Origin: an uncultured Anaerolineales bacterium
GTDB taxonomy: Bacteria > Chloroflexota > Anaerolineae > Aggregatilineales > Aggregatilineaceae
DNA: 55,039 nucleotides
Reading direction: 5' to 3'
NCBI GenBank assembly: GCA_937135955.1
Contig: CAKZOB010000057.1
Location: 1-55,039 of the forward strand
Positions within the stretch are counted from its first letter, which is position 1. The number at the start of each line of letters is the position of its first letter. Below the pieces are notes generated by a model that saw nothing but the letters and a program-made list of their open reading frames with translations, had not been told where the DNA came from and did no database searches. The translations under genes and the position numbers were made by a program. Below, piece by piece: positions 1 through 55,039 of the stretch.

Positions 1-38
1 CAGGGGAGTATAAGCGAAGACCGGCGATGACTGCCGCA

Positions 39-329
39 TCATCCTCCCCACCGCGCCCTCTGAGCCAACTCCTTCGGACAGGGCAGGTGCTTGTGGGTGG
101 GCAGCGCGCCGACCTGCGCCTGGGCGGCGGCGCGGGCGTCCGGTTCCAGCGCTTGCCAGTTGCGGGCGGGCTGCACCTCGAAAGTGTAGGGGGCGGTCTG
201 TTCCAGAAGGCCGCCAAGGCGGCTCAAACGCTCACAAGCGGTCGCGGTGCGGGGCCGGAGCGGACAAAACAAAATCCCGCCGCCAGGCTGCTCAAGCCGC
301 GCACAGGATCGTGAATAGGGAGGGTACAA
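39..329 (-). CDS. possible short hypothetical protein or gene remnant
   Basis: This leftward open frame lies downstream of tRNA-Pro. The longest version would start inside the tRNA, which is implausible. The only start used here is an in-frame TTG just after the tRNA, with no clear ribosome binding site. Codons in the last two thirds are strongly G/C at the third position, as in real genes of this window, and the reading ends in a TGA at 39-41. No domain is recognised. It could be a small real protein, or the decayed 3' end of a longer gene. The opposite strand also has an open frame (27-314), but it looks like a shadow. Confidence 0.22.
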   Translation of the reverse strand: MYPPYSRSCARLEQPGGGILFCPLRPRTATACERLSRLGGLLEQTAPYTFEVQPARNWQALEPDARAAAQAQVGALPTHKHLPCPKELAQRARWGG

Positions 330-347
330 AGTGGCTGTAAAAGGTGT

Positions 348-420
348 CGGGGCGCCCGGACTTGAACCGGGGACCTCTTGCACCCCATGCAAGCGCGCTA
401 GCCAAGCTGCGCCACGCCCC
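348..420 (-). tRNA. tRNA-Pro (anticodon GGG)
   Basis: The reverse strand folds into a full cloverleaf. The seven-pair acceptor stem is GGGGCGT with GCGCCCC. The anticodon stem is CTTGC with GCAAG around the loop ATGGGGT, so the anticodon GGG lies at 386-384 with G37, as expected for proline tRNA. The T arm is CCCGG-TTCAAGT-CCGGG. No CCA tail is encoded. The discriminator reads as G rather than the usual A of bacterial tRNA-Pro. It decodes CCC. A sigma70-type promoter lies directly upstream, overlapping the 5' flank. Confidence 0.95.
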
Positions 421-436
421 GTTGACTGATGCGCCT

Positions 437-465
437 ATAGTAGCGATTGAGGGGACGCCTGTCAA
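437..465 (-). promoter_or_regulatory. sigma70-type promoter of tRNA-Pro
   Basis: On the reverse strand TTGACA (465-460) is followed after 17 bases by TACTAT (442-437). Initiation near 430 would give a 5' leader of about 10 bases before the mature tRNA at 420. The promoter lies in the 68-base gap between the tRNA and the 3' end of the upstream LCP gene. Confidence 0.6.
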
Positions 466-488
466 GGTTCGGTTTGCCATGCCAGGAG

Positions 489-2036
489 CTATTTAGGCGG
501 CACCCATTGCCTCCCGACGCAAGAATTGTAGTTCGCCCCCAGCACGATCTCGAAGTCCACCGTCCGGTTTGGATCCGGTTGCACACGCACATTCTCTGGA
601 CGAATGTTGAGCAGCGCCACCAGTTCGTTGAGGCTGCTTCCCTTGCTGGCGCCCGTGTAGTCGGTGATGATCGTGTCGGTGTAATCGGTGCGCTCCGCCC
701 CTCCCATGGGCATAGGCGCGAAACCCTCCCAGATCAGGCGATCGGCAGCTACCATGTCCCAGCCGGGGTTGGTCGTGCCGTTGTAGATGGCGATGCGCGC
801 ATTCTCCAGGCGCAGACGGTTCTGCGTGGGCGGCTGCAGGAAATTGGCGATCAGCCGATTCATGCCGCCGTCGGGGTGCGGAAGCTGCACATTGGTCACT
901 CCGTCCGGCGACCAGGCGACCGTCTCGATGTTCTTGCGGAAGAAGTGATTTTCAATATCGTTCGGCTGAATGCTCAGCGCCAGCGGGATTAGCGGGATGA
1001 TCTCCGACAGCGGCATGTTGGTCTGCACGACGCTGGTGAGCTGATCGTAGAGCTGCGGAAGCTGCGTGATCTGTCCCGTCTGTTTGGTCTTGGCCCAGAT
1101 AGCCCGCAACAATTGCTGCTGCCGACGCCCGCGATCGAAGTCAATCGTATTCTTGCGGCTACGGGCATACCACAGCGCCAGGTCAGCATCCATTTCGTGC
1201 ACCCCCACTGGCAGCGTGTACAGTTCGTAGTCAGCTTCAGTTTCGTTGCCAGGAATGCCGTCGGTGCAGGCCGCGCCCGTGCAACGCAAGTCCTGGATGG
1301 GGCAATCCACAGCGATGGTCACGCCGCCGATGGCGTCAATAATGCGCTCGAAGCCCTCAAAATCCACCATCGCGTAGTAGTGCGTCTCGATGCCGAAGTT
1401 GTAGAGGATGGTCTGACGCATCATGCCCCAACCACCGTCCACCCAGCCGATCGACTCACCGTAGCCCCAGGCCAGGTTGAGGCGGGCCATCCCCCAGTTG
1501 GGGATGTAGACAAACAGGTCGCGCGGCAGAGAGATCATCGAGACGGTATTGGTATCGCGATTGATCGAGACGACGATCATCGTGTCGGTGTGGAACGGCT
1601 GCCCTGGCTCGACATTCCCATCGTGACCGATCAGCAGCACATTGAGCAAATCATAAGGCTGCCCGTTCTCATCCAGCGAGCGAAAACGCGGCATGGGCGT
1701 GGGGATGGCCGTCGGCTGTTCGCGTTTCGGCTCGTAGTCCGGCGGATAGTACAGCGTCGGCGTGGGCAAGAAGATCGGTTTGGTCGGCTCCGGCGTCGGT
1801 GTGCTGGTCGGGGTCGGGCTGGGCAACGGCGACGGTGTAACCGTAGGCGTCGCGCTGGGACGCGGCGTGTTGGTGGGCAATGCCGTGGCGCGCGGCGTAT
1901 TGGTAGGCGGCGGAGTCGGCCCCTGGATGGCGCTCACCTGCCCCGCTGCCAGCCAGAGCCATCCCCCCGCCAGACAGACCGCCACGAGGCCTCCCAGCAC
2001 AGACAACACCACACCACGCATACGTACCATCCTCAT
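489..2036 (-). CDS. LytR-CpsA-Psr (LCP) family envelope protein
   Basis: LCP proteins are membrane enzymes that transfer undecaprenyl-linked polymers to the cell wall or to proteins. This 515-residue protein has one N-terminal membrane helix, then about 75 residues rich in Thr/Pro that act as a stalk. The LCP catalytic domain follows, with the typical LLIGHD start, a DTMIVVSINRDT strand and the SLPRD motif. The C-terminus (ENARIAIYNGTT) matches the LytR_C domain. The open frame reaches 2096, but ATG 2036 is chosen because GGGAG sits just before it; ATGs at 2030 and 2021 are alternatives. A promoter lies at 2069-2096, so it is probably transcribed apart from ogt. The Thr/Pro stalk is typical of surface proteins in this genome. 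Confidence 0.9.
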   Translation of the reverse strand: MRMVRMRGVVLSVLGGLVAVCLAGGWLWLAAGQVSAIQGPTPPPTNTPRATALPTNTPRPSATPTVTPSPLPSPTPTSTPTPEPTKPIFLPTPTLYYPPDYEPKREQPTAIPTPMPRFRSLDENGQPYDLLNVLLIGHDGNVEPGQPFHTDTMIVVSINRDTNTVSMISLPRDLFVYIPNWGMARLNLAWGYGESIGWVDGGWGMMRQTILYNFGIETHYYAMVDFEGFERIIDAIGGVTIAVDCPIQDLRCTGAACTDGIPGNETEADYELYTLPVGVHEMDADLALWYARSRKNTIDFDRGRRQQQLLRAIWAKTKQTGQITQLPQLYDQLTSVVQTNMPLSEIIPLIPLALSIQPNDIENHFFRKNIETVAWSPDGVTNVQLPHPDGGMNRLIANFLQPPTQNRLRLENARIAIYNGTTNPGWDMVAADRLIWEGFAPMPMGGAERTDYTDTIITDYTGASKGSSLNELVALLNIRPENVRVQPDPNRTVDFEIVLGANYNSCVGRQWVPPK

Positions 2037-2068
2037 TTTCTCCCAGGCAGGCTTTCCAGCACCGGGCA

Positions 2069-2096
2069 AGTGTAACGCGGCTCGACGGGACTGCAA
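2069..2096 (-). promoter_or_regulatory. probable promoter of the LCP gene
   Basis: On the reverse strand TTGCAG (2096-2091), a 16-base spacer and TACACT (2074-2069) lie about 35 bases upstream of the chosen LCP start, in the gap after ogt. The fit to the sigma70 consensus is good but not perfect. Confidence 0.45.
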
Positions 2097-2132
2097 GAGC
2101 GCGACAGGCGAACGCAGGGTAACAGCCGGATT

Positions 2133-2624
2133 TCAGAACAGGCGCGGCTGAACGGGCCGCCCTTCGTGGGCCAGCAACCACTCCTTGCGCCATAGTCCGC
2201 CGCCATAGCCCACCAGTTGCCCGTCTTGCCCAATGACCCGGTGACAGGGGATGATGATCGGCACCGGATTCTGACCGTTGGCAGCACCTACCGCGCGCAC
2301 TGCTTTCACGTCGCCCAGCGCCAGCGCCAGGTCTAGGTAGGTGCGCGTCTCGCCAAACGGGATATGCTGCAGCAATTCCCACACGCGCCGTTGGAACGGC
2401 GTGCCCCGCAGGTCGAGCGGCACTTCGAAGGAACGGCGCTGACCCGCGAAGTACTCGCGCAACTGTTGTGCACACACGGCCAGCACAGGGGGCAAAGGCT
2501 CCTCAGGAGACGCGGGCGGTGCGTCGTCCAGGAACTGAATGGCACATATGCCCGCCTGACTGGCAGTGAGGCGCAGCGTGCCCAACGGCGTTTCCAGGTG
2601 ACAGATCGCCAGCGACTCGCCCAC
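2133..2624 (-). CDS. ogt: methylated-DNA--protein-cysteine S-methyltransferase
   Basis: This suicide DNA-repair enzyme moves the methyl group of O6-methylguanine to its own cysteine. The protein is 163 residues. The active-site signature IIIPCHRVIG and the following YGGG segment are intact, and the preceding segment carries the helix-turn-helix-type sequence of the DNA-binding domain. The start is GTG at 2624, five bases after the stop of the LysM gene. Its ribosome binding site (GAGGG) lies in the last codons of that gene, so the two are probably translated from one message. A DNA-repair gene behind two envelope or sensor genes is an unusual operon partner; no functional link is evident. Length and motifs are normal for the family. 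Confidence 0.95.
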   Translation of the reverse strand: MGESLAICHLETPLGTLRLTASQAGICAIQFLDDAPPASPEEPLPPVLAVCAQQLREYFAGQRRSFEVPLDLRGTPFQRRVWELLQHIPFGETRTYLDLALALGDVKAVRAVGAANGQNPVPIIIPCHRVIGQDGQLVGYGGGLWRKEWLLAHEGRPVQPRLF

Positions 2625-2626
2625 GC

Positions 2627-4036
2627 TCAGCCCTCAAAGCGCACGCGCACCGTGCACTGCGGCAGGTAGTTGCCGGTAATGTCCACCACCGTCAGCCGCA
2701 GCCAGTAATCCCCAGGGGCAAAGGCCGAAGCATTGACCGTCCCCAGTTGCCCGTTATAGACCTGCGTAGTGTAGACCTGAAGCGTGGCAAAGTCGGCGTC
2801 GTCCGTGCCGCTACCGGAAACCTGCAGACGATAGAACTGGAAGTTGGGATGCGTGGCCGTGCCATAGACGGCGAATGCCCCGCGCAACACCGTCCCCGCC
2901 AGGGGCTGTGTGATCGTCGCCGCCGGATTGCCGCAGTTGAAAGCCGGATAGTCCCCTGGCGGACGGAGGGGTGTCAGAGTGAGGGCGGGCGACACCGGCG
3001 TGACATCGCTGCCCGGCGGCACGAACAGGAACTGCCCGGCAGTGATGTTGTCCGGGTCTTCGATGCAATTGGCGCTGGCAAGCTCCCGCACGGTCAACCT
3101 AAAGCGCTGCGACAGGTAGAACAGCGTATCGCCCCGCTGGATTACGTAGGGAATCCAATCCTCCGGCGTGGTACAGCCGGTCACGGAAGGCGTGCGCGTG
3201 CGCTCCCCGCCGAAGGGGGTGATGCTCGGCGTCAAAGACGGATAAGGCGTGAAGGTCAGCGTTGGCGAAGCCGTGAAGGTCGCCGTCGGAGTAGGCGTGT
3301 GCGACGGCGTGAACGTCGCCGAAGGCGTCGGCGTGCTCGTCGGCGTATGGGTGAAAGTCGGCGAAGGGGTCATCGTCGGGGTAGGCGACGGCGTCTCCGT
3401 AGGCACGGGCGTGAAAGTCGCCGTCGGCAAGGGCGTATCGGTCGGCACCGGTGTGAAGGTTGCCGTCGGCAAAGGCGTGTCAGTCGGCGCTGGCGACGGC
3501 GTCTTTGTTGGCGACGGCGTGAAGGTCATCGTGGGCGACGGTGTATCAGTCGGGATCGGCGTGAAAGTCGCCGTGGGCACGAGCGTCTCCGTCGGCAACA
3601 GCGGCATGGCTTCCGGCGTGCTCGTCGGCGGGGGCACTGGCGTGTCGCTCGGAACGGGCGTCGAAGTCGGGAGTGGCGTTTCCGTAGGCAGTGGCGTCAC
3701 CGTCGCGCTCGGCTGAGGGGTGGCGCTCGGTTCTGGCATCGTACTCGGCTCCGGCGTAGCCGTCGAGACAGGCGACGGCGTATCGGTCGGCACCGGCGTT
3801 GGCGTGTCTGTGCTGGTAGCTGTCGGCGACAGGGTGATGGTCGGGCTGGCAGTGAGGGTCGGCGTGTTACTGGGCAGGAATTGCGCCACCGCGGTATTGG
3901 TCACTTCGCGCACGTTCACGTCATCTACAGTGCTGCTCAGGGTGAGGATGATGCCAAAGGTGAGCGCCAGCGCCAGCGTCCCAATAACCGCAATGGCCAC
4001 GATCAATTCGTTGTGTCGGTCGCGGCGGCGTTCCAT
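2627..4036 (-). CDS. membrane-anchored LysM protein with long Thr/Pro stalk
   Basis: This 469-residue protein starts with a cytoplasmic stub and one membrane helix (about residues 10-35). Roughly 240 residues of Thr/Pro/Ser-rich repeat follow. A LysM domain begins near YVIQRGDTLFYLSQRF and ends in FLFVPPG; such domains bind peptidoglycan or related glycans. The last 110 residues form a beta-rich domain with a single cysteine pair (FNCGNP ... LPQCTVRV) that looks like an Ig-type fold. It starts five bases after the stop of the kinase-like gene and is followed at once by ogt, so the three form one transcription unit. The stalk contains near-identical 14-residue repeats (TDTPLPTATFTPVP), indicating recent expansion. 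Its exact role at the cell surface is unknown. Confidence 0.85.
   Translation of the reverse strand: MERRRDRHNELIVAIAVIGTLALALTFGIILTLSSTVDDVNVREVTNTAVAQFLPSNTPTLTASPTITLSPTATSTDTPTPVPTDTPSPVSTATPEPSTMPEPSATPQPSATVTPLPTETPLPTSTPVPSDTPVPPPTSTPEAMPLLPTETLVPTATFTPIPTDTPSPTMTFTPSPTKTPSPAPTDTPLPTATFTPVPTDTPLPTATFTPVPTETPSPTPTMTPSPTFTHTPTSTPTPSATFTPSHTPTPTATFTASPTLTFTPYPSLTPSITPFGGERTRTPSVTGCTTPEDWIPYVIQRGDTLFYLSQRFRLTVRELASANCIEDPDNITAGQFLFVPPGSDVTPVSPALTLTPLRPPGDYPAFNCGNPAATITQPLAGTVLRGAFAVYGTATHPNFQFYRLQVSGSGTDDADFATLQVYTTQVYNGQLGTVNASAFAPGDYWLRLTVVDITGNYLPQCTVRVRFEG
3402..3485 (-). repeat. tandem 42-bp repeat inside the LysM protein stalk
   Basis: Two adjacent 42-base units (3402-3443 and 3444-3485) encode the same 14 residues, TDTPLPTATFTPVP, with a few silent differences. 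More degenerate copies of the Thr/Pro motif extend on both sides between about 3240 and 3850. This is coding repeat DNA likely to vary in copy number between strains. Confidence 0.75.
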
Positions 4037-4040
4037 GCCC

Positions 4041-7000
4041 CTAAGCCTCCTCGCTGAACGACTGCTGGATGCTCAGCGGCAGCGCAAAGCTGAAGGTACT
4101 GCCCTGCCCATAGATGCTCTCCAGCCAGATAGCTCCACCGTGCGCCTCGACCAGCGCCTTGGCGATGGATAGCCCCACCCCCGTATCGCCCAGCCCCTCG
4201 ATCAGCGGATTGTCGGCGCGGTACAACCGCCCGAACACGCGGCGCTGATCTTCCGGCGGGATGCCCCCACCCTGATCGGTGATCGAGACCAGGATCGCAT
4301 CTGCCGGGCCGCTGAAATGGCCTGTATCGCCAATTTCGGGCGGGGTGAAGCGCGGCACAAAACGAGCCTGGATCGCGACTTCGCTGTTGGCGGGCGAAGC
4401 CAGGTACGCATTGGAGAGCAGTTGCATCATCACCTGGTGCATGGCATCGCGGTCGGCGTGCAGCGGCGGGATGGACTCGTCCAACCTCATGTGCAGGGTG
4501 ATGCCCTTCTCGCGGAACTGCGCGCCCGCCGCCGTGATCGCATCCTCGATCACTTCCAGCATGTTCACCGTCACCGGCTCCAGGCGGAAATCCTGCGAGT
4601 CCAGGCGGGTAATGCTGATCAGGTCGTTGACCAGATGCGTCAGGCGGTCAATATTGGCCTGCACCCGTTGCAGGAACTGCCGCTGCAGCGCCCCCAGAAT
4701 GCCCACCGACTCGCTGAGCAGCAGGTCGGTATAACCCAGGATCGAACTCATGGGCGTGCGCAGTTCCTGGGCGATGGAGAGAATCACCTCGGCATTGGCC
4801 GGAGCGATGGGCTGCGTGTGACCGGTGACTGCCGCAACGGGGCGCGTCGGCTGCTGATGTTCCAGCGCGGCAAGTTGCTGGCGCAGCCGGATCAATTCCT
4901 GTTCCAGGCGCTGCCGTTCCTCCGTCAGCTCCTCGATCATGGCCTTCAGCGCGCCGACGCCGTCGGTGCCAAGCTGCCCCAGCAATTCGCGGTCGCCTTC
5001 GGCGCGCGCCAGCAACTGATCGCGCTCGGTGCGCAGCGCCGTATTCTCCGCCAGCAGACGGTCGCGCTCGGCTTCGATGGCCGCGCGAGTCTCGTGCAGT
5101 TGTTTGAGTTCGACCTGTGCCTGATTCAGTTCGAAGAGCACATCTTCCAGTTCGCCCTGCACCACCGTCGCCTCGGCGATTAGGCGAGCGCGCTGATCGT
5201 ACCACTGATCCCGCGCCTTCAGCAGTTCGTCGCGTTCCAGGCGCATCTGATCGCGCTGCTTGACCAGCGCTTCGCGGTCAGCGGCCAGGCGACGCAGGTC
5301 GGCTTCCAGCGCGGAGAGTTGGGCCTCGCGCTCGGCTTCGCGGGCCAGCTTGTCTTCGAGCTTCTTGCGCTCGGCCAGCAGCAGGTCGCGCTCCTTGGCG
5401 ATCTTCTCGGCGCGGGTCTTGTAGTAGCTGCGTTCGTCGTTGAGCTGACTGAGAATCCTGGCAAAAGCCCCTGGCCCGCCCTCGATACCCAGGGCGCGCA
5501 ACTGTGCCTGCACCTCTTCCAGAGCGTGCTGCAACTCGTCGCGCTCGGCGGCCAGGCGCGCCTTGTCTTCGCTCAGTTCGGCCAGCATCTCGCGCAGCGC
5601 CCCCGGCACCGCAGCTTCTCTGGCCTCGCGAATCTCCTGAAGCTGCCGTTCGAGCTTGGCTTTCTGCACCTGCAACTCGTCGCGCTCGCGCTTGAGCGCC
5701 TCGATCATGGTGCTGTAGACATCGGTATCGCCCGCGCCGATCGCACCGATCAGCGTCGCCTGAGCTTCCTGCAGGGCTTTGGCCAGCCGCTCGCGCTCCG
5801 CCGCCAGTTCCAGCCGCTCCCGTGAGAGCGCCTCGATGCGCTGCGTGATGGACATGGCCTCGTCACCGCCCTCGATCAGTTGGGCCAGGCGGCTGCGCTC
5901 GTAGTCCAGTTCCAGTTGCAGGTCGCGCACGCGCCGATTGAGTTCGGCGATCTGCTCCTGCGCCAGGGCCAGACTGGCCTGCATCTCGCGGCGAGCAGCC
6001 AGGACGCTCTGTGCATCGAGCGCTTCCGGCGTAGCATCCTGGACGATGGTCTTGATGGCTTCGTCTGTCGCGTCCAGGCGAATGCGCTGCGCCGCCCGGC
6101 TCAGCGTGAGCAGCCGCGCGGCGACCGGTGCCAGCCCTTCCAGCAGACTGGCCTCTGTAGTAGTCAGTTCGCGGTTGGTGTAGGGCAGGCCCACAATTGC
6201 CACACCTACCACCTTGCCGCTGCGCAGCAAGGGCTGTATGTAGGCCGGCCCAAGCTGACTGATGTCCAGGCGCGTATACAGGTCAACCAGTTCGTCCACG
6301 TTGCGGTCGGGCAGCAAGACCCGCTGCATTCGCTCGGCCAGCGCCTCGCGCACCGTCGGTTGCTCGTCCAGGTTGAGCGCCAGACCAGGGATGAGACGCT
6401 GCTGAATATGGTCATAGGCGGCCAGCACATCCGCCCAGTGACCGTCGTCCGGCGTCACCAGCACAGCGACATCGGCCTTGAGCACGCTGGCGATGGCCGA
6501 CGCAATCTGCCGGGGAATCTGCTCCGGGTCCTCTTTCTCCAGCATCAGGCCAATGGCCTTGAGCAAGGTTATGGATTCGGAGGTATCCGGCCCGCGGACA
6601 CGCATGCCCAGCGGACGCGGCGCTTCGGGCGCGGGCACGGCGGCCTGAGGCCGCGAGATCGCCTCGGCGTATTCCGCCACTTCGTCAATGGCCGCCGTCA
6701 GCCGTTCCAGCACCAACCGGTAGATCACGATGGTCACCACCGGCATCGCCGTCAGAAAGGCTAGCCGCAGCGCGCCGGAGGTGTGACCGTCCAATTGATC
6801 GCCGCTCATGCGGGCGACGGTGTAGCTGTAGCCGATCAACAACACAGCAAAGAAGATCAGCTTGAGGGGAATGTCCGCCGTCTGACTGTACCGCGTGACC
6901 AGCAGCGTCATCAGTCCCAGGATGAGCAGGCCAGGGGCAAACGTCCAGGCGAAGCCCAGCGCGTGCTCGTTGAAACCGTGCGTCGCGGCCAGGTCGTGCC

Positions 7001-7406
7001 ACTGCACGGCAGTATAGACATAGCCGATTGTCAGGATAGCCGACAGCGCCGCGACCGCCCACCACAGTCCATTTTCGCGACGGTTGCTGTCGGCGGCCAG
7101 CAAGGCCGCGCCGACCAGCAGCACCACTTCCGCGTTGACGGCGCGCTCCAGCGGCGGCAACACTGCTTCGGCGGGCGCGTCGGTGATCAGCGCATACAGC
7201 CCGCCGACGCCCATGGCGATCCAGGTGAGCAGCACAGCGGTGAGCAGGATAGCATAGCGCCCGGCTGCTTTTTCTGCTGGCCCGCGCAGGCGTTGCCCCA
7301 ACGCCATGAGCATGGACGCCTGGCTGATGGCGATCACAGCCAGGAAGTAAATCAGTTCGCCCGTCGGCTCGACAAACAGATTCAGGAATTCGGGCGCGGA
7401 GTCCAT
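4041..7406 (-). CDS. giant membrane GAF/coiled-coil histidine-kinase-like protein lacking the phospho-acceptor His
   Basis: The 1121-residue protein has several N-terminal membrane helices (about residues 15-235), a GAF-like domain (about 270-440), and a very long coiled coil rich in Glu/Arg/Leu (about 455-850). A HisKA-like dimerisation helix follows, then a HATPase_c domain (about 985-1115). In the HisKA segment the usual SHELRTP reads AQELRTP, with codon CAG at 4769-4767 (Gln880), so the phosphorylated histidine is replaced. The ATP lid motifs (DQGGGIPP, GVGLSIAKALVEAHGG) and the N-box Asn remain. It may therefore bind ATP without classic autophosphorylation, or act as a structural sensor. 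No response regulator lies nearby. Start ATG 7406 follows GGGGGGAAG. It leads the operon with the LysM gene and ogt. Confidence 0.85.
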   Translation of the reverse strand: MDSAPEFLNLFVEPTGELIYFLAVIAISQASMLMALGQRLRGPAEKAAGRYAILLTAVLLTWIAMGVGGLYALITDAPAEAVLPPLERAVNAEVVLLVGAALLAADSNRRENGLWWAVAALSAILTIGYVYTAVQWHDLAATHGFNEHALGFAWTFAPGLLILGLMTLLVTRYSQTADIPLKLIFFAVLLIGYSYTVARMSGDQLDGHTSGALRLAFLTAMPVVTIVIYRLVLERLTAAIDEVAEYAEAISRPQAAVPAPEAPRPLGMRVRGPDTSESITLLKAIGLMLEKEDPEQIPRQIASAIASVLKADVAVLVTPDDGHWADVLAAYDHIQQRLIPGLALNLDEQPTVREALAERMQRVLLPDRNVDELVDLYTRLDISQLGPAYIQPLLRSGKVVGVAIVGLPYTNRELTTTEASLLEGLAPVAARLLTLSRAAQRIRLDATDEAIKTIVQDATPEALDAQSVLAARREMQASLALAQEQIAELNRRVRDLQLELDYERSRLAQLIEGGDEAMSITQRIEALSRERLELAAERERLAKALQEAQATLIGAIGAGDTDVYSTMIEALKRERDELQVQKAKLERQLQEIREAREAAVPGALREMLAELSEDKARLAAERDELQHALEEVQAQLRALGIEGGPGAFARILSQLNDERSYYKTRAEKIAKERDLLLAERKKLEDKLAREAEREAQLSALEADLRRLAADREALVKQRDQMRLERDELLKARDQWYDQRARLIAEATVVQGELEDVLFELNQAQVELKQLHETRAAIEAERDRLLAENTALRTERDQLLARAEGDRELLGQLGTDGVGALKAMIEELTEERQRLEQELIRLRQQLAALEHQQPTRPVAAVTGHTQPIAPANAEVILSIAQELRTPMSSILGYTDLLLSESVGILGALQRQFLQRVQANIDRLTHLVNDLISITRLDSQDFRLEPVTVNMLEVIEDAITAAGAQFREKGITLHMRLDESIPPLHADRDAMHQVMMQLLSNAYLASPANSEVAIQARFVPRFTPPEIGDTGHFSGPADAILVSITDQGGGIPPEDQRRVFGRLYRADNPLIEGLGDTGVGLSIAKALVEAHGGAIWLESIYGQGSTFSFALPLSIQQSFSEEA

Positions 7407-7756
7407 CTCTTCCCCCCGAAGGTCATATGTCGCGGCAGACCCCAGCTTGCCAGCGATCGTGCCGCGCCGTTGCCCAACGTGACCGGCGATTGTCCCCCAC
7501 GATCGGTGATCCCCGCCAGCTTGCCAGGCTCAGTATAGCACACCCCGACCCATGCCGCGCACGCCATGCCGCCCGGTAAGAGCATGGTTTACGGAAGGTC
7601 ATTATACAGCAGGGCGGGGCTTTTGGCATTTCGCCACCCGCGCGGTAAACTTCCGGCAGCATTCGCCGAAACGACCAGGGGGGCCACGGGGCGCGGATTG
7701 AGCGCGCCCGCGCGGCCTCTTTGCTCTGTGAGGCATTACCGCGCAAGCGAGGGAGT
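7407..7756. other. divergent intergenic region between the kinase-like gene and the Nudix gene
   Basis: This 350-base stretch separates two divergent genes. It holds a leftward extended -10 promoter (7532-7540) and a second leftward TATAAT (7606-7601) without a good -35. No convincing rightward promoter, RNA gene or conserved small open frame is seen. Confidence 0.5.
7532..7540 (-). promoter_or_regulatory. extended -10 promoter of the kinase-LysM-ogt operon
   Basis: The reverse strand reads TGCTATACT (7540-7532), a TGn extended -10 element with no recognisable -35. It would give a leader of about 120 bases before the start at 7406. Confidence 0.4.
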
Positions 7757-8302
7757 ATGGTTTTGCCGACTGACCAGGGCCGGCCCAGACGCCGCCTGCA
7801 GCGCGTAGCTGCGTTGCTGCGCCGCTACCCCGCCCTGGGTACGACCGTACAGAGAGCCGTGCGCCTGATTCAGCCGTGTTTCACGGCGGGCGTGGTGGGC
7901 GTGCTGCGCGATCCTCAGTGCCAGCGTGTCCTGCTAGTGGAGCATGTCTATCACGCGCGGACTCCCTGGGGACTGCCCGGCGGTTGGATGAACCGCGGCG
8001 AAGACCCGTCGCGCACCATCGAGCGCGAATTCGCCGAAGAAACAGGTCTGCGGGTACGCGCGGTACGGCCTTTGCTGGTCATGCTGGGCACCAAATGGCA
8101 CCGCCATCTGGATATTGTCTTTCTGGTAGAGCCAGTAGAGCCGGAACAGAGCATCCGGCTGTGTGATGAACTGCTGAGCTATCGCTGGGCCTCGGCGGAC
8201 GACCTGCCGCCGCTGGTGAACCTGCACCGCCACGCCATCGAACTGGCGTTGCAGGACGGCTCGGCGGCAATGCGCCGGGCTGGGGAGACGGAGCACATAT
8301 GA
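7757..8302 (+). CDS. Nudix hydrolase
   Basis: Nudix enzymes hydrolyse nucleoside diphosphates linked to another group, using Mg or Mn. This protein (about 181 residues from ATG 7757) has a complete Nudix box: GWMNRGE, seven residues, then REFAEETGL, fitting Gx5Ex7REUxEExGU. A basic N-terminal extension of about 35 residues precedes the fold. The frame is open from 7721, but the ATG at 7757 directly follows GAGGGAG, with unusually tight spacing. The stop TGA overlaps the ATG of the next gene (ATGA), so translation of the two is likely coupled. The substrate cannot be told from sequence. Confidence 0.88.
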   Translation: MVLPTDQGRPRRRLQRVAALLRRYPALGTTVQRAVRLIQPCFTAGVVGVLRDPQCQRVLLVEHVYHARTPWGLPGGWMNRGEDPSRTIEREFAEETGLRVRAVRPLLVMLGTKWHRHLDIVFLVEPVEPEQSIRLCDELLSYRWASADDLPPLVNLHRHAIELALQDGSAAMRRAGETEHI

Positions 8303-10041
8303 TGGACTACGGGCGACTGGGAGAACGCCGACGCGGATTTCAGTTTCCCCTGCTGGAGATCGTCTCGTCGTTGCTGCTGCTGGCCGCGATTGTGGTCACC
8401 ATGCTCGAACTGATCGCCTACAGCGAGCAACGTAACTCGCTACCGACCGATCTCACCGTGGCGGGGATCGCTGTGGGCGGCCTCAGCGAACCCGACGCCC
8501 GCGCCCGCTGGGAGAATATCTACCTCAAGCAGCCCATCTATCTGTACTATGGCAGCAGCCCCATTGTGCTCTATCCAGAAGAAATCGGCTTCCGCGTGGC
8601 GAGCGAGGCCATGCTGGCCGAAGCGCGCGATCAAAGCACCCGCGCCCAGGACTTCTGGGCGGGCTTCTGGAACTACCTGGAACGGCGACCGGTCGCTGCC
8701 GTGAGCGTGCCGCTGATCGCCGACTACCCCGCAGGCGCGCTGCGTGACTACCTGGAAGGCATCGCCGCCCGCTATGACGCACGGCCCGGCGGGGCCGCCT
8801 ACAACCTGGATACGCTGACCTTCGGCACGGGCACAGCGGGCAAGCGGCTGGACATAGACGCGGCGATCCCGTTGGTCGAGCGCGCGCTGTTCGATCCCGA
8901 ACCAGCCAACCGCCGCGTGGTGTTGCCCACCATCGAAGTACGTGCCAGCGATCAGGACATGGCCGCACTGCGTCAGGCGATCCTCGACCTGATGGGCCGT
9001 ATGGGCTTTGACTACGACGGCCCGCAGACGCTGGCTTCCGTCTACATCATGGACCTGGCCACCGGTGAGGAGGTTTCCGTCCTGGCCGATGTGGCACACA
9101 GCGCCCGCAGCGTGATCAAAATCCCCATCATGATCAACCTGTTTCGCAAGGAACTGTTGGTCAGCGCCGAGGAAGCCTATCTGCTGGCCGAATCTATTCT
9201 GTGCAGCAACAACTCAGCATCGAACTACCTGATGCAACTGGCCGGAGACGGCGACAGCTTCGAGCCACAACTGCGCGATGGACTGCGCCAGGTGTCGTGC
9301 ACGGCGCAAGAGGTCGGCGCGCAGCACACCTATATCAGCGCTCCGCTCTACGTGGCCGACCGCGCCTACGAATTCGAGGCGGCGGTCTGCCGCCCCTCTA
9401 CCCCGGCCAACACCGCCTATAACGCCAACCCCGATCCCTACGCGCAAACCACCGCCCAGGATATTGGCCTGCTGCTGACGCAGATTTACGACTGCGCCAC
9501 TCGCGATAGCGGGCTGCGGGCCATTTATCCCGACGACATCACGCAGACCGAATGCCAGCAGATGCTGGAACTGCTCAGCGGCAACCGTATCGATCGCCTG
9601 CTGGAACTGGGCCTGCCGCCGGGCACGCGCATCGCTCATAAGAACGGCTGGGGCTTCGAGACCAGCGCCGACGGCGGGATCGTCTTCTCGCCGGGCGGAG
9701 ACTACGTGATCGTGGTCTTCACCTGGGAACAGGACACTGACGGCAATGGCCTGCCCACCCTGCTGAGCTGGGAGGTGATCGAGGAAATCAGCCGCCTGAC
9801 CTACAACTACTTCAATCCCGACGCGCCCTTGCTCACCCGCCGCGAGCCGATCAACCCCTACGGCGCGATCGAGTGCGTGTCGTTCATGTCGCCTGAAGAC
9901 GTGAATCTCAACGACATCAACCAGAACCGCCTGGACGAAAACGGCCTGCCCCTGCCAACGGCCTGCTACGGCGGGGCAGGACACTGCAAACCGTTCGACA
10001 ACTGGGGGCGCGACACACAACAGGGGATATCAGCGCAATAG
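8299..10041 (+). CDS. membrane-anchored class A beta-lactamase/peptidase-fold protein
   Basis: The 580-residue protein has one N-terminal membrane helix (about residues 20-40). A domain of about 170 residues (LTVAGIAVGGLSEPDA onwards) resembles the peptidoglycan-binding-like module seen before VanW or transpeptidase domains. From about residue 215 it is a serine beta-lactamase-like domain. Visible catalytic motifs are SVIK (S271-K274, SxxK), SNN (303-305, in place of SDN) and HKNG (in place of KTG). No class A ExxLN omega-loop motif is seen, so a wall D,D-peptidase or a non-hydrolytic role is as likely as beta-lactam hydrolysis. The start overlaps the Nudix stop by four bases; ATG 8302 is an alternative. 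Its last 12 bases overlap the convergent gene at 10030. Confidence 0.82.
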   Translation: MMDYGRLGERRRGFQFPLLEIVSSLLLLAAIVVTMLELIAYSEQRNSLPTDLTVAGIAVGGLSEPDARARWENIYLKQPIYLYYGSSPIVLYPEEIGFRVASEAMLAEARDQSTRAQDFWAGFWNYLERRPVAAVSVPLIADYPAGALRDYLEGIAARYDARPGGAAYNLDTLTFGTGTAGKRLDIDAAIPLVERALFDPEPANRRVVLPTIEVRASDQDMAALRQAILDLMGRMGFDYDGPQTLASVYIMDLATGEEVSVLADVAHSARSVIKIPIMINLFRKELLVSAEEAYLLAESILCSNNSASNYLMQLAGDGDSFEPQLRDGLRQVSCTAQEVGAQHTYISAPLYVADRAYEFEAAVCRPSTPANTAYNANPDPYAQTTAQDIGLLLTQIYDCATRDSGLRAIYPDDITQTECQQMLELLSGNRIDRLLELGLPPGTRIAHKNGWGFETSADGGIVFSPGGDYVIVVFTWEQDTDGNGLPTLLSWEVIEEISRLTYNYFNPDAPLLTRREPINPYGAIECVSFMSPEDVNLNDINQNRLDENGLPLPTACYGGAGHCKPFDNWGRDTQQGISAQ

Positions 10042-10434
10042 CAGCGTGGCCAGGGCCGCTTCCAGTTGCCCCCGCAGGTCAGCCGCGCCGTGATACACTA
10101 CGGTTGCCGCCGCCAGCCCACCGACCGTGGTGGACGGCTCGGCGCTGACCTGCCGCACATATACAATCGGCTTGCCCAGCGCCGCCGCCATGCCCACCTC
10201 GATGCCCACCCCAATGGCCTTGTAGCTGGCCTCAGCGATCAGCAGATCGGCGGCGCGTACTTCGCGTAGTGTGGTTGCCATCATGGCCGCCGCTTCGTCC
10301 GGGCCAAAGTCGTAGGCGCGCACGAAGACCCGCGCAGTCAATCCCTGTGCTTCCACTGCCGCCGTGATGGCGTCGAGCTGCGGGCCAAGGATTGCCCGGT
10401 GTGCATAACTGACAGAGACAAAAGCGGTGCGCAT
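10030..10434 (-). CDS. nucleoside 2-deoxyribosyltransferase-like protein
   Basis: This 134-residue protein resembles the small nucleoside 2-deoxyribosyltransferase / DNPH1 / TIR-like fold. It opens with a beta strand (AFVSVSYA). It has the central ADLLIAEAS strand where family members carry their nucleophile region, followed by GVGIEVGMAAALGKPIVYV, which matches the conserved GxGxExGxAxALGKP segment. Enzymes of this family cleave or exchange N-glycosidic bonds of deoxynucleosides or nucleotides. Its start lies two bases after the stop of the multi-GAF phosphatase, so it belongs to the partner-switching operon as its last gene. It overlaps the convergent beta-lactamase-fold gene by 12 bases. 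Substrate and link to signalling are unknown. Confidence 0.7.
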   Translation of the reverse strand: MRTAFVSVSYAHRAILGPQLDAITAAVEAQGLTARVFVRAYDFGPDEAAAMMATTLREVRAADLLIAEASYKAIGVGIEVGMAAALGKPIVYVRQVSAEPSTTVGGLAAATVVYHGAADLRGQLEAALATLLLR

Positions 10435-10436
10435 GG

Positions 10437-13400
10437 TCAGCGCCCGAAGGACGGACGGCGAGGGCCGGGCAGGTGCCGTCGCCTGCCCTCGTGTTCGCCG
10501 GGGAGATGTTTAAGCACTACCAGCGTCACGTCGTCGAACTGCGGCTCGTTTTCCACGAAGCGATCCAGGACGCGGATCGTCCCCTGCACGATGTCGTGCG
10601 CGCTGCCCTTGCGCAACGCCGTCACCGTCGCCTGCAACCCCACGATGCCGAACTCAGTGTTGTCGGCGCGATGCGCTTCGGTCGCGCCATCGGTATAGGC
10701 GACCAGCAAGTCGCCGGGATGCAGGGTCACCTCCGCCTCGTGCAAGACAATATCCTGCACCACGCCCAGCGCCAGGCCACGCGTGCTCAGCAATTCGGCG
10801 CTACCGTCAGCGCGTACCAGCAGTGGCGGGTTGTGTCCGGCGCTGCAATACTGCACACGCCCGCTCTGCGTGTCCCATAGCCCATACCAGACCGTCACGA
10901 ACAGGTCGGAATGCGAATCGTGCAGCAGCAGATGGTTGACGCGCCGCAGGGTTTCCACGGGAGTCTGCCGGTTGGAGCCGACCGCGCGCAGCAGGGTGCG
11001 CGACAGCACCATGAACAACGCCGCCGGTACGCCTTTGTCTGCTACGTCGGCGACCACGATCGCCCAGCGATGCTCATCTACCTGGAAGAAGTCGTAGAAA
11101 TCGCCGCCCACCTGTCGCGCCGCGCGATAGTATGCGGCCACGTCCCAGCCGGGCACCTGCGGATACGTGTTGGGCAGGAAGCTGGCCTGAATGGTGCGGG
11201 CCACCTCCAGTTCGCGCTCCAGCCGTTCGGCAGCGGACGCTTCGGCCTGTAGGCGGGCATTTTCCAGCGTCAGGGCTGTCTGATGTGCAATGCCGTTGAG
11301 GATGTTCAGGCGACGTTGATCGAGCAGCCCGCCCAGCGCCGGATGATCTACCAGCATCGCCCCCACCAGGTGCCCGCGCGCGATCAACGGCAGGCCCAGC
11401 AAGGCCGGACTCTCGAACAAAGTATGCAGCGTGGGCGGCATCGCCACCTCGGTGCCCACGCCACACGCCACCGGTTCCGCAGACTGGCACAGTTCCGTCA
11501 CAAAAACGCCGTCGGAGCGCGTCAGCGAGAGTTCGGTGAACCGCGCTTTGTTCTCTGCCGTCAGCCCCCACGACGGCCCGCCGCAGAAACACTCCTCCTG
11601 CGGATTCCACTTCATGATCCCGCAGCGCTCGATGCCCACCAACAGCGGCGTCAGGCGTACCAGCGTCTCCAGGCTCTGGTCGGCGTCTATTTGCGTGTTG
11701 ACCGCCTCGGCGACCTGCAGCAAGGCGGTCGTCACCCATGCTTCTTCCTGCTGCGCCGTGACCAGTTGCGCGCTCTCGATCGCCAGCGCGGCCTGATTGG
11801 CGATACCGCTCACCAACTCGATCTTGCGATTGGTCATCGGGTCGGAATTGTCGCGCGTACCGATCAGCAGCAGGCCGGTCAGTTCCCCCTTGGCAAAGAG
11901 CGGCAGGGCGACCCCCTGGCCAATCTGCACGTCGGGCGGCAGGCTGGCCGGGCGCGGCGTGCTGGAGTCGAACAGAAACGGTTGCCCCGTCTGCCTGATC
12001 TGCGTCAGCGGCGGCCAGCTTTCGGGCGTCAGCACGGAGCCGTGCAGCACTGCAGCGACCGACGGTTCGGCACCGGCGATCTCCACAAATCTGAAAGTGT
12101 CCGGCGCTTCGGCCAGCAGCACAGCGCTCCACTCCACGCCCACCAGCAGCGGCGTGATGCGCGCCACCGTGCTCAGCACTTCTTCCAGCGTGGTCGCGCG
12201 GGCCGTCGCCTCCGCCACCTGCAACAACGCCGTCGAAATCCACGCTTCTTCGCGCTGCGCCATGTAGAGCTGTGCGTTGGTGATGGCGACCGCCGCCTGA
12301 TTGGCAAAAGTAGTGATGATCTCGCGGTCTTCGGGCGTGAAGCGTTCCGGATCGCCCCGCTCCAGGGCCAGATAACCGATGGGCGCGCCCGCAATGGCCA
12401 GTTGCGCGATGATCGCATCGTGCGCGTCGTGCGCGGTGCGATGCAGCCGATGCAGCAGCGCGATCAGACGCTCTTCGTCCAGCTCGCTGGCCGGAATCGC
12501 TTCGGCGTAGATGGTGGGGTCTGGCTCGCTGCCGTTGACGCGCGCTGTCTCGACCTGGAAGCATTCTTCGTCATCGTCCAGCAGCACGATCAGCCCGGCA
12601 TCATAGGGCACCACCCGTTCCAGCCCGATCATGATGTCGTCGAGCACGCTGCTCAGGTCGAGCGACGAGCCGAGCACCGTGCTCAGTTCCCGCAATGTCT
12701 CCGAAAGCATCCGGCGGCGGGCTTCGTTGGCGAAGAGTGTCGCATTGCGCAGGGCAATGGCGATGGTATCGGCCAGCGCCTGCACCAGCGCGAGGTCGTC
12801 CTGGCCGAAGGCGGCGGGCGCGGTGCTCTGAATGTCGAACACGCCCAACACATTCGACCCGATGCGCAAGGGCACGGCCAGTTCGCTGCGCGTGTCTTGC
12901 AGGCCGGGGCCGATCAGGTAATCCGGGTGCGCGCTCACATCGTCGGCGAGCACCGGTTCACCTGTGCGGGCCACACGCGCGATGATGCCCGGCCCGTTCA
13001 GGTCATAGGAGAGCCTTTCCAGCGCCCAACGCCCGCTGTGTACCCCGCTGCCGCTGCGGAAGACCACCCTGTCGCCCGCCCGCAGAAACAGATGCACGCG
13101 CTCGTAACCCAGATACTCGTTGACCAGATCGATCACTTCGTCGAGCAGGTCGTCAATGTCTAGGATCGAAACCAGGGCGCGAGCGACCTCGGTCATGGCA
13201 TTAAGACGCTCGGTTTGCCGGTGCTCGGCGTCGAACGTCTCGGCCTCCTGCAAGGCCAGGGCCAGTTGCCCGGCCAGCGTCTCCAACAGAAAAACGTCGT
13301 CTTCGCCGAAGGCATCAAGCCGGTTGCTCTGCACGTCGAGCACGCCCATCACCCGCTCCTGAGCGATCAGCGGCACGGCGATCTCCGAGCGCGTAGCATC

Positions 13401-14351
13401 GAGCGTGGCCGTCGGCAGATAGTGCTCATCCTGGGCCACATCGGGCGAGACGATCGTGCGCCGATTGGTGACCGCCCAGCCGACCAGCCCCTGGTCAAAG
13501 GTGATGCGCAGTTCTTCGGCAGCGAAGCGGGCATGACTGCTGGCTTTAAGCTGAATAGTCTGGCTGACTTCGTCCACGATGAAGATGTTGACGGCGTAAT
13601 AGCCGAAGGCATCGTGGATCAGGGTGACGATCTGCCGGAACAGATCGGGTAGAGGTTGCGTGGCGGTGATCTGCCGGGATACGTCGTTGATCAGGCGTAG
13701 CTGACGCTCGCGCTCCTGCGTGGCCTCGAATGTCTGCGCGTTGCGGATGGCCCCCGACGCCAGGTTCGCCAGCAACGTCAACAGGCGCATGTCCTCATCG
13801 GTGAAGGCATTGGGTCGTCCGCTCTGCACGGCGATCACCCCCAGGGTGATGCCGCCCGAAATCAACGGGGCGAAGATAGCCGAGCGGGCGGGCCGCGGAG
13901 ACTGATGCGCCGGACGGGCGGGCAGGCTGTCCCATTCGCTCAGGAAATCGCGTACCAGCAGGCCGGTGCCGGTGCGCCGCACCCAACCGATGATCCCCTC
14001 GTCAGCCTTGCCCTCGAAACGTTGAGGGGGCAGGCGCTCCGCGTCGCGCAGCCAGACCTTGATCACATAGTCGTTGCCTTCGAAGAGGCCGATCTGAAAG
14101 TTGCTGGTATCTACGATGCGCGTGGCCTGTTGATAGACGACCTCGCACAGGGCATCTATTTTGAGCTGTACGCTGAGGATGGCATTGCCCACGCCCGCCA
14201 GCACGTCCAGTTCCGGGCTGGGGCGTTCGTGCGACGCCAGGCTGATGCCGCGCTGCCGTCCACGCCAGTAACCGGCGATCAGCCCCAGGCCGACGCCGCC
14301 GACGGCCAGTGTCGCGCCCACCACCATGACCACGATCAGCGTCGTGTCCAT
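10437..14351 (-). CDS. multi-GAF sensor with SpoIIE/RsbU-type PP2C phosphatase
   Basis: The 1304-residue protein has one N-terminal membrane helix and then about six GAF modules in series (approximately 45-205, 220-370, 390-545, 560-695, 700-870 and 880-1050). The C-terminal SpoIIE/PP2C phosphatase spans about 1065-1270. In it, ARQVGGDFYDFF, VVADVADKGVPAALFM and YTDGATEA give the metal-binding aspartates. Such phosphatases dephosphorylate a STAS antagonist in response to signals sensed by GAF domains. The two STAS genes just upstream are the obvious substrates. The open frame starts at 14357 with GTG, but ATG 14351 is placed better after GGGGTGG. It is the third gene of a four-gene operon and is much larger than a usual RsbU. 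Confidence 0.88.
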   Translation of the reverse strand: MDTTLIVVMVVGATLAVGGVGLGLIAGYWRGRQRGISLASHERPSPELDVLAGVGNAILSVQLKIDALCEVVYQQATRIVDTSNFQIGLFEGNDYVIKVWLRDAERLPPQRFEGKADEGIIGWVRRTGTGLLVRDFLSEWDSLPARPAHQSPRPARSAIFAPLISGGITLGVIAVQSGRPNAFTDEDMRLLTLLANLASGAIRNAQTFEATQERERQLRLINDVSRQITATQPLPDLFRQIVTLIHDAFGYYAVNIFIVDEVSQTIQLKASSHARFAAEELRITFDQGLVGWAVTNRRTIVSPDVAQDEHYLPTATLDATRSEIAVPLIAQERVMGVLDVQSNRLDAFGEDDVFLLETLAGQLALALQEAETFDAEHRQTERLNAMTEVARALVSILDIDDLLDEVIDLVNEYLGYERVHLFLRAGDRVVFRSGSGVHSGRWALERLSYDLNGPGIIARVARTGEPVLADDVSAHPDYLIGPGLQDTRSELAVPLRIGSNVLGVFDIQSTAPAAFGQDDLALVQALADTIAIALRNATLFANEARRRMLSETLRELSTVLGSSLDLSSVLDDIMIGLERVVPYDAGLIVLLDDDEECFQVETARVNGSEPDPTIYAEAIPASELDEERLIALLHRLHRTAHDAHDAIIAQLAIAGAPIGYLALERGDPERFTPEDREIITTFANQAAVAITNAQLYMAQREEAWISTALLQVAEATARATTLEEVLSTVARITPLLVGVEWSAVLLAEAPDTFRFVEIAGAEPSVAAVLHGSVLTPESWPPLTQIRQTGQPFLFDSSTPRPASLPPDVQIGQGVALPLFAKGELTGLLLIGTRDNSDPMTNRKIELVSGIANQAALAIESAQLVTAQQEEAWVTTALLQVAEAVNTQIDADQSLETLVRLTPLLVGIERCGIMKWNPQEECFCGGPSWGLTAENKARFTELSLTRSDGVFVTELCQSAEPVACGVGTEVAMPPTLHTLFESPALLGLPLIARGHLVGAMLVDHPALGGLLDQRRLNILNGIAHQTALTLENARLQAEASAAERLERELEVARTIQASFLPNTYPQVPGWDVAAYYRAARQVGGDFYDFFQVDEHRWAIVVADVADKGVPAALFMVLSRTLLRAVGSNRQTPVETLRRVNHLLLHDSHSDLFVTVWYGLWDTQSGRVQYCSAGHNPPLLVRADGSAELLSTRGLALGVVQDIVLHEAEVTLHPGDLLVAYTDGATEAHRADNTEFGIVGLQATVTALRKGSAHDIVQGTIRVLDRFVENEPQFDDVTLVVLKHLPGEHEGRRRHLPGPRRPSFGR

Positions 14352-14396
14352 CGGCACACCACCCCTGCGTATCAGATCGCCAGTCGGGTAGACCAG

Positions 14397-15206
14397 TTAC
14401 CGTTTGGCAGGGCGAGCGGCGAGGGCGCTGTCGAGATCGGGATAGACGTGGAAGAGCATATCGAAGCCCACCGTCTCGAAAATCTCGACCAGGCGAGGTT
14501 GTAGCCCGCTGAGGATGACATCGCCGTGCTGGTCGCGCGCCCGCCGCCAGGCCGCCACCAGCACCTTCAGCCCGCTGCTGGCAATGTATTCGACATCCGC
14601 CATATCCACGAAAAGCCAGGTCTTGCCGCTGCTCAACTGCGCTTCCAGCGTGCGCTCCAGTTGCGGGCTGTTGTTGCTATCCAGCCGCCCCGACGGCATG
14701 ACGATCGCCGTCTGGCTATCCAGGTCGCGCGTGGGGAACAGGGTAGCATCTGCCGGAGCAGATCCCCGTGCGCCAGCCAGGGCGGGAATATGTTTGACCA
14801 GCGTCAGCCGGTTGCGGTTGCCAATACGTTCGTAGCGGACGTCATCCATCAGTTTGCGGATGAAGTAGATGCCCCAGCCGCCCGGCTCGCGACTGTCGAG
14901 CGGCTCAGTAGGGTCGGGCGCCTCGTGCGTTAGCGGGTTGAAAGCCGGGCTATCGTCCTCGATGATGATCACAAAGCGGTCGGCAGTGGCTTGGCAGCTC
15001 AGTTCGATGGTGTTGCCTTCGTCGCGGAAGCCATAACCGTGCTCGATAACATTGGTCAGCGCCTCGTCAACGGCCATCTGGCAGTGGTAAATGGCCCGTT
15101 CGTCCAGTCCGGCCCGCTCCGCCGCCTCGACGACAAAGTCACAGGCTCGCCGGACTTCTTCCAGGCGCGCGCCGATGGCCAGGCGACTTGTAGCGGTCTC
15201 AGACAT
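14397..15206 (-). CDS. RsbW-like anti-sigma kinase fused to a STAS antagonist domain
   Basis: The 269-residue protein joins two halves that are normally separate partners. Residues 1-140 are a HATPase_c_2 (RsbW/SpoIIAB-like) serine kinase, with the N-box in DEALTNVIEHGY, an EDDSPAFNP segment and a glycine-rich GGWGIYFIRKLMDDV lid. Residues 160-265 are a STAS domain with the VEYIASSGLKVL motif, whose serines (210/211) are the expected phosphorylation site. In known systems the kinase phosphorylates the STAS protein and binds the sigma factor or another target. Fusion suggests self-regulation or a scaffold. ATG 15206 is chosen because GAGGAG lies eight bases upstream; the frame is open to 15263. 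It lies between a free STAS gene and the phosphatase gene. Confidence 0.85.
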   Translation of the reverse strand: MSETATSRLAIGARLEEVRRACDFVVEAAERAGLDERAIYHCQMAVDEALTNVIEHGYGFRDEGNTIELSCQATADRFVIIIEDDSPAFNPLTHEAPDPTEPLDSREPGGWGIYFIRKLMDDVRYERIGNRNRLTLVKHIPALAGARGSAPADATLFPTRDLDSQTAIVMPSGRLDSNNSPQLERTLEAQLSSGKTWLFVDMADVEYIASSGLKVLVAAWRRARDQHGDVILSGLQPRLVEIFETVGFDMLFHVYPDLDSALAARPAKR

Positions 15207-15259
15207 GAGACTCCTCGATAGAAGGGATAACGGCAGCCAGCGCCTGCCCGGTTCCACGC

Positions 15260-15598
15260 TCAAAAGCTGCCAACAGCTTCAACCTGGGTGGGGTAGATTT
15301 CGAACACTGAGTCCAGGCCGGCCAGTTCCAGCACCTCGCGCACGCGCTCCGACGGATTGGCGATGCGCAGGTCGCCCCCCACACGCTTGACACGCTTGAG
15401 AATGCGCACCATCTCGCGCAGACCGGCGCTGCTCATATACTCCACGCCGCTCAGGTCGAGCACCAGGTTGCTTTTGCCGTCGTCAACCGCCCTGTCCATC
15501 GCCGTACCGAGTTCGGTGGCGTTGGTGCTATCTACGCGCCCGATCACCTCAAAAAGCTGGACGCGCCGCATCTCCGAGACGTTGATCTCCATCACCAT
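15260..15598 (-). CDS. STAS-domain anti-sigma factor antagonist
   Basis: This is a compact 112-residue STAS protein of the RsbV/SpoIIAA type. The signature VEYMSSAGLREM places the phosphorylatable serine at residue 56 or 57, and strands and helices fill the whole length. In partner switching the unphosphorylated form binds the RsbW-like kinase and frees its target. It leads the operon and is followed 53 bases later by the kinase-STAS fusion and then the phosphatase, so all three activities of the switch are encoded together. ATG 15598 follows AAAGGAG by about nine bases; an upstream open frame to 15742 has no such site. Its promoter overlaps a long palindrome (15619-15642). No sigma factor gene is visible nearby, so the final target is unknown. 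Confidence 0.9.
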   Translation of the reverse strand: MVMEINVSEMRRVQLFEVIGRVDSTNATELGTAMDRAVDDGKSNLVLDLSGVEYMSSAGLREMVRILKRVKRVGGDLRIANPSERVREVLELAGLDSVFEIYPTQVEAVGSF

Positions 15599-15618
15599 CG
15601 CTGACAGCTCCTTTCGTT

Positions 15619-15642
15619 GAGTGTGGGGATTATACCACACTC
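15619..15642 (-). promoter_or_regulatory. palindromic operator over an extended -10 promoter of the partner-switching operon
   Basis: GAGTGTGG (15619-15626) and CCACACTC (15635-15642) form a perfect 8-bp inverted repeat with an 8-base spacer. On the reverse strand TGGTATAAT (15637-15629), an extended -10 element, lies inside it. A protein bound to the palindrome would cover the promoter. Initiation near 15622 would leave a leader of about 24 bases. Confidence 0.6.
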
Positions 15643-15663
15643 CGCCCGCCATGACGCGACGAG

Positions 15664-15691
15664 TTGCACCTTTGGCCCGGCGCATTATGAT
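15664..15691 (+). promoter_or_regulatory. promoter of the membrane protein gene at 15727
   Basis: TTGCAC (15664-15669), a 16-base spacer and TATGAT (15686-15691) precede the rightward gene, with initiation expected near 15698. The ribosome binding site AAGGAAGG follows. Confidence 0.45.
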
Positions 15692-15726
15692 TCGAAGCGC
15701 AGCAAGATCGGCAAGGAAGGCTCCCC

Positions 15727-16698
15727 ATGCCATACCGGACACGCAGAACGCTCTGGGCGCTGGCCCTGACCGGCATCGCGCTCTATACTTGGCAATCCGC
15801 CCTGGCCGAAGCGGATAGCCTGACGGCGCGCTACGCAGTCGCCATGCTGATCACGGCTGGTGCGGCATGGTGGGCTGGCCACGGGACTTTGCCGCGACGC
15901 CCTTCCCCTCCCCCAGAACCGACCGTCCTGGCGCTGGCAGGCCTGGCTACCCTCAGCCTGTGGGCGGCGATCTGGTGGCTGATGGACGTCACCAACTACC
16001 TGTTGCAACAGGCTGTCGGGCCGCCCGACTGGCCGCGCTCAATCGTCGTGCTGAACGACCCGCTTTTGGGCCTGCGCCTGAACCCGCTCGCCTACGAACT
16101 GAGCGTGCTGTTCGCCGTCGTGCTGCTGCCGCTGGCGCAGGGCTGGTTGCTCTGGGGACGGGTACAGCCAGCGCTGACCGCCCGCCTGGGAGCGCGCCGC
16201 GCCCTGCCCACTGTGTCGTTGCTGGGCGGGGCCTTGCTGACGCTCTCCGCCACGCAGGGAGTGACCCCCGCTCTGCCCGGTGGCATAGCCGCCCTGCCCG
16301 GCTATGTCCTGCTGGCGCTGATCGCCGCGCTGACGGCACACCTGTCTGGCTGGACAGGGACAGGTGTCGTGGCTCACGCTTCTTTCGCCTACGCTTCGTT
16401 CGCCTGGCAAGATGAGCTGTTCCGAGCTTTCCTCGGCGTGGATTATCTCGATCCGCGCTGGCTGACGGTGATTGTCCTGGGCCTGCTAGGGGCAGTGTTG
16501 TGCCTGCAGATCATGCGTTTTCGCGGTCAGCGCCCTTCTCCGCCGCAGCCCTCGCCCCGTGCTCTGGGTCGCGCTGACTGGTGGCCGCTGCTCCTGCTGA
16601 CGATCGCCGTGATCGCGCTGATCGCCCGTGACCTGTCCACCCGGCACCACGAAGCGCAAGGCCGCTCTCTGCCGGCAGCCTCACAGACGACGCAATAG
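15727..16698 (+). CDS. multi-pass membrane protein, possibly a degenerate CPBP-family member
   Basis: The 323-residue protein has about seven or eight hydrophobic segments and a basic, Pro-rich loop near residues 57-63. The segment VLLPLAQGWLLWGRVQPALTAR has the layout of the first motif of CPBP (Abi, type II CAAX protease-like) proteins. The paired glutamates of EExxxR are absent, and only the arginine side of the pattern remains. A later TGTGVVAHASFAYASF segment fits the position of their C-terminal histidine helix. If the relation is right it has probably lost protease activity. It reads away from the partner-switching operon and overlaps the convergent SH3 gene by 18 bases. Start ATG follows AAGGAAGG. 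Function is unknown. Confidence 0.6.
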   Translation: MPYRTRRTLWALALTGIALYTWQSALAEADSLTARYAVAMLITAGAAWWAGHGTLPRRPSPPPEPTVLALAGLATLSLWAAIWWLMDVTNYLLQQAVGPPDWPRSIVVLNDPLLGLRLNPLAYELSVLFAVVLLPLAQGWLLWGRVQPALTARLGARRALPTVSLLGGALLTLSATQGVTPALPGGIAALPGYVLLALIAALTAHLSGWTGTGVVAHASFAYASFAWQDELFRAFLGVDYLDPRWLTVIVLGLLGAVLCLQIMRFRGQRPSPPQPSPRALGRADWWPLLLLTIAVIALIARDLSTRHHEAQGRSLPAASQTTQ

Positions 16699-17466
16699 CG
16701 ACACCAGCAGCCCCATCAACCCCAGCGCTCCCAACGCCAGGATAGGCACGATCGGGGCGACGCCAGTGTTGGTCGTGGGAGGCGGATTGGTGCGCGGGAT
16801 GGGGATCGGCGTCACCGTATACGGCGGAAAAGTGAAGGTCGGCAAGGGCTGCCCCGGCAACAGCGTCGGCGCATCCCCTGGCCCCGGCGTGAAAATGCCC
16901 GTCGGCGTGATCTGCGCCTGAGCCGTCAGCGTCGCCGCGGCCCCTGGCGTGGCCGTGATCGCCTCCGCTGTCTGTTGCGCTGCCGCAAAGGCCGGGTCGA
17001 GGGTGGGCACGTCAGCCAGATCGATCTCCGGGATCTGGGTGATGTCGCCGCCCACGCGCACCACGCTTTGATGGACCCAGGCCGTGCCCGTCGGCGAATC
17101 TGGAAACTCGATCCAGTACCACTCGAAACGCCGACCCAGAATGGGATAGGTCGTGCCTGGGAAAATCTGACCCAGGCGATTCTCGTTGATGTCCGGACCG
17201 GCGCGCACGTTGGTATTGTCGGCCAGTGCCTCCACATAGGGCCGCCCGGCAGAAGTCGGCGTGCGCGTGGGACTCGCCGTCGGCGCGCCGGGAGTCTCTG
17301 TGGCTGTGGGGAATTGCAGCGGCACTGGCGTCGGCGTGATCTGCGCGCGCGCTTCCCGCCGCAGCGGATCGGAAACCGCGTGCGCAGACGCCAGTGAAAC
17401 GCCAAGCGCTACCATCGCCCCACCCAGCATCAATACCAGCCAGGCTCGCCGTGAGATGCTGCGCAT
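16681..17466 (-). CDS. exported SH3-domain protein with C-terminal membrane anchor
   Basis: The 261-residue protein starts with a signal peptide (basic start, hydrophobic core, cleavage near ASAHA), followed by a Thr/Pro-rich linker. A bacterial SH3 domain (about residues 75-145) contains NTNVRAGPDINENRLG and the GTAWVHQSVV ending. A second Thr/Pro-rich stretch leads to a hydrophobic C-terminal helix ending in LLRRL, a tail anchor on the outer face of the membrane. SH3b domains usually bind cell-wall material. ATG 17466 is chosen because GGGAGAG lies directly upstream. The last 18 bases overlap the convergent membrane-protein gene. A long palindromic element lies upstream at 17564-17645. Confidence 0.8.
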   Translation of the reverse strand: MRSISRRAWLVLMLGGAMVALGVSLASAHAVSDPLRREARAQITPTPVPLQFPTATETPGAPTASPTRTPTSAGRPYVEALADNTNVRAGPDINENRLGQIFPGTTYPILGRRFEWYWIEFPDSPTGTAWVHQSVVRVGGDITQIPEIDLADVPTLDPAFAAAQQTAEAITATPGAAATLTAQAQITPTGIFTPGPGDAPTLLPGQPLPTFTFPPYTVTPIPIPRTNPPPTTNTGVAPIVPILALGALGLMGLLVSLLRRL

Positions 17467-17563
17467 CGTCTCTCCCACGACCATGTTCTTTCAGGCTACG
17501 CGGGGCAGAGCATACCGAAAAGCTTCAGCTCCAGCAAGCGCGGAACGCACCGGAACGAGATTG

Positions 17564-17645
17564 CACCGCTGAGACGCACTGAGCGCGGAGAGAAAGAAAA
17601 GAGAACTCCGCGTTCTCCTCTGTGTCCTCGGCGACCTCTGTGGTT
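17564..17645. repeat. intergenic palindromic element of the ACAGAG/CTCTGTG type
   Basis: The 218-base gap between two leftward genes holds an imperfect palindrome of about 82 bases. The left arm reads CACCGCTGAGACGCACTGAG and the right arm, in reverse complement, ACCACAGAGGTCGCCGAGG. Both are built from a decaying unit of about 10 bases ending in GAG. An A-rich centre (AGAAAGAAAAGAG) separates the arms. It contains no reading frame of note and resembles dispersed intergenic palindromes common in environmental bacterial genomes. Confidence 0.6.
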
Positions 17646-17683
17646 CAATCTTTATCCCAACCATGCGCGACGCCCGCGTGTGC

Positions 17684-19255
17684 TCACCAACTGATCTTGT
17701 TCTGGGCAAACTCGCGCATCTGATCGGCCTGCCGGTAGCCGTCGTCACCAGGGCGGGTCAGGTAACCCTGATATTCCTGGTTGGGGAAGCCGTGTACCGT
17801 CCACTCACCCAGCACAAAGGGCGGAACGGTCACGCCGGGTGCGCAATCCTCGCACTCAGCCGGGATCCACTCACCGTTGTAGCGGCGGGCCAGGTGCAAA
17901 TGCGTGCCATTGCTGAAACCACCCTGGCATGACGGATGACCGAGCCGGTCGCCCGTCTGTACCACCGTGCCCGCCGGGACGCGCTCGAAGTCGTCAATGT
18001 GCAGATAGACCAGCGTCCAGCCAGTGTGTTCGTTGCCGTCACCGTCCAGGTCGAGGATGACATAGCCGTCGCCGCTGCGGGCGATGACGCCGGGAGCAGC
18101 CGCCGTCACCCAGTTGGGCGAGACGTAGCACGCGCCCTGCGCCAGCTTGATCTCTTCGGGCGGTTCCGGCGGGGCAAAGTCCACCGCCGCCCAGGCCGAA
18201 CCGCTGTTGTAGCCGCCGTGCGGCCCACCAGTGAACACCCATTCCTCACCGGGGGCGAAAGGCAGCGTCAGCGTCGGCTGCACGAGATTGGGCGGCACCA
18301 ACGGTTCAATGGCCCGCGCGAATGGGTCGCCGAACAGGCTCAGATACGTCTGAAAGAAGCCCGAGGGGTGCACGTCGCGCTGCCACTGTTCGGGGCTGTT
18401 CGTCAGACTGAGCATGTATTGCACGGCTACTGTGCCCGCGTTGAGCGTCGGCTCGAAGAACAGGCGCACGCTATCGCCTAGAGTCATGGTGATCGTGCCG
18501 CGATACTTCCAGCCGTAGTAACCGTAATTCAGCGCATCGGCAGCGTCGAGCAATTGCTTGAGCAGCCCCTCGCGCCCGGCTTTGACGATGCCCAACGGAT
18601 ACTGAATTCTGTCTTCTGAGGGGTACGGATTGCTCAGCCATTGCCCGCGATATTCCAGCAACGCTAGCAACAGGCGCGGATTGACGCTGTAGTTGCGGGC
18701 GACGAAGTCCACGATCTTCACCCCGCTCCACGTCTCGTCGCCCACGACTTCGGAATAGGCCCGCAGAAAACCCTGGCGGAACTTCACCGCGCCCACGATG
18801 CTGAAGTCGCTGGCAGACGGGCCGTAGACCAGTTCGCTATCGGGAATGATCTTGAAAGCGGGTGTCGTCCCCAATGTGCCGCCGGGAATCTGAATCAACT
18901 GCCCCACTTCCAGGACATTGGGATTCGCCAGGGTATTGATCGCCAGCAACTGTTCTACCGTCACCTGATACAGGTCGGCGATGGTACCCAGAGTTTCGCC
19001 GGGACGCACAGCATGTATCCCGCCCTGGATTGGTGTATAGCGCGGGGGATGGGCTGTCGGCTGACGGGGAGTAGGCGTTGGCTCGTCTGGCGTGAAGGTC
19101 GGCGGCAACACCAGCAAGCCGGACTCGTCATACTCCGGCGTGGCCGTGACGTAGATCACCTTCTGGCCGGAAAGGGTGCAGGCCAGTCCCGCGCCGAGCA
19201 GCGCGTTCAGCACCAGCAGCAGCGGCAACCAGAGAGAGCGACGCGCCAGAGTCAT
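17684..19255 (-). CDS. LysM and M23-peptidase-fold exported protein
   Basis: The 523-residue protein begins with a signal sequence and a possible lipobox (GAGLAC). A Thr/Pro linker and a LysM domain (HAVRPGETLGTIADLYQ ... LIQIPGG, about residues 78-125) follow. The central region of about 200 residues is helical, rich in aromatic residues and unassigned. The last 190 residues form a LytM/M23 metallopeptidase fold with GPHGGYNSGSAWAAVDFA, LVYLHIDD and GTHLHLARRYNGEW, so the zinc-binding histidines and aspartate look intact. M23 enzymes cut peptidoglycan cross-links. Its ATG overlaps the stop of the esterase gene (four bases), so translation is coupled. It probably remodels the cell wall or binds it from outside. 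Confidence 0.85.
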   Translation of the reverse strand: MTLARRSLWLPLLLVLNALLGAGLACTLSGQKVIYVTATPEYDESGLLVLPPTFTPDEPTPTPRQPTAHPPRYTPIQGGIHAVRPGETLGTIADLYQVTVEQLLAINTLANPNVLEVGQLIQIPGGTLGTTPAFKIIPDSELVYGPSASDFSIVGAVKFRQGFLRAYSEVVGDETWSGVKIVDFVARNYSVNPRLLLALLEYRGQWLSNPYPSEDRIQYPLGIVKAGREGLLKQLLDAADALNYGYYGWKYRGTITMTLGDSVRLFFEPTLNAGTVAVQYMLSLTNSPEQWQRDVHPSGFFQTYLSLFGDPFARAIEPLVPPNLVQPTLTLPFAPGEEWVFTGGPHGGYNSGSAWAAVDFAPPEPPEEIKLAQGACYVSPNWVTAAAPGVIARSGDGYVILDLDGDGNEHTGWTLVYLHIDDFERVPAGTVVQTGDRLGHPSCQGGFSNGTHLHLARRYNGEWIPAECEDCAPGVTVPPFVLGEWTVHGFPNQEYQGYLTRPGDDGYRQADQMREFAQNKISW

Positions 19256-20271
19256 TGCAAGGCCTCGTAGAGTCGCTCCAGCGAATTGGCGTAGCGATAG
19301 TCGGTGTGCCGGTGACCATCCGGGTACTCTTCGTAGACGTGAGGGATGCCCAGCGCTTCGAGTTTGCGGTGCAACACGCGCGCGCCTACCTGGAGCTGAT
19401 ACTCGTCATAGCTGCCCACGTCAATATAGACCAGGCGCATCTGCCGCAGCGCGTCGGCGTAGCGCGGTTCATCCAGCTTGCGGATCGGGTCGTGCCTCAG
19501 CCAGCGTGCCCACACCTCTTCGTCCAACGCGCCGGTGTACGGGTCAATGGGCAGGTCGAAGCCGCGCGGGTGCTGCGGGTTGTCGCCGAAGGCCGCCGCC
19601 CAGCACACCGTCATGATCAGGTCCCAGAACGCGCCATCTTTGGGGCAAATGTCGGGAATCTGCGCGATAAAACTGTCCAGGTCGCCATAGCGGGCCAGGC
19701 GCTGATGCATCCGGCTGAGACCGGGCAGACAGGTGAACTCCCAATACAGGTCGCCGCTATGGCAGGCGAACGCGCCGAACACTTCCGGGTGATGCATGGC
19801 CTGCGTGATCGCGCCAAAGCCGCCACTGCTGCGCCCCATCACCGCGCGGTGATCGCGGTGCGCCAGCGTGCGGTAATTGCGGTCAACCAGGGGGACGATC
19901 TCGTGAATCAGGTAATCTTCATAGCGACCCATGCCAGCCGAGTTGATGTATTGCGAACCGCCGAAGCGCGTCCACATATCCGGCATCACCACGATCAGCG
20001 GCCCAATACGCCCACTGGCAATCAGCGCGTCCAGTTGTTCCTTGATAGACATGCCCCAGGGACGCCAGTTGAGCAGTCCGGGGCCAGTATTGCCATGGCT
20101 GCTCAGCAGGTAGACGGTGGGATAGCGCCGATCGGGCAGATTGTCATGGCCGGGCGGCAAATAGACGGTTACCCGCCGCACATGCGGGTCGCCCAGGCGA
20201 TTGCCGCGCAAGACCTCGCTGACCAGTTCCGGCTGTTCGATGCGACTGGGACTGAGGATCACGAGGGTCAC
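19252..20271 (-). CDS. alpha/beta-hydrolase of the esterase D / putative esterase family
   Basis: The 339-residue cytoplasmic protein belongs to the alpha/beta-hydrolases of the S-formylglutathione hydrolase / antigen-85 group. The strand VTVYLPPG, the HGN turn (LLSSHGNTGPG), the nucleophile elbow GRSSGGFGA and the late DVGSYDEYQLQVGAR and HRHTDY segments supply serine, aspartate and histidine of a catalytic triad. No signal peptide is seen. The first GTG (20271) directly abuts GGGAGGA, so the in-frame GTG at 20262, nine bases from that site, is the more likely start. It lies between the zinc dehydrogenase gene and the LysM-M23 gene on the same strand and overlaps the latter by four bases. 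The substrate is unknown. Confidence 0.82.
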   Translation of the reverse strand: MTLVILSPSRIEQPELVSEVLRGNRLGDPHVRRVTVYLPPGHDNLPDRRYPTVYLLSSHGNTGPGLLNWRPWGMSIKEQLDALIASGRIGPLIVVMPDMWTRFGGSQYINSAGMGRYEDYLIHEIVPLVDRNYRTLAHRDHRAVMGRSSGGFGAITQAMHHPEVFGAFACHSGDLYWEFTCLPGLSRMHQRLARYGDLDSFIAQIPDICPKDGAFWDLIMTVCWAAAFGDNPQHPRGFDLPIDPYTGALDEEVWARWLRHDPIRKLDEPRYADALRQMRLVYIDVGSYDEYQLQVGARVLHRKLEALGIPHVYEEYPDGHRHTDYRYANSLERLYEALQ

Positions 20272-20394
20272 TCCTCCCTGCTACGCGCCCGATTGTAGCC
20301 GGGCCATTGTTGCGCGGCAAGCCGCGCGTCCTCTGCGCCGAAGAGGCGACAGGCCAGGCGCAGTGGGGCCAGGAGTGAGATAAACCAACCGCCC

Positions 20395-21468
20395 TCATTC
20401 GATATGTTCCTGCGGCGCTGCCAGGTCTGGCTGGATCACGATCTTCAGCGCGTTCTTGCCCTCAGCCGCGGCGAATGCCGCGTGAATGTCCTGCAGCGGA
20501 TAGCGCCCGCTCACCAGCTTCTCCAGATTGATGCGCCCGCTGCCGATGATCTCCGCCGCGCGCCAACAATCGGCGGTGCTGCAGGCAGTGGTGCCTGTCA
20601 CCAATAGTTCCTTGTAGTGTACCAGGTTGGAATTGAAGGTGACGGTAGGCCGATCTTTGGGCAACCCGCCGAAATAGTTGATGCGCCCCCCGATGGCCGC
20701 CAGCGACAACGCCTCCTCTTGGGCCTGATGCGCCGCTGTCGCCACGATGATGGCGTCTGCCCCTTCCCCATTGCTTTCCTCCATCACCACAGCAGCCAGG
20801 TCTTCTTCGGCGATGTTGACAGCGCGATCAGCGCCCAGCGCGGCCACCTGCTGCAACCGGCTGGAGACCAGGTCGCTGACGATCACCCGTTTGGCTCCGC
20901 GCAGGCGGGCCAACAGGACGTGCATGGTGCCAATCGGCCCAGCGCCCATCACCAGCACCACGTCGCCAGGAGTGATATGCAGCGGGTGCTGGCCCCGCAA
21001 CACACAGGCGAACGGCTCGACCAGGGCCACAACCGCCGGGTCAAGCCAACTGTCTACCGGGATCAGCCCGCCCTGGGCGATGATCGGCCCAGGGATGCGC
21101 ACATACTCGGCGAAAGAGCCGTCCATATTGATACCGATCGCCCCGTAGTTGGCGCAACGGTTGTTGTGACCAGAAACACACTGGCGACAGTGCCCGCAGC
21201 CGAAGTTGGGCGCGATCACCACGCGCTGGCCCACGTGATGCCCCACTACTTCCGCGCCGACCTCGACGATATCGCCCACCACCTCATGGCCTGGGACGCG
21301 CACCGTCCCCACGGGGTATTTGCGGTGCTCGCCGTGCAGGATGCGCAGGTCTGTGCCGCAGATGCCTGTGCTGACAACCTTCAGCAACACATCGTCTGGG
21401 CCGATGCTCGGCAGAGGGCGTTCTTCCAGGCGCAGATCGTTCGGTCCGTAATATACGGCAGCCCACAT
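20395..21468 (-). CDS. zinc-dependent medium-chain alcohol/polyol dehydrogenase
   Basis: The 357-residue enzyme is a zinc MDR dehydrogenase related to threonine and sorbitol dehydrogenases. Catalytic zinc ligands are visible as Cys37 (GICGTD) and His61-Glu62 (GHE). The structural zinc site is CGHCRQC plus a further cysteine (91, 94, 97, 105). The nucleotide-binding motif is VLVMGAGPIGTMHVLLA. It would oxidise a hydroxyl group of a sugar, polyol or amino acid with NAD(P). ATG 21468 is chosen because AAGGAGG lies nine bases before it; an upstream open frame has no site. Its leftward promoter overlaps the rightward promoter of the sugar cluster and shares the operator, so it is probably co-regulated with that cluster and part of the same pathway. 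Confidence 0.88.
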   Translation of the reverse strand: MWAAVYYGPNDLRLEERPLPSIGPDDVLLKVVSTGICGTDLRILHGEHRKYPVGTVRVPGHEVVGDIVEVGAEVVGHHVGQRVVIAPNFGCGHCRQCVSGHNNRCANYGAIGINMDGSFAEYVRIPGPIIAQGGLIPVDSWLDPAVVALVEPFACVLRGQHPLHITPGDVVLVMGAGPIGTMHVLLARLRGAKRVIVSDLVSSRLQQVAALGADRAVNIAEEDLAAVVMEESNGEGADAIIVATAAHQAQEEALSLAAIGGRINYFGGLPKDRPTVTFNSNLVHYKELLVTGTTACSTADCWRAAEIIGSGRINLEKLVSGRYPLQDIHAAFAAAEGKNALKIVIQPDLAAPQEHIE

Positions 21469-21541
21469 CGTCCATTCCTCCTTGTGCCTGTTCTCGAAAG
21501 TATAGTCCCCTGGCTGACACCCAATTTTCTTGCCTGGCCGG

Positions 21542-21570
21542 TTGACACGGCGCGCGTTCACGCATATAAT
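21542..21570 (+). promoter_or_regulatory. consensus sigma70 promoter of the sugar cluster
   Basis: TTGACA (21542-21547), an exact 17-base spacer and TATAAT (21565-21570) match the consensus at every position. Initiation is expected near 21577, directly before the dyad operator. It drives the binding-protein gene and probably the following genes up to the terminator at 31776. Confidence 0.8.
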
Positions 21571-21594
21571 AACAGTGAAAAGTTGTCATAACAA
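21566..21594 (-). promoter_or_regulatory. opposing promoter of the zinc dehydrogenase gene
   Basis: On the reverse strand TTGTTA (21594-21589), a 17-base spacer and TATTAT (21571-21566) overlap the rightward -10 box and the operator. The two promoters cannot be occupied by polymerase together. Confidence 0.5.
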
Positions 21595-21595
21595 C
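21582..21595. promoter_or_regulatory. dyad operator, probably for the GntR regulator
   Basis: GTTGT (21582-21586) and ACAAC (21591-21595) form a 5-bp inverted repeat around CATA. It sits just after the rightward start point and covers the leftward -35. The likely ligand is the GntR/UTRA repressor encoded at 32054, by position in the cluster. That link is inference. Confidence 0.5.
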
Positions 21596-21889
21596 ATTAC
21601 AGGATCACTGGGATCGAACCGGCTTGAGGGGCCTTGCGAGGCCGAAAAGATTATTTCGGTGTCAGCAGACTATCCAGGCAATCGGCTGTGAGGGGCCATG
21701 ATGCTGGTATGGGCTGTTTGCTGGTCGCCCTCCTACAAAGCAATCCGTAACTTTCATCGCTCTCAATTCTTCACTCATCAACCGGGCACTTCGCTTCAAG
21801 AAAGGAGGCACCTCATCGCGCTGCGCAGACCTGTCCACTCGTGTTCGACTATCTACCAAATCATCTTCAACAATCTTTAGGAGGTTAGC

Positions 21890-23059
21890 ATGTTGCGCAA
21901 GAAAACCCTTCTGGTTGCCGTGTTGCTCATTGCTCTCAGCATTCCGGTGATGTTCACCGCCAACGCCCAGGGGCAACGCTGGCAGGAACCCATCGTCATT
22001 GGCTGGACGCCCCCCGACATCACCGGCGTGTTCAAAACCGCAACCGATTTCTTCGAAGCCTCTGCGGCCAGCGCCAACGAAGCTGGTTTCAACGTCCAGG
22101 TGATCTCGCAATCCCCCGCCACTCACATTGACTTCGCCGATCAGGTAGCGATCATCGAAGACTACATTCAGCGCAAGGTAGACGTGATCGCTGTCTCGCC
22201 CATCGAAGTCGAGGTGATCAAGCCCGCCCTCCAGAAGGCTAATGCCGCAGGTATCCCCGTCATCATCGTGAACCTGCTGGAGCCGATCGAGGATGTCGAA
22301 GTGGCTTCGTATATCGGCTTCGACAACACCGTGGCTGCCAAGGTGACCGCCTATTCGGTGGTGGACTATTTCGGTGGCCCTGGTGTGCTGGGCGAAGGCG
22401 AAATGGTGGAAGTTGAAGAAGATACCTACCTGGACATCGAGTTCTGGGAAGACCTCTACGCTGACCTGACCGAAGAGGAAAAAGCCGAGATCGTCGCCCG
22501 TGGCGCGATCATCGAGGGCGTGGCCGGTGGCTTCTTCTCCACGGCTCGTCTGAACGGCTTCAATGAAGTCATCAGCATGTTCCCCAACATCGAGATCGTG
22601 GGCAAGCCCTGCGCCGCCGACTGGAACCGCGAGAAGGGCATCGGCTGCGCTGAGGACATCCTGCAGGCGAACCCGACGGGCCTCGACTTCATCTGGGCCG
22701 CCTCCAACGAGATGGGCATGGGGGCCATGCTGGCCGCTGAAGCGGCGGGCCGCCTGGAAAAGGCTGAAGACGGCGTTTCCATCGGCGACGAGACCGTGGC
22801 CATCTTCACCAACGACGTGACACCGGAATCGGTGGAGCGCCTGAAGGAAGGCCGCATGATCGCCGAGACGACGCACGGCTTCGCCGACTGGGGTTGGTTC
22901 GGCGGTGAGTTCGCGGTGCGCATCGTCTGCGGCCTGGAAGTGCCTCAGACCTTCGACATCCGTCCGCGCATCGCCTATCAGGCCAATGCTCACCTGTTCT
23001 ATCCCGAACCGGCCCTGCCGGAGATCGACTGGGAAGGCATCAAGGCCGAATGCCAGTAG
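21890..23059 (+). CDS. periplasmic-binding-protein-like sugar-binding protein of an ABC importer
   Basis: The 389-residue protein has a signal peptide (MLRKKTLLVAVLL, cleavage near ANAQG) without a lipobox. It then has the two-lobe fold of ribose/xylose/autoinducer-2-type binding proteins (PF13407 type). Segments such as VDVIAVSPIEVEVIKPALQKA, GIPVIIVNLLE and DFIWAASNEMGMGAM are typical. An acidic stretch of about 45 residues (about 165-205, GEGEMVEVEEDTY onwards) lies where most relatives have a short link. It would present a sugar or polyol to the permease encoded downstream. A canonical promoter and operator precede it, and a strong hairpin follows at 23074, so its message is probably more abundant than that of the later genes. 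The ligand cannot be told. Confidence 0.88.
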   Translation: MLRKKTLLVAVLLIALSIPVMFTANAQGQRWQEPIVIGWTPPDITGVFKTATDFFEASAASANEAGFNVQVISQSPATHIDFADQVAIIEDYIQRKVDVIAVSPIEVEVIKPALQKANAAGIPVIIVNLLEPIEDVEVASYIGFDNTVAAKVTAYSVVDYFGGPGVLGEGEMVEVEEDTYLDIEFWEDLYADLTEEEKAEIVARGAIIEGVAGGFFSTARLNGFNEVISMFPNIEIVGKPCAADWNREKGIGCAEDILQANPTGLDFIWAASNEMGMGAMLAAEAAGRLEKAEDGVSIGDETVAIFTNDVTPESVERLKEGRMIAETTHGFADWGWFGGEFAVRIVCGLEVPQTFDIRPRIAYQANAHLFYPEPALPEIDWEGIKAECQ

Positions 23060-23073
23060 TTTCCTGCTAGTCT

Positions 23074-23103
23074 GCGGTGAGGAGGCCCTACCCTCCTCAC
23101 CGC
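23074..23103 (+). terminator. strong stem-loop after the binding-protein gene
   Basis: GCGGTGAGGAGG (23074-23085) and CCTCCTCACCGC (23092-23103) pair perfectly over 12 bp around a six-base loop. No U tract follows. It more likely protects the 3' end of the binding-protein mRNA or partly terminates, as seen in many ABC importer operons, than stops transcription fully. Confidence 0.6.
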
Positions 23104-23142
23104 CCTCTCTTGAGAGATTTCTGAACATACAGGAGCGCAACA

Positions 23143-23904
23143 ATGCGTTTTGAGGGGAAAGTAGTTGTCGTCACGGGGGCAGCAGAGGGCATCGGCCAGG
23201 CCGCGCTGCTCGCTTTCGCTAACGAGGGCGCGCGCGTCGTCCTGGCAGATCGCGAGCCAGATAAGGGTCAGGCCGTTGTCGAGCAGCTCCGGCGCGCGGG
23301 CCGCGAAGTCCTGGCGGTGCGCGTAGATGTAGCAGTCGAAGAGCAAGTGCGCGCCCTGTTCGATCAGGTCAAGAGCCAATGGGGGCGCGTTGACGTTCTG
23401 GTGAACAATGCGGGCATTTATCTGCAGGGCGATGTGACACAGACCTCACTGGCCGACTGGGAACGTATCATGGCGGTGAACGTTACGGGGGCATTTCTGT
23501 GCACCAAATACGCCGTGCCGCTGATGATTGCCCAGAAATCCGGCGTGATCGTCAACGTCGCGTCCGAGGCCGGGCTGGTCGGCATCAAAGGTCAGGTGGT
23601 CTACAATGTCTCCAAAGGCGCGATGATCGCCCTGACGCGCAGTTGCGCCGTAGACCTGGCCGAATATGGTATTCGCGTCAATAGCGTGTGCCCGGGCACG
23701 ACCGAAACACCACTGGTTCGCGCGGCGCTTCAGCGCGCTGCCGATCCCGCGGAGGCGCGCCGTCGGCTGGAACAGTCACGCCCGGCCAATCGGTTAGGCA
23801 CCCCCCAGGAGATCGCCGCGGCCATTCTTTTCCTGGCCAGCGATGAGATCGCCTATGCCACGGGCGCGATTCTGAGCGTAGATGGCGGGTACACAGCTCA
23901 ATAG
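23143..23904 (+). CDS. short-chain dehydrogenase/reductase (first of two in the cluster)
   Basis: This 253-residue classical SDR has the NAD(P)-binding motif TGAAEGIG, the NNAG motif (VLVNNAGIYLQ), the catalytic YNVSK and the C-terminal YATGAILSVDGGYTAQ. It would interconvert a hydroxyl and a ketone on a sugar, polyol or sugar acid. An acidic residue at the end of the second strand (VVLADRE) suggests preference for NAD over NADP. It starts 83 bases after the binding-protein gene, past the hairpin, with AGGAG before ATG 23143, and is followed 29 bases later by the ABC ATPase gene. Placement among transporter genes supports a role in the first oxidation of the imported compound. Confidence 0.9.
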   Translation: MRFEGKVVVVTGAAEGIGQAALLAFANEGARVVLADREPDKGQAVVEQLRRAGREVLAVRVDVAVEEQVRALFDQVKSQWGRVDVLVNNAGIYLQGDVTQTSLADWERIMAVNVTGAFLCTKYAVPLMIAQKSGVIVNVASEAGLVGIKGQVVYNVSKGAMIALTRSCAVDLAEYGIRVNSVCPGTTETPLVRAALQRAADPAEARRRLEQSRPANRLGTPQEIAAAILFLASDEIAYATGAILSVDGGYTAQ

Positions 23905-23933
23905 AAGCTGTCACCACAAAGGGACTACTCTCG

Positions 23934-25424
23934 ATGGAGACTCGTACACCGCTGCTGCGCATGGAGCGCATAGACAAGAGCTTTCCGGGAGTCCATGCGC
24001 TCGATCACGTTGACTTCGACCTGTATGAGGGCGAAGTGCATATTCTGCTGGGAGAGAATGGGGCGGGCAAGTCCACCCTGATGAAAATCCTCAGCGGTTC
24101 ACTGCCCGCCGATAGCGGTCGCATCATCATTCAGGGCGAAGAAATCCGCCATCATAGCCCGGAGCGCGCCAGCAAATTGGGCATCGGCATGGTCTATCAG
24201 GAATTCAGCCTGGTGCCCTCGCTCACAGTAGCTGAGAATATCTTCCTGGGCGATCCGCCGCGCAACCGCGCCGGCATAGTACGCTGGGGCGAACTCTATC
24301 GCCGCGCCCGCGAGAGCCTGGCGACGCTGGGGGTCGACATTGATCCGCGTGCCCGCGTCGGCAATCTGAGTGTGGCTGAGCAACAATTGACCGAGATCGC
24401 GCGCATCCTGGCCAAACAGCCGCGCATCCTGTTGCTCGACGAACCCACCTCGGCCCTGTCCGATACTGAGGTAGACCGCTTGTTTGAAATCATCCGCCGC
24501 CTGCAAAGCCGCGGCGTGGGTATCATCTATATTTCGCATCGCCTGGACGAAGTGAGCCGCATCGGAACGCGCGTGACGGTCATGCGCGATGGGCGGGTCA
24601 TTGGCACGCTGCCGGTCGAGCAGGCGGACATTGACACGCTGATCAAGATGATGGTGGGGCGTCGGCTCAGCGAGCAATATCCCAAGACGCTGTCCGTTCA
24701 GGCGGGTCAGCCGTTGTTGCGCGTCGAGAATCTGTGCGCCGAACCTTTCTTGCGCAATCTGTCGTTCGAAGTCCGCACAGGCGAAATCGTGGGTATCTTT
24801 GGGCTGATGGGGGCCGGACAGGCCGAGCTGGCGCAGGCGCTCTTCGGGCTGCTGCCGGTCACGGCAGGGCAGATCTATCTTAACGGACAGCCGGTCAAGA
24901 TTCGCCGTCCCACCGAAGCGATCCAGCATGGCATCGGGCTTCTGCTGCGCGACCGCAAGGCGAGTCTGGTGCCCATGCAAGCCCTGCCCGCCAACATCAC
25001 CCTGGCCAACATCAGTCAGTTGTCCTTCATGGGGCCTTTGAATCTACGTTCAGAGGAACGGATCGCCACCAGATATGTACAAGAGTTAACCATCCGCCCG
25101 CCCATCCTCAAGCGCCCGGTCAAGTTTCTCAGCGGCGGCAACCAGCAAAAAGTATGCCTGGCCCGCTGGCTGGCGAGCGGAGCCAGAGTGCTGATCGTAG
25201 ACGAGCCAACGCGCGGCATTGATGTTGGCGCGAAAGCTGAAGTATTCGCCTTGCTCGATCAGCTTGCCGCCCAGCAGGGCGTGGGCATCATCATGATCTC
25301 TTCGGAAATGCCAGAATTGTTGGCCATGGCCGACCGCATTCTGGTCATGCGCCAGGGAAAATTTTCGGCGAGCTATCAGCGCGGTGAAGCTACCCAGGAA
25401 CTTTTATTGAGAAGCGCCAGTTAA
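23934..25424 (+). CDS. sugar ABC transporter ATPase with two nucleotide-binding domains
   Basis: The 496-residue protein is of the RbsA/MglA/XylG type, with two ABC domains in tandem. The first (about 5-225) has Walker A GENGAGKST, a loose signature (LSVAEQQ) and Walker B ILLLDEPTSAL. The second (about 255-490) lacks a functional Walker A (GLMGAGQAE) but keeps LSGGNQQK and VLIVDEPTRGID. This asymmetry is normal for the family. It powers import of the sugar held by the binding protein, together with the permease encoded 23 bases downstream. ATG 23934 follows AAAGGGA. No unusual length or break is seen. Confidence 0.93.
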   Translation: METRTPLLRMERIDKSFPGVHALDHVDFDLYEGEVHILLGENGAGKSTLMKILSGSLPADSGRIIIQGEEIRHHSPERASKLGIGMVYQEFSLVPSLTVAENIFLGDPPRNRAGIVRWGELYRRARESLATLGVDIDPRARVGNLSVAEQQLTEIARILAKQPRILLLDEPTSALSDTEVDRLFEIIRRLQSRGVGIIYISHRLDEVSRIGTRVTVMRDGRVIGTLPVEQADIDTLIKMMVGRRLSEQYPKTLSVQAGQPLLRVENLCAEPFLRNLSFEVRTGEIVGIFGLMGAGQAELAQALFGLLPVTAGQIYLNGQPVKIRRPTEAIQHGIGLLLRDRKASLVPMQALPANITLANISQLSFMGPLNLRSEERIATRYVQELTIRPPILKRPVKFLSGGNQQKVCLARWLASGARVLIVDEPTRGIDVGAKAEVFALLDQLAAQQGVGIIMISSEMPELLAMADRILVMRQGKFSASYQRGEATQELLLRSAS

Positions 25425-25447
25425 GGCAGGATAGACGGAGGATTTTC

Positions 25448-26524
25448 GTGTCTCAGAAACTTGTCCAGGATCAAGACTTGGGCGTCCAGGTGGTGGGTGA
25501 GCCGCGGTTCCGGCGCTTCAGAGGCTCGGCGCGCGATCTGCTGATTCAGAGCGGGCCGTTGATTGCGCTCTTTCTGCTGGCCGCGTACCTGGCCTCGGCA
25601 ACCCCCTACTTCATGACCGAAAGCAACCTGGTCAACGTGGCACGCCGGACTTCTGTGTTGGTCATCTTTGCCATTGGCCAGACCTTCGTCATCCTGACCG
25701 GCGGGATCGATCTGTCGGTGGGGGCCACCGCGGCGTTGGCAGCTTCCATCTCCGCCGTCACCATGACCCAACAGGTTAATGTGCTCGGTATCAAGTTCGG
25801 CCCGGTAGGGTTCGTGGAAGGGCTGGCGATCGCGCTGGTAGTAGGACTGGGCGCGGGCCTGCTCAATGGACTGCTGGTCACCCGTGGTCGTATTCCAGAC
25901 TTCATCGCGACTCTGGGCACCCTGGAGGTGTTCCGCGGCGCAGCGCTGCTGGTGACAGGCGGTCTGCCCGTGCCTTCGTATTACTCCAAGGCCGAAAAAG
26001 CCCGCAACTACCTGCCCAAAGAGGTCGTCTCCATCGGCAGCGGTGACTGGCTGGGTATCCCCATTGCCGCCGTGATCGCGCTTTCCGTCACCCTGCTGGG
26101 TTGGGTCATCCTGCGCTACACCGCCTTTGGGCGCAGCATCTTCGCGGTGGGTGGCAACCGCGAAGCGGCCCGCGTATCTGGCATCAAAATTGACCGCACC
26201 AAGATCGGCGTGTACGTCGTCTCAGCATTGCTGGCCGCCCTGGCCGGTTTCGTGCTGACCGGACGCCTCAACTCCGCCAACGCGCTGATGGCCGGTGAGG
26301 AAAATCTCAACTCCATTGCCTCCGTGGTGATCGGCGGGACCAACCTGTTCGGCGGCGAAGGCGGCGTGTTTGGCTCAATCATTGGCGCGCTGACCATCGG
26401 CGTCATCGGCAACGGCCTCAACCTGCTGAACGTGAGCGACTTCTATCAGCGCATCATCCAGGGCACCATCATCGTCGTGGTGGTGATCTTCGATCAGTGG
26501 CGTCGTCGCCGGTTCGGGGTGTAG
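25448..26524 (+). CDS. sugar ABC transporter permease (RbsC/XylH type)
   Basis: The 358-residue membrane protein has about 8-10 helices and the family marks LTGGIDLSVGA near the first third and IGALTIGVIGNGLNLL near the end. The EAARVSGIKIDRTK stretch is the coupling helix that meets the ATPase. It forms the membrane channel of the importer, probably as a homodimer. A GTG start at 25448 follows GGAGG with six bases between. It lies directly after the ATPase gene and is followed 20 bases later by the second SDR. Only one permease gene is present, as expected for this type of importer. Confidence 0.92.
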   Translation: MSQKLVQDQDLGVQVVGEPRFRRFRGSARDLLIQSGPLIALFLLAAYLASATPYFMTESNLVNVARRTSVLVIFAIGQTFVILTGGIDLSVGATAALAASISAVTMTQQVNVLGIKFGPVGFVEGLAIALVVGLGAGLLNGLLVTRGRIPDFIATLGTLEVFRGAALLVTGGLPVPSYYSKAEKARNYLPKEVVSIGSGDWLGIPIAAVIALSVTLLGWVILRYTAFGRSIFAVGGNREAARVSGIKIDRTKIGVYVVSALLAALAGFVLTGRLNSANALMAGEENLNSIASVVIGGTNLFGGEGGVFGSIIGALTIGVIGNGLNLLNVSDFYQRIIQGTIIVVVVIFDQWRRRRFGV

Positions 26525-26544
26525 CCAGAGCGAGGGGGGACACT

Positions 26545-27303
26545 GTGAGCCAACGCTTCCAGGACGCCGTAGTGATAGTCACCGGCGGCAGTCGGGGGAT
26601 CGGCCTGGCCATTGTGCAGCGGTTCGCCGAAGAAGGGGCACAGGTCGTCATTGCGGCCAAGAATCCAGCGCGTGGGCCACAGGTGACCCAGGCATTGCGG
26701 CAGCAGGGCGCACGGGTGGACTTCATCGGCGCGGACGTGACGCAGCGCGACCAGGCAGAAGCGCTGATCGCCCAGGTTATTGAACGCTTCGGCAGCGTAG
26801 ACGTGCTGGTCAACAATGCGGGCGCGCACGAAAAAGCCCCCTTCACCGACGAAAGCGAAGACCTGTGGCTGCGCATGTTCCGCATCAATGTACTGGGCAC
26901 GGTGTTCCCCTCACAGGCTGCGGTTCGTCATATGCGGGCGCGCGGACGGGGCAGTATCGTACACGTCGCCTCAAAGGCGGGCGTGGTTGGCGAACCGGGG
27001 CACGCCGCCTACAGCGCGGCCAAAGGCGCGATCATCGCTCTGACGCGGGCCATGGCCGTCGAACTGGCGGCTGACGGCATTCGCGTCAATGCTGTGTGTC
27101 CAGGGCCGGTGCTCACCGATCTATTACAGGAGGCAGTGCCCGACCCCGACCAGCAACAGCGGCTGGTCGCCCATGCGCCATTGCGCCGCCTGGGGCTGCC
27201 CGCTGATATCGCTGGCGCGGTGTTGTTCCTGGCGTCCGACGAAAGCGCCTGGTGCACCGGTCAGGCTCTGTCCATTGACGGCGGGATGTCCATCCTGCTG
27301 TGA
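26545..27303 (+). CDS. short-chain dehydrogenase/reductase (second of two in the cluster)
   Basis: This 252-residue classical SDR has TGGSRGIG, the NNAG motif (VLVNNAGAHE), the catalytic YSAAKG and the ending WCTGQALSIDGGMS. It is clearly different in sequence from the first SDR of the cluster, so the two probably act on different intermediates or cofactors. The second strand ends in VVIAAKN, with no acidic residue, which would allow NADP. GTG 26545 is chosen because GAGGGGGGA lies four bases before it; the frame is open back into the permease gene. The gap to the next gene is 123 bases, the longest inside the cluster, without an evident terminator. Confidence 0.9.
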   Translation: MSQRFQDAVVIVTGGSRGIGLAIVQRFAEEGAQVVIAAKNPARGPQVTQALRQQGARVDFIGADVTQRDQAEALIAQVIERFGSVDVLVNNAGAHEKAPFTDESEDLWLRMFRINVLGTVFPSQAAVRHMRARGRGSIVHVASKAGVVGEPGHAAYSAAKGAIIALTRAMAVELAADGIRVNAVCPGPVLTDLLQEAVPDPDQQQRLVAHAPLRRLGLPADIAGAVLFLASDESAWCTGQALSIDGGMSILL

Positions 27304-27426
27304 GCATGACGAGCGGGATTCCTGGCCCAGCGAAGTGCTCAGGGGCGCAGGAAGATCGGGTGGTGGAAACACAGCCTTTTCAGGGTGATCTCTGTTTGGG
27401 GCGCATACAACTAGAGGAGTGCCTTG

Positions 27427-28461
27427 ATGTCATCTTCGGTACGAGTGTGCCTGGTAGGAGCAGGGCGGGTCGCCAGAGTGCACGCCAATTCGCTAGTTAA
27501 CCACGTGCCCGCCGCACAGCTTGTTGCCCTGGTAGACCCTGACCCCAAGGTGCGCGAAGAGGTGGGGGAACAGTTCGACATTGGCAAGCGCTTCTCCGTG
27601 CTGGAAGAAGCACTGGAGTCCGTGGCTTTCGACGCGGTAGTCATCACCACGCCTACGTTCACTCACAGGCAACTGGCGGTGACCGCGGCCAACGCTGGCA
27701 AACATATCCTGTTGGAAAAACCGATGGCGCTCAACCTGGCCGAGTGCGACGCGATCATGGCCGCTGCCGAGGCCAACGGCGTGATTCTGCAGTTGGGCTT
27801 CATGCGCCGCTTTGACCCGGAGTTTGTGGCGGCGGCACAGCGCATCGAGGCTGGCGAAATCGGGCAACCCATGCTGATCAAGTCGCTCACGCATGGGCCG
27901 GGGCTGCCGCCAGCGTGGGCGCGCGACCTCAAGACCTCCAACGGGATGCTGGCCGAAGTCAACAGTCACGACTGGGACTGTGTGCGCTGGCTGATGGGGT
28001 CGGACTATCAGCGCGTCTATGTGGAGGTGGCCAACTTCAAGGGCAAAGCGCGCGGTGTGGAGACCGAGCACTTCTATGACAACGCCCTGGTCAACATCCG
28101 CTTCGAGAACGGCGGCCTGGGTAGCATCTCTGGTGTGTGCCCCTGCGACTATGGCTACGACGCCCGCGTAGAGATCGTGGGCGAAAAGGGCATCATGCAG
28201 ATCGGCGAGTTGAAGGGGCAGGCGGTGGTAGTCTGCACCAACCGCGATCAGGGGCTGATCACTCCCATCTATCGCACCTGGCCGCAGCGTTTCGAATGGG
28301 GCTACATCCGCGAGATGGAGCACTTCGTAGACTGTATCCTGAAGGGCGCTCGCCCCAAGGTGGGAGGGCAGGAAGGACGCTGGGCGGTCGCCGGCGTGCT
28401 GGCGGCTACCAAATCGTTCCTGGAGGAGCGCCCAGTCTACCTGCGGGAGATTCTGGGATAG
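27427..28461 (+). CDS. Gfo/Idh/MocA-family oxidoreductase
   Basis: The 344-residue protein has the N-terminal Rossmann fold (VGAGRVARVHA), the ILLEKPMALN motif with the conserved EKP lysine, and a C-terminal alpha/beta domain. A SHDWDCVRWL segment matches the position of the catalytic His/Asp in inositol dehydrogenase-like enzymes. Family members oxidise or reduce hydroxyls on sugars, inositols and their phosphates with NAD(P). ATG 27427 is used since GAGGAG lies ten bases upstream; a TTG directly before it is less likely. It follows the importer genes and precedes the isomerase. With three other dehydrogenases in the cluster, it suggests a multi-step redox route such as epimerisation through a keto intermediate. 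Confidence 0.9.
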   Translation: MSSSVRVCLVGAGRVARVHANSLVNHVPAAQLVALVDPDPKVREEVGEQFDIGKRFSVLEEALESVAFDAVVITTPTFTHRQLAVTAANAGKHILLEKPMALNLAECDAIMAAAEANGVILQLGFMRRFDPEFVAAAQRIEAGEIGQPMLIKSLTHGPGLPPAWARDLKTSNGMLAEVNSHDWDCVRWLMGSDYQRVYVEVANFKGKARGVETEHFYDNALVNIRFENGGLGSISGVCPCDYGYDARVEIVGEKGIMQIGELKGQAVVVCTNRDQGLITPIYRTWPQRFEWGYIREMEHFVDCILKGARPKVGGQEGRWAVAGVLAATKSFLEERPVYLREILG

Positions 28462-28520
28462 CGCGGCGTGTCGGAAGCATCACCCGCCCCATGCATAGCA
28501 GTTTCGAGGAGAAAAAGCTG

Positions 28521-29111
28521 ATGAAAAATGTGCCGTTCACCTTCGAGGTGTGCATCGCCGAAGCGCTTCTAAGCCACTACAACAATCATATTCAGCGCCG
28601 CCTGTCCTCCATGAAGGGACAGTTCCTTGACCAGGCCGCCTACGACGCGCTGCTGGCCAGAGAAGACGTGCTGCTCTACGAGGTGTACGAAATCAAGCGC
28701 CCCGAAGTGGCCGGTGAGTTGTTGCACGGTCTGTCCATTGTGCACCCCGGCAAGGTCGGCGATGAGTACTACATGACCAAGGGGCACTTCCACACCGTCC
28801 TGGACACCGCCGAGGTGTACTACTGCCTCAAAGGTCAGGGGCTGATGGTGATGGAAACGCCAGAAGGTGAGTGGGCCGTGGAGCCACTGCGCCCCAACAC
28901 GGTGCTGTATGTGCCTCCGCGTTGGGCGCACCGCTCGGTCAATACCAGTCTCACCGAAGACCTGGTGACGTTCTTCGTCTATCCGGGCCACGCGGGTCAC
29001 GACTACCGGACAATCGAAACCCAGGGCTTCCGCAAGCTGGTAGTGGAGCGGGACGGTCAACCGCAGATTGTGGACAACCCGCGCTGGTTGTCGCCAGAAC
29101 AGCGATCCTAG
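28521..29111 (+). CDS. pgiA: archaeal-type cupin phosphoglucose isomerase
   Basis: The 196-residue protein matches the cupin-type glucose-6-phosphate isomerase known from Thermococcales. The metal-binding motif TKGHFHTVLDTAEVYYCLKG gives His, His and Glu ligands, and VPPRWAHRSVN gives the fourth His. The ending GHDYRTIETQGF ... VDNPRW is also shared. This family is unrelated to the common bacterial PGI. It converts an aldose 6-phosphate to a ketose 6-phosphate. The open frame begins at 28137 inside the upstream gene, but ATG 28521 has GAGGAG nine bases before it and fits the family start. Its presence between dehydrogenases and a kinase suggests it handles a cluster-specific sugar phosphate. 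Confidence 0.9.
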   Translation: MKNVPFTFEVCIAEALLSHYNNHIQRRLSSMKGQFLDQAAYDALLAREDVLLYEVYEIKRPEVAGELLHGLSIVHPGKVGDEYYMTKGHFHTVLDTAEVYYCLKGQGLMVMETPEGEWAVEPLRPNTVLYVPPRWAHRSVNTSLTEDLVTFFVYPGHAGHDYRTIETQGFRKLVVERDGQPQIVDNPRWLSPEQRS

Positions 29112-29148
29112 CGCCAGGTGATATCGCTCGCACGGATAGGAGCATAGC

Positions 29149-30132
29149 ATGAGTCAAACAGACTATCGGGTCGTGACCAAAACGGTTCCGACATTCTACT
29201 TCGTGGGCGTGACGACGCGGCAGTCGTCCATCATGAAGGTATTCCCCCGCTGGATGGAAGCCATTGGGCGTCCGGAAATTGTCATCGAAGGGATCGATCA
29301 CCCCATCCATGACAATCCAGAAGCCTATCGGCAAACCGTCACGCAGATCAAGTACGATCCGCTTTCGCTGGGCGCGCTGGTGACCACCCACAAGATAGAC
29401 TTGCTAGAAGCCGCCCGCGACATGTTCGACGAACTGCATTCATCCGCCCTGCTCACGGGCGAAATATCGAGCATCTCCAAGCGGGATGGTAAGCTATGGG
29501 GCCATGCCAAAGACCCGCTGACCGCCGGCCTTAGCCTGGACGCCATCACCGGAGAGGGCTACTTCGGGCGCACCGGCGGGCACGTGTTGTGCTTCGGCGC
29601 GGGCGGATCGGGCAAGGCCATCGCCCTGCACCTCATCACCAAACAGAACCGCGCCGACCGCCCCGAACGGTTCATCGTCACCAACCGCTCGGCGGATCGT
29701 CTGTACAAGATGCAGGCCATGGTCGAGAGCCTGGACACCGACATTGAATTCGTCTACGTGCAGACGGCTGACCCCCAACGCAACAGCGAACTGATGGAGA
29801 GTCTGCCAGACGGCAGCATCGTCATCAATGCCACTGGCATGGGCAAGGATACGCCGGGATCGCCCATCACCGACGAGGCGCTGTTCCCGCGCAACGGCAT
29901 TGCCTGGGAGATCAATTACCGCGGCGACCTGGACTTCTGGCATCAGGCCATGGCGCAGAAAGAGAGCCGCAACCTCACCGTCGAAGACGGCTGGCTCTAC
30001 TTCCTGCACGGCTGGACGCAGGTCATCGCCGAAGTGCTGCATATCGAAATGGACGAAGCAACCTTCCAGCGGCTGGCCGAGATCGCCGCAGAACTGCGCC
30101 CGCCGTTGGTCTATAAGCCGCGCGGGAAATAG
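29149..30132 (+). CDS. AroE-fold (shikimate dehydrogenase-like) oxidoreductase
   Basis: The 327-residue protein has the two-domain layout of shikimate dehydrogenases but is divergent and about 50 residues longer. The substrate domain contains the expected Lys (ALVTTHK, Lys82) and Asp (AKDPLTAG, Asp122). The serine pair of the usual HSxSP motif appears only partly (TRQSSI), and the NT motif is replaced by GEISS. The NADP domain has LCFGAGGSGKAIAL and INATGMGKDTPGSP. Its home in a sugar-import cluster, with no other aromatic-pathway gene, argues against shikimate synthesis. A cyclic polyol or sugar-acid substrate is more likely. ATG 29149 follows AGGAG. It sits between the isomerase and the kinase genes. 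Confidence 0.75.
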   Translation: MSQTDYRVVTKTVPTFYFVGVTTRQSSIMKVFPRWMEAIGRPEIVIEGIDHPIHDNPEAYRQTVTQIKYDPLSLGALVTTHKIDLLEAARDMFDELHSSALLTGEISSISKRDGKLWGHAKDPLTAGLSLDAITGEGYFGRTGGHVLCFGAGGSGKAIALHLITKQNRADRPERFIVTNRSADRLYKMQAMVESLDTDIEFVYVQTADPQRNSELMESLPDGSIVINATGMGKDTPGSPITDEALFPRNGIAWEINYRGDLDFWHQAMAQKESRNLTVEDGWLYFLHGWTQVIAEVLHIEMDEATFQRLAEIAAELRPPLVYKPRGK

Positions 30133-30215
30133 AGGCGCTGCGGACGGCTGCGGCGCAGCATGTGCCTCGCGCGGTCTGCGTGATGACTGCCTGAGTACCC
30201 ATGAAGGTGACATCC

Positions 30216-31766
30216 ATGTCTAGAAAATACTTAATCGGAGTCGATCTCGGTACCAGCAGCACCAAGTCCGCCCTGTATACGGCGGATGGCACACTGGTCG
30301 CGCGCGCGGTTGAGGAAGTGCCGCTCTATTACCCGCGGCCCGGCGTGGTGGAGCAGGAAAACGACGACTTCTACCGCACGGCAGCCAACACCGTGCGCCG
30401 CTGCCTCCAGGACAGCGGCATTGATCCGCGCGAAGTCGCCGCCATCGCCTTCGACAGTCAGATGGCGGGCATCGGCACAGTGGACGAGGATTTTAACCCG
30501 GCCACCCGCTTCGACTCGTGGCTCGATATGCGCTGTCAGCCCTACATCGAGTACATGGAGCGCGAGCTGGGCGACACCATCACCCGCCTGACTGGCTGCC
30601 CGCCCACCTGCGATCATGGCCCCAAGATTCTGTGGTGGAAAGAAGAAAATCCCGACGCCTATGCCCGTATCACCAAATTCGTGACGCCGGCGGGCTATGT
30701 GGCGGGCAAGATGGCCGGTCTGCGCGGCGAAGAGGCGTTCATGGATTACACCTTCATCCACTTCTCCGGCCTCAGCGACGCCCGTAACGGTCGCTGGTCG
30801 GATGAACTGTGCCAGGCGCTGGGCGTGGACATGGCCAAGCTGCCGCGCATCGTCGAACCCTGGCACATCGTGGGAGAGGTCACCGCAACGGTGGCCGCCG
30901 ACTTTGGCCTTGCGCCGGGCACCATTGTCGCCGCGGGGTGCGGCGACACAGCGGCCAGTGCTCTGGGCGCGGGAATCGTGCGGCCCGGCATGTTCCTGGA
31001 CGTGGCAGGCACTGCGGCAGTGTTGGCGAGCTGCACTAGCGTTTTCGTGGCCGATGTCAAACACCGCGCGCTGCTCACCATGCGCTCGGTCGTCCCCGGG
31101 CTGTGGCATCCGTTGGCCTACATCGCGGGCGGTGGAATTGCCCTGCGCTGGTTCCGCGATCAGTTCTACAACGTCCTGCATGGCGAGCAGCAGCCAAACG
31201 ACGACACTCTCTACGAGCGCATGATCGCGCTGGCAGTCACCGTGCCAGCGGGCGCGGAGGGTCTGTTCTTCTCGCCACATTTGGGTGGGCGCATCTGCCC
31301 GGCCACGCCGGAGATGCGCGGGGCCTGGTTGGGCTTTTCGTGGGGACACACGCAGGCGCACTTCGCCCGTTCCATTCTGGAGGGCATCGCCTACGAATAC
31401 GCCTACTACACCAGCATCCTGCGCGAACTGATCTCCGAACTGACCCTGCTCGAAGCCCGCGTAGTGGGCGGTGGAGCAGCCAGCCCCGCCTGGAATCAGA
31501 TCAAAGCCGATGTGCTGGGCATTCCGTACCAGCCTTTGCGGGGCAGCGAGTTCAGCTCATGGGGGTGCGCCATGATCGCTGGCAAGGCCGCGGGCATCTT
31601 CGACGACCTGGCCAGTGTCGCGGACGAGCACGCCGTCCCCGCCGGAGCACGCCTGGAACCGGACGCGGCGACGCATGAACGCTATGTGCCGCTGATCGAG
31701 CAATACATTCGCTGGCAGGAAGTGCTCAGCCAGGCATTTCAGCAAATCCCCCCAGGCACACTATGA
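30216..31766 (+). CDS. FGGY-family carbohydrate kinase (xylulokinase-like)
   Basis: The 516-residue enzyme has the phosphate-binding start IGVDLGTSSTKSALY, the central sugar-binding region with FDSQMAG, and the C-terminal adenosine motif VVGGGAASPAWNQIKADVLG. FGGY kinases phosphorylate pentuloses, tetritols, glycerol or related sugars. The closest style is xylulokinase, but the substrate is not certain. ATG 30216 is preferred to 30201 because AAGGTGA lies before it. It is the last gene before a strong terminator, so it closes the catabolic operon; its product would pass into central metabolism, possibly through the cupin isomerase. Confidence 0.9.
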   Translation: MSRKYLIGVDLGTSSTKSALYTADGTLVARAVEEVPLYYPRPGVVEQENDDFYRTAANTVRRCLQDSGIDPREVAAIAFDSQMAGIGTVDEDFNPATRFDSWLDMRCQPYIEYMERELGDTITRLTGCPPTCDHGPKILWWKEENPDAYARITKFVTPAGYVAGKMAGLRGEEAFMDYTFIHFSGLSDARNGRWSDELCQALGVDMAKLPRIVEPWHIVGEVTATVAADFGLAPGTIVAAGCGDTAASALGAGIVRPGMFLDVAGTAAVLASCTSVFVADVKHRALLTMRSVVPGLWHPLAYIAGGGIALRWFRDQFYNVLHGEQQPNDDTLYERMIALAVTVPAGAEGLFFSPHLGGRICPATPEMRGAWLGFSWGHTQAHFARSILEGIAYEYAYYTSILRELISELTLLEARVVGGGAASPAWNQIKADVLGIPYQPLRGSEFSSWGCAMIAGKAAGIFDDLASVADEHAVPAGARLEPDAATHERYVPLIEQYIRWQEVLSQAFQQIPPGTL

Positions 31767-31775
31767 CGAAGGCAA

Positions 31776-31808
31776 GGGGGTCGTGGCAAGCACGGCCCCC
31801 TTTTTTTT
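31776..31808 (+). terminator. intrinsic terminator of the sugar operon
   Basis: GGGGGTCGTG and CACGGCCCCC form a 10-bp stem with one G-U pair around GCAAG, followed by eight T. It lies 10 bases after the kinase stop and is the best intrinsic terminator in the window. Confidence 0.92.
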
Positions 31809-31924
31809 GTGCGCGCCTGCCATCAAGAAGGTTATCAGCAATTCGCTTGACGCAGGTTCGCAGAAGGAATTTGGGGCAGGTAAAGTGGCGCGCGTTGGAC
31901 GCCATCACCCCGCGCCCGGCCCTC

Positions 31925-31952
31925 TTGCTTATCAGCGCGATTCTGCGATAAT
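31925..31952 (+). promoter_or_regulatory. possible promoter of the GntR gene
   Basis: TTGCTT (31925-31930), a 16-base spacer and GATAAT (31947-31952) lie about 100 bases before the regulator start. The rest of the 245 bases between the terminator and the gene shows no other feature, and the GTTGT/ACAAC dyad of the cluster promoter is not repeated here. Confidence 0.4.
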
Positions 31953-32053
31953 TCAGTCGCGGACAGGTACGCTCAGTATCCCTGGTGCTGTCAACTCTGC
32001 TGGCCAGGCGTTTTCGGATGGCGACGCGCCCTTGAGACAGGTACAGGAACGTT

Positions 32054-32875
32054 ATGCCTCTTACCTTCACGAACTCCATGAAAGTGGATCACAGCAGTTC
32101 CATCCCGTTCTATATTCAGCTCAGGGAAATTCTGGAAGCGCGTATTGCCCAGGGAGAATGGCAGCCGGGGGACCGCTTGCCCTCCGAACAGGAGCTATGC
32201 GACTACTACCAGGTCAGCCGTACCGTCGTCCGGCAGACCCTGCTGGAGATGGAGAGCAAGGGGCTGATCGTCAAGCGCAGAGGCAAAGGCTCCTTTGTAG
32301 CGCGCCCCAAGATTCACGAGAGCCTCATTCAAAAGCTGACGGGCTTCTACCAGGACATGGTCGAGCGCGGCTTCACGCCGGTCACCAGGGTTCTGCATCA
32401 CCAGGTCGAGGCGGCTAAGCCCAAAGTCGCTGGTAAGCTGGGACTGGAACCGGGGACACCTGTCTTCAACATCGAGCGCCTGCGCTTTGTCAACGACGAG
32501 CCAATCGTTCTGGTGCGCACCTACCTGCCCTACGCGCTCTGCCCAGGGCTGGCGCACATAGACCTGAGCAACCGCTCGCTCTATGCCACGCTGGAGGAAG
32601 AGTTCGGGATCGTGCCTGCCTATGGGCGACGCACCATCGAGGCAGTGGCCGCCGACGAGCGCGAAGCCAGTTTGCTCAGCGTCAGCATCGGCGCGCCGCT
32701 GATCTACCTGGAAAGCGTCAGCTATCTGCAAGATGGCACGCCCATTGAGTACTTCCAGGCTCTGCACCGCGGCGACCGCTCGCGCTTCGAGGTGAGCCTG
32801 GTTCGCGTGCACGAGCCGCACGAGATCAAGATTGTCGTTGGGGAAAATCAGATCGAGCTGCCAGAGAGCGACTGA
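32054..32875 (+). CDS. GntR-family regulator with UTRA ligand domain (HutC subfamily)
   Basis: The 273-residue protein has a winged helix-turn-helix (about residues 15-85, with GDRLPSEQELCDYYQVSRTVVRQTLLEM and the RGKGSFVA wing) and a C-terminal UTRA domain (about 95-265). UTRA domains bind sugars, sugar phosphates or other small ligands and release the repressor from DNA. Encoded just behind the sugar operon on its own promoter, it is the likely controller of the GTTGT-CATA-ACAAC operator at 21582. ATG 32054 has AGGAAC before it; ATG 32078 is possible. It converges on mrp with a bidirectional terminator between. Confidence 0.9.
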   Translation: MPLTFTNSMKVDHSSSIPFYIQLREILEARIAQGEWQPGDRLPSEQELCDYYQVSRTVVRQTLLEMESKGLIVKRRGKGSFVARPKIHESLIQKLTGFYQDMVERGFTPVTRVLHHQVEAAKPKVAGKLGLEPGTPVFNIERLRFVNDEPIVLVRTYLPYALCPGLAHIDLSNRSLYATLEEEFGIVPAYGRRTIEAVAADEREASLLSVSIGAPLIYLESVSYLQDGTPIEYFQALHRGDRSRFEVSLVRVHEPHEIKIVVGENQIELPESD

Positions 32876-32898
32876 CCAACAGACGCCCCCAAAAGAGA

Positions 32899-32928
32899 AA
32901 GCCCTGGCGCTGTGACTGGCCAGGGCTT
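32899..32928. terminator. bidirectional stem-loop between gntR and mrp
   Basis: AAGCCCTGGC (32899-32908) pairs with GCCAGGGCTT (32919-32928) over 10 bp. The stem sits between two convergent genes. The T run is short on both sides, so termination may be partial. Confidence 0.65.
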
Positions 32929-32952
32929 GATTATCCGCCCCACAGGTCACGT

Positions 32953-34011
32953 TTACTTGATGATGTTCAGCGGGATAGTGGACTTCTGCGTCAGCAACAG
33001 CACGCTGACGCGGGCGGCCACGGCCTGCGCCAGTGCCTGGAATGCCTGGCCCGCTGGCGAGTCCGGATCGTCGGCCACCACGGGGTGCCCGCTGTCTCCG
33101 CCGACGCGCACATTGGCTGCCAGCGGCACCCGTCCCAGGAAAGGCACGCCGCGTTCCTGTGCCAGGCGCTCGCCCCCGCCCTCGCCGAACAATTCACCAG
33201 ACATGTTTTCGATGACCCCAATGATGGGCACGTTGAGCTTTTCGAACATGGCCAGACCGCGCCGCGCATCGTCCACGGCCACGCTCTGCGGCTGCGTGAC
33301 GATGATCGCCCCTGTCAGTGGCACCGACTGCGCCAGACTCAGTTGAGCATCACCTGTGCCCGGCGGCAGGTCTACCACCATGTAGTCCAGTTCACCCCAG
33401 GCCACGTCCTCGAAGAACTGCCGGATGGCGCTGTGCAACATCGGCCCGCGCCAGATCATGGGTGTGTTGGGATCGGCCAGGAAGCCCATGCTCATCACCT
33501 TCAGGCCGAAAACCTCGAAAGGAATCAGCTTCCTGTCCAGCGAGATGGTCGGCTGCGCGAATCCCAACCCTACCATCTTGGGGATGTTGGGGCCGAGGAT
33601 GTCGGCGTCCATCAGGCCTACCCGCGCCCCACTTCGCGCCAGGGCCACCGCCAGATTGACCGCCACGGTTGTCTTGCCCACGCCGCCCTTGCCACTGCTG
33701 ACAGCGATGATGCTGCGCAAAGGCAGTTCCATACGCCCGAAAATACGCCCGTCGGTGGGCACGTTGCTCTCCCACTTGATCTCCACATCGCGGATACCAT
33801 CTACCTGCAGCACCGCTTCCTTGGCCTGCCGATAGATCACATCCTTCAGCGGACACGCGGGCGTCGTCAGCACAATGGTGAAGCGCGCCACCCCGTCGCT
33901 CACCGAGACATCGCGCACCATGTTCAGCGAAACCAGGTCGCGGTGCAGTTCCGGCTCGATCACCGTTCCCAGCGCTGCCATCACTCGCTCTTGTAGTTTC
34001 GAGTCGCTCAC
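32953..34011 (-). CDS. mrp: Mrp/ApbC-type iron-sulfur cluster carrier ATPase
   Basis: The 352-residue protein has an N-terminal MIP18/DUF59 domain (about residues 5-85, with [11 protein letters not shown]) and a ParA/MinD-type ATPase domain. Its P-loop is [17 protein letters not shown] (about 105-121) and it has the [13 protein letters not shown] motif. Mrp proteins bind and hand on Fe-S clusters. GTG 34011 is chosen since GAGAGGTG lies just before it and the protein then begins at the family's usual point; the ATG at 34077 would add an unrelated extension. A TATAAT on the reverse strand (34090-34085) is a likely -10. It converges on the gntR gene and diverges from the MBL-fold gene. Confidence 0.92.
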
Positions 34012-34143
34012 CAGACACCTCTCAGACGATTTCGCACGGCTGAGGTAACGAAGCCATGCGCTCATACCACAGTGCAACAGTGAGATTATAGCGCACTTCC
34101 CCGACCATCTCCTTGTCTTCCGGGCGAAGTCCCACCCACAAAG

Positions 34144-34172
34144 GTTAGAAAACTCAAACGCTTTTCTAACCG
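34144..34172. promoter_or_regulatory. perfect 10-bp inverted repeat between mrp and the MBL-fold gene
   Basis: GGTTAGAAAA (34144-34153) and TTTTCTAACC (34163-34172) match exactly around CTCAAACGC. It lies in the 265-base divergent gap, about 105 bases before the rightward gene and about 130 before mrp. AT-rich arms without a T tract favour an operator over a terminator. Confidence 0.5.
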
Positions 34173-34276
34173 GAATGGGGCGATCGTTGGTTGCCAGCAG
34201 GGAAAGCGGATGATAAACTTAGAATGCTCCTTAATAGCGCTTTACATTCTTCACATTTTTTGGGCAGGAAGCATCC

Positions 34277-34897
34277 ATGATCGACAGAATCCAATGGCTG
34301 GGACATGGTAGCTTTCTCATCCAGGGTCCGCCGTTGATTTACATTAACCCCTGGCGGGTAGCCCGTACTCCTTTTCTCCCAGATGCCATTCTCATCACCA
34401 ACGATCTCTACGATCATTGCTCGCCTGCTGACGTAGAAAAACTGCGCGGCCCGCAGACGACGATCATCGCCAGTCCGGCAGCTTCGCTTGTGCTGGGCGA
34501 CGGAGCGCTGCGTCTGCGCTCGTGGCAAAGCGTGAACGTCGGCCCGGCGCGAGTCACCGCCGTGCCCGCCTATACCAGCACCGACTTCTATCCCGCGTCC
34601 AAAGGCGGGTTGGGCTTCGTGATCTCGCTGGACTACTACGACATTTACTATGCGGGCCTGACCGATTTCGTGCCGGAACTGAGCAAAATTCACTGCGACG
34701 TGGCAATCTTGCCGGTCGCCGCTGGCCCTGGAACGCTCAATCTGGAACGCGCTGTTGAACTGGTGCGGTCGCTGGGGGCGCGCTGGGTGATTCCCAGTCA
34801 TTGGGGCACCTTCGGCGGCACGTTCATCGAAGTACAGGCCCTGGAACGCGCCTTGCGCGGACTGGCCATCGTGCTGGCTCCGGAACGGGTGCGCTGA
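34277..34897 (+). CDS. metallo-beta-lactamase-fold protein with lost metal ligands
   Basis: The 206-residue protein has the layout of UlaG-like metallo-hydrolases: a GHGSFLIQG start, the ILIT strand before the metal motif, a C-terminal IPSHWGT. The metal site is broken. The usual THDHYDH reads TNDLYDH (Asn42 and Leu44 replace both histidines of HxH). The bridging aspartate of AGDTD is leucine (AGLTD, Leu128). The middle His region reads YTSTDFYP. Asp46, His47 and His175 remain. It therefore probably does not bind the normal dinuclear zinc or manganese centre and may be a binding protein or regulator. ATG 34277 follows AGGAAG. The gene is intact with normal codon use, so it is not an obvious pseudogene. 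Confidence 0.8.
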   Translation: MIDRIQWLGHGSFLIQGPPLIYINPWRVARTPFLPDAILITNDLYDHCSPADVEKLRGPQTTIIASPAASLVLGDGALRLRSWQSVNVGPARVTAVPAYTSTDFYPASKGGLGFVISLDYYDIYYAGLTDFVPELSKIHCDVAILPVAAGPGTLNLERAVELVRSLGARWVIPSHWGTFGGTFIEVQALERALRGLAIVLAPERVR

Positions 34898-35148
34898 GGG
34901 AAACGAGTTTTTGCAGAGACCGGCGTTTTGCGTTATTATGGAGATGGTCAAGTAGTCGGGTTCTGGGCAACCAGGATGCCGATGCACTTCTAAAAGAGTA
35001 TTACTGTACAAAATTGGCGAATAGACGGGATTTGACCACCTCGTCCGTCCACCTGAAGCCAAAGAGACTTTGCTAATTAGTCTCTCATTTGAAATAGACT
35101 TTGGCGAGGCGGCCCCTCATTTTTGAGAACCAGGGGTCGCCTCGCGCT
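34898..35148. other. unexplained AT-richer intergenic stretch
   Basis: The 251 bases between convergent genes are less GC-rich than the surroundings. They hold a small inverted repeat (AGAGACT 35063-35069, AGTCTCT 35079-35085) and the large stem-loop at 35104-35145. No reading frame or known RNA is recognised. Confidence 0.4.
35104..35145. terminator. large stem-loop between convergent genes
   Basis: GCGAGGCGGCCCCT (35104-35117) pairs with AGGGGTCGCCTCGC (35132-35145) over 14 positions including one G-U pair. It starts three bases beyond the stop of the leftward SH3 lipoprotein gene. U tracts are weak in both directions. Confidence 0.6.
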
Positions 35149-36753
35149 TTATCCTACCGGCAGCAGTGTCCGTTGCAGTTCGCCGCGCGCATCGCGGATG
35201 GACTCCACGGCCCAGCCGGAGACGCCGTTGAGCGTCTGCACGCGCCACCAGCGGTAGCCCTCTACCACCCGCGGCCCGCCGGTGATGCGCACCCGTGAGC
35301 CATTGACCAGCCCCAGCACCACGTCCCCGGCGGGCGTAGCCCGCAGATTGAGCGGATCGCCTTCGCTGGTCTGCACCCGCGCTTCGTCCCCTGCCCTGAA
35401 GGTCGGCCCCCAGCGTGGCGCGCCGACGGAGCCAGTCAGCGGAGTGAGGTCGTGCAGCGCGCCATCCTGATCGCGCCAGATCGGCTGACCCCACAATGCC
35501 TCCTCAGACTCGTAGGTGATCAGCAGCACCTGCCGGGCGAAATCGTCCCATAGCACCTCCAGCCGTCCACCCGCCGGCAGCCCGCCCATGATCAGCGTCG
35601 GCTGCGCCTGACCGCGCGGTAGCAGGTAGACTGTGCGAGGTGCATCCGGCGGCGCGTGAACAAAGGCCAGAGTCCCTTCGGCGAACTGCCGCGCCTGCAC
35701 CGGCGTATAGCCCGCCCGCGAATCCAGCAGGGGTGTCGCCTGAGCGGTCTCCGGATCAACACTCAACACCGCCCCGCCACCAGTAGCAATCAGTGCCGTG
35801 CCGTTGTCGTTCCAGGTCATCGTCAGCATGGCATCGGGGGACTGCGTGGCAGTCCACAGCGGGATCACAGCGCTTGTGGAAATGAGCACCCGGCAGAATC
35901 CTGTGCCTGCCGCCGTCTGACACCTGGCCAGAATCTCGTTGCTATCCGGACGCCAACTCAGCGGCCCGGCGAACACGCGCCTTGCCTCCGCACCGTAGAC
36001 GCTGGGCTGCAGACGCACTGTCAGGCCATCGGCACTGCGCAACCACAGCCCGTCCACCTCGTGAGGGCCGCTGCTGACCTGCGCCGCGTCCGGCGTCTGG
36101 ACGGTATAGGCCAACCATGCGCCGCTCGGCGACCAGGCCAGCGCTGTGACGCGCGGTTGCCCGCTGCCCGACACCGGCGGTAACAGCAACGGCACTCCGC
36201 CGACGATCAGGGTGCCGCCGGGCGTCAGGTAGGCCAGCGTGCCGTCCGGCCCTACGTCGAAGGCGATCACGCCCTCGGCACTGAAAGAGAGTTGCTGCGG
36301 GGCAGGCAGCCCGATCTGCAGCCGCCAGACCTGTGCCAGCGCCCCGTCGTTGGACAGGTAATACAACGTGGCTGGCAGCGCCTTCAGCCCTGCGACCGGC
36401 AACGCGGCGCTTGCCCCGCCGGTACCTGGCACGATACCTCCACTGCCATCATCCAGCGGCGGCAAGGGGGTTGGGGCCGCGCGGGTGCGCGTTGGCACGG
36501 GGGTCGGCGACGGGGGCAGCGGCGTCGGGCTGATCTCCGAGTACGGCGGACTGGTCGGCACGGGAGAGGGTGTGTCTGTATCTGTGGGCGTGGCGCTGGG
36601 CGGAACCGGTGATGGCGGCGGTGTGAGCGACTCCAGCGGCACCGACAACGTAGCCGTCACCACCAGCGGTGTAGGAGGCACGCGCTCCTGAGTCAATGTA
36701 CACGCGCTCAGAGCCATCAATAGCAGCGCTATGATCGAACGGTGAGCCGACAT
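35149..36753 (-). CDS. lipoprotein with Thr/Pro stalk, beta-propeller and C-terminal SH3 domain
   Basis: The 534-residue protein has a lipoprotein signal with lipobox LSAC about 18 residues in. About 100 residues of Thr/Pro/Ser-rich stalk follow. A middle region of about 330 residues looks like a TolB/WD40-type propeller (repeats such as RVTALAWSPSGAWLAYTVQ and MLTMTWNDNGTALIATGGG). The C-terminus is a bacterial SH3 domain (DPLNLRATPAGDVV ... GVSGWAVESI). It would sit on the outer face of the membrane, bound by lipid, and may bind wall polymers. ATG 36753 is chosen since GGAG lies about ten bases upstream and the lipoprotein signal starts there; the frame is open to 36891. An extended -10 promoter lies at 36786. 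Confidence 0.82.
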   Translation of the reverse strand: MSAHRSIIALLLMALSACTLTQERVPPTPLVVTATLSVPLESLTPPPSPVPPSATPTDTDTPSPVPTSPPYSEISPTPLPPSPTPVPTRTRAAPTPLPPLDDGSGGIVPGTGGASAALPVAGLKALPATLYYLSNDGALAQVWRLQIGLPAPQQLSFSAEGVIAFDVGPDGTLAYLTPGGTLIVGGVPLLLPPVSGSGQPRVTALAWSPSGAWLAYTVQTPDAAQVSSGPHEVDGLWLRSADGLTVRLQPSVYGAEARRVFAGPLSWRPDSNEILARCQTAAGTGFCRVLISTSAVIPLWTATQSPDAMLTMTWNDNGTALIATGGGAVLSVDPETAQATPLLDSRAGYTPVQARQFAEGTLAFVHAPPDAPRTVYLLPRGQAQPTLIMGGLPAGGRLEVLWDDFARQVLLITYESEEALWGQPIWRDQDGALHDLTPLTGSVGAPRWGPTFRAGDEARVQTSEGDPLNLRATPAGDVVLGLVNGSRVRITGGPRVVEGYRWWRVQTLNGVSGWAVESIRDARGELQRTLLPVG

Positions 36754-36785
36754 GAGGTGCACTCTCCTGGGCCAGCACACGGCGC

Positions 36786-36794
36786 AGTATACCA
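36786..36794 (-). promoter_or_regulatory. extended -10 promoter of the SH3 lipoprotein gene
   Basis: The reverse strand reads TGGTATACT (36794-36786), a TGn extended -10, about 33 bases before the chosen start. Confidence 0.5.
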
Positions 36795-36931
36795 TACCGG
36801 CGCGGGCAGCGGGCAGAGGCACAGAAAACGCCAGCGCAGTGAACCCGTGGGACTTGCCTGGCTCATAGCCGGAAAAACAAACCGCCCCCACTCTCGCGGG
36901 GACGGTATCATACCTGGAGACCGTTTGAAAA

Positions 36932-36995
36932 CCTCACCCCCCGATCCCCTTTCCATGCCCAGGGGGTACGTGCGTGAAAGAGGTTTGGGGTGAGG
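36932..36995. repeat. CTCACCCC/GGGGTGAG palindromic intergenic element
   Basis: CCTCACCCC (36932-36940) and GGGGTGAGG (36987-36995) are exact inverted repeats. The adjoining arms GATCCCCTTTC and GAAAGAGGTTT pair imperfectly. Together they form an element of about 64 bases in the 297-base gap between the lipoprotein and clpX genes. The rest of the gap shows only the promoter at 36786 and a short GGTATCATACC palindrome. Similar elements occur near 43.7 and 50.1 kb. Confidence 0.55.
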
Positions 36996-37050
36996 CAACC
37001 CAGCCGATCGGAACTCCTCAATCTGTCTCTCAGGAGCGCAGTCGGGCTGC

Positions 37051-38346
37051 TCAGGCCGCCTGTGTATCGGGCGTGCGCGCCAGCGTGCCGTCTTCGCGCC
37101 AGTGCAGTTGGTGTCCGCCCTCGGTGATGATCTGCGGGCGACCCCGCCCGGTAATGGCGGCGGCGTCCACGATCACCCGCTTGATGATGTCTTTGTGCGA
37201 AGGCATCTCAAACATCACGTCGAGCAAAGCGCTCTCCAGAATACTGCGCAGACCCCGCGCGCCAGTTTCGCGCTCGGCGGCCAGGTCCGCGGCGGCATAT
37301 AGCGCGTCCTCGGTGAAGGTCAGGTCAACGCCGTTCAACGCGAACATCTGCTGGAACTGCTTCACCAGCGCGTTCTTTGGCTCGGTCAACACGCGCACCA
37401 GCATGGCCCGGTCGAGCGGATCGACAACGGTGATCACCGGCAGACGCCCCACCAATTCGGGGATCATGCCGTACTTGATCAGGTCTTCAGGCGCGACCTG
37501 ATGCAACAGATCGCTCTCGGTGACGGTCGAGGCGGAAGCGGCGCGGTCGAACCCCAGCGCCCCCTTGACACCCACCCGCTCGGCGATCACTTCCGGCAGA
37601 CCATCGAAGGTGCCCCCGCAGATGAACAGGATGTTGCGCGTGTCAATCTGGATGAATTCCTGGTGCGGGTGCTTACGTCCGCCCTGCGGCGGGACGTTGG
37701 CGATGGTGCCTTCAATGATCTTGAGCAGGGCCTGCTGCACGCCTTCTCCGCTCACGTCGCGCGTGATCGAGGGGTTGTCGCCGCTCTTGCGACTGGTCTT
37801 GTCAATCTCGTCTATGTAGATGATGCCCTTCTCGGCCCGCGCGATGTCGTAGTCTGCCGCCTGGATCAGGCGCAGCAGGATATTCTCGACATCTTCCCCT
37901 ACGTACCCCGCTTCGGTGAGCGAGGTGGCGTCGGAGATGCAGAACGGCACGTCCAACATCCGCGCCAGGGTCTGGGCCAGCAAGGTCTTGCCACTGCCAG
38001 TGGGGCCGATCAGCAGCACATTGCTCTTGTCCAGTTCCACATCGGCGATCGCCCCACCCGCGTTGATGCGCTGGTAGTGGTTGTAGACAGCCACCGAGAG
38101 CACGCGCTTGGCCTTGTCCTGCCCAATGACATAGCGATCCAGTTCGGCCTGAATCTCGCGCGGGGCGGGCACACGCTCGACGCGAAAATCCTTGCCGCGG
38201 GTATGCTGCTCGTGCAGGATATCGTAGCAAAGCTGCACGCACTCGTCGCAGATGTACACCCCGTCCGGCCCAGGGATGAGCTGATTGACATCCTCAATCG
38301 AGCGGCGGCAGAAGGAACACCGTTGCGGTCCGATCAGATAACTCAC
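37051..38346 (-). CDS. clpX: ATP-dependent Clp protease ATP-binding subunit ClpX
   Basis: ClpX unfolds tagged proteins and feeds them to ClpP. The 431-residue protein has the N-terminal zinc finger (CSFCRRS ... YICDEC), Walker [10 protein letters not shown], the pore loop GYVGED, Walker [10 protein letters not shown] and the ClpP-docking LGF loop (KGALGFDR). Length is normal. It follows clpP by nine bases and tig by one gene more, the classic tig-clpP-clpX order, and ends the operon. ATG 38346 is the family start. Confidence 0.98.
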
Positions 38347-38355
38347 CGTTGCCCC

Positions 38356-38988
<633 letters not shown>

Positions 38989-39048
38989 GTCTCACTCCTC
39001 GTGCAGTCAAGTCCGGCCACAGACCCCACAGGGCGCGGCCAGGACGGA

Positions 39049-40626
39049 TTATTCCTCGTTTTCCTCAACGACCTCTGGGGTAGATACTTCTTCCTCGCCC
39101 TGCTCCGCTGCCTCAGCCGCAGCAAACGTATCTGTGGCCGCTTCTTCATCAGCAACCTCGGCGGGCACCTCTGCCGCAGCCTCTGCGGTTGCTGTTTCGG
39201 TCTCCGCTTCCGGCGAAGTCGCCGTCACTTCGCCACGGGCGAGCGCTATCAGGCGCTCAGTCGTGTGCCGGGAAAGCAGGCTGCTGACGATCTGCCCTCG
39301 GTTGGCCTCAGAAGCCAGCAGACGGCGGAATACCTCAGCGTGTTCGCCGAACAGCGCAGACTGGCGGTCAATCTCAGCTTCGACCTCTTCGGGCGGGACC
39401 GTTATTCCTTCACGGACCGCAAAGGCGCCCAAGACCAGCGCCGCCTTCGAGCGCTCAATGGCCGCCGGACGCAACATCTGGCGCAGCTCATCTTCCGTAC
39501 GACCAGTAATGGTCAGAAACTCCTTGAGGGTCACCCCCTCCGGACGCAAGCGCTCTTCTTGGAACTCTGCCAGCAGATCGGTGAGCGCGTCCTGGATCAT
39601 CTCTTCCGGGAGCTGAACGGTCGCCCCCGCTATCAACTGCTCCAGCGCCTGGTTGAAGACCTGGCGTTTTGCTTCATCCTTCTTCATTTCCTCGAGTCTC
39701 TTGCGCAGATCCATGCGCAGATCGAGGACCGTCTCGAACTGCCCACGGCTGACCTTCTTGGCCAGTTCGTCGCTCCATTCAGGCACCGTGCGCGCGTTCA
39801 CCTGACCCACCTTGACCTCGAAGTGCAGGGTCTTGCCAGCCACTTCTTCGTCGTCGAAATCCTCCGGTATGGTGAGGGTGAACTCTTTCTCGTCGCCCGC
39901 GCTCATGCCCACGATCTGTGCGGTGAAACCGGGATAGTACTCATCCTCGTTGTCGAAGAGAATCACCTGATGGTCATGTACGTGCTCGACGACAGCGTCG
40001 TCCTCCTCGTCCTCTTCGTGCGCCTCCGACGCGGCATCTTCGTCTGTCTGCTGGTCTTGGGCGGATTCTTCGGCAGTCTGTGCCTCTGCTGCCTCTTCGT
40101 CCTCACCGACAATTGTCACCACCAGGTGCTCCAGCATCACCGCGTCCCCCACCTGCGCCGGGCGCTCTACGGGTTCAAGCAGGGCCTCATTCTGCCGCAT
40201 CCATTCCATCAGCCGGTCAACATGCTTGTCGGTCACCACCACCAGCTCTTCTTCGACGCGAATGGACTGATAGTCGCCAAGTTCGACAGTAGGAGCCTTG
40301 GGGACAGTGAAAACCAGCGTCTGCCCCTCGTCCCGGATTTCTTCCAGATTCCCCGCTGAATACGGAGCAATGCCGGAAATTTGCAGCGCTTCGCGGTAAA
40401 CCTCTTGCCCCAAGACTTCGAGCGCTTCTTCCAGGATATATTCGCGCCCGAAGAGATTGAGCACCATCTCGTAGGGAGCCTTGCCCGGACGGAAACCTGG
40501 GATACGGCTCTTCTGGCTGATGCGCCGGGCAGCCTGCCGCATGGCCTTTTCCAGCCGTTCCGGTTCGATACTGACAGTCAGGCGGACGGTATGATTTTCG
40601 AGGTGTTCAGTTTGGACGTTTACCAT
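39049..40626 (-). CDS. tig: trigger factor with acidic insertion and acidic tail
   Basis: Trigger factor is the ribosome-bound chaperone that meets nascent chains. The ribosome-binding signature GFRPGKAP lies at residues 44-51. The PPIase domain starts near 155, and the C-terminal chaperone arms follow. At 525 residues it is about 90 longer than usual. An insertion of about 40 residues in the PPIase domain (about 174-212) is almost wholly Glu/Asp/Ala/Gln, and the last 55 residues form a second acidic Ala/Glu-rich tail. Both are in frame with normal codon use, so they are real extensions. ATG 40626 follows AAGGATC. It leads the tig-clpP-clpX operon from an extended -10 promoter at 40656. Confidence 0.95.
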   Translation of the reverse strand: MVNVQTEHLENHTVRLTVSIEPERLEKAMRQAARRISQKSRIPGFRPGKAPYEMVLNLFGREYILEEALEVLGQEVYREALQISGIAPYSAGNLEEIRDEGQTLVFTVPKAPTVELGDYQSIRVEEELVVVTDKHVDRLMEWMRQNEALLEPVERPAQVGDAVMLEHLVVTIVGEDEEAAEAQTAEESAQDQQTDEDAASEAHEEDEEDDAVVEHVHDHQVILFDNEDEYYPGFTAQIVGMSAGDEKEFTLTIPEDFDDEEVAGKTLHFEVKVGQVNARTVPEWSDELAKKVSRGQFETVLDLRMDLRKRLEEMKKDEAKRQVFNQALEQLIAGATVQLPEEMIQDALTDLLAEFQEERLRPEGVTLKEFLTITGRTEDELRQMLRPAAIERSKAALVLGAFAVREGITVPPEEVEAEIDRQSALFGEHAEVFRRLLASEANRGQIVSSLLSRHTTERLIALARGEVTATSPEAETETATAEAAAEVPAEVADEEAATDTFAAAEAAEQGEEEVSTPEVVEENEE

Positions 40627-40655
40627 GGTGATCCTTCGCTGTCTCGCACTTGGCG

Positions 40656-40664
40656 ATTATACCA
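40656..40664 (-). promoter_or_regulatory. extended -10 promoter of tig-clpP-clpX
   Basis: The reverse strand reads TGGTATAAT (40664-40656), about 30 bases before the tig start. No -35 box is evident, as expected for extended -10 promoters. The leader would be about 24 bases. Confidence 0.6.
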
Positions 40665-40717
40665 TCTTGAGTGATCAGCGCCCATACTCGGCGGGGCTTC
40701 TTACAGAGGTCTTACAC

Positions 40718-40747
40718 ACAAAAACAGGGCGCGTTGCTGTGCGCCCC
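40718..40747 (-). terminator. terminator after tRNA-Leu
   Basis: On the reverse strand GGGCGC and GCGCCC pair around ACAGCAAC, followed by TGTTTTTGTG. It lies a few bases after the 3' end of tRNA-Leu and separates it from tig. Confidence 0.7.
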
Positions 40748-40751
40748 GCGA

Positions 40752-40834
40752 TGGGGAAGGTGGGACTCGAACCCACACGGAATCGCTCCACATGATCCTA
40801 AGTCATGCGCGTCTGCCACTTCCGCCACTTCCCC
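40752..40834 (-). tRNA. tRNA-Leu (anticodon TAG)
   Basis: The reverse strand gives an 83-base class II tRNA with the acceptor pair GGGGAAG/CTTCCCC and discriminator A. The anticodon stem is CATGA/TCATG around CTTAGGA, with anticodon TAG at 40800-40798. The long variable arm and the T arm GTGGG-TTCGAGT-CCCAC are present. No CCA is encoded. A TATAAT (40854-40849) lies just upstream on the same strand and an intrinsic terminator follows. It reads CUA and related leucine codons. Confidence 0.96.
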
Positions 40835-40887
40835 GCTGGCGTGACCCCATTATAGTGGCAGAAAGACCGCCGGGGAAGGGTAAATCA

Positions 40888-42054
40888 TCACAACGGCATC
40901 GGCGGTTCTGCCAGGTCAGCTACAGGTAACCGGAAAGAGAAAACGCTGCCCTGCCCAGGGGTGCTCTCCACTTCCAGGGTCGTTTGCAGACTGGCCGCCA
41001 GCAGGTTCGCCAGGGCCAGACCCAAGCCCGCGCCGCGCTGATGGGTGCTGATGCTGTCGTCCACCTTGTAGAAGGGCATGGTGATATGCGCCATTTCTTC
41101 CGGTGGAATGCCCTGCCCATAGTCCTCGACGCTCACCAACACCGTGTCCGGCTCCGCCGGCTTAGCCTTAATGATCACCGGTTGATCGGGAGGGCTGTAG
41201 CGCAGCGCGTTATCCAGCAGAATCTGCAACAGATGCGCCAGCGCGAACTTGTCGCTGATCACGGGCGGCAACTCCGGCGCGAGGCGCTTGACGATGCGCT
41301 CGACCGCTTTCTGCAATTGCCAGTTGCGCTTGAGCTGACGGATGGCGTAATCCGCCGACTCTTCGAAGTTCACCAGATCGAAGGTGATGTGATGCGAATG
41401 AGACAACTGACGGATGTTCTGGATCAGGTTCTCCAGCCGGGCGACGGCCTGCGTCGCCATCGCGGCGACCTCCCGGCTGTCTTCCTGGCCATGTTCATGA
41501 ATGTCGTCGGCCAGCAAGGCCACGGCGGTCTTCACCTGCAGCATCGGGGTGCTCAGTTCGTGCGCCAGGCGTTGCAGAATGGTGCTCTTGATATGCTCGA
41601 AACGCGCTGTGGCCAGGTTGAGCTGTGCGTAGCGCTGATCCACCTGCGCCTTCAGGCGCACCAGCATATGCAGGCTGCGTTGCAGATCGCTGGCTTCCGG
41701 CCAGTCTTCCCACCATATGTCGGGTTCCAGAGAGGTGTCCTCGCTACCCGTTGTCGGGAGCACCCCGATCAGAATCACCGGCACGAACAGCGTGGCGTCG
41801 GACTTGATCAACGTGCAGCACCGCCAGCTTTGCTCCGGCGGCAGACCAGCAATGAGCGCTACACTTGGCAGGGCATGGTGCAACACCTGGCCAGCCAGCG
41901 TTTCGGCGGTTGCGTCGAGAACCGAGTAGCCCCCGGCGATCAGTTGCTGGCGCAGGACAACGCCCTCCGGCCCGGCAGCGATCAACAGCACCGTAGCCTC
42001 TGTCACTCCGGGCGGTAAGGCAAGCGAAGCCAAGCGAGGCTGCAAATACGACAC
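40888..42054 (-). CDS. histidine kinase with receiver-like N-terminal domain
   Basis: The 388-residue protein has no membrane helix. The first 120 residues resemble a response-regulator receiver fold (ATVLLIAAGPEGVVLRQQL ... PSVALIAGL), but the phospho-accepting aspartate position carries no Asp, so it looks like a pseudo-receiver. A short coiled coil leads to a HisKA domain with intact phospho-acceptor (LAHELSTPM) and a HATPase_c domain (LLDNALRYSPP, EDYGQGIPP, GAGLGLALANLL). It is therefore a likely active soluble kinase, unlike the large kinase-like protein at 4041. GTG 42054 follows AAGGAA. No response regulator gene is adjacent. An extended -10 lies at 42104. Confidence 0.87.
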   Translation of the reverse strand: MSYLQPRLASLALPPGVTEATVLLIAAGPEGVVLRQQLIAGGYSVLDATAETLAGQVLHHALPSVALIAGLPPEQSWRCCTLIKSDATLFVPVILIGVLPTTGSEDTSLEPDIWWEDWPEASDLQRSLHMLVRLKAQVDQRYAQLNLATARFEHIKSTILQRLAHELSTPMLQVKTAVALLADDIHEHGQEDSREVAAMATQAVARLENLIQNIRQLSHSHHITFDLVNFEESADYAIRQLKRNWQLQKAVERIVKRLAPELPPVISDKFALAHLLQILLDNALRYSPPDQPVIIKAKPAEPDTVLVSVEDYGQGIPPEEMAHITMPFYKVDDSISTHQRGAGLGLALANLLAASLQTTLEVESTPGQGSVFSFRLPVADLAEPPMPL

Positions 42055-42103
42055 GCGTATTCCTTAGTCGGTGCAGCGATAAACTTAACAACCACACACC
42101 AAT

Positions 42104-42112
42104 TCTATAGCA
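42104..42112 (-). promoter_or_regulatory. possible extended -10 promoter of the soluble histidine kinase
   Basis: The reverse strand reads TGCTATAGA (42112-42104), followed by AT, about 50 bases before the GTG start. The match is weaker than for the other extended -10 sites. Confidence 0.35.
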
Positions 42113-42202
42113 AGCCGCAGAGCAGCGAAAGCGCGCCCGGTGCGAGATTGGTTTGAGAACGATTCGAGTTGCGCTTCATTGGCAGGCCACACGCCCACAG
42201 TT

Positions 42203-43468
42203 TCAGGGCAACCAGGCCACCTGACGCAATAGATAGTTTTCGATGAAGTCAGCCATATCCTGCGCGTCGGTCCGTGCAAAGCGCAGGAGAGTCACTGTCC
42301 GCCCGCTGGCGATCTCTGTGACGTTCAGCAGTGTTTCGCCCTGTTCCACCCCGCCGCCAATCCAGGCGATATAGGCATCGTCTGGCGAGGGACTATAGAG
42401 ATGAGTCACCTGCCTTCCAAACTGCTGGATGCGGTCGTTGGGATCGTCGGCGTTGCCCAGCGGCCCGGCCACAGGGCGCGGTGTACCGCCCGCCAGTTCC
42501 AGCGCCATGATCTGGCGCGACAGGCCGCTCTCGCTCACCTGACCACACGTGCCCACGCCCAGCTTGACAAAGAGCAGGGTGTCGTCGTCCAGCCATTGCG
42601 GCGACGAGGCCACCAGGCCCGGCTCCGTCCATATCGTCTCGCTCGACGTTTTCACCCCCTGGGCCGTAGTAAAGGGTACGTCGAGCAGGCCAATATAGGA
42701 GTCGAAGCACGTCTCCGGCTCCGCCGGGCCGCTGGCGACGGGCACGCTCACAGCCCGCTTACCGTCGGGAGAAAGCGCCGCTTCGGGTGGCGCGGCGATC
42801 TCCGCGGAGGCCTCACTGAGCGAGACAGACTGCCCTGTGACCGGGTCGAAGACCTGTGGTTCGGGCGATGGCGTGTCGCCCCACCACCAGGCCAGCCGGT
42901 TATCCGTTGTCCATGCCCAGGCGATCGGATGCTGACTCGAACTGGCGACGTTGTAGAGAGTGCCGTCACCCGTCGCAATCAGGCGCAGCCCCACGGTGAT
43001 GGTGCCGGTGAGCGTCGCCAGCCAGTTGCCGTCGGGCGAGAGCGCCAGGCCCGTCGGCATCGAGCCAGGGTTGTCCACCACACGGGCTTCACCAGTGATC
43101 AGGTCGAACACAGCGAAATCGGGAAACGCCACGAACGCGCCCAGTCGAGCATCGGCGCTGAGCGCAGCAGGGCTGTAGGCGCGGGGAATCGGCAAGGTGG
43201 AGATTGTGTCGGTTGCCAGGTCGTATAGCAGAAACTCCCCGCCCTTCAGCACCAGCAGCCTGCCGCTCAGTGCGAAACGCGGCGCAGGAGTGCCAGCCGC
43301 GGCGGACGTGAGCGTCTGCCCCGCTGGCGTGTGTGTCGCAGCGACGGTAGGCGTAGCCGTGGGATATTGCCCTGCTGGCTGCAATTTGACGCCCGCCTGT
43401 CCCCCATCCCCACAAGCAGACAGTATCACAGCGCACAGCAGAAAGAAGACGAGTAGATGACGGTCCAT
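42203..43468 (-). CDS. lipoprotein with beta-propeller-like repeats
   Basis: The 421-residue protein begins with a lipoprotein signal peptide and lipobox LSAC (Cys near residue 19). A short Thr/Pro linker follows. The rest resembles a TolB/WD40-type propeller, with blades such as PTGLALSPDGNWLATLTG, EAALSPDGKRAVSV and PSPDDAYIAWIGG. It would sit on the outer face of the membrane. It is similar in build to the lipoprotein at 35149 but lacks the SH3 domain. The ATG has no clear ribosome binding site. A TATAAT on the reverse strand (43542-43537) is a likely -10. Function is unknown; propellers of this kind often bind proteins or glycans. Confidence 0.78.
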   Translation of the reverse strand: MDRHLLVFFLLCAVILSACGDGGQAGVKLQPAGQYPTATPTVAATHTPAGQTLTSAAAGTPAPRFALSGRLLVLKGGEFLLYDLATDTISTLPIPRAYSPAALSADARLGAFVAFPDFAVFDLITGEARVVDNPGSMPTGLALSPDGNWLATLTGTITVGLRLIATGDGTLYNVASSSQHPIAWAWTTDNRLAWWWGDTPSPEPQVFDPVTGQSVSLSEASAEIAAPPEAALSPDGKRAVSVPVASGPAEPETCFDSYIGLLDVPFTTAQGVKTSSETIWTEPGLVASSPQWLDDDTLLFVKLGVGTCGQVSESGLSRQIMALELAGGTPRPVAGPLGNADDPNDRIQQFGRQVTHLYSPSPDDAYIAWIGGGVEQGETLLNVTEIASGRTVTLLRFARTDAQDMADFIENYLLRQVAWLP

Positions 43469-43879
43469 CGTTGGTGACGCGGGTCTTTTCGCCGCCCCCT
43501 ATCCTCTGCGTCTGTCCGGCAAACGTGACCACGCCGATTATACCCGTCCTTCTGCACCAGCGCCCAAGCGCAGGGTGCGTGCGGTGCGTGCAAGAGTGAC
43601 CAAGCAATTTGCCGCAGTTTGCTGCCCCTCTCCCTCGCGACTGCGTCGCGGGGCGAGAGGATTTGCTGTCCCTCGTGCGAGTGCTCCCCTTCGCCCGTGT
43701 ATAGCCCGCAGCGTGGGCGAAGGGGCCGGGGGATGAGGGCCATCGGGCGCGCCAAAGTCGCTGACAACCTTTGCACACACCTACCCTGCCCCTTTTGTGG
43801 CGCACAGCATTATAATCGAACAAGCGCCTGTCAGACCGTGACAGGTCTACAGTCTATCTTACGAAAGGCACATTTGGAG
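43469..43879. other. divergent intergenic region with palindromic repeats
   Basis: This 411-base region lies between the lipoprotein gene and the aminotransferase gene. It holds a leftward TATAAT at 43542-43537, a repeat block at 43622-43740, and a rightward TATAAT at 43811-43816 without a good -35. No RNA or small gene is recognised. Confidence 0.5.
43622..43740. repeat. double palindromic intergenic element
   Basis: Two stem-loops lie in tandem. The first pairs CTCTCCCTCGCGAC with GTCGCGGGGCGAGAG imperfectly (about 43628-43659). The second pairs CCCCTTCGCCC (43686-43696) with GGGCGAAGGGG (43715-43725) exactly. The block ends in GGGGGATGAGGG. Composition and layout resemble the elements at 36932 and 50021. 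Confidence 0.6.
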
Positions 43880-45127
43880 ATGACCGCTCTGCCCGCTTAT
43901 GATCTCGCGGCTGTGCGCCAGGCTTTTCCCATCGCCCAGCGCCTGATCTACGTCAATCACGCCAGCATCTCGCCCATGCCCCTGCCTGCTGTCCAGGCCA
44001 TGCAGGCCGCCGTCGCACGGCTGGGCGACGATCCCATGTCCTTCTACACCCCCCATTCTGGCTACGGTGATCTGTTCGCCACCTTCGCCCAGGAGATGGC
44101 CGCATTGATCAACGCTGCTTCACCTGACGAAATCGTCGGCGTCACGGCGACCTCCAACGGGCTGAACGCTGTCGCTCAGTCCATTGACTGGCAGGCTGGT
44201 GACAATATCGTGTTGGCCGATGTCGAATTCCCGTCCAACGTGTATCCCTGGATGGCGTTGCAGGCACGGGGTGTGGAGACGCGGCTGGTGCATACCCCCG
44301 ACGGCGGCGCATCGGTCGAGGCATTCGCGGAGCACGTGAACGCCCGCACCCGTCTGATCGCCGTCAGCGCCGTGCAATTCTTCACCGGTCACCGCGCCGA
44401 CCTGGCTGCCCTCGGCGCGTTCTGCCGCGAACGCGGCATCCTGTTCGCGGTAGATGCCATTCAGGCCGCCGGGCACATGCCGATCGACGTGCAGGCAACG
44501 GGCATTGACATCCTTGCCAGCGGCGGGCAGAAGTCATTGATGGGGCCGCCCGGTCAGGGCTTTCTCTATGTGCGGCGGACGGTCGCCGAGCGTCTGCGCC
44601 CCGCCGAGATCGGGCCGCTCTCAGTAGAAGACTGGCAGCACTGGCTGAAGTACGACCTGACCCCACGCCCGGGGGCGTTGCGCTTCGCCATGGGCACGAC
44701 CAATCTACCCGGCATGATCGCCCTCATCGAAAGCGTGCGCTTCCTGCGGGACATTGGGCTGGCGCATATTGACACCTGGACGCGCCATCTCTCACAGATC
44801 GCCATCGCCGAACTGCAGGCGCGCGGCTACCCTGTGATCACACCGTCCGATCCGGCGTCCCTGGGGCCAATCGTCACCTTCCGCGTGGGCAACTCCGCCG
44901 ATCCTGCCGCTGCCGAAGCACACGCCAGAGGGTTGCTGGCCCACCTGGCAGCGCACGGGGTGCGCGTCACCAAACACTGGGACGCCCAGGGTCTGCCGCA
45001 CTTGCGCATCTCAACCCATTGCTATAATACGGAAGACGAAGTGCGCCGGGTTTGCGCCCTTGTGGAGGACTACGATGAGCAGTCGCGTTCCCCAGCCGCC
45101 GGTTACCGGACAACTGCGCCGCACTGA
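43880..45127 (+). CDS. class V aminotransferase / cysteine desulfurase-like PLP enzyme
   Basis: The 415-residue protein belongs to the fold-type I class V group, which includes cysteine desulfurases, isopenicillin-N epimerase-like and kynureninase-like enzymes. The PLP-binding region reads FAVDAIQAAGHMPIDV, and the Schiff-base lysine is in SGGQKSLMGPPG (Lys218). No clear active cysteine loop of SufS or IscS type is seen, so desulfurase activity is doubtful. The frame is open from 43619, but ATG 43880 starts at the family's normal point. Its 3' end overlaps the next gene by 53 bases in another frame, so the two are probably translated from one message. The substrate is unknown. Confidence 0.85.
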   Translation: MTALPAYDLAAVRQAFPIAQRLIYVNHASISPMPLPAVQAMQAAVARLGDDPMSFYTPHSGYGDLFATFAQEMAALINAASPDEIVGVTATSNGLNAVAQSIDWQAGDNIVLADVEFPSNVYPWMALQARGVETRLVHTPDGGASVEAFAEHVNARTRLIAVSAVQFFTGHRADLAALGAFCRERGILFAVDAIQAAGHMPIDVQATGIDILASGGQKSLMGPPGQGFLYVRRTVAERLRPAEIGPLSVEDWQHWLKYDLTPRPGALRFAMGTTNLPGMIALIESVRFLRDIGLAHIDTWTRHLSQIAIAELQARGYPVITPSDPASLGPIVTFRVGNSADPAAAEAHARGLLAHLAAHGVRVTKHWDAQGLPHLRISTHCYNTEDEVRRVCALVEDYDEQSRSPAAGYRTTAPH

Positions 45128-46415
45128 ATGGGCACCGCCGCCCATCCGCTCGATCCAGGATACGGGGCTGAACATCGGCATCCTGTCCGACCTGGCCATC
45201 AAAATCCTGTACTTCGGCGGCTACCTGACTGGCAATCAGATCGCCGATATGATGCACCTGCCCTTCACCAACGTGGTGCAGATCGTCATGGAAGGGCTGA
45301 AGCGGGAGAAGTTCGTCGAGGTGCGCGGCGGCAGCGGCCTGGGTGCGGGTTCATTCGAATATGTGATCACGCTCAAAGGGATCGAGAAAGCGCACGAGGC
45401 CCTGGCCCGCACGCAATACGCCGGCCCCTGCCCTGTCACCCTGGAGCAGTACGTGGCGGCCATGCGCGCCCAGGCGACCGCCCGCCTGGAAGTGCACCGC
45501 GAGCACCTGGTCGAAGCGCTGAAGGGCCTCACCATCAGCGAAGAGATGCTGGGGCGCATCGGCCCCGCCGTCAACTCCGGCAAGGCTATTTTCATGTACG
45601 GCCCGCCCGGCAACGGCAAGACCACCATCGCGCAGCGCGTGGGCCGCATGATCCTGGGCAAGCCCATCTGGATACCCTATGCGGTAGATGTAGACGGGCA
45701 GGTCATCCGCGTCTTCGACAACATCAACCACGAAGTGATACCGGACAACGAGGAAGAGGAGCGCCGCGCTACAGCTACTGGCGAGCGTCGCGATGCCCGC
45801 TGGGTGCGCATCCGCCGTCCGGTGATCATGGTCGGTGGCGAACTGACGCTGGAGACGCTCGACCTGGTCTATGACCCCATCAACAAGTATTACGAAGCGC
45901 CCTATCAGATGAAAGCCAACGGGGGCATGTTCCTGATTGACGACTTCGGTCGGCAGCAGGTGCGCCCCCGCGATCTGCTCAACCGCTGGATCGTCCCGCT
46001 GGAAAGCCGCGTGGACTTCCTGACGCTCTCCACGGGGCGCAAGATCGAGATTCCTTTCAACGTGCTGATCGTCTTCAGCACCAACATGCCCCCCGCCGAC
46101 CTGGTGGATGAAGCTTTTCTGCGCCGTATCCCGCACAAGATCGAGGTGGGTGACCCCACCTTCGAGCAATTCCGCGACATCTTCAAGCGCGTGTGCGAGG
46201 CGCGCCGCGTGCCCTACGACGAAAAGGGCCTGGCCTATCTGCTGCAGGAGTGGTATATCAAGCAGAACCGCAAGCTACGCGCCGTGCACCCGCGCGACAT
46301 CATCGAGCAGATCATAGACATTTCGCGCTACCAGAACACGCCGCCCATGCTCACCAAAGAGCTGCTCGACCGCGCGGCTTCCGCCTACTTCGTAGACCTG
46401 AGCGCTGAATACTGA
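45075..46415 (+). CDS. AAA+ ATPase with N-terminal winged-helix-like region
   Basis: The 446-residue protein starts with a domain of about 150 residues that looks like a winged helix (LTGNQIADMMHLPFTNVVQ ... YVITLKGIEKA). An AAA+ domain follows, with Walker A MYGPPGNGKTT, Walker B GMFLIDDFG, sensor 1 VFSTNMPP and an arginine-finger segment FLRRIPHK. A lid domain ends the protein. The type is a conserved, poorly characterised bacterial ATPase, near MoxR in style. ATG 45075 is chosen because GGAGGA lies just upstream, which places the start inside the aminotransferase gene. It is followed 65 bases later by nnr, with a GC-rich stem (CCCGCC/GGGCGGG) between. Confidence 0.82.
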   Translation: MSSRVPQPPVTGQLRRTEWAPPPIRSIQDTGLNIGILSDLAIKILYFGGYLTGNQIADMMHLPFTNVVQIVMEGLKREKFVEVRGGSGLGAGSFEYVITLKGIEKAHEALARTQYAGPCPVTLEQYVAAMRAQATARLEVHREHLVEALKGLTISEEMLGRIGPAVNSGKAIFMYGPPGNGKTTIAQRVGRMILGKPIWIPYAVDVDGQVIRVFDNINHEVIPDNEEEERRATATGERRDARWVRIRRPVIMVGGELTLETLDLVYDPINKYYEAPYQMKANGGMFLIDDFGRQQVRPRDLLNRWIVPLESRVDFLTLSTGRKIEIPFNVLIVFSTNMPPADLVDEAFLRRIPHKIEVGDPTFEQFRDIFKRVCEARRVPYDEKGLAYLLQEWYIKQNRKLRAVHPRDIIEQIIDISRYQNTPPMLTKELLDRAASAYFVDLSAEY

Positions 46416-46480
46416 CCGGTACGCCCGCCGATGGTCGGGCGGGTGCGCTGTCGAATCATCACACATCTGAGGGATGGCCG

Positions 46481-48190
46481 ATGCCGAAGATCGTCACCAC
46501 CGAACAGATGCGCGCCATCGAGCGCGCCGCCGACGCCAAAGGACACACCTACGCCGAGATGATGGAGCGCGCCGGACGCGCTGTCGCCGAGCGGGTCAAG
46601 CAATTGCTGGCGGGGATCGAGCAGCCCCGCGTCGCGGTGATTGTCGGGCCGGGCAACAACGGCGGCGACGGCCTGGTAGCTGCGCGCATCCTGGCCCAGG
46701 AAGTGGCAGGCGCTTCAGTGGGCGCGTTCCTGCTCAAAGAGCGCGGCGACGATGATGCGGTCTTCGTCGCCGCGCGCGAGGCGGGCGTTTTCATCGCCGA
46801 TGCTGCCAATGACAAGGCTGCCGGATATCGGGTGTTGCAGAACCTGGTCGCCAATGCCGACGTGCTCATTGACGCGCTCTTTGGCACTAGCCTGCGCCTG
46901 CCGATCAAAGGGGACGCGTCCAAAGTGTTGCAGGCCACGCACAAGGCGATCGCCCTGCGCCGCGCCGACCGCCCCGCGCCGCTCCTCATCACACCCGCGC
47001 ATCTTGCTGACAGGCCGCGCGACGAAGGCCCGATCATCATCGCCGTAGACTGCCCCAGCGGGCTGGACTGCGACACTGGCGAGCTGGACGCCAACGCCCT
47101 GCACGCTCACGAGACGATCACTTTCGCCGCGGCCAAGCCCGGTCTGCTGACCTTCCCTGGCGCAGAGGCTGTCGGCACGCTGCACGTGGCCGACATCGGT
47201 CTGCCGCCCCGCCTGCCCGAATTGGAGGAGGTCACCCTGACGCTGGTGGACGCTGCGGAAGTGCGGGCACGCCTGCCGCGGCGTCCGCTGGACAGCCACA
47301 AAGGCACTTTCGGCAAGGCGATGGTCGTGGCAGGCAGCCTGAACTACACCGGCGCGGCCTACCTGGCGGCGGCGGCGGCCTATCGCGTCGGCGCGGGCCT
47401 GGTGACCGTCGGTGCGCCACAGATCATCGTGCCGACGTTGGCCGGTATGCTGCCCGAAGCCACCTGGTTGCTGCTGCCGCACGACCTGGGCGTGATCAAC
47501 GACGCTGCCGTCAAGGTGCTGCGCGACGAACTAGAGGGCTATACCGCCCTGTTGCTCGGCCCTGGCTTTGGCCGCGAAGAGGTGACCGGTGAATTCTTGC
47601 GCGAACTGCTGCGTCCGGAGGAGGAAATCCGCCACTCACGGGCTATCGGTTTCGTCCCCACGGAACCGCAACTGAACGCACCGCCTCCCCCCACTCCCCT
47701 TCCGCCGCTGGTGATAGACGCCGACGGCCTGAACCTGCTGGCGGAGATGGACGACTGGCCGCGCCTGATCCCGCCCGGCACCATCCTCACGCCGCACCCC
47801 GGCGAATTCGCGCGGTTGGCTCGCCTGGAGCGCGATCAGGTGCAGGCGAATCGGCTGGCGCTCGCCCAGGCCAAAGCCGCCGAATGGAACTGCGTGCTTG
47901 TGCTGAAGGGCGCGTTCACCGTGATCGCCGCCCCTGATGGACGCACAGCAGTCGAACCGTTTGCCACCCCCGCTTTGGCCAGCGCCGGCACAGGCGACGT
48001 GCTGGCGGGGGCAATTGTCGGGCTGCTGGCACAGGGGTTGGAACCATTCGATGCGGCGCTGGCCGGAGCCTACCTGCACGGGCTGGCCGGTGTGCTCGCC
48101 GCGGAGCTTTGGGACACGACGGCCAGCGTCACCGCCGGAGACGTGTTGGAACTGCTGCCGGAAGCGGTAGCGCTAGCCGAACGAGCCTGA
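46481..48190 (+). CDS. nnr: bifunctional NAD(P)HX epimerase/dehydratase
   Basis: This 569-residue enzyme repairs hydrated NADH and NADPH. The N-terminal half is the YjeF_N epimerase (MRAIERAAD, GPGNNGGDGLVAARIL, DCPSGLDCDTGE). The C-terminal half is the ADP/ATP-dependent dehydratase of the ribokinase fold (SHKGTFGKAMVVAGS, VIDADGLNLL, TPHPGEFARL, SAGTGDVLAGAI). A loop of about 25 residues rich in Pro (QLNAPPPPTPLPP) is inserted before the DADGLN motif. Both active sites look whole. ATG 46481 is preceded by GAGGG. It stands alone after the AAA+ gene and converges on the RRM gene, with a small hairpin in the 52-base gap. Confidence 0.95.
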   Translation: MPKIVTTEQMRAIERAADAKGHTYAEMMERAGRAVAERVKQLLAGIEQPRVAVIVGPGNNGGDGLVAARILAQEVAGASVGAFLLKERGDDDAVFVAAREAGVFIADAANDKAAGYRVLQNLVANADVLIDALFGTSLRLPIKGDASKVLQATHKAIALRRADRPAPLLITPAHLADRPRDEGPIIIAVDCPSGLDCDTGELDANALHAHETITFAAAKPGLLTFPGAEAVGTLHVADIGLPPRLPELEEVTLTLVDAAEVRARLPRRPLDSHKGTFGKAMVVAGSLNYTGAAYLAAAAAYRVGAGLVTVGAPQIIVPTLAGMLPEATWLLLPHDLGVINDAAVKVLRDELEGYTALLLGPGFGREEVTGEFLRELLRPEEEIRHSRAIGFVPTEPQLNAPPPPTPLPPLVIDADGLNLLAEMDDWPRLIPPGTILTPHPGEFARLARLERDQVQANRLALAQAKAAEWNCVLVLKGAFTVIAAPDGRTAVEPFATPALASAGTGDVLAGAIVGLLAQGLEPFDAALAGAYLHGLAGVLAAELWDTTASVTAGDVLELLPEAVALAERA

Positions 48191-48242
48191 TCGCGCGCCT
48201 CTAGCCGCGCTGAGTCTCAACTCAGGGCTTCGCTACGGTCTC

Positions 48243-48788
48243 CTAATCACCGCCGACGGGGAGCTTACCCTTGCGGTTGTAGACGATGCGGCGCGCCTCC
48301 GGCGGCATGCGAAAACGCGCCAGGTAGAAGAATATCCCGCCTTTGGTGCGGCGCGTACCGTCCGCCGTGAACATCCCACCCTGGGCGTCGATCGCCAGCG
48401 CTTCCTCAGCCAGCGCCATGGCGAAGCGTCCGCCACACATATACACGATCGCTTCGATCTGCCGCAGCGGTTTCGCTTCGGTTTCCTCCAGGAGGGCAGC
48501 GATCTCCTGGACGGTCTTGCGCTGACGCGGCGTTATATCCTTATCGAGGTCAGGCAGGTAGTAGCTCACATACAGCCGCTTTCCGGCCAGTTCAGTCCCA
48601 TTGAGAGCGTTCAGCGCGTGCGTCGCCTGCTTCTCCGTGGCCATTTCCACCACAGCGACCGGCTGCTGCACATGTGGTTCCGTCGAAATCGTCACCGCCG
48701 TCACCTCGCCGTGCGCCGCAAACAGCGCCCGCAGGTCGTCGGCGGTGATCGTTTCATCCAGATTGGCCACGAACAACGCAATTGCCAT
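48243..48788 (-). CDS. RRM protein with a PHAX-like RNA-binding C-terminal domain
   Basis: The 181-residue protein has an RNA-recognition motif (residues 1-78). RNP2 reads LFVANL; the RNP1 strand reads PVAVVEM and lacks the usual aromatic pair. Residues 106-173 resemble the RNA-binding domain of PHAX, the eukaryotic snRNA/snoRNA export adaptor. The match is a helix with IVYMCGG, then AIDAQGGMF, DGTRRTKGGIFFYLAR and a basic end. The pattern GG(L/M)F-x-x-(D/N)G-(S/T)-RR-(T)-x-GG(V/I)F is the mark of that domain. It is the last gene of a four-gene leftward operon. Its ATG overlaps the upstream stop (TGATG); the longer open frame to 48836 overlaps that gene. It may bind structured or single-stranded small RNA. 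This is inference from sequence pattern. Confidence 0.82.
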   Translation of the reverse strand: MAIALFVANLDETITADDLRALFAAHGEVTAVTISTEPHVQQPVAVVEMATEKQATHALNALNGTELAGKRLYVSYYLPDLDKDITPRQRKTVQEIAALLEETEAKPLRQIEAIVYMCGGRFAMALAEEALAIDAQGGMFTADGTRRTKGGIFFYLARFRMPPEARRIVYNRKGKLPVGGD

Positions 48789-49108
48789 CAGTGCCTTCCC
48801 TCGTCGTGTTCCGGGCTTTGCCAGACTGTCCGCCATCGTCGCGCGGCAATCGCCCGCCCCTCAGCCAATGCCTCTTCGACCGATTCGCCCCGCACCCGCT
48901 CCAGTTGCTGCTCGACCTGTTCCAGCGGACGGCGGACGGCCTCGCCCACCCGTCGCCGGATGATCAGGCCGCGCTGCACGACTGCTTCGCGCAGAAAGTC
49001 TGTACCGCGCGGGGCCAGCCACGCCACCGCCGGAATGCTGATGGCCAGTCCTACGACCAGCCCGGCGAGGAATTCCACTGTCCCTTCGGTGCGCTCCTGC
49101 TCTGCCAT
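48788..49108 (-). CDS. small membrane protein, YtxH-like
   Basis: The 106-residue protein has one membrane helix near the N-terminus (EFLAGLVVGLAISIPAVAWL). A charged, helical and partly coiled-coil tail with many Arg/Glu follows, the build of YtxH-type stress proteins (PF12732 type). It lies between a two-helix membrane protein gene (three-base gap) and the RRM gene (one-base overlap), so it is in the same operon. Function is unknown. A membrane tether for the neighbouring products is possible. Confidence 0.7.
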   Translation of the reverse strand: MAEQERTEGTVEFLAGLVVGLAISIPAVAWLAPRGTDFLREAVVQRGLIIRRRVGEAVRRPLEQVEQQLERVRGESVEEALAEGRAIAARRWRTVWQSPEHDEGRH

Positions 49109-49111
49109 GCG

Positions 49112-49639
49112 CTAGCCCTCCTTGGCTGGACGAGCACCAGCGCGTCCCTGCCGCACCGACCGGCGCAGCCGCAACAGTTCGCGCACCACCCCGCCGACGC
49201 CTGCCATCAGCGCGCTAGCCTTGATCACCGGCTCGACCAGGTTCTGGCTCATGAACTGCGCCGTCCCACGCACGGTGGTGACTGTCTCATTGGCGTTATC
49301 CACGATCGGTTGCAGTTCGTTTTGCAGCAGGTTGACCAGCGCGGCCAGTTGCAGGATGAGCACGATCAGGGCGATGCCCATCAACATGCCCTCCATAGCC
49401 AGCACGATGATGAACAGGTCGCGGATAATACCTACCCAGCTTGCCGCGTCATCGGGATCGGCGATGATGGCGACCGCTAGCGCCCCCACCAGCCCGATGA
49501 TGAAGACGGCCACGATCGCTGCACCGCCCACCAGCGGCCAGAAATACCAGGCACGCCCCTTCTTCTGTGGCGGCGCTTCGCCCTGCGGCGCGGCCAGTTG
49601 CGCCGCGCTTTGACCTGGCTTGTTCGCTTGTTCCGGCAT
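49112..49639 (-). CDS. membrane protein of unknown function with amphipathic tail
   Basis: The 175-residue protein has a polar, Gln/Pro-rich N-terminus and two membrane helices (FWPLVGGAAIVAVFIIGLVGALAV, and a second near GMLMGIALIVLILQL). The tail of about 75 residues is helical, with LLQNELQPIVDNANETV, reminiscent of DUF948-like membrane proteins, and ends in a basic stretch. ATG 49639 is chosen since GAGGAG lies about nine bases before it; the frame is open to 49684. It follows the 83-residue membrane protein gene by 48 bases and precedes the YtxH-like gene by three. Function is not recognised. Confidence 0.65.
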   Translation of the reverse strand: MPEQANKPGQSAAQLAAPQGEAPPQKKGRAWYFWPLVGGAAIVAVFIIGLVGALAVAIIADPDDAASWVGIIRDLFIIVLAMEGMLMGIALIVLILQLAALVNLLQNELQPIVDNANETVTTVRGTAQFMSQNLVEPVIKASALMAGVGGVVRELLRLRRSVRQGRAGARPAKEG

Positions 49640-49687
49640 GGTCGCCCGCTCCTCACCTGCACCGCAACCGCTTCTCTGGCACATGGA

Positions 49688-49939
49688 CTAGCGCGTGAGC
49701 ACACGCGCCACCACCAGTGCCAGCCAGGCTCCCACTGTCGCCGACAGCATGTGCAAGGGGCCAAGGTCCAGCAGTGTCACGCCCAACGCCTCGCCAGCGC
49801 TGTGCCCCAGCGCGAATCCCAGCCATGACGCCAGCAAGAACAACGCCAACCGCCGCGCGTCCCCTCCGCTGACCAGGTGAAACGCAGCCCCGTAGAGCGT
49901 GGCCACAATGACGCTGAACACAAACGACGGGCTTGGCAT
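49688..49939 (-). CDS. small multi-helix membrane protein
   Basis: The 83-residue protein has about three hydrophobic segments (FVFSVIVATLYGAAFHLV, LALFLLASWLGFALGHSAG, MLSATVGAWLALVVARVL). ATG 49939 has AAGGTG seven bases upstream and gives a start right before the first helix; the frame is open to 49990. It heads the four-gene leftward operon ending with the RRM gene. No family is recognised. Confidence 0.6.
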   Translation of the reverse strand: MPSPSFVFSVIVATLYGAAFHLVSGGDARRLALFLLASWLGFALGHSAGEALGVTLLDLGPLHMLSATVGAWLALVVARVLTR

Positions 49940-50348
49940 GGCACCTTGCTGCTGTCGCTCAAGAGCCTGTGGCAGGCCTAGCCCTGCCAACGCGCCTTAG
50001 TGTAGCACAGAGTGAGCCAACTCACGAGAGCGGGGTGATTACATCAAATGCACTCAGCGAGGCTGGGGGTGAGGTCAATCACAGCCCAGCAAACGGCTTG
50101 GCACAGTTTGCGCGCGCCCGTCCGTAGGCGCTTACCTCACCCCCGCTCGGCGCTGACGCGCCCCCAAGCCGAGCGTAGCGAGGCGGGGGGTGAGGTAAAG
50201 CGGCAAGCGGTTTGATGCAATCCCCCTGCTCACGGGAGCGGGTGCTCTTTCAGCCCCGCCGATTGTACGCTACAATTGCTACAATCATGACGTAATGGGG
50301 TGCAGCTCCGTTTACTGGAGTCAAGAATCTGAACACGGACGGAAGCCT
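49940..50348. other. divergent intergenic region holding a MITE-like element
   Basis: Between the leftward membrane-protein operon and the SRPBCC gene, most of the 409 bases are the element at 50021-50238. A short AT-richer part (50258-50300) before the rightward gene probably carries its promoter (TACAATTGCTACAATC contains TACAAT at about 50271 and 50280). An alternative ATG start at 50295 also lies here. Confidence 0.5.
50021..50238. mobile_element. MITE-like element with 28-base terminal inverted repeats
   Basis: The first 28 bases (from CTCACGAGAGCGGGGTGATT) and the reverse complement of the last 28 (from CTCCCGTGAGCAGGGGGATT) agree at 23 positions, both ending in CATCAAA. Inside lies a nested exact inverted repeat, TTACCTCACCCCC (50132-50144) with GGGGGTGAGGTAA (50186-50198), enclosing GCTCGGC/GCCGAGC. 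Two near-identical direct copies of GCGAGGCKGGGGGTGAGGT occur near 50057 and 50178. No transposase or long reading frame is present. No clear target duplication is seen at the ends. Confidence 0.6.
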
Positions 50349-51614
50349 GTGACGCTGATTGATCAGCGCATTTTGATTGATGCGCCGCCTCAGGTCATCT
50401 GGGATTACATCGCCGACCCCGACAAGTTGGTCGAGTGGCACGCCGGTTACAGCAGCATTTCCGTGCTCACCACGCAGCGGACAGGTGTCGGCGTGCGTCG
50501 CCGCTGCGCGTTGGTCAGCGGTGGCAAAGACGTGATCGAGCAGATCGTGGCCTGGGTCGAGGGCCTGGGATACGAATACACCATCGTCGAAGGGGGGCCG
50601 TACCGCTCCTTCCGCGGGCGTTTTCGGCTGCAACCCGGCCCCGACGGCACCAGCGTACAGTGGACAGTCGAGTATACGCCCAGAGGTCCGCTGGGCTGGC
50701 TGCGCGATCGCCTGAGCGGGCAGAAACAACTGACCGCGCTGATGGCTGCCAGCCTGCGTGAACTGCGCCAGCAAATCAACGCGCTGGGCGTGCGCATGGA
50801 CGTTGCCTATCGCGCTCGCCTGGGCATTCAGGGGCGCTTGAACGCAGCGGAACGCGCCCAGTATCAACGCCGTCACCCTGCGCCGGAGGGCGTCGCACCA
50901 GCCACCGCCAACAATGCAGAGCAGGCCGCGTCCCCGTCACCAACCCAGCCTGCGCCCGCAGAACCGACTCCCGTCCGCCACGACGTGGACACCGAGCCGA
51001 AACCGCCCGCCGGTCTGCGCGAGGCGCTGACAGCTCAGCAGGAGGCAGCGGAGGCACTCCCGCCGCCCCCACCTCCGGCACGGATCACGCCCCCAGAGCC
51101 AGTGCGGCCCGTTGTGTCCACTCTGCCGCAGACGGCCCTGTTGTCGGAGCGGGCAGCCGATCATCAGCGGCCCACGCCGCCACGGGGTATCCCCGCTGTG
51201 CGCCCGTCTGCCACAACGGAAGAACCGCCGCCCGCGGCACGCCCGGCGGTCGCCTCCGCAGAAACGGCCACGGCCCGCCCGACCCCTCCGCACGGCGTAC
51301 CGGCCTCGCCCAGCCAGGACACGACGGCAGACGAACGCCCTACCCTGCCGCCGCCTGTGCCCAAGACCGACACCGGCGAGTTGAGCATCTGGGAAATATT
51401 CGGCATTCCGCGCCCTAGCGAGCAGGATCAGGCAGTGCTGCAGGGCCTGATCGAGACGGTAACCGCGCGCCAGGCCAGCCAAAAGCGCCGACAGTGGCTG
51501 CGGCGCGGGTTTCGCCGCCCGCCGCGCGTGCGGCTAAGTCATTTTGCCCAGGGATTGCGCGCCCGGCTGACCATGGCGCGCGTCAGAGTCCGCCCATGGC
51601 GACAACGGCCATGA
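50349..51614 (+). CDS. SRPBCC-domain protein with long Pro-rich C-terminal region
   Basis: The first 150 residues are a START/SRPBCC (polyketide cyclase/dehydrase-like) fold: RILIDAPPQVIWDYIADPDK at the start and a long final helix (LTALMAASLRELRQQINAL). Such domains bind hydrophobic ligands. About 200 residues rich in Pro/Ala/Thr follow, probably disordered, with repeated PTPP and PPP runs. A C-terminal segment GELSIWEIFGIPRPSEQDQ, then a very basic end (many Arg), could bind nucleic acid or membrane. GTG 50349, preceded by GGAAG, is the likelier start; ATG 50295 has no ribosome binding site. No partner gene is adjacent. Function is unknown. Confidence 0.72.
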   Translation: MTLIDQRILIDAPPQVIWDYIADPDKLVEWHAGYSSISVLTTQRTGVGVRRRCALVSGGKDVIEQIVAWVEGLGYEYTIVEGGPYRSFRGRFRLQPGPDGTSVQWTVEYTPRGPLGWLRDRLSGQKQLTALMAASLRELRQQINALGVRMDVAYRARLGIQGRLNAAERAQYQRRHPAPEGVAPATANNAEQAASPSPTQPAPAEPTPVRHDVDTEPKPPAGLREALTAQQEAAEALPPPPPPARITPPEPVRPVVSTLPQTALLSERAADHQRPTPPRGIPAVRPSATTEEPPPAARPAVASAETATARPTPPHGVPASPSQDTTADERPTLPPPVPKTDTGELSIWEIFGIPRPSEQDQAVLQGLIETVTARQASQKRRQWLRRGFRRPPRVRLSHFAQGLRARLTMARVRVRPWRQRP

Positions 51615-51643
51615 AAAGAAAAAACGGCGTTCGTAACGCCGTT
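51615..51643 (-). terminator. intrinsic terminator of tRNA-His
   Basis: On the reverse strand AACGGCGTT and AACGCCGTT pair around ACG and are followed by TTTTCTTTT. It ends transcription of tRNA-His and lies directly beyond the stop of the convergent SRPBCC gene. Confidence 0.85.
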
Positions 51644-51649
51644 CATTGG

Positions 51650-51723
51650 GGTGGCTGGTGGGATTTGAACCCACGACCTTCTGATCCACAGTCAGACGTG
51701 CTAACCCCTGCACCACAGCCACC
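51650..51723 (-). tRNA. tRNA-His (anticodon GTG)
   Basis: The reverse strand gives acceptor GTGGCTG/CAGCCAC with an encoded G at position -1 opposite C73, the identity mark of histidine tRNA. The anticodon stem is TCTGA/TCAGA around CTGTGGA, with anticodon GTG. The T arm is GTGGG-TTCAAAT-CCCAC. The three bases after C73 read CCA, which may be chance, since the other two tRNAs of the window lack it. A promoter (51738) and a terminator (51615) flank it. Confidence 0.96.
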
Positions 51724-51737
51724 GCGGTGATGGCAGG

Positions 51738-51746
51738 ATTGTAGCA
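51738..51746 (-). promoter_or_regulatory. extended -10 promoter of tRNA-His
   Basis: The reverse strand reads TGCTACAAT (51746-51738), an extended -10 element 15 bases before the 5' end of the tRNA. No -35 box is evident. Confidence 0.5.
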
Positions 51747-51845
51747 TAGTTACCCCCGGCACGCCAGAGCGAGTTTTGCCCGCCCGTGGCCAATCCGGGC
51801 AGAGCACCAGAAAACGCCAGGGCCTTGATCCTGGAGGAACAAGCC

Positions 51846-52826
51846 ATGACTACTCAATCTACCTCTCCGGCCCGCGTCGTCTTCATGGGCACGCCCGACT
51901 TCGCCGTGCCCACGTTGCGCCTGTTGCTCGAAGCGCCGCGCTTCCGGGTAGTGGGCGTCGTCACTCAGCCCGACCGTCCCGCCGGACGCGGCCAGCAGGT
52001 GCAGATGTCGCCGGTCAAGCGGGTGGCCCTGAACGCGGGCGTGCCGGTCATTCAGCCGCTCAAGGCGCACGAACCCACCGCCCTGGAACAACTGCAAGCC
52101 TGGGAACCCGACTTCCTGGTCGTGGTAGCCTACGGGCAGATTCTGCGTCCGGCGGTGCTGGCGATTCCCCGCATCGCCCCCATCAACGTGCACGCCTCGC
52201 TGTTGCCGCGCTGGCGCGGTGCCGCGCCCATTCAGGCCGCCATCCGCGCCGGCGACCAGTACACCGGCATCACCACCATGATCATGGACGAGGGGCTGGA
52301 TACTGGCCCGATCCTGCTCCAAGACTCCATCCCCATTGACCCGCGCGAGACCGGCCAGAGCCTGCACGACAAACTCGCGCCGCTGGGCGCATTGTTACTG
52401 GTACATTCGCTGGAATGGCTGCTCAACGGCAGCATCGCCCCCCATTCTCAACCGGATAACCCGGCGTTGATCAGCTATGCGCCGCCGCTCAAAAAAGAAG
52501 ACGGCGCTCTCGATTGGACGACGAGCGCCGCCGCCATAGATCGTCACGTGCGCGCCTACGATCCCTGGCCGGGCACGTTCACCACCTGGAACGGTCGCCG
52601 CCTCAAGATTCTGGCGGGCGCCCCGGCTGCCGCAGACCTCGGCCTTTCACCGGGCCAGGTCGCCGAGACGCGCGGCACATCCCTGAGCGACCTGTCGCCG
52701 CTGGCCATCGGCACGGGGGAAGGGGTCTACCTGCCCACCCGCCTGCAACTGGAAGGGCGTCAGCCGCTCGACGCCGCCGCTTTCCTGCGCGGCGCGCCGG
52801 ACTTCCCCGGTAGCACCCTGGGCTGA
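51846..52826 (+). CDS. fmt: methionyl-tRNA formyltransferase
   Basis: The 326-residue enzyme formylates initiator Met-tRNA with 10-formyl-THF. The start RVVFMGTPDFAVPTL, the active-site segment INVHASLLPRWRGAAPIQ with its Asn and His, and DEGLDTGPILL with the catalytic Asp are intact. The C-terminal beta-barrel tRNA-binding domain follows. ATG 51846 has GGAGG 11 bases upstream; the frame is open to 51786. Length is normal. No def gene is adjacent, though fmt often follows it. It converges on the nitroreductase gene with 15 bases between. Confidence 0.96.
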   Translation: MTTQSTSPARVVFMGTPDFAVPTLRLLLEAPRFRVVGVVTQPDRPAGRGQQVQMSPVKRVALNAGVPVIQPLKAHEPTALEQLQAWEPDFLVVVAYGQILRPAVLAIPRIAPINVHASLLPRWRGAAPIQAAIRAGDQYTGITTMIMDEGLDTGPILLQDSIPIDPRETGQSLHDKLAPLGALLLVHSLEWLLNGSIAPHSQPDNPALISYAPPLKKEDGALDWTTSAAAIDRHVRAYDPWPGTFTTWNGRRLKILAGAPAAADLGLSPGQVAETRGTSLSDLSPLAIGTGEGVYLPTRLQLEGRQPLDAAAFLRGAPDFPGSTLG

Positions 52827-52841
52827 ACGCGCCTGCCCCGC

Positions 52842-53363
52842 CTACCAGTGCTCCCAGCGCACCACTTCGTCCAGCCTGCGCCGTCCGCCCGCGCGCGGCG
52901 GACGCTGCCGCGGGTCGGAGTCTGGGTGCGGGTAGCCGAACGAGATCAGCCAGGGCACATCTTTGTCGGCGGGGATGCCCAGCGCCGCCCGCGCCGCTTC
53001 CGGATCGTAGATGGTGCCCATGCACGACCCGATGCCCAGCTCCCACGCGGCCAGGATCATGTTTTGGCTGGCGCGCCCCAGGTCAAAAGGCGTGGTCAAG
53101 GTAGGTGGATCGCGCAGATCGTCCACCACCAGCACCACCGCGAAGGCCGCCTCGCCCACATGCGCACACCATGGCCCGCAGGCCGTCAGAGCGCGCAATG
53201 TGTCGCGCACTGTGACCACCACGAACGTCCACGGCTGCCGGTTCTTGGCCGAGCCAGCCAGCCGCCCCGCGTTGACCACGTGCACGATGTCTTCCAGGCC
53301 CACCGGCTGATCGGCGAACTGTCGCACCGCGCGGTTGCTCTTGATCGCCTCACTCACGTCCAT
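52842..53363 (-). CDS. nitroreductase-family flavoprotein
   Basis: The 173-residue protein is a short FMN-dependent nitroreductase. It begins with DVSEAIKSNRAVRQF, which has the FMN-phosphate-binding Arg, continues with SAKNRQPWTFVVV, and has the GIGSCMGTIYDPEAARAALG region near the end. Such enzymes reduce nitro groups, quinones or other acceptors with NAD(P)H. ATG 53363 is chosen because GGAGG lies ten bases upstream. The start lies within the last 14 bases of the upstream nucleoside-phosphorylase-like gene, so translation of the two is probably coupled. The natural substrate is unknown. Confidence 0.88.
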   Translation of the reverse strand: MDVSEAIKSNRAVRQFADQPVGLEDIVHVVNAGRLAGSAKNRQPWTFVVVTVRDTLRALTACGPWCAHVGEAAFAVVLVVDDLRDPPTLTTPFDLGRASQNMILAAWELGIGSCMGTIYDPEAARAALGIPADKDVPWLISFGYPHPDSDPRQRPPRAGGRRRLDEVVRWEHW

Positions 53364-55039
53364 TGCCGGCTTCCTCCAGCACAGGCGGCACAGCCACTCT
53401 ACCTGCGGCGCGCAGGCGAGCCAGTTCCCTGGTGAAGATGCGACGCAACGTGGCGATGGCCGTGGCATAGGTCGGCTCGACCCCCGTGTAGCTCAGGCTG
53501 CCCTCGCCCAGAGTGCGGCCCTTGGTACGCGGGGTATCGCTGGCGTAGTGCAGAAAGCCGATGTCAAAGGGGGCAATATACAGGTTGACGATCTCGTTGA
53601 CCGGATGGCGTTGTGCCCGCACCATCTCGTACACTGCCGAGAGATACGGCCCAGCCTCCATCTCGACGATCGAGTAGCCCTCGCGGTAGAAAACGTCCAT
53701 ATACTGCGCGTTTTGCAAGAATGTCCCGTGCGCCGTGACCACCTTCTGGTTGTCCAGCACGCTGCTGAGCGTCAGGTAGGGGATGACATCGGACGCGCTG
53801 AAGCAGTTGCCGAAAAGATACGAATTCTGGCTGTGTTCGTCGTAGACCACATTGGCGATCATCACGTCGCCCACCCGCGCGTTGAGCGTGGCCGCTTTGC
53901 CGATGACGTAGATGCCCTGCATACGCACCACATACTGGCTGATCTTGGCCAACACATGGTAGGCCGCCATCCCCAGCGGGTAGTCAATGTTGAGGATCAC
54001 CGCGTCGCTCTGACGCAGCAAGGCCATCTCTTCCGGGCTGGCGCATAGCAGGCGCGAGTCCATGCGCTCCGGATCGAGCTTGTTGACCTCGATCACCTGC
54101 GCCTCGATGTCGAATCCGTGCACACTGGGCACGCGCGTGATGCCGATCTCGGCTTCGCACTGGCGACGACGCCGGTCTACGTCCGGCTGAGCGGCATAGC
54201 GCCGCAGCGCGTAGTAAAGGAAATTGTTCTTGTTGTTCAGTTCGTCGCGCACGCGCACGTAGTCGTATTCAGCGGTCAGTCCGGGATCGCCCGCCTGCTC
54301 TACGAATTCGAAGATGCGCGGCTCTTCGCGCAGGGCAAACCCGCTCAACAGATTGGGCACCGCATGGATGTTGCTGGAAATGAAGTAGACCGGGCGATCC
54401 GGAAAGCTGATGTGCTGCACGTGCTGGCGCACATTCGCCCACCAGTCGGACGTAGCCCGCTGATAGTTGATATACGTACCCGCCAGCAACTGCACGGCCA
54501 TCCGCTTGGGGGCGCGCGCGATCTTCTTCAGCGTGGCGACCATGTCTTTGCCCCAGGCATCCTGCAGGCGGCTGAGGTCTTCGGCGGTCATGCCCAGGGC
54601 GCGGGCCAGCTCTGACGTGCGGGCCAGCGAGGAATCCGCGCTATAGGCCGCCAGGCTCGCCTGTGCCGTCACCGACTGCAAGATGTCGTGCAGCTTGTTC
54701 CACTCGATCTGATAGGCGACCAGCATGGGGATCAGGTCGTCTATGTCCGAACGGCTGGCAATGTAGACAGCCAGGGTATGCTGCCCGTCGAAAGCCATGC
54801 GCCGTCGCCGCGCCGGGGCAATCACGCGCTGCCATTTGTCCACGTCCTCAAAGCCGTAATCGTGGAACACGCGATCCGTCTGCCCCATCACCACCAGCTC
54901 GACATCGGCCATACAGGGCGGCAGGCGCATCGCTGCGTAGTAGAGCGCCGCCGAGTCCGGCACCGGCTCGCGCGCCCGCGTGTGCAGCGACGAATTCATG
55001 GCCAGGTGCGCCTCGACCAGGGCGTCCAGGTGCACCGCC
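53350..55039 (-). CDS. nucleoside-phosphorylase-like protein of unknown function (5' end beyond window)
   Basis: At least 561 residues are encoded and the frame stays open to the window edge, so the start probably lies outside; the GTG at 55035 is not a confident start. The N-terminal half (about 300 residues) is helical and not recognised. The C-terminal half resembles the purine-nucleoside/uridine phosphorylase fold: VILNIDYPLGMAAYHVLA, YVIGKAATLNARVGDVMIA and VEMEAGPYLSAVYEM, where the VEMEA segment matches the base/ribose-binding MEx motif of phosphorylases. The combination is rare and its reaction is unknown. It overlaps the nitroreductase gene by 14 bases and likely shares its message. 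Confidence 0.7.
   Translation of the reverse strand, partial: AVHLDALVEAHLAMNSSLHTRAREPVPDSAALYYAAMRLPPCMADVELVVMGQTDRVFHDYGFEDVDKWQRVIAPARRRRMAFDGQHTLAVYIASRSDIDDLIPMLVAYQIEWNKLHDILQSVTAQASLAAYSADSSLARTSELARALGMTAEDLSRLQDAWGKDMVATLKKIARAPKRMAVQLLAGTYINYQRATSDWWANVRQHVQHISFPDRPVYFISSNIHAVPNLLSGFALREEPRIFEFVEQAGDPGLTAEYDYVRVRDELNNKNNFLYYALRRYAAQPDVDRRRRQCEAEIGITRVPSVHGFDIEAQVIEVNKLDPERMDSRLLCASPEEMALLRQSDAVILNIDYPLGMAAYHVLAKISQYVVRMQGIYVIGKAATLNARVGDVMIANVVYDEHSQNSYLFGNCFSASDVIPYLTLSSVLDNQKVVTAHGTFLQNAQYMDVFYREGYSIVEMEAGPYLSAVYEMVRAQRHPVNEIVNLYIAPFDIGFLHYASDTPRTKGRTLGEGSLSYTGVEPTYATAIATLRRIFTRELARLRAAGRVAVPPVLEEAGNGRE

Follow-up and report, generated by a model that had tools for sequence, protein, structure and literature searches.

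The window, the whole 55,039-nucleotide stretch of DNA from an uncultured Chloroflexota bacterium analyzed here, carries on its minus strand a gene for a 181-residue protein in which an RRM is followed by a PHAX-type RNA-binding domain. Upstream, also on the minus strand and separated by short gaps, are three ORFs for membrane proteins; a convergent gene lies on the other side. The features are listed below; hydrophobic stretches were called by a simple Kyte-Doolittle scan (threshold of 1.5).

46481..48190, plus strand: NAD(P)H-hydrate epimerase/dehydratase gene; convergent, outside the unit, a useful synteny marker
48243..48788, minus strand: RRM-PHAX protein gene, 181 amino acids plus stop (ORF, Pfam, dN/dS, AF2 model)
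48273..48512, minus strand: PHAX RNA-binding domain (PF10258), residues 93 to 172; Pfam E 3.2e-14, 53.1 bits, cut-off 25
48315..48362, minus strand: PHAX signature DGTRRTKGGIFFYLAR, residues 143 to 158; human counterpart NGSRRRTPGGVF, from the alignment to human
48573..48776, minus strand: RRM (RRM_1, PF00076), residues 5 to 72; Pfam E 4.9e-15, 55.6 bits, cut-off 20.7
48786..48790, minus strand: TGATG, in which the upstream stop and the RRM-PHAX start overlap, preceded by GGAAGG a few bases earlier
48788..49108, minus strand: small membrane protein, 106 amino acids; one hydrophobic stretch; no Pfam match at E 1
49112..49639, minus strand: membrane protein, 175 amino acids from the ATG at 49639 (190 from 49684); three hydrophobic stretches, one marginal
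49688..49939, minus strand: small membrane protein, 83 amino acids; three hydrophobic stretches, one marginal; no Pfam match at E 1

The RRM-PHAX frame opens with the ATG at 48788 and stops at 48243 to 48245, as an earlier note made from the sequence alone had placed it. We preferred this start to an in-frame ATG at 48836 because of the TGATG overlap behind GGAAGG. The overlap also suggests translational coupling with the upstream gene, and the 106-residue membrane gene and RRM-PHAX probably share a transcript. Between the convergent genes, an inverted repeat (CTGAGT-CTCA-ACTCAG, 48210 to 48225) may be a shared terminator. An AAA-type ATPase with borderline Pfam matches only (45060 to 46412) adjoins the hydrate dehydratase gene.

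An RRM joined to a PHAX-type domain

The PF10258 match spans model positions 2 to 81 of 84. In a profile search of the window's own genome (93 contigs), this model scored the gene at 54.3 bits, and the single RRM_1 match and single PF10258 match in that genome both fall in it; none of 14 control genomes had a PF10258 match. The earlier note had assigned residues 106 to 173 to PHAX; the domain is indeed there but starts about 13 residues earlier. GGMF occupies residues 137 to 140. Within the signature DGTRRTKGGIFFYLAR, one Arg of the usual RRR is missing, an Arg that is present in 31 of 35 bacterial rows, and the domain is nearly neutral (net charge of +1). R147, G150, and G151 are invariant in all 35 bacterial PHAX domains, as are L100, E102, and G119.

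Searches of the PDB agreed with this assignment. The single protein retrieved PHAX (2xc7; phmmer E 1.3e-4) and a Cryptosporidium protein (2w4s; E 2.4e-4), and a profile of the 35 bacterial domains matched human PHAX (2xc7; E 1.5e-17), 8pnt (E 1.4e-16), and 2w4s (E 5.6e-14). The three other rows of the profile search were an acetate kinase (E 0.094) and two designed repeat proteins, whose values (E 3.7e-9 and 6e-7) are sums over weak repeats in which no single stretch passes.

Structure prediction, which the earlier note had proposed for comparison with PHAX, pointed the same way. An AF2 model of both domains from a 24-row alignment (mean pLDDT of 94.1; pTM of 0.89) suggests that they hold a defined mutual arrangement, and the order of strands and helices in its RRM half is beta-alpha-beta-beta-alpha-beta, as in RRM_1. 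RRM proteins filled the top rows of a Foldseek search with this model, and likewise of a viral-structure search; the PHAX half was therefore modeled alone, from an alignment of bacterial rows without templates (mean pLDDT of 95.8). Among 350,542 chains, Foldseek then placed 2w4s and 2xc7 at ranks 1 to 3 (E 2.6e-3 to 1.2e-2), and beyond these two no row fell below E 1. VIA-align superposed the model on 2w4s (Z 12.0; rmsd 1.2; 76 residues aligned; 25% identity) and on 2xc7 (Z 9.0; rmsd 2.9; 82 aligned), with the next row at Z 5.1; for helical folds the program warns below about Z 13, and the profile sequence match carries the decision. With profile and predicted fold in agreement over the region where the earlier note had looked for a match (residues 100 to 175), we regard a PHAX-type RNA-binding domain in this protein as established. 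The central claim of that note, an RRM fused to a true PHAX-type domain in a bacterium, is borne out by Pfam, phmmer, profile, and fold.

In the RRM half, the RNP2-like stretch LFVANL retains F6, and an aromatic (F or Y) is kept at this position in 24 of 24 rows. RNA-binding RRMs usually have aromatics at two RNP1 positions; in the RNP1-like stretch of the window protein (PVAVVEM), which contains no aromatic, these are V44 and V46. Residues 1 to 80 are acidic (net charge of -6), acidity and the two RNP1 valines being features of the RRM throughout this subclade. The best NCBIfam match, Rbp_regulator (NF058537), scored 44.3 bits, below its 100-bit cut-off. Over the whole gene, dN/dS between the window and five orthologs was 0.16 to 0.25 (simple Nei-Gojobori); the gene is under purifying selection. 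The PHAX half gave lower values than the RRM half in all four computable comparisons, the fifth (L006) being saturated. Such an RRM might no longer bind RNA and might instead serve as a dimerization or docking face, making the protein a PHAX-domain binder with an adaptor. The acidic character, the missing RNP1 aromatics, and the faster evolution of the RRM half all favor this reading; nevertheless, the RNP2 aromatic persists in every row and three relatives (L082, L083, and L094) have aromatics at both RNP1 positions, and we consider it distinctly unlikely.

Distribution and architectures

Bacterial homologs, which the earlier note had proposed to list, were found both within the window's order and elsewhere in the phylum. 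PF10258 matched 86 times in 68 of 154 genomes of the window's order, leaving 86 genomes without a PHAX match, and in 22 of 400 genomes of a phylum sample (G000 and G240 from the window's order, 20 from elsewhere). An RRM-PHAX profile matched 97 of the 154 genomes, many by the RRM or PHAX part alone; among the matches listed, at least 33 in at least 29 genomes of the order span both parts. The close relatives (L002 to L007) are Chloroflexota MAGs. RRM-PHAX is a real family with relatives in its order and no chance resemblance. Outside the order, our own RRM profile detected an RRM beside PHAX in 0 of 28 loci; these are the loci examined from the phylum sample (L008 to L036, 29 in all) after setting aside L020, which is from the order, and one more match had no locus. 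That PHAX goes without a detected RRM at all 28 is a further point for a docking role of the RRM.

Several architectures recur. RRM-PHAX with a C-terminal extension was found in five loci (L082 to L085 and L094); others are PHAX followed by a C-terminal domain (PHAX-C) and PHAX alone. A 612-residue protein (L096:2331-4166) has four RRM-like stretches by our own profile, then PHAX, then an unnamed C-terminal domain, and another (L034:1165-2232) has a cold-shock domain (Pfam E 1.5e-9), then PHAX, then the same unnamed C-terminal domain. The order of cold-shock domain then PHAX was seen by eye only in L029, L030, and L032; in L035:478-2322, three similar repeats precede PHAX by eye, with no Pfam cold-shock domain. 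Bacterial PHAX domains are thus recurrently joined to nucleic-acid-binding partners, namely RRMs, RRM-like stretches, and a cold-shock domain. The C-terminal domain of PHAX-C also occurs as a separate 114-residue protein directly after a PHAX-C gene (L104:6631-6972). By eye this domain may have an OB fold; a PDB profile search lent that no support, returning designed TIM barrels and weak rows only, and a search for the domain in the window's own genome, run without a positive control, gave no match.

In a tree of 65 PHAX domains (88 columns), RRM-PHAX proteins formed a clade of 18 rows with an SH-aLRT of 96. The two eukaryotic rows grouped with bacterial PHAX-C rows, a placement that lacked strong support. 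Group labels in the tree follow a length rule, hence the RRM-PHAX label of L081 and L094; the L094 row is 42% filled, probably a stray second match, and is to be ignored.

Carriage as phage or plasmid cargo was rejected: the L008 PHAX domain matched no phage, and single queries matched no viral contig. Plasmids gave no match to a 34-residue piece of the window protein and one match to the L008 PHAX domain, on pHAU01 of Herpetosiphon aurantiacus. The gene there (Haur_5073, L124:5971-6966) is annotated as hypothetical; CRISPR-associated genes lie about 2 to 3 kb away and an abortive-infection gene at some 5 kb.

The upstream membrane genes and other neighbors

The earlier note had described an operon of RRM-PHAX with three membrane proteins. 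The same-strand cluster and the hydrophobic stretches are there, and the 175/190-residue protein adds a weak Pfam resemblance to DUF948, below cut-off; what did not hold is a general tie. In tblastn searches of 44 locus records (including the duplicates L006 = L068 and L007 = L069), only L002, L003, L004, L005, L006/L068, and L073 had the trio near RRM-PHAX, although several loci without it are contigs of 3.5 to 4 kb, past whose ends it could lie. Counting the window, trio and RRM-PHAX occur together in seven genomes, all of the window's family (seven of the 12 that bear PHAX there). The TGATG overlap is present in the window and L002; gaps of 23, 109, 24, 45, and 77 bases take its place in L003, L004, L005, L006, and L073, respectively. 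Across the 18 genomes of the family, PHAX matched 12 and the 190-residue membrane protein 15. Four genomes (G400, G401, G404, and G411) have the latter without PHAX, G409 has PHAX without it, and in the fragmented assemblies G403, G406, G408, and G412 the two lie on different contigs.

These observations bear on the possibility that the RNA binder and the three membrane proteins act together to hold chosen mRNAs at the membrane, as discussed for cyanobacterial RRM proteins. Conservation of the same-strand cluster in seven family genomes, apparent coupling through TGATG in the window and L002, and the existence of papers on cyanobacterial RRM proteins and on thylakoid mRNA localization speak for it. 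The loss of the overlap in five relatives, the failure to find the trio at the other loci searched (some on short contigs), and the separate occurrence of the 190-residue protein and PHAX speak against it, and we hold it to be very doubtful. As a general explanation, a membrane link was rejected on the distribution of the trio, the variable gaps, and unrelated neighbors elsewhere. The membrane tie is a local arrangement, and the RNA-handling system tied to membrane genes that the earlier note had envisaged is not borne out by a trio confined to seven genomes of one family, with the 190-residue protein present in four without PHAX.

Gene neighbors of the homologs were also named for listing in the earlier note. 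Ten neighbors of PHAX genes elsewhere were scanned with Pfam; two had no family, and the names of the other eight are those of enzymes of metabolism, maturation factors, and similar proteins (carboxyl transferase, methyltransferase, acyl-CoA dehydrogenase, UbiA, HypD, phosphoribosyltransferase, AMMECR1, and molybdopterin oxidase). A fixed operon partner was likewise rejected, with no widely shared neighbor among 41 records including the window (largest non-PHAX clusters of 6, 5, and 4 genes). The genes in these records were called with a crude composition-based finder that missed two of the three window membrane ORFs, and absences were therefore rechecked by tblastn for the membrane trio only. 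A UbiA-family prenyltransferase adjoins a PHAX-C gene in three genera (L090:6332-7303, identified by Pfam, with cluster-mates L091:4913-5881 and L092:6465-7367), and a carboxyl transferase/methyltransferase pair lies beside PHAX in L079, with cluster-mates in L080.

A housekeeping role would fit this lack of a fixed neighbor. In one such role, the PHAX domain would bind rRNA or tRNA precursors and aid their maturation, a closer parallel to the small-RNA cargo of eukaryotic PHAX, which serves snRNA and snoRNA transport (excerpt of PMC5670239). However, only 68 of the order's 154 genomes have PHAX, unlike a core maturation factor, and none of the ten scanned neighbors has a Pfam name that points to rRNA or tRNA processing. 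We judge this reading rather unlikely.

Proposed function

The analysis shows that the protein has both domains, what they are homologous to, and how they are conserved and distributed; RNA binding by the protein, its targets, and its role are inferred. Our preferred reading is a two-domain general RNA chaperone or posttranscriptional regulator acting on small RNAs, mRNAs, or both, for which we put the chances at about even. In this proposal, a single chain would present the N-terminal RRM and the C-terminal helical PHAX-type domain in the predicted arrangement. By analogy to its eukaryotic relative, the PHAX half would most likely grip single-stranded RNA through the face around R-T-x-G-G-I/V-F-F; the title of 2xc7 names a complex of the PHAX RNA-binding domain with ssRNA, and this domain is reported to take a defined fold only on RNA (excerpt of PMC5670239). 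The RRM would give a weaker or noncanonical contact or a protein-binding face. Because the RRM is acidic with V44 and V46 in RNP1 and R147, G150, and G151 of PHAX are invariant, most of the binding may fall to the PHAX half, with the RRM helping or docking. Elsewhere, the proposed job falls to Hfq, ProQ, or single-RRM proteins like RbpB; RbpB of Bacteroides demonstrates that an RRM-1 protein can act as a global RNA binder (excerpt of PMC11697453).

We take chaperone or regulator to be the likeliest job because neither Hfq nor ProQ was detected in any of the 16 chosen PHAX-bearing genomes (5 of 14 and 1 of 14 controls positive, respectively) and CsrA was not detected in the one genome searched, the window's own (3 of 14 controls positive). 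For a role like theirs, the absence of Hfq and ProQ is only circumstantial. The window's own genome has two above-cut-off matches to the KhpA/KhpB KH family, and such proteins could fill the chaperone role instead. Also against a chaperone are the acidic RRM without RNP1 aromatics, the PHAX domain with its net charge of +1 and one Arg too few, the lack of a fixed gene partner, and an Rfam search of the window that returned two tRNAs and no other RNA. Furthermore, the domain is patchy, with no PHAX match in 86 of the order's 154 genomes, so it is not a chaperone that is universally required there.

Novelty and relation to known systems

Among the matches listed, no paper on bacterial PHAX domains was found in the open-access literature, and the papers found by the domain's names all concern eukaryotes, judging from titles and the beginnings of abstracts. 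The earlier note's word "undescribed" stands within those matches; the Pfam model itself picks these proteins up, so they may already carry the label in automatic annotation. RRM-PHAX is a real combination, apparently undescribed, and belongs to a sizable bacterial branch of a domain family that is already known. In a broader reading, which we regard as rather improbable, RNA chaperones built on the PHAX domain, either by itself or combined with RRM, cold-shock, or further domains, would form an unrecognized class in Chloroflexota that takes the place of Hfq and ProQ, and the eukaryotic snRNA export adaptor would owe its RNA-binding core to this bacterial family. If so, an early eukaryote would have recruited a bacterial RNA chaperone domain for nuclear export. 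With a diverse bacterial set that has the PHAX signature and fold, the origin of the domain can be approached by tests, and the small bacterial proteins are material for studying its RNA binding. They also provide a concrete candidate for posttranscriptional control in Chloroflexota genomes that gave no match to Hfq or ProQ (16 chosen genomes) or to CsrA (one genome).

Both kinds of domain in the window protein are known chiefly from eukaryotes, where PHAX is described as a factor exporting small RNAs from the nucleus. The window protein shares with eukaryotic PHAX a sequence family, the signature R-R-T-x-G-G-V/I-F, and a helical fold. Human PHAX, by contrast, is a largely disordered protein of 394 amino acids that carries a phosphorylation cluster as well as parts binding ARS2, CBC, and CRM1 (excerpt of PMC12350170), whereas in the window protein the domain follows an RRM within 181 residues. 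The export-adaptor parts (CBC helix, NES/CRM1 contacts, and phosphorylation cluster) were not encountered there, since only the RRM and a short linker precede the RNA-binding domain. The best structural match, the PHAX-type domain of Cryptosporidium parvum (2w4s; Z 12.0), differs in its setting, which the PDB molecule name gives as an ankyrin-repeat protein. Rbp of cyanobacteria and RbpB of Bacteroides have a bacterial RRM, as does the window protein; the excerpt of PMC9333190 describes the cyanobacterial proteins as having a single RRM, to which a C-terminal region may be added, and mentions no PHAX domain. Hfq and ProQ belong to families different from RRM-PHAX, and their likeness to it lies in the proposed role.
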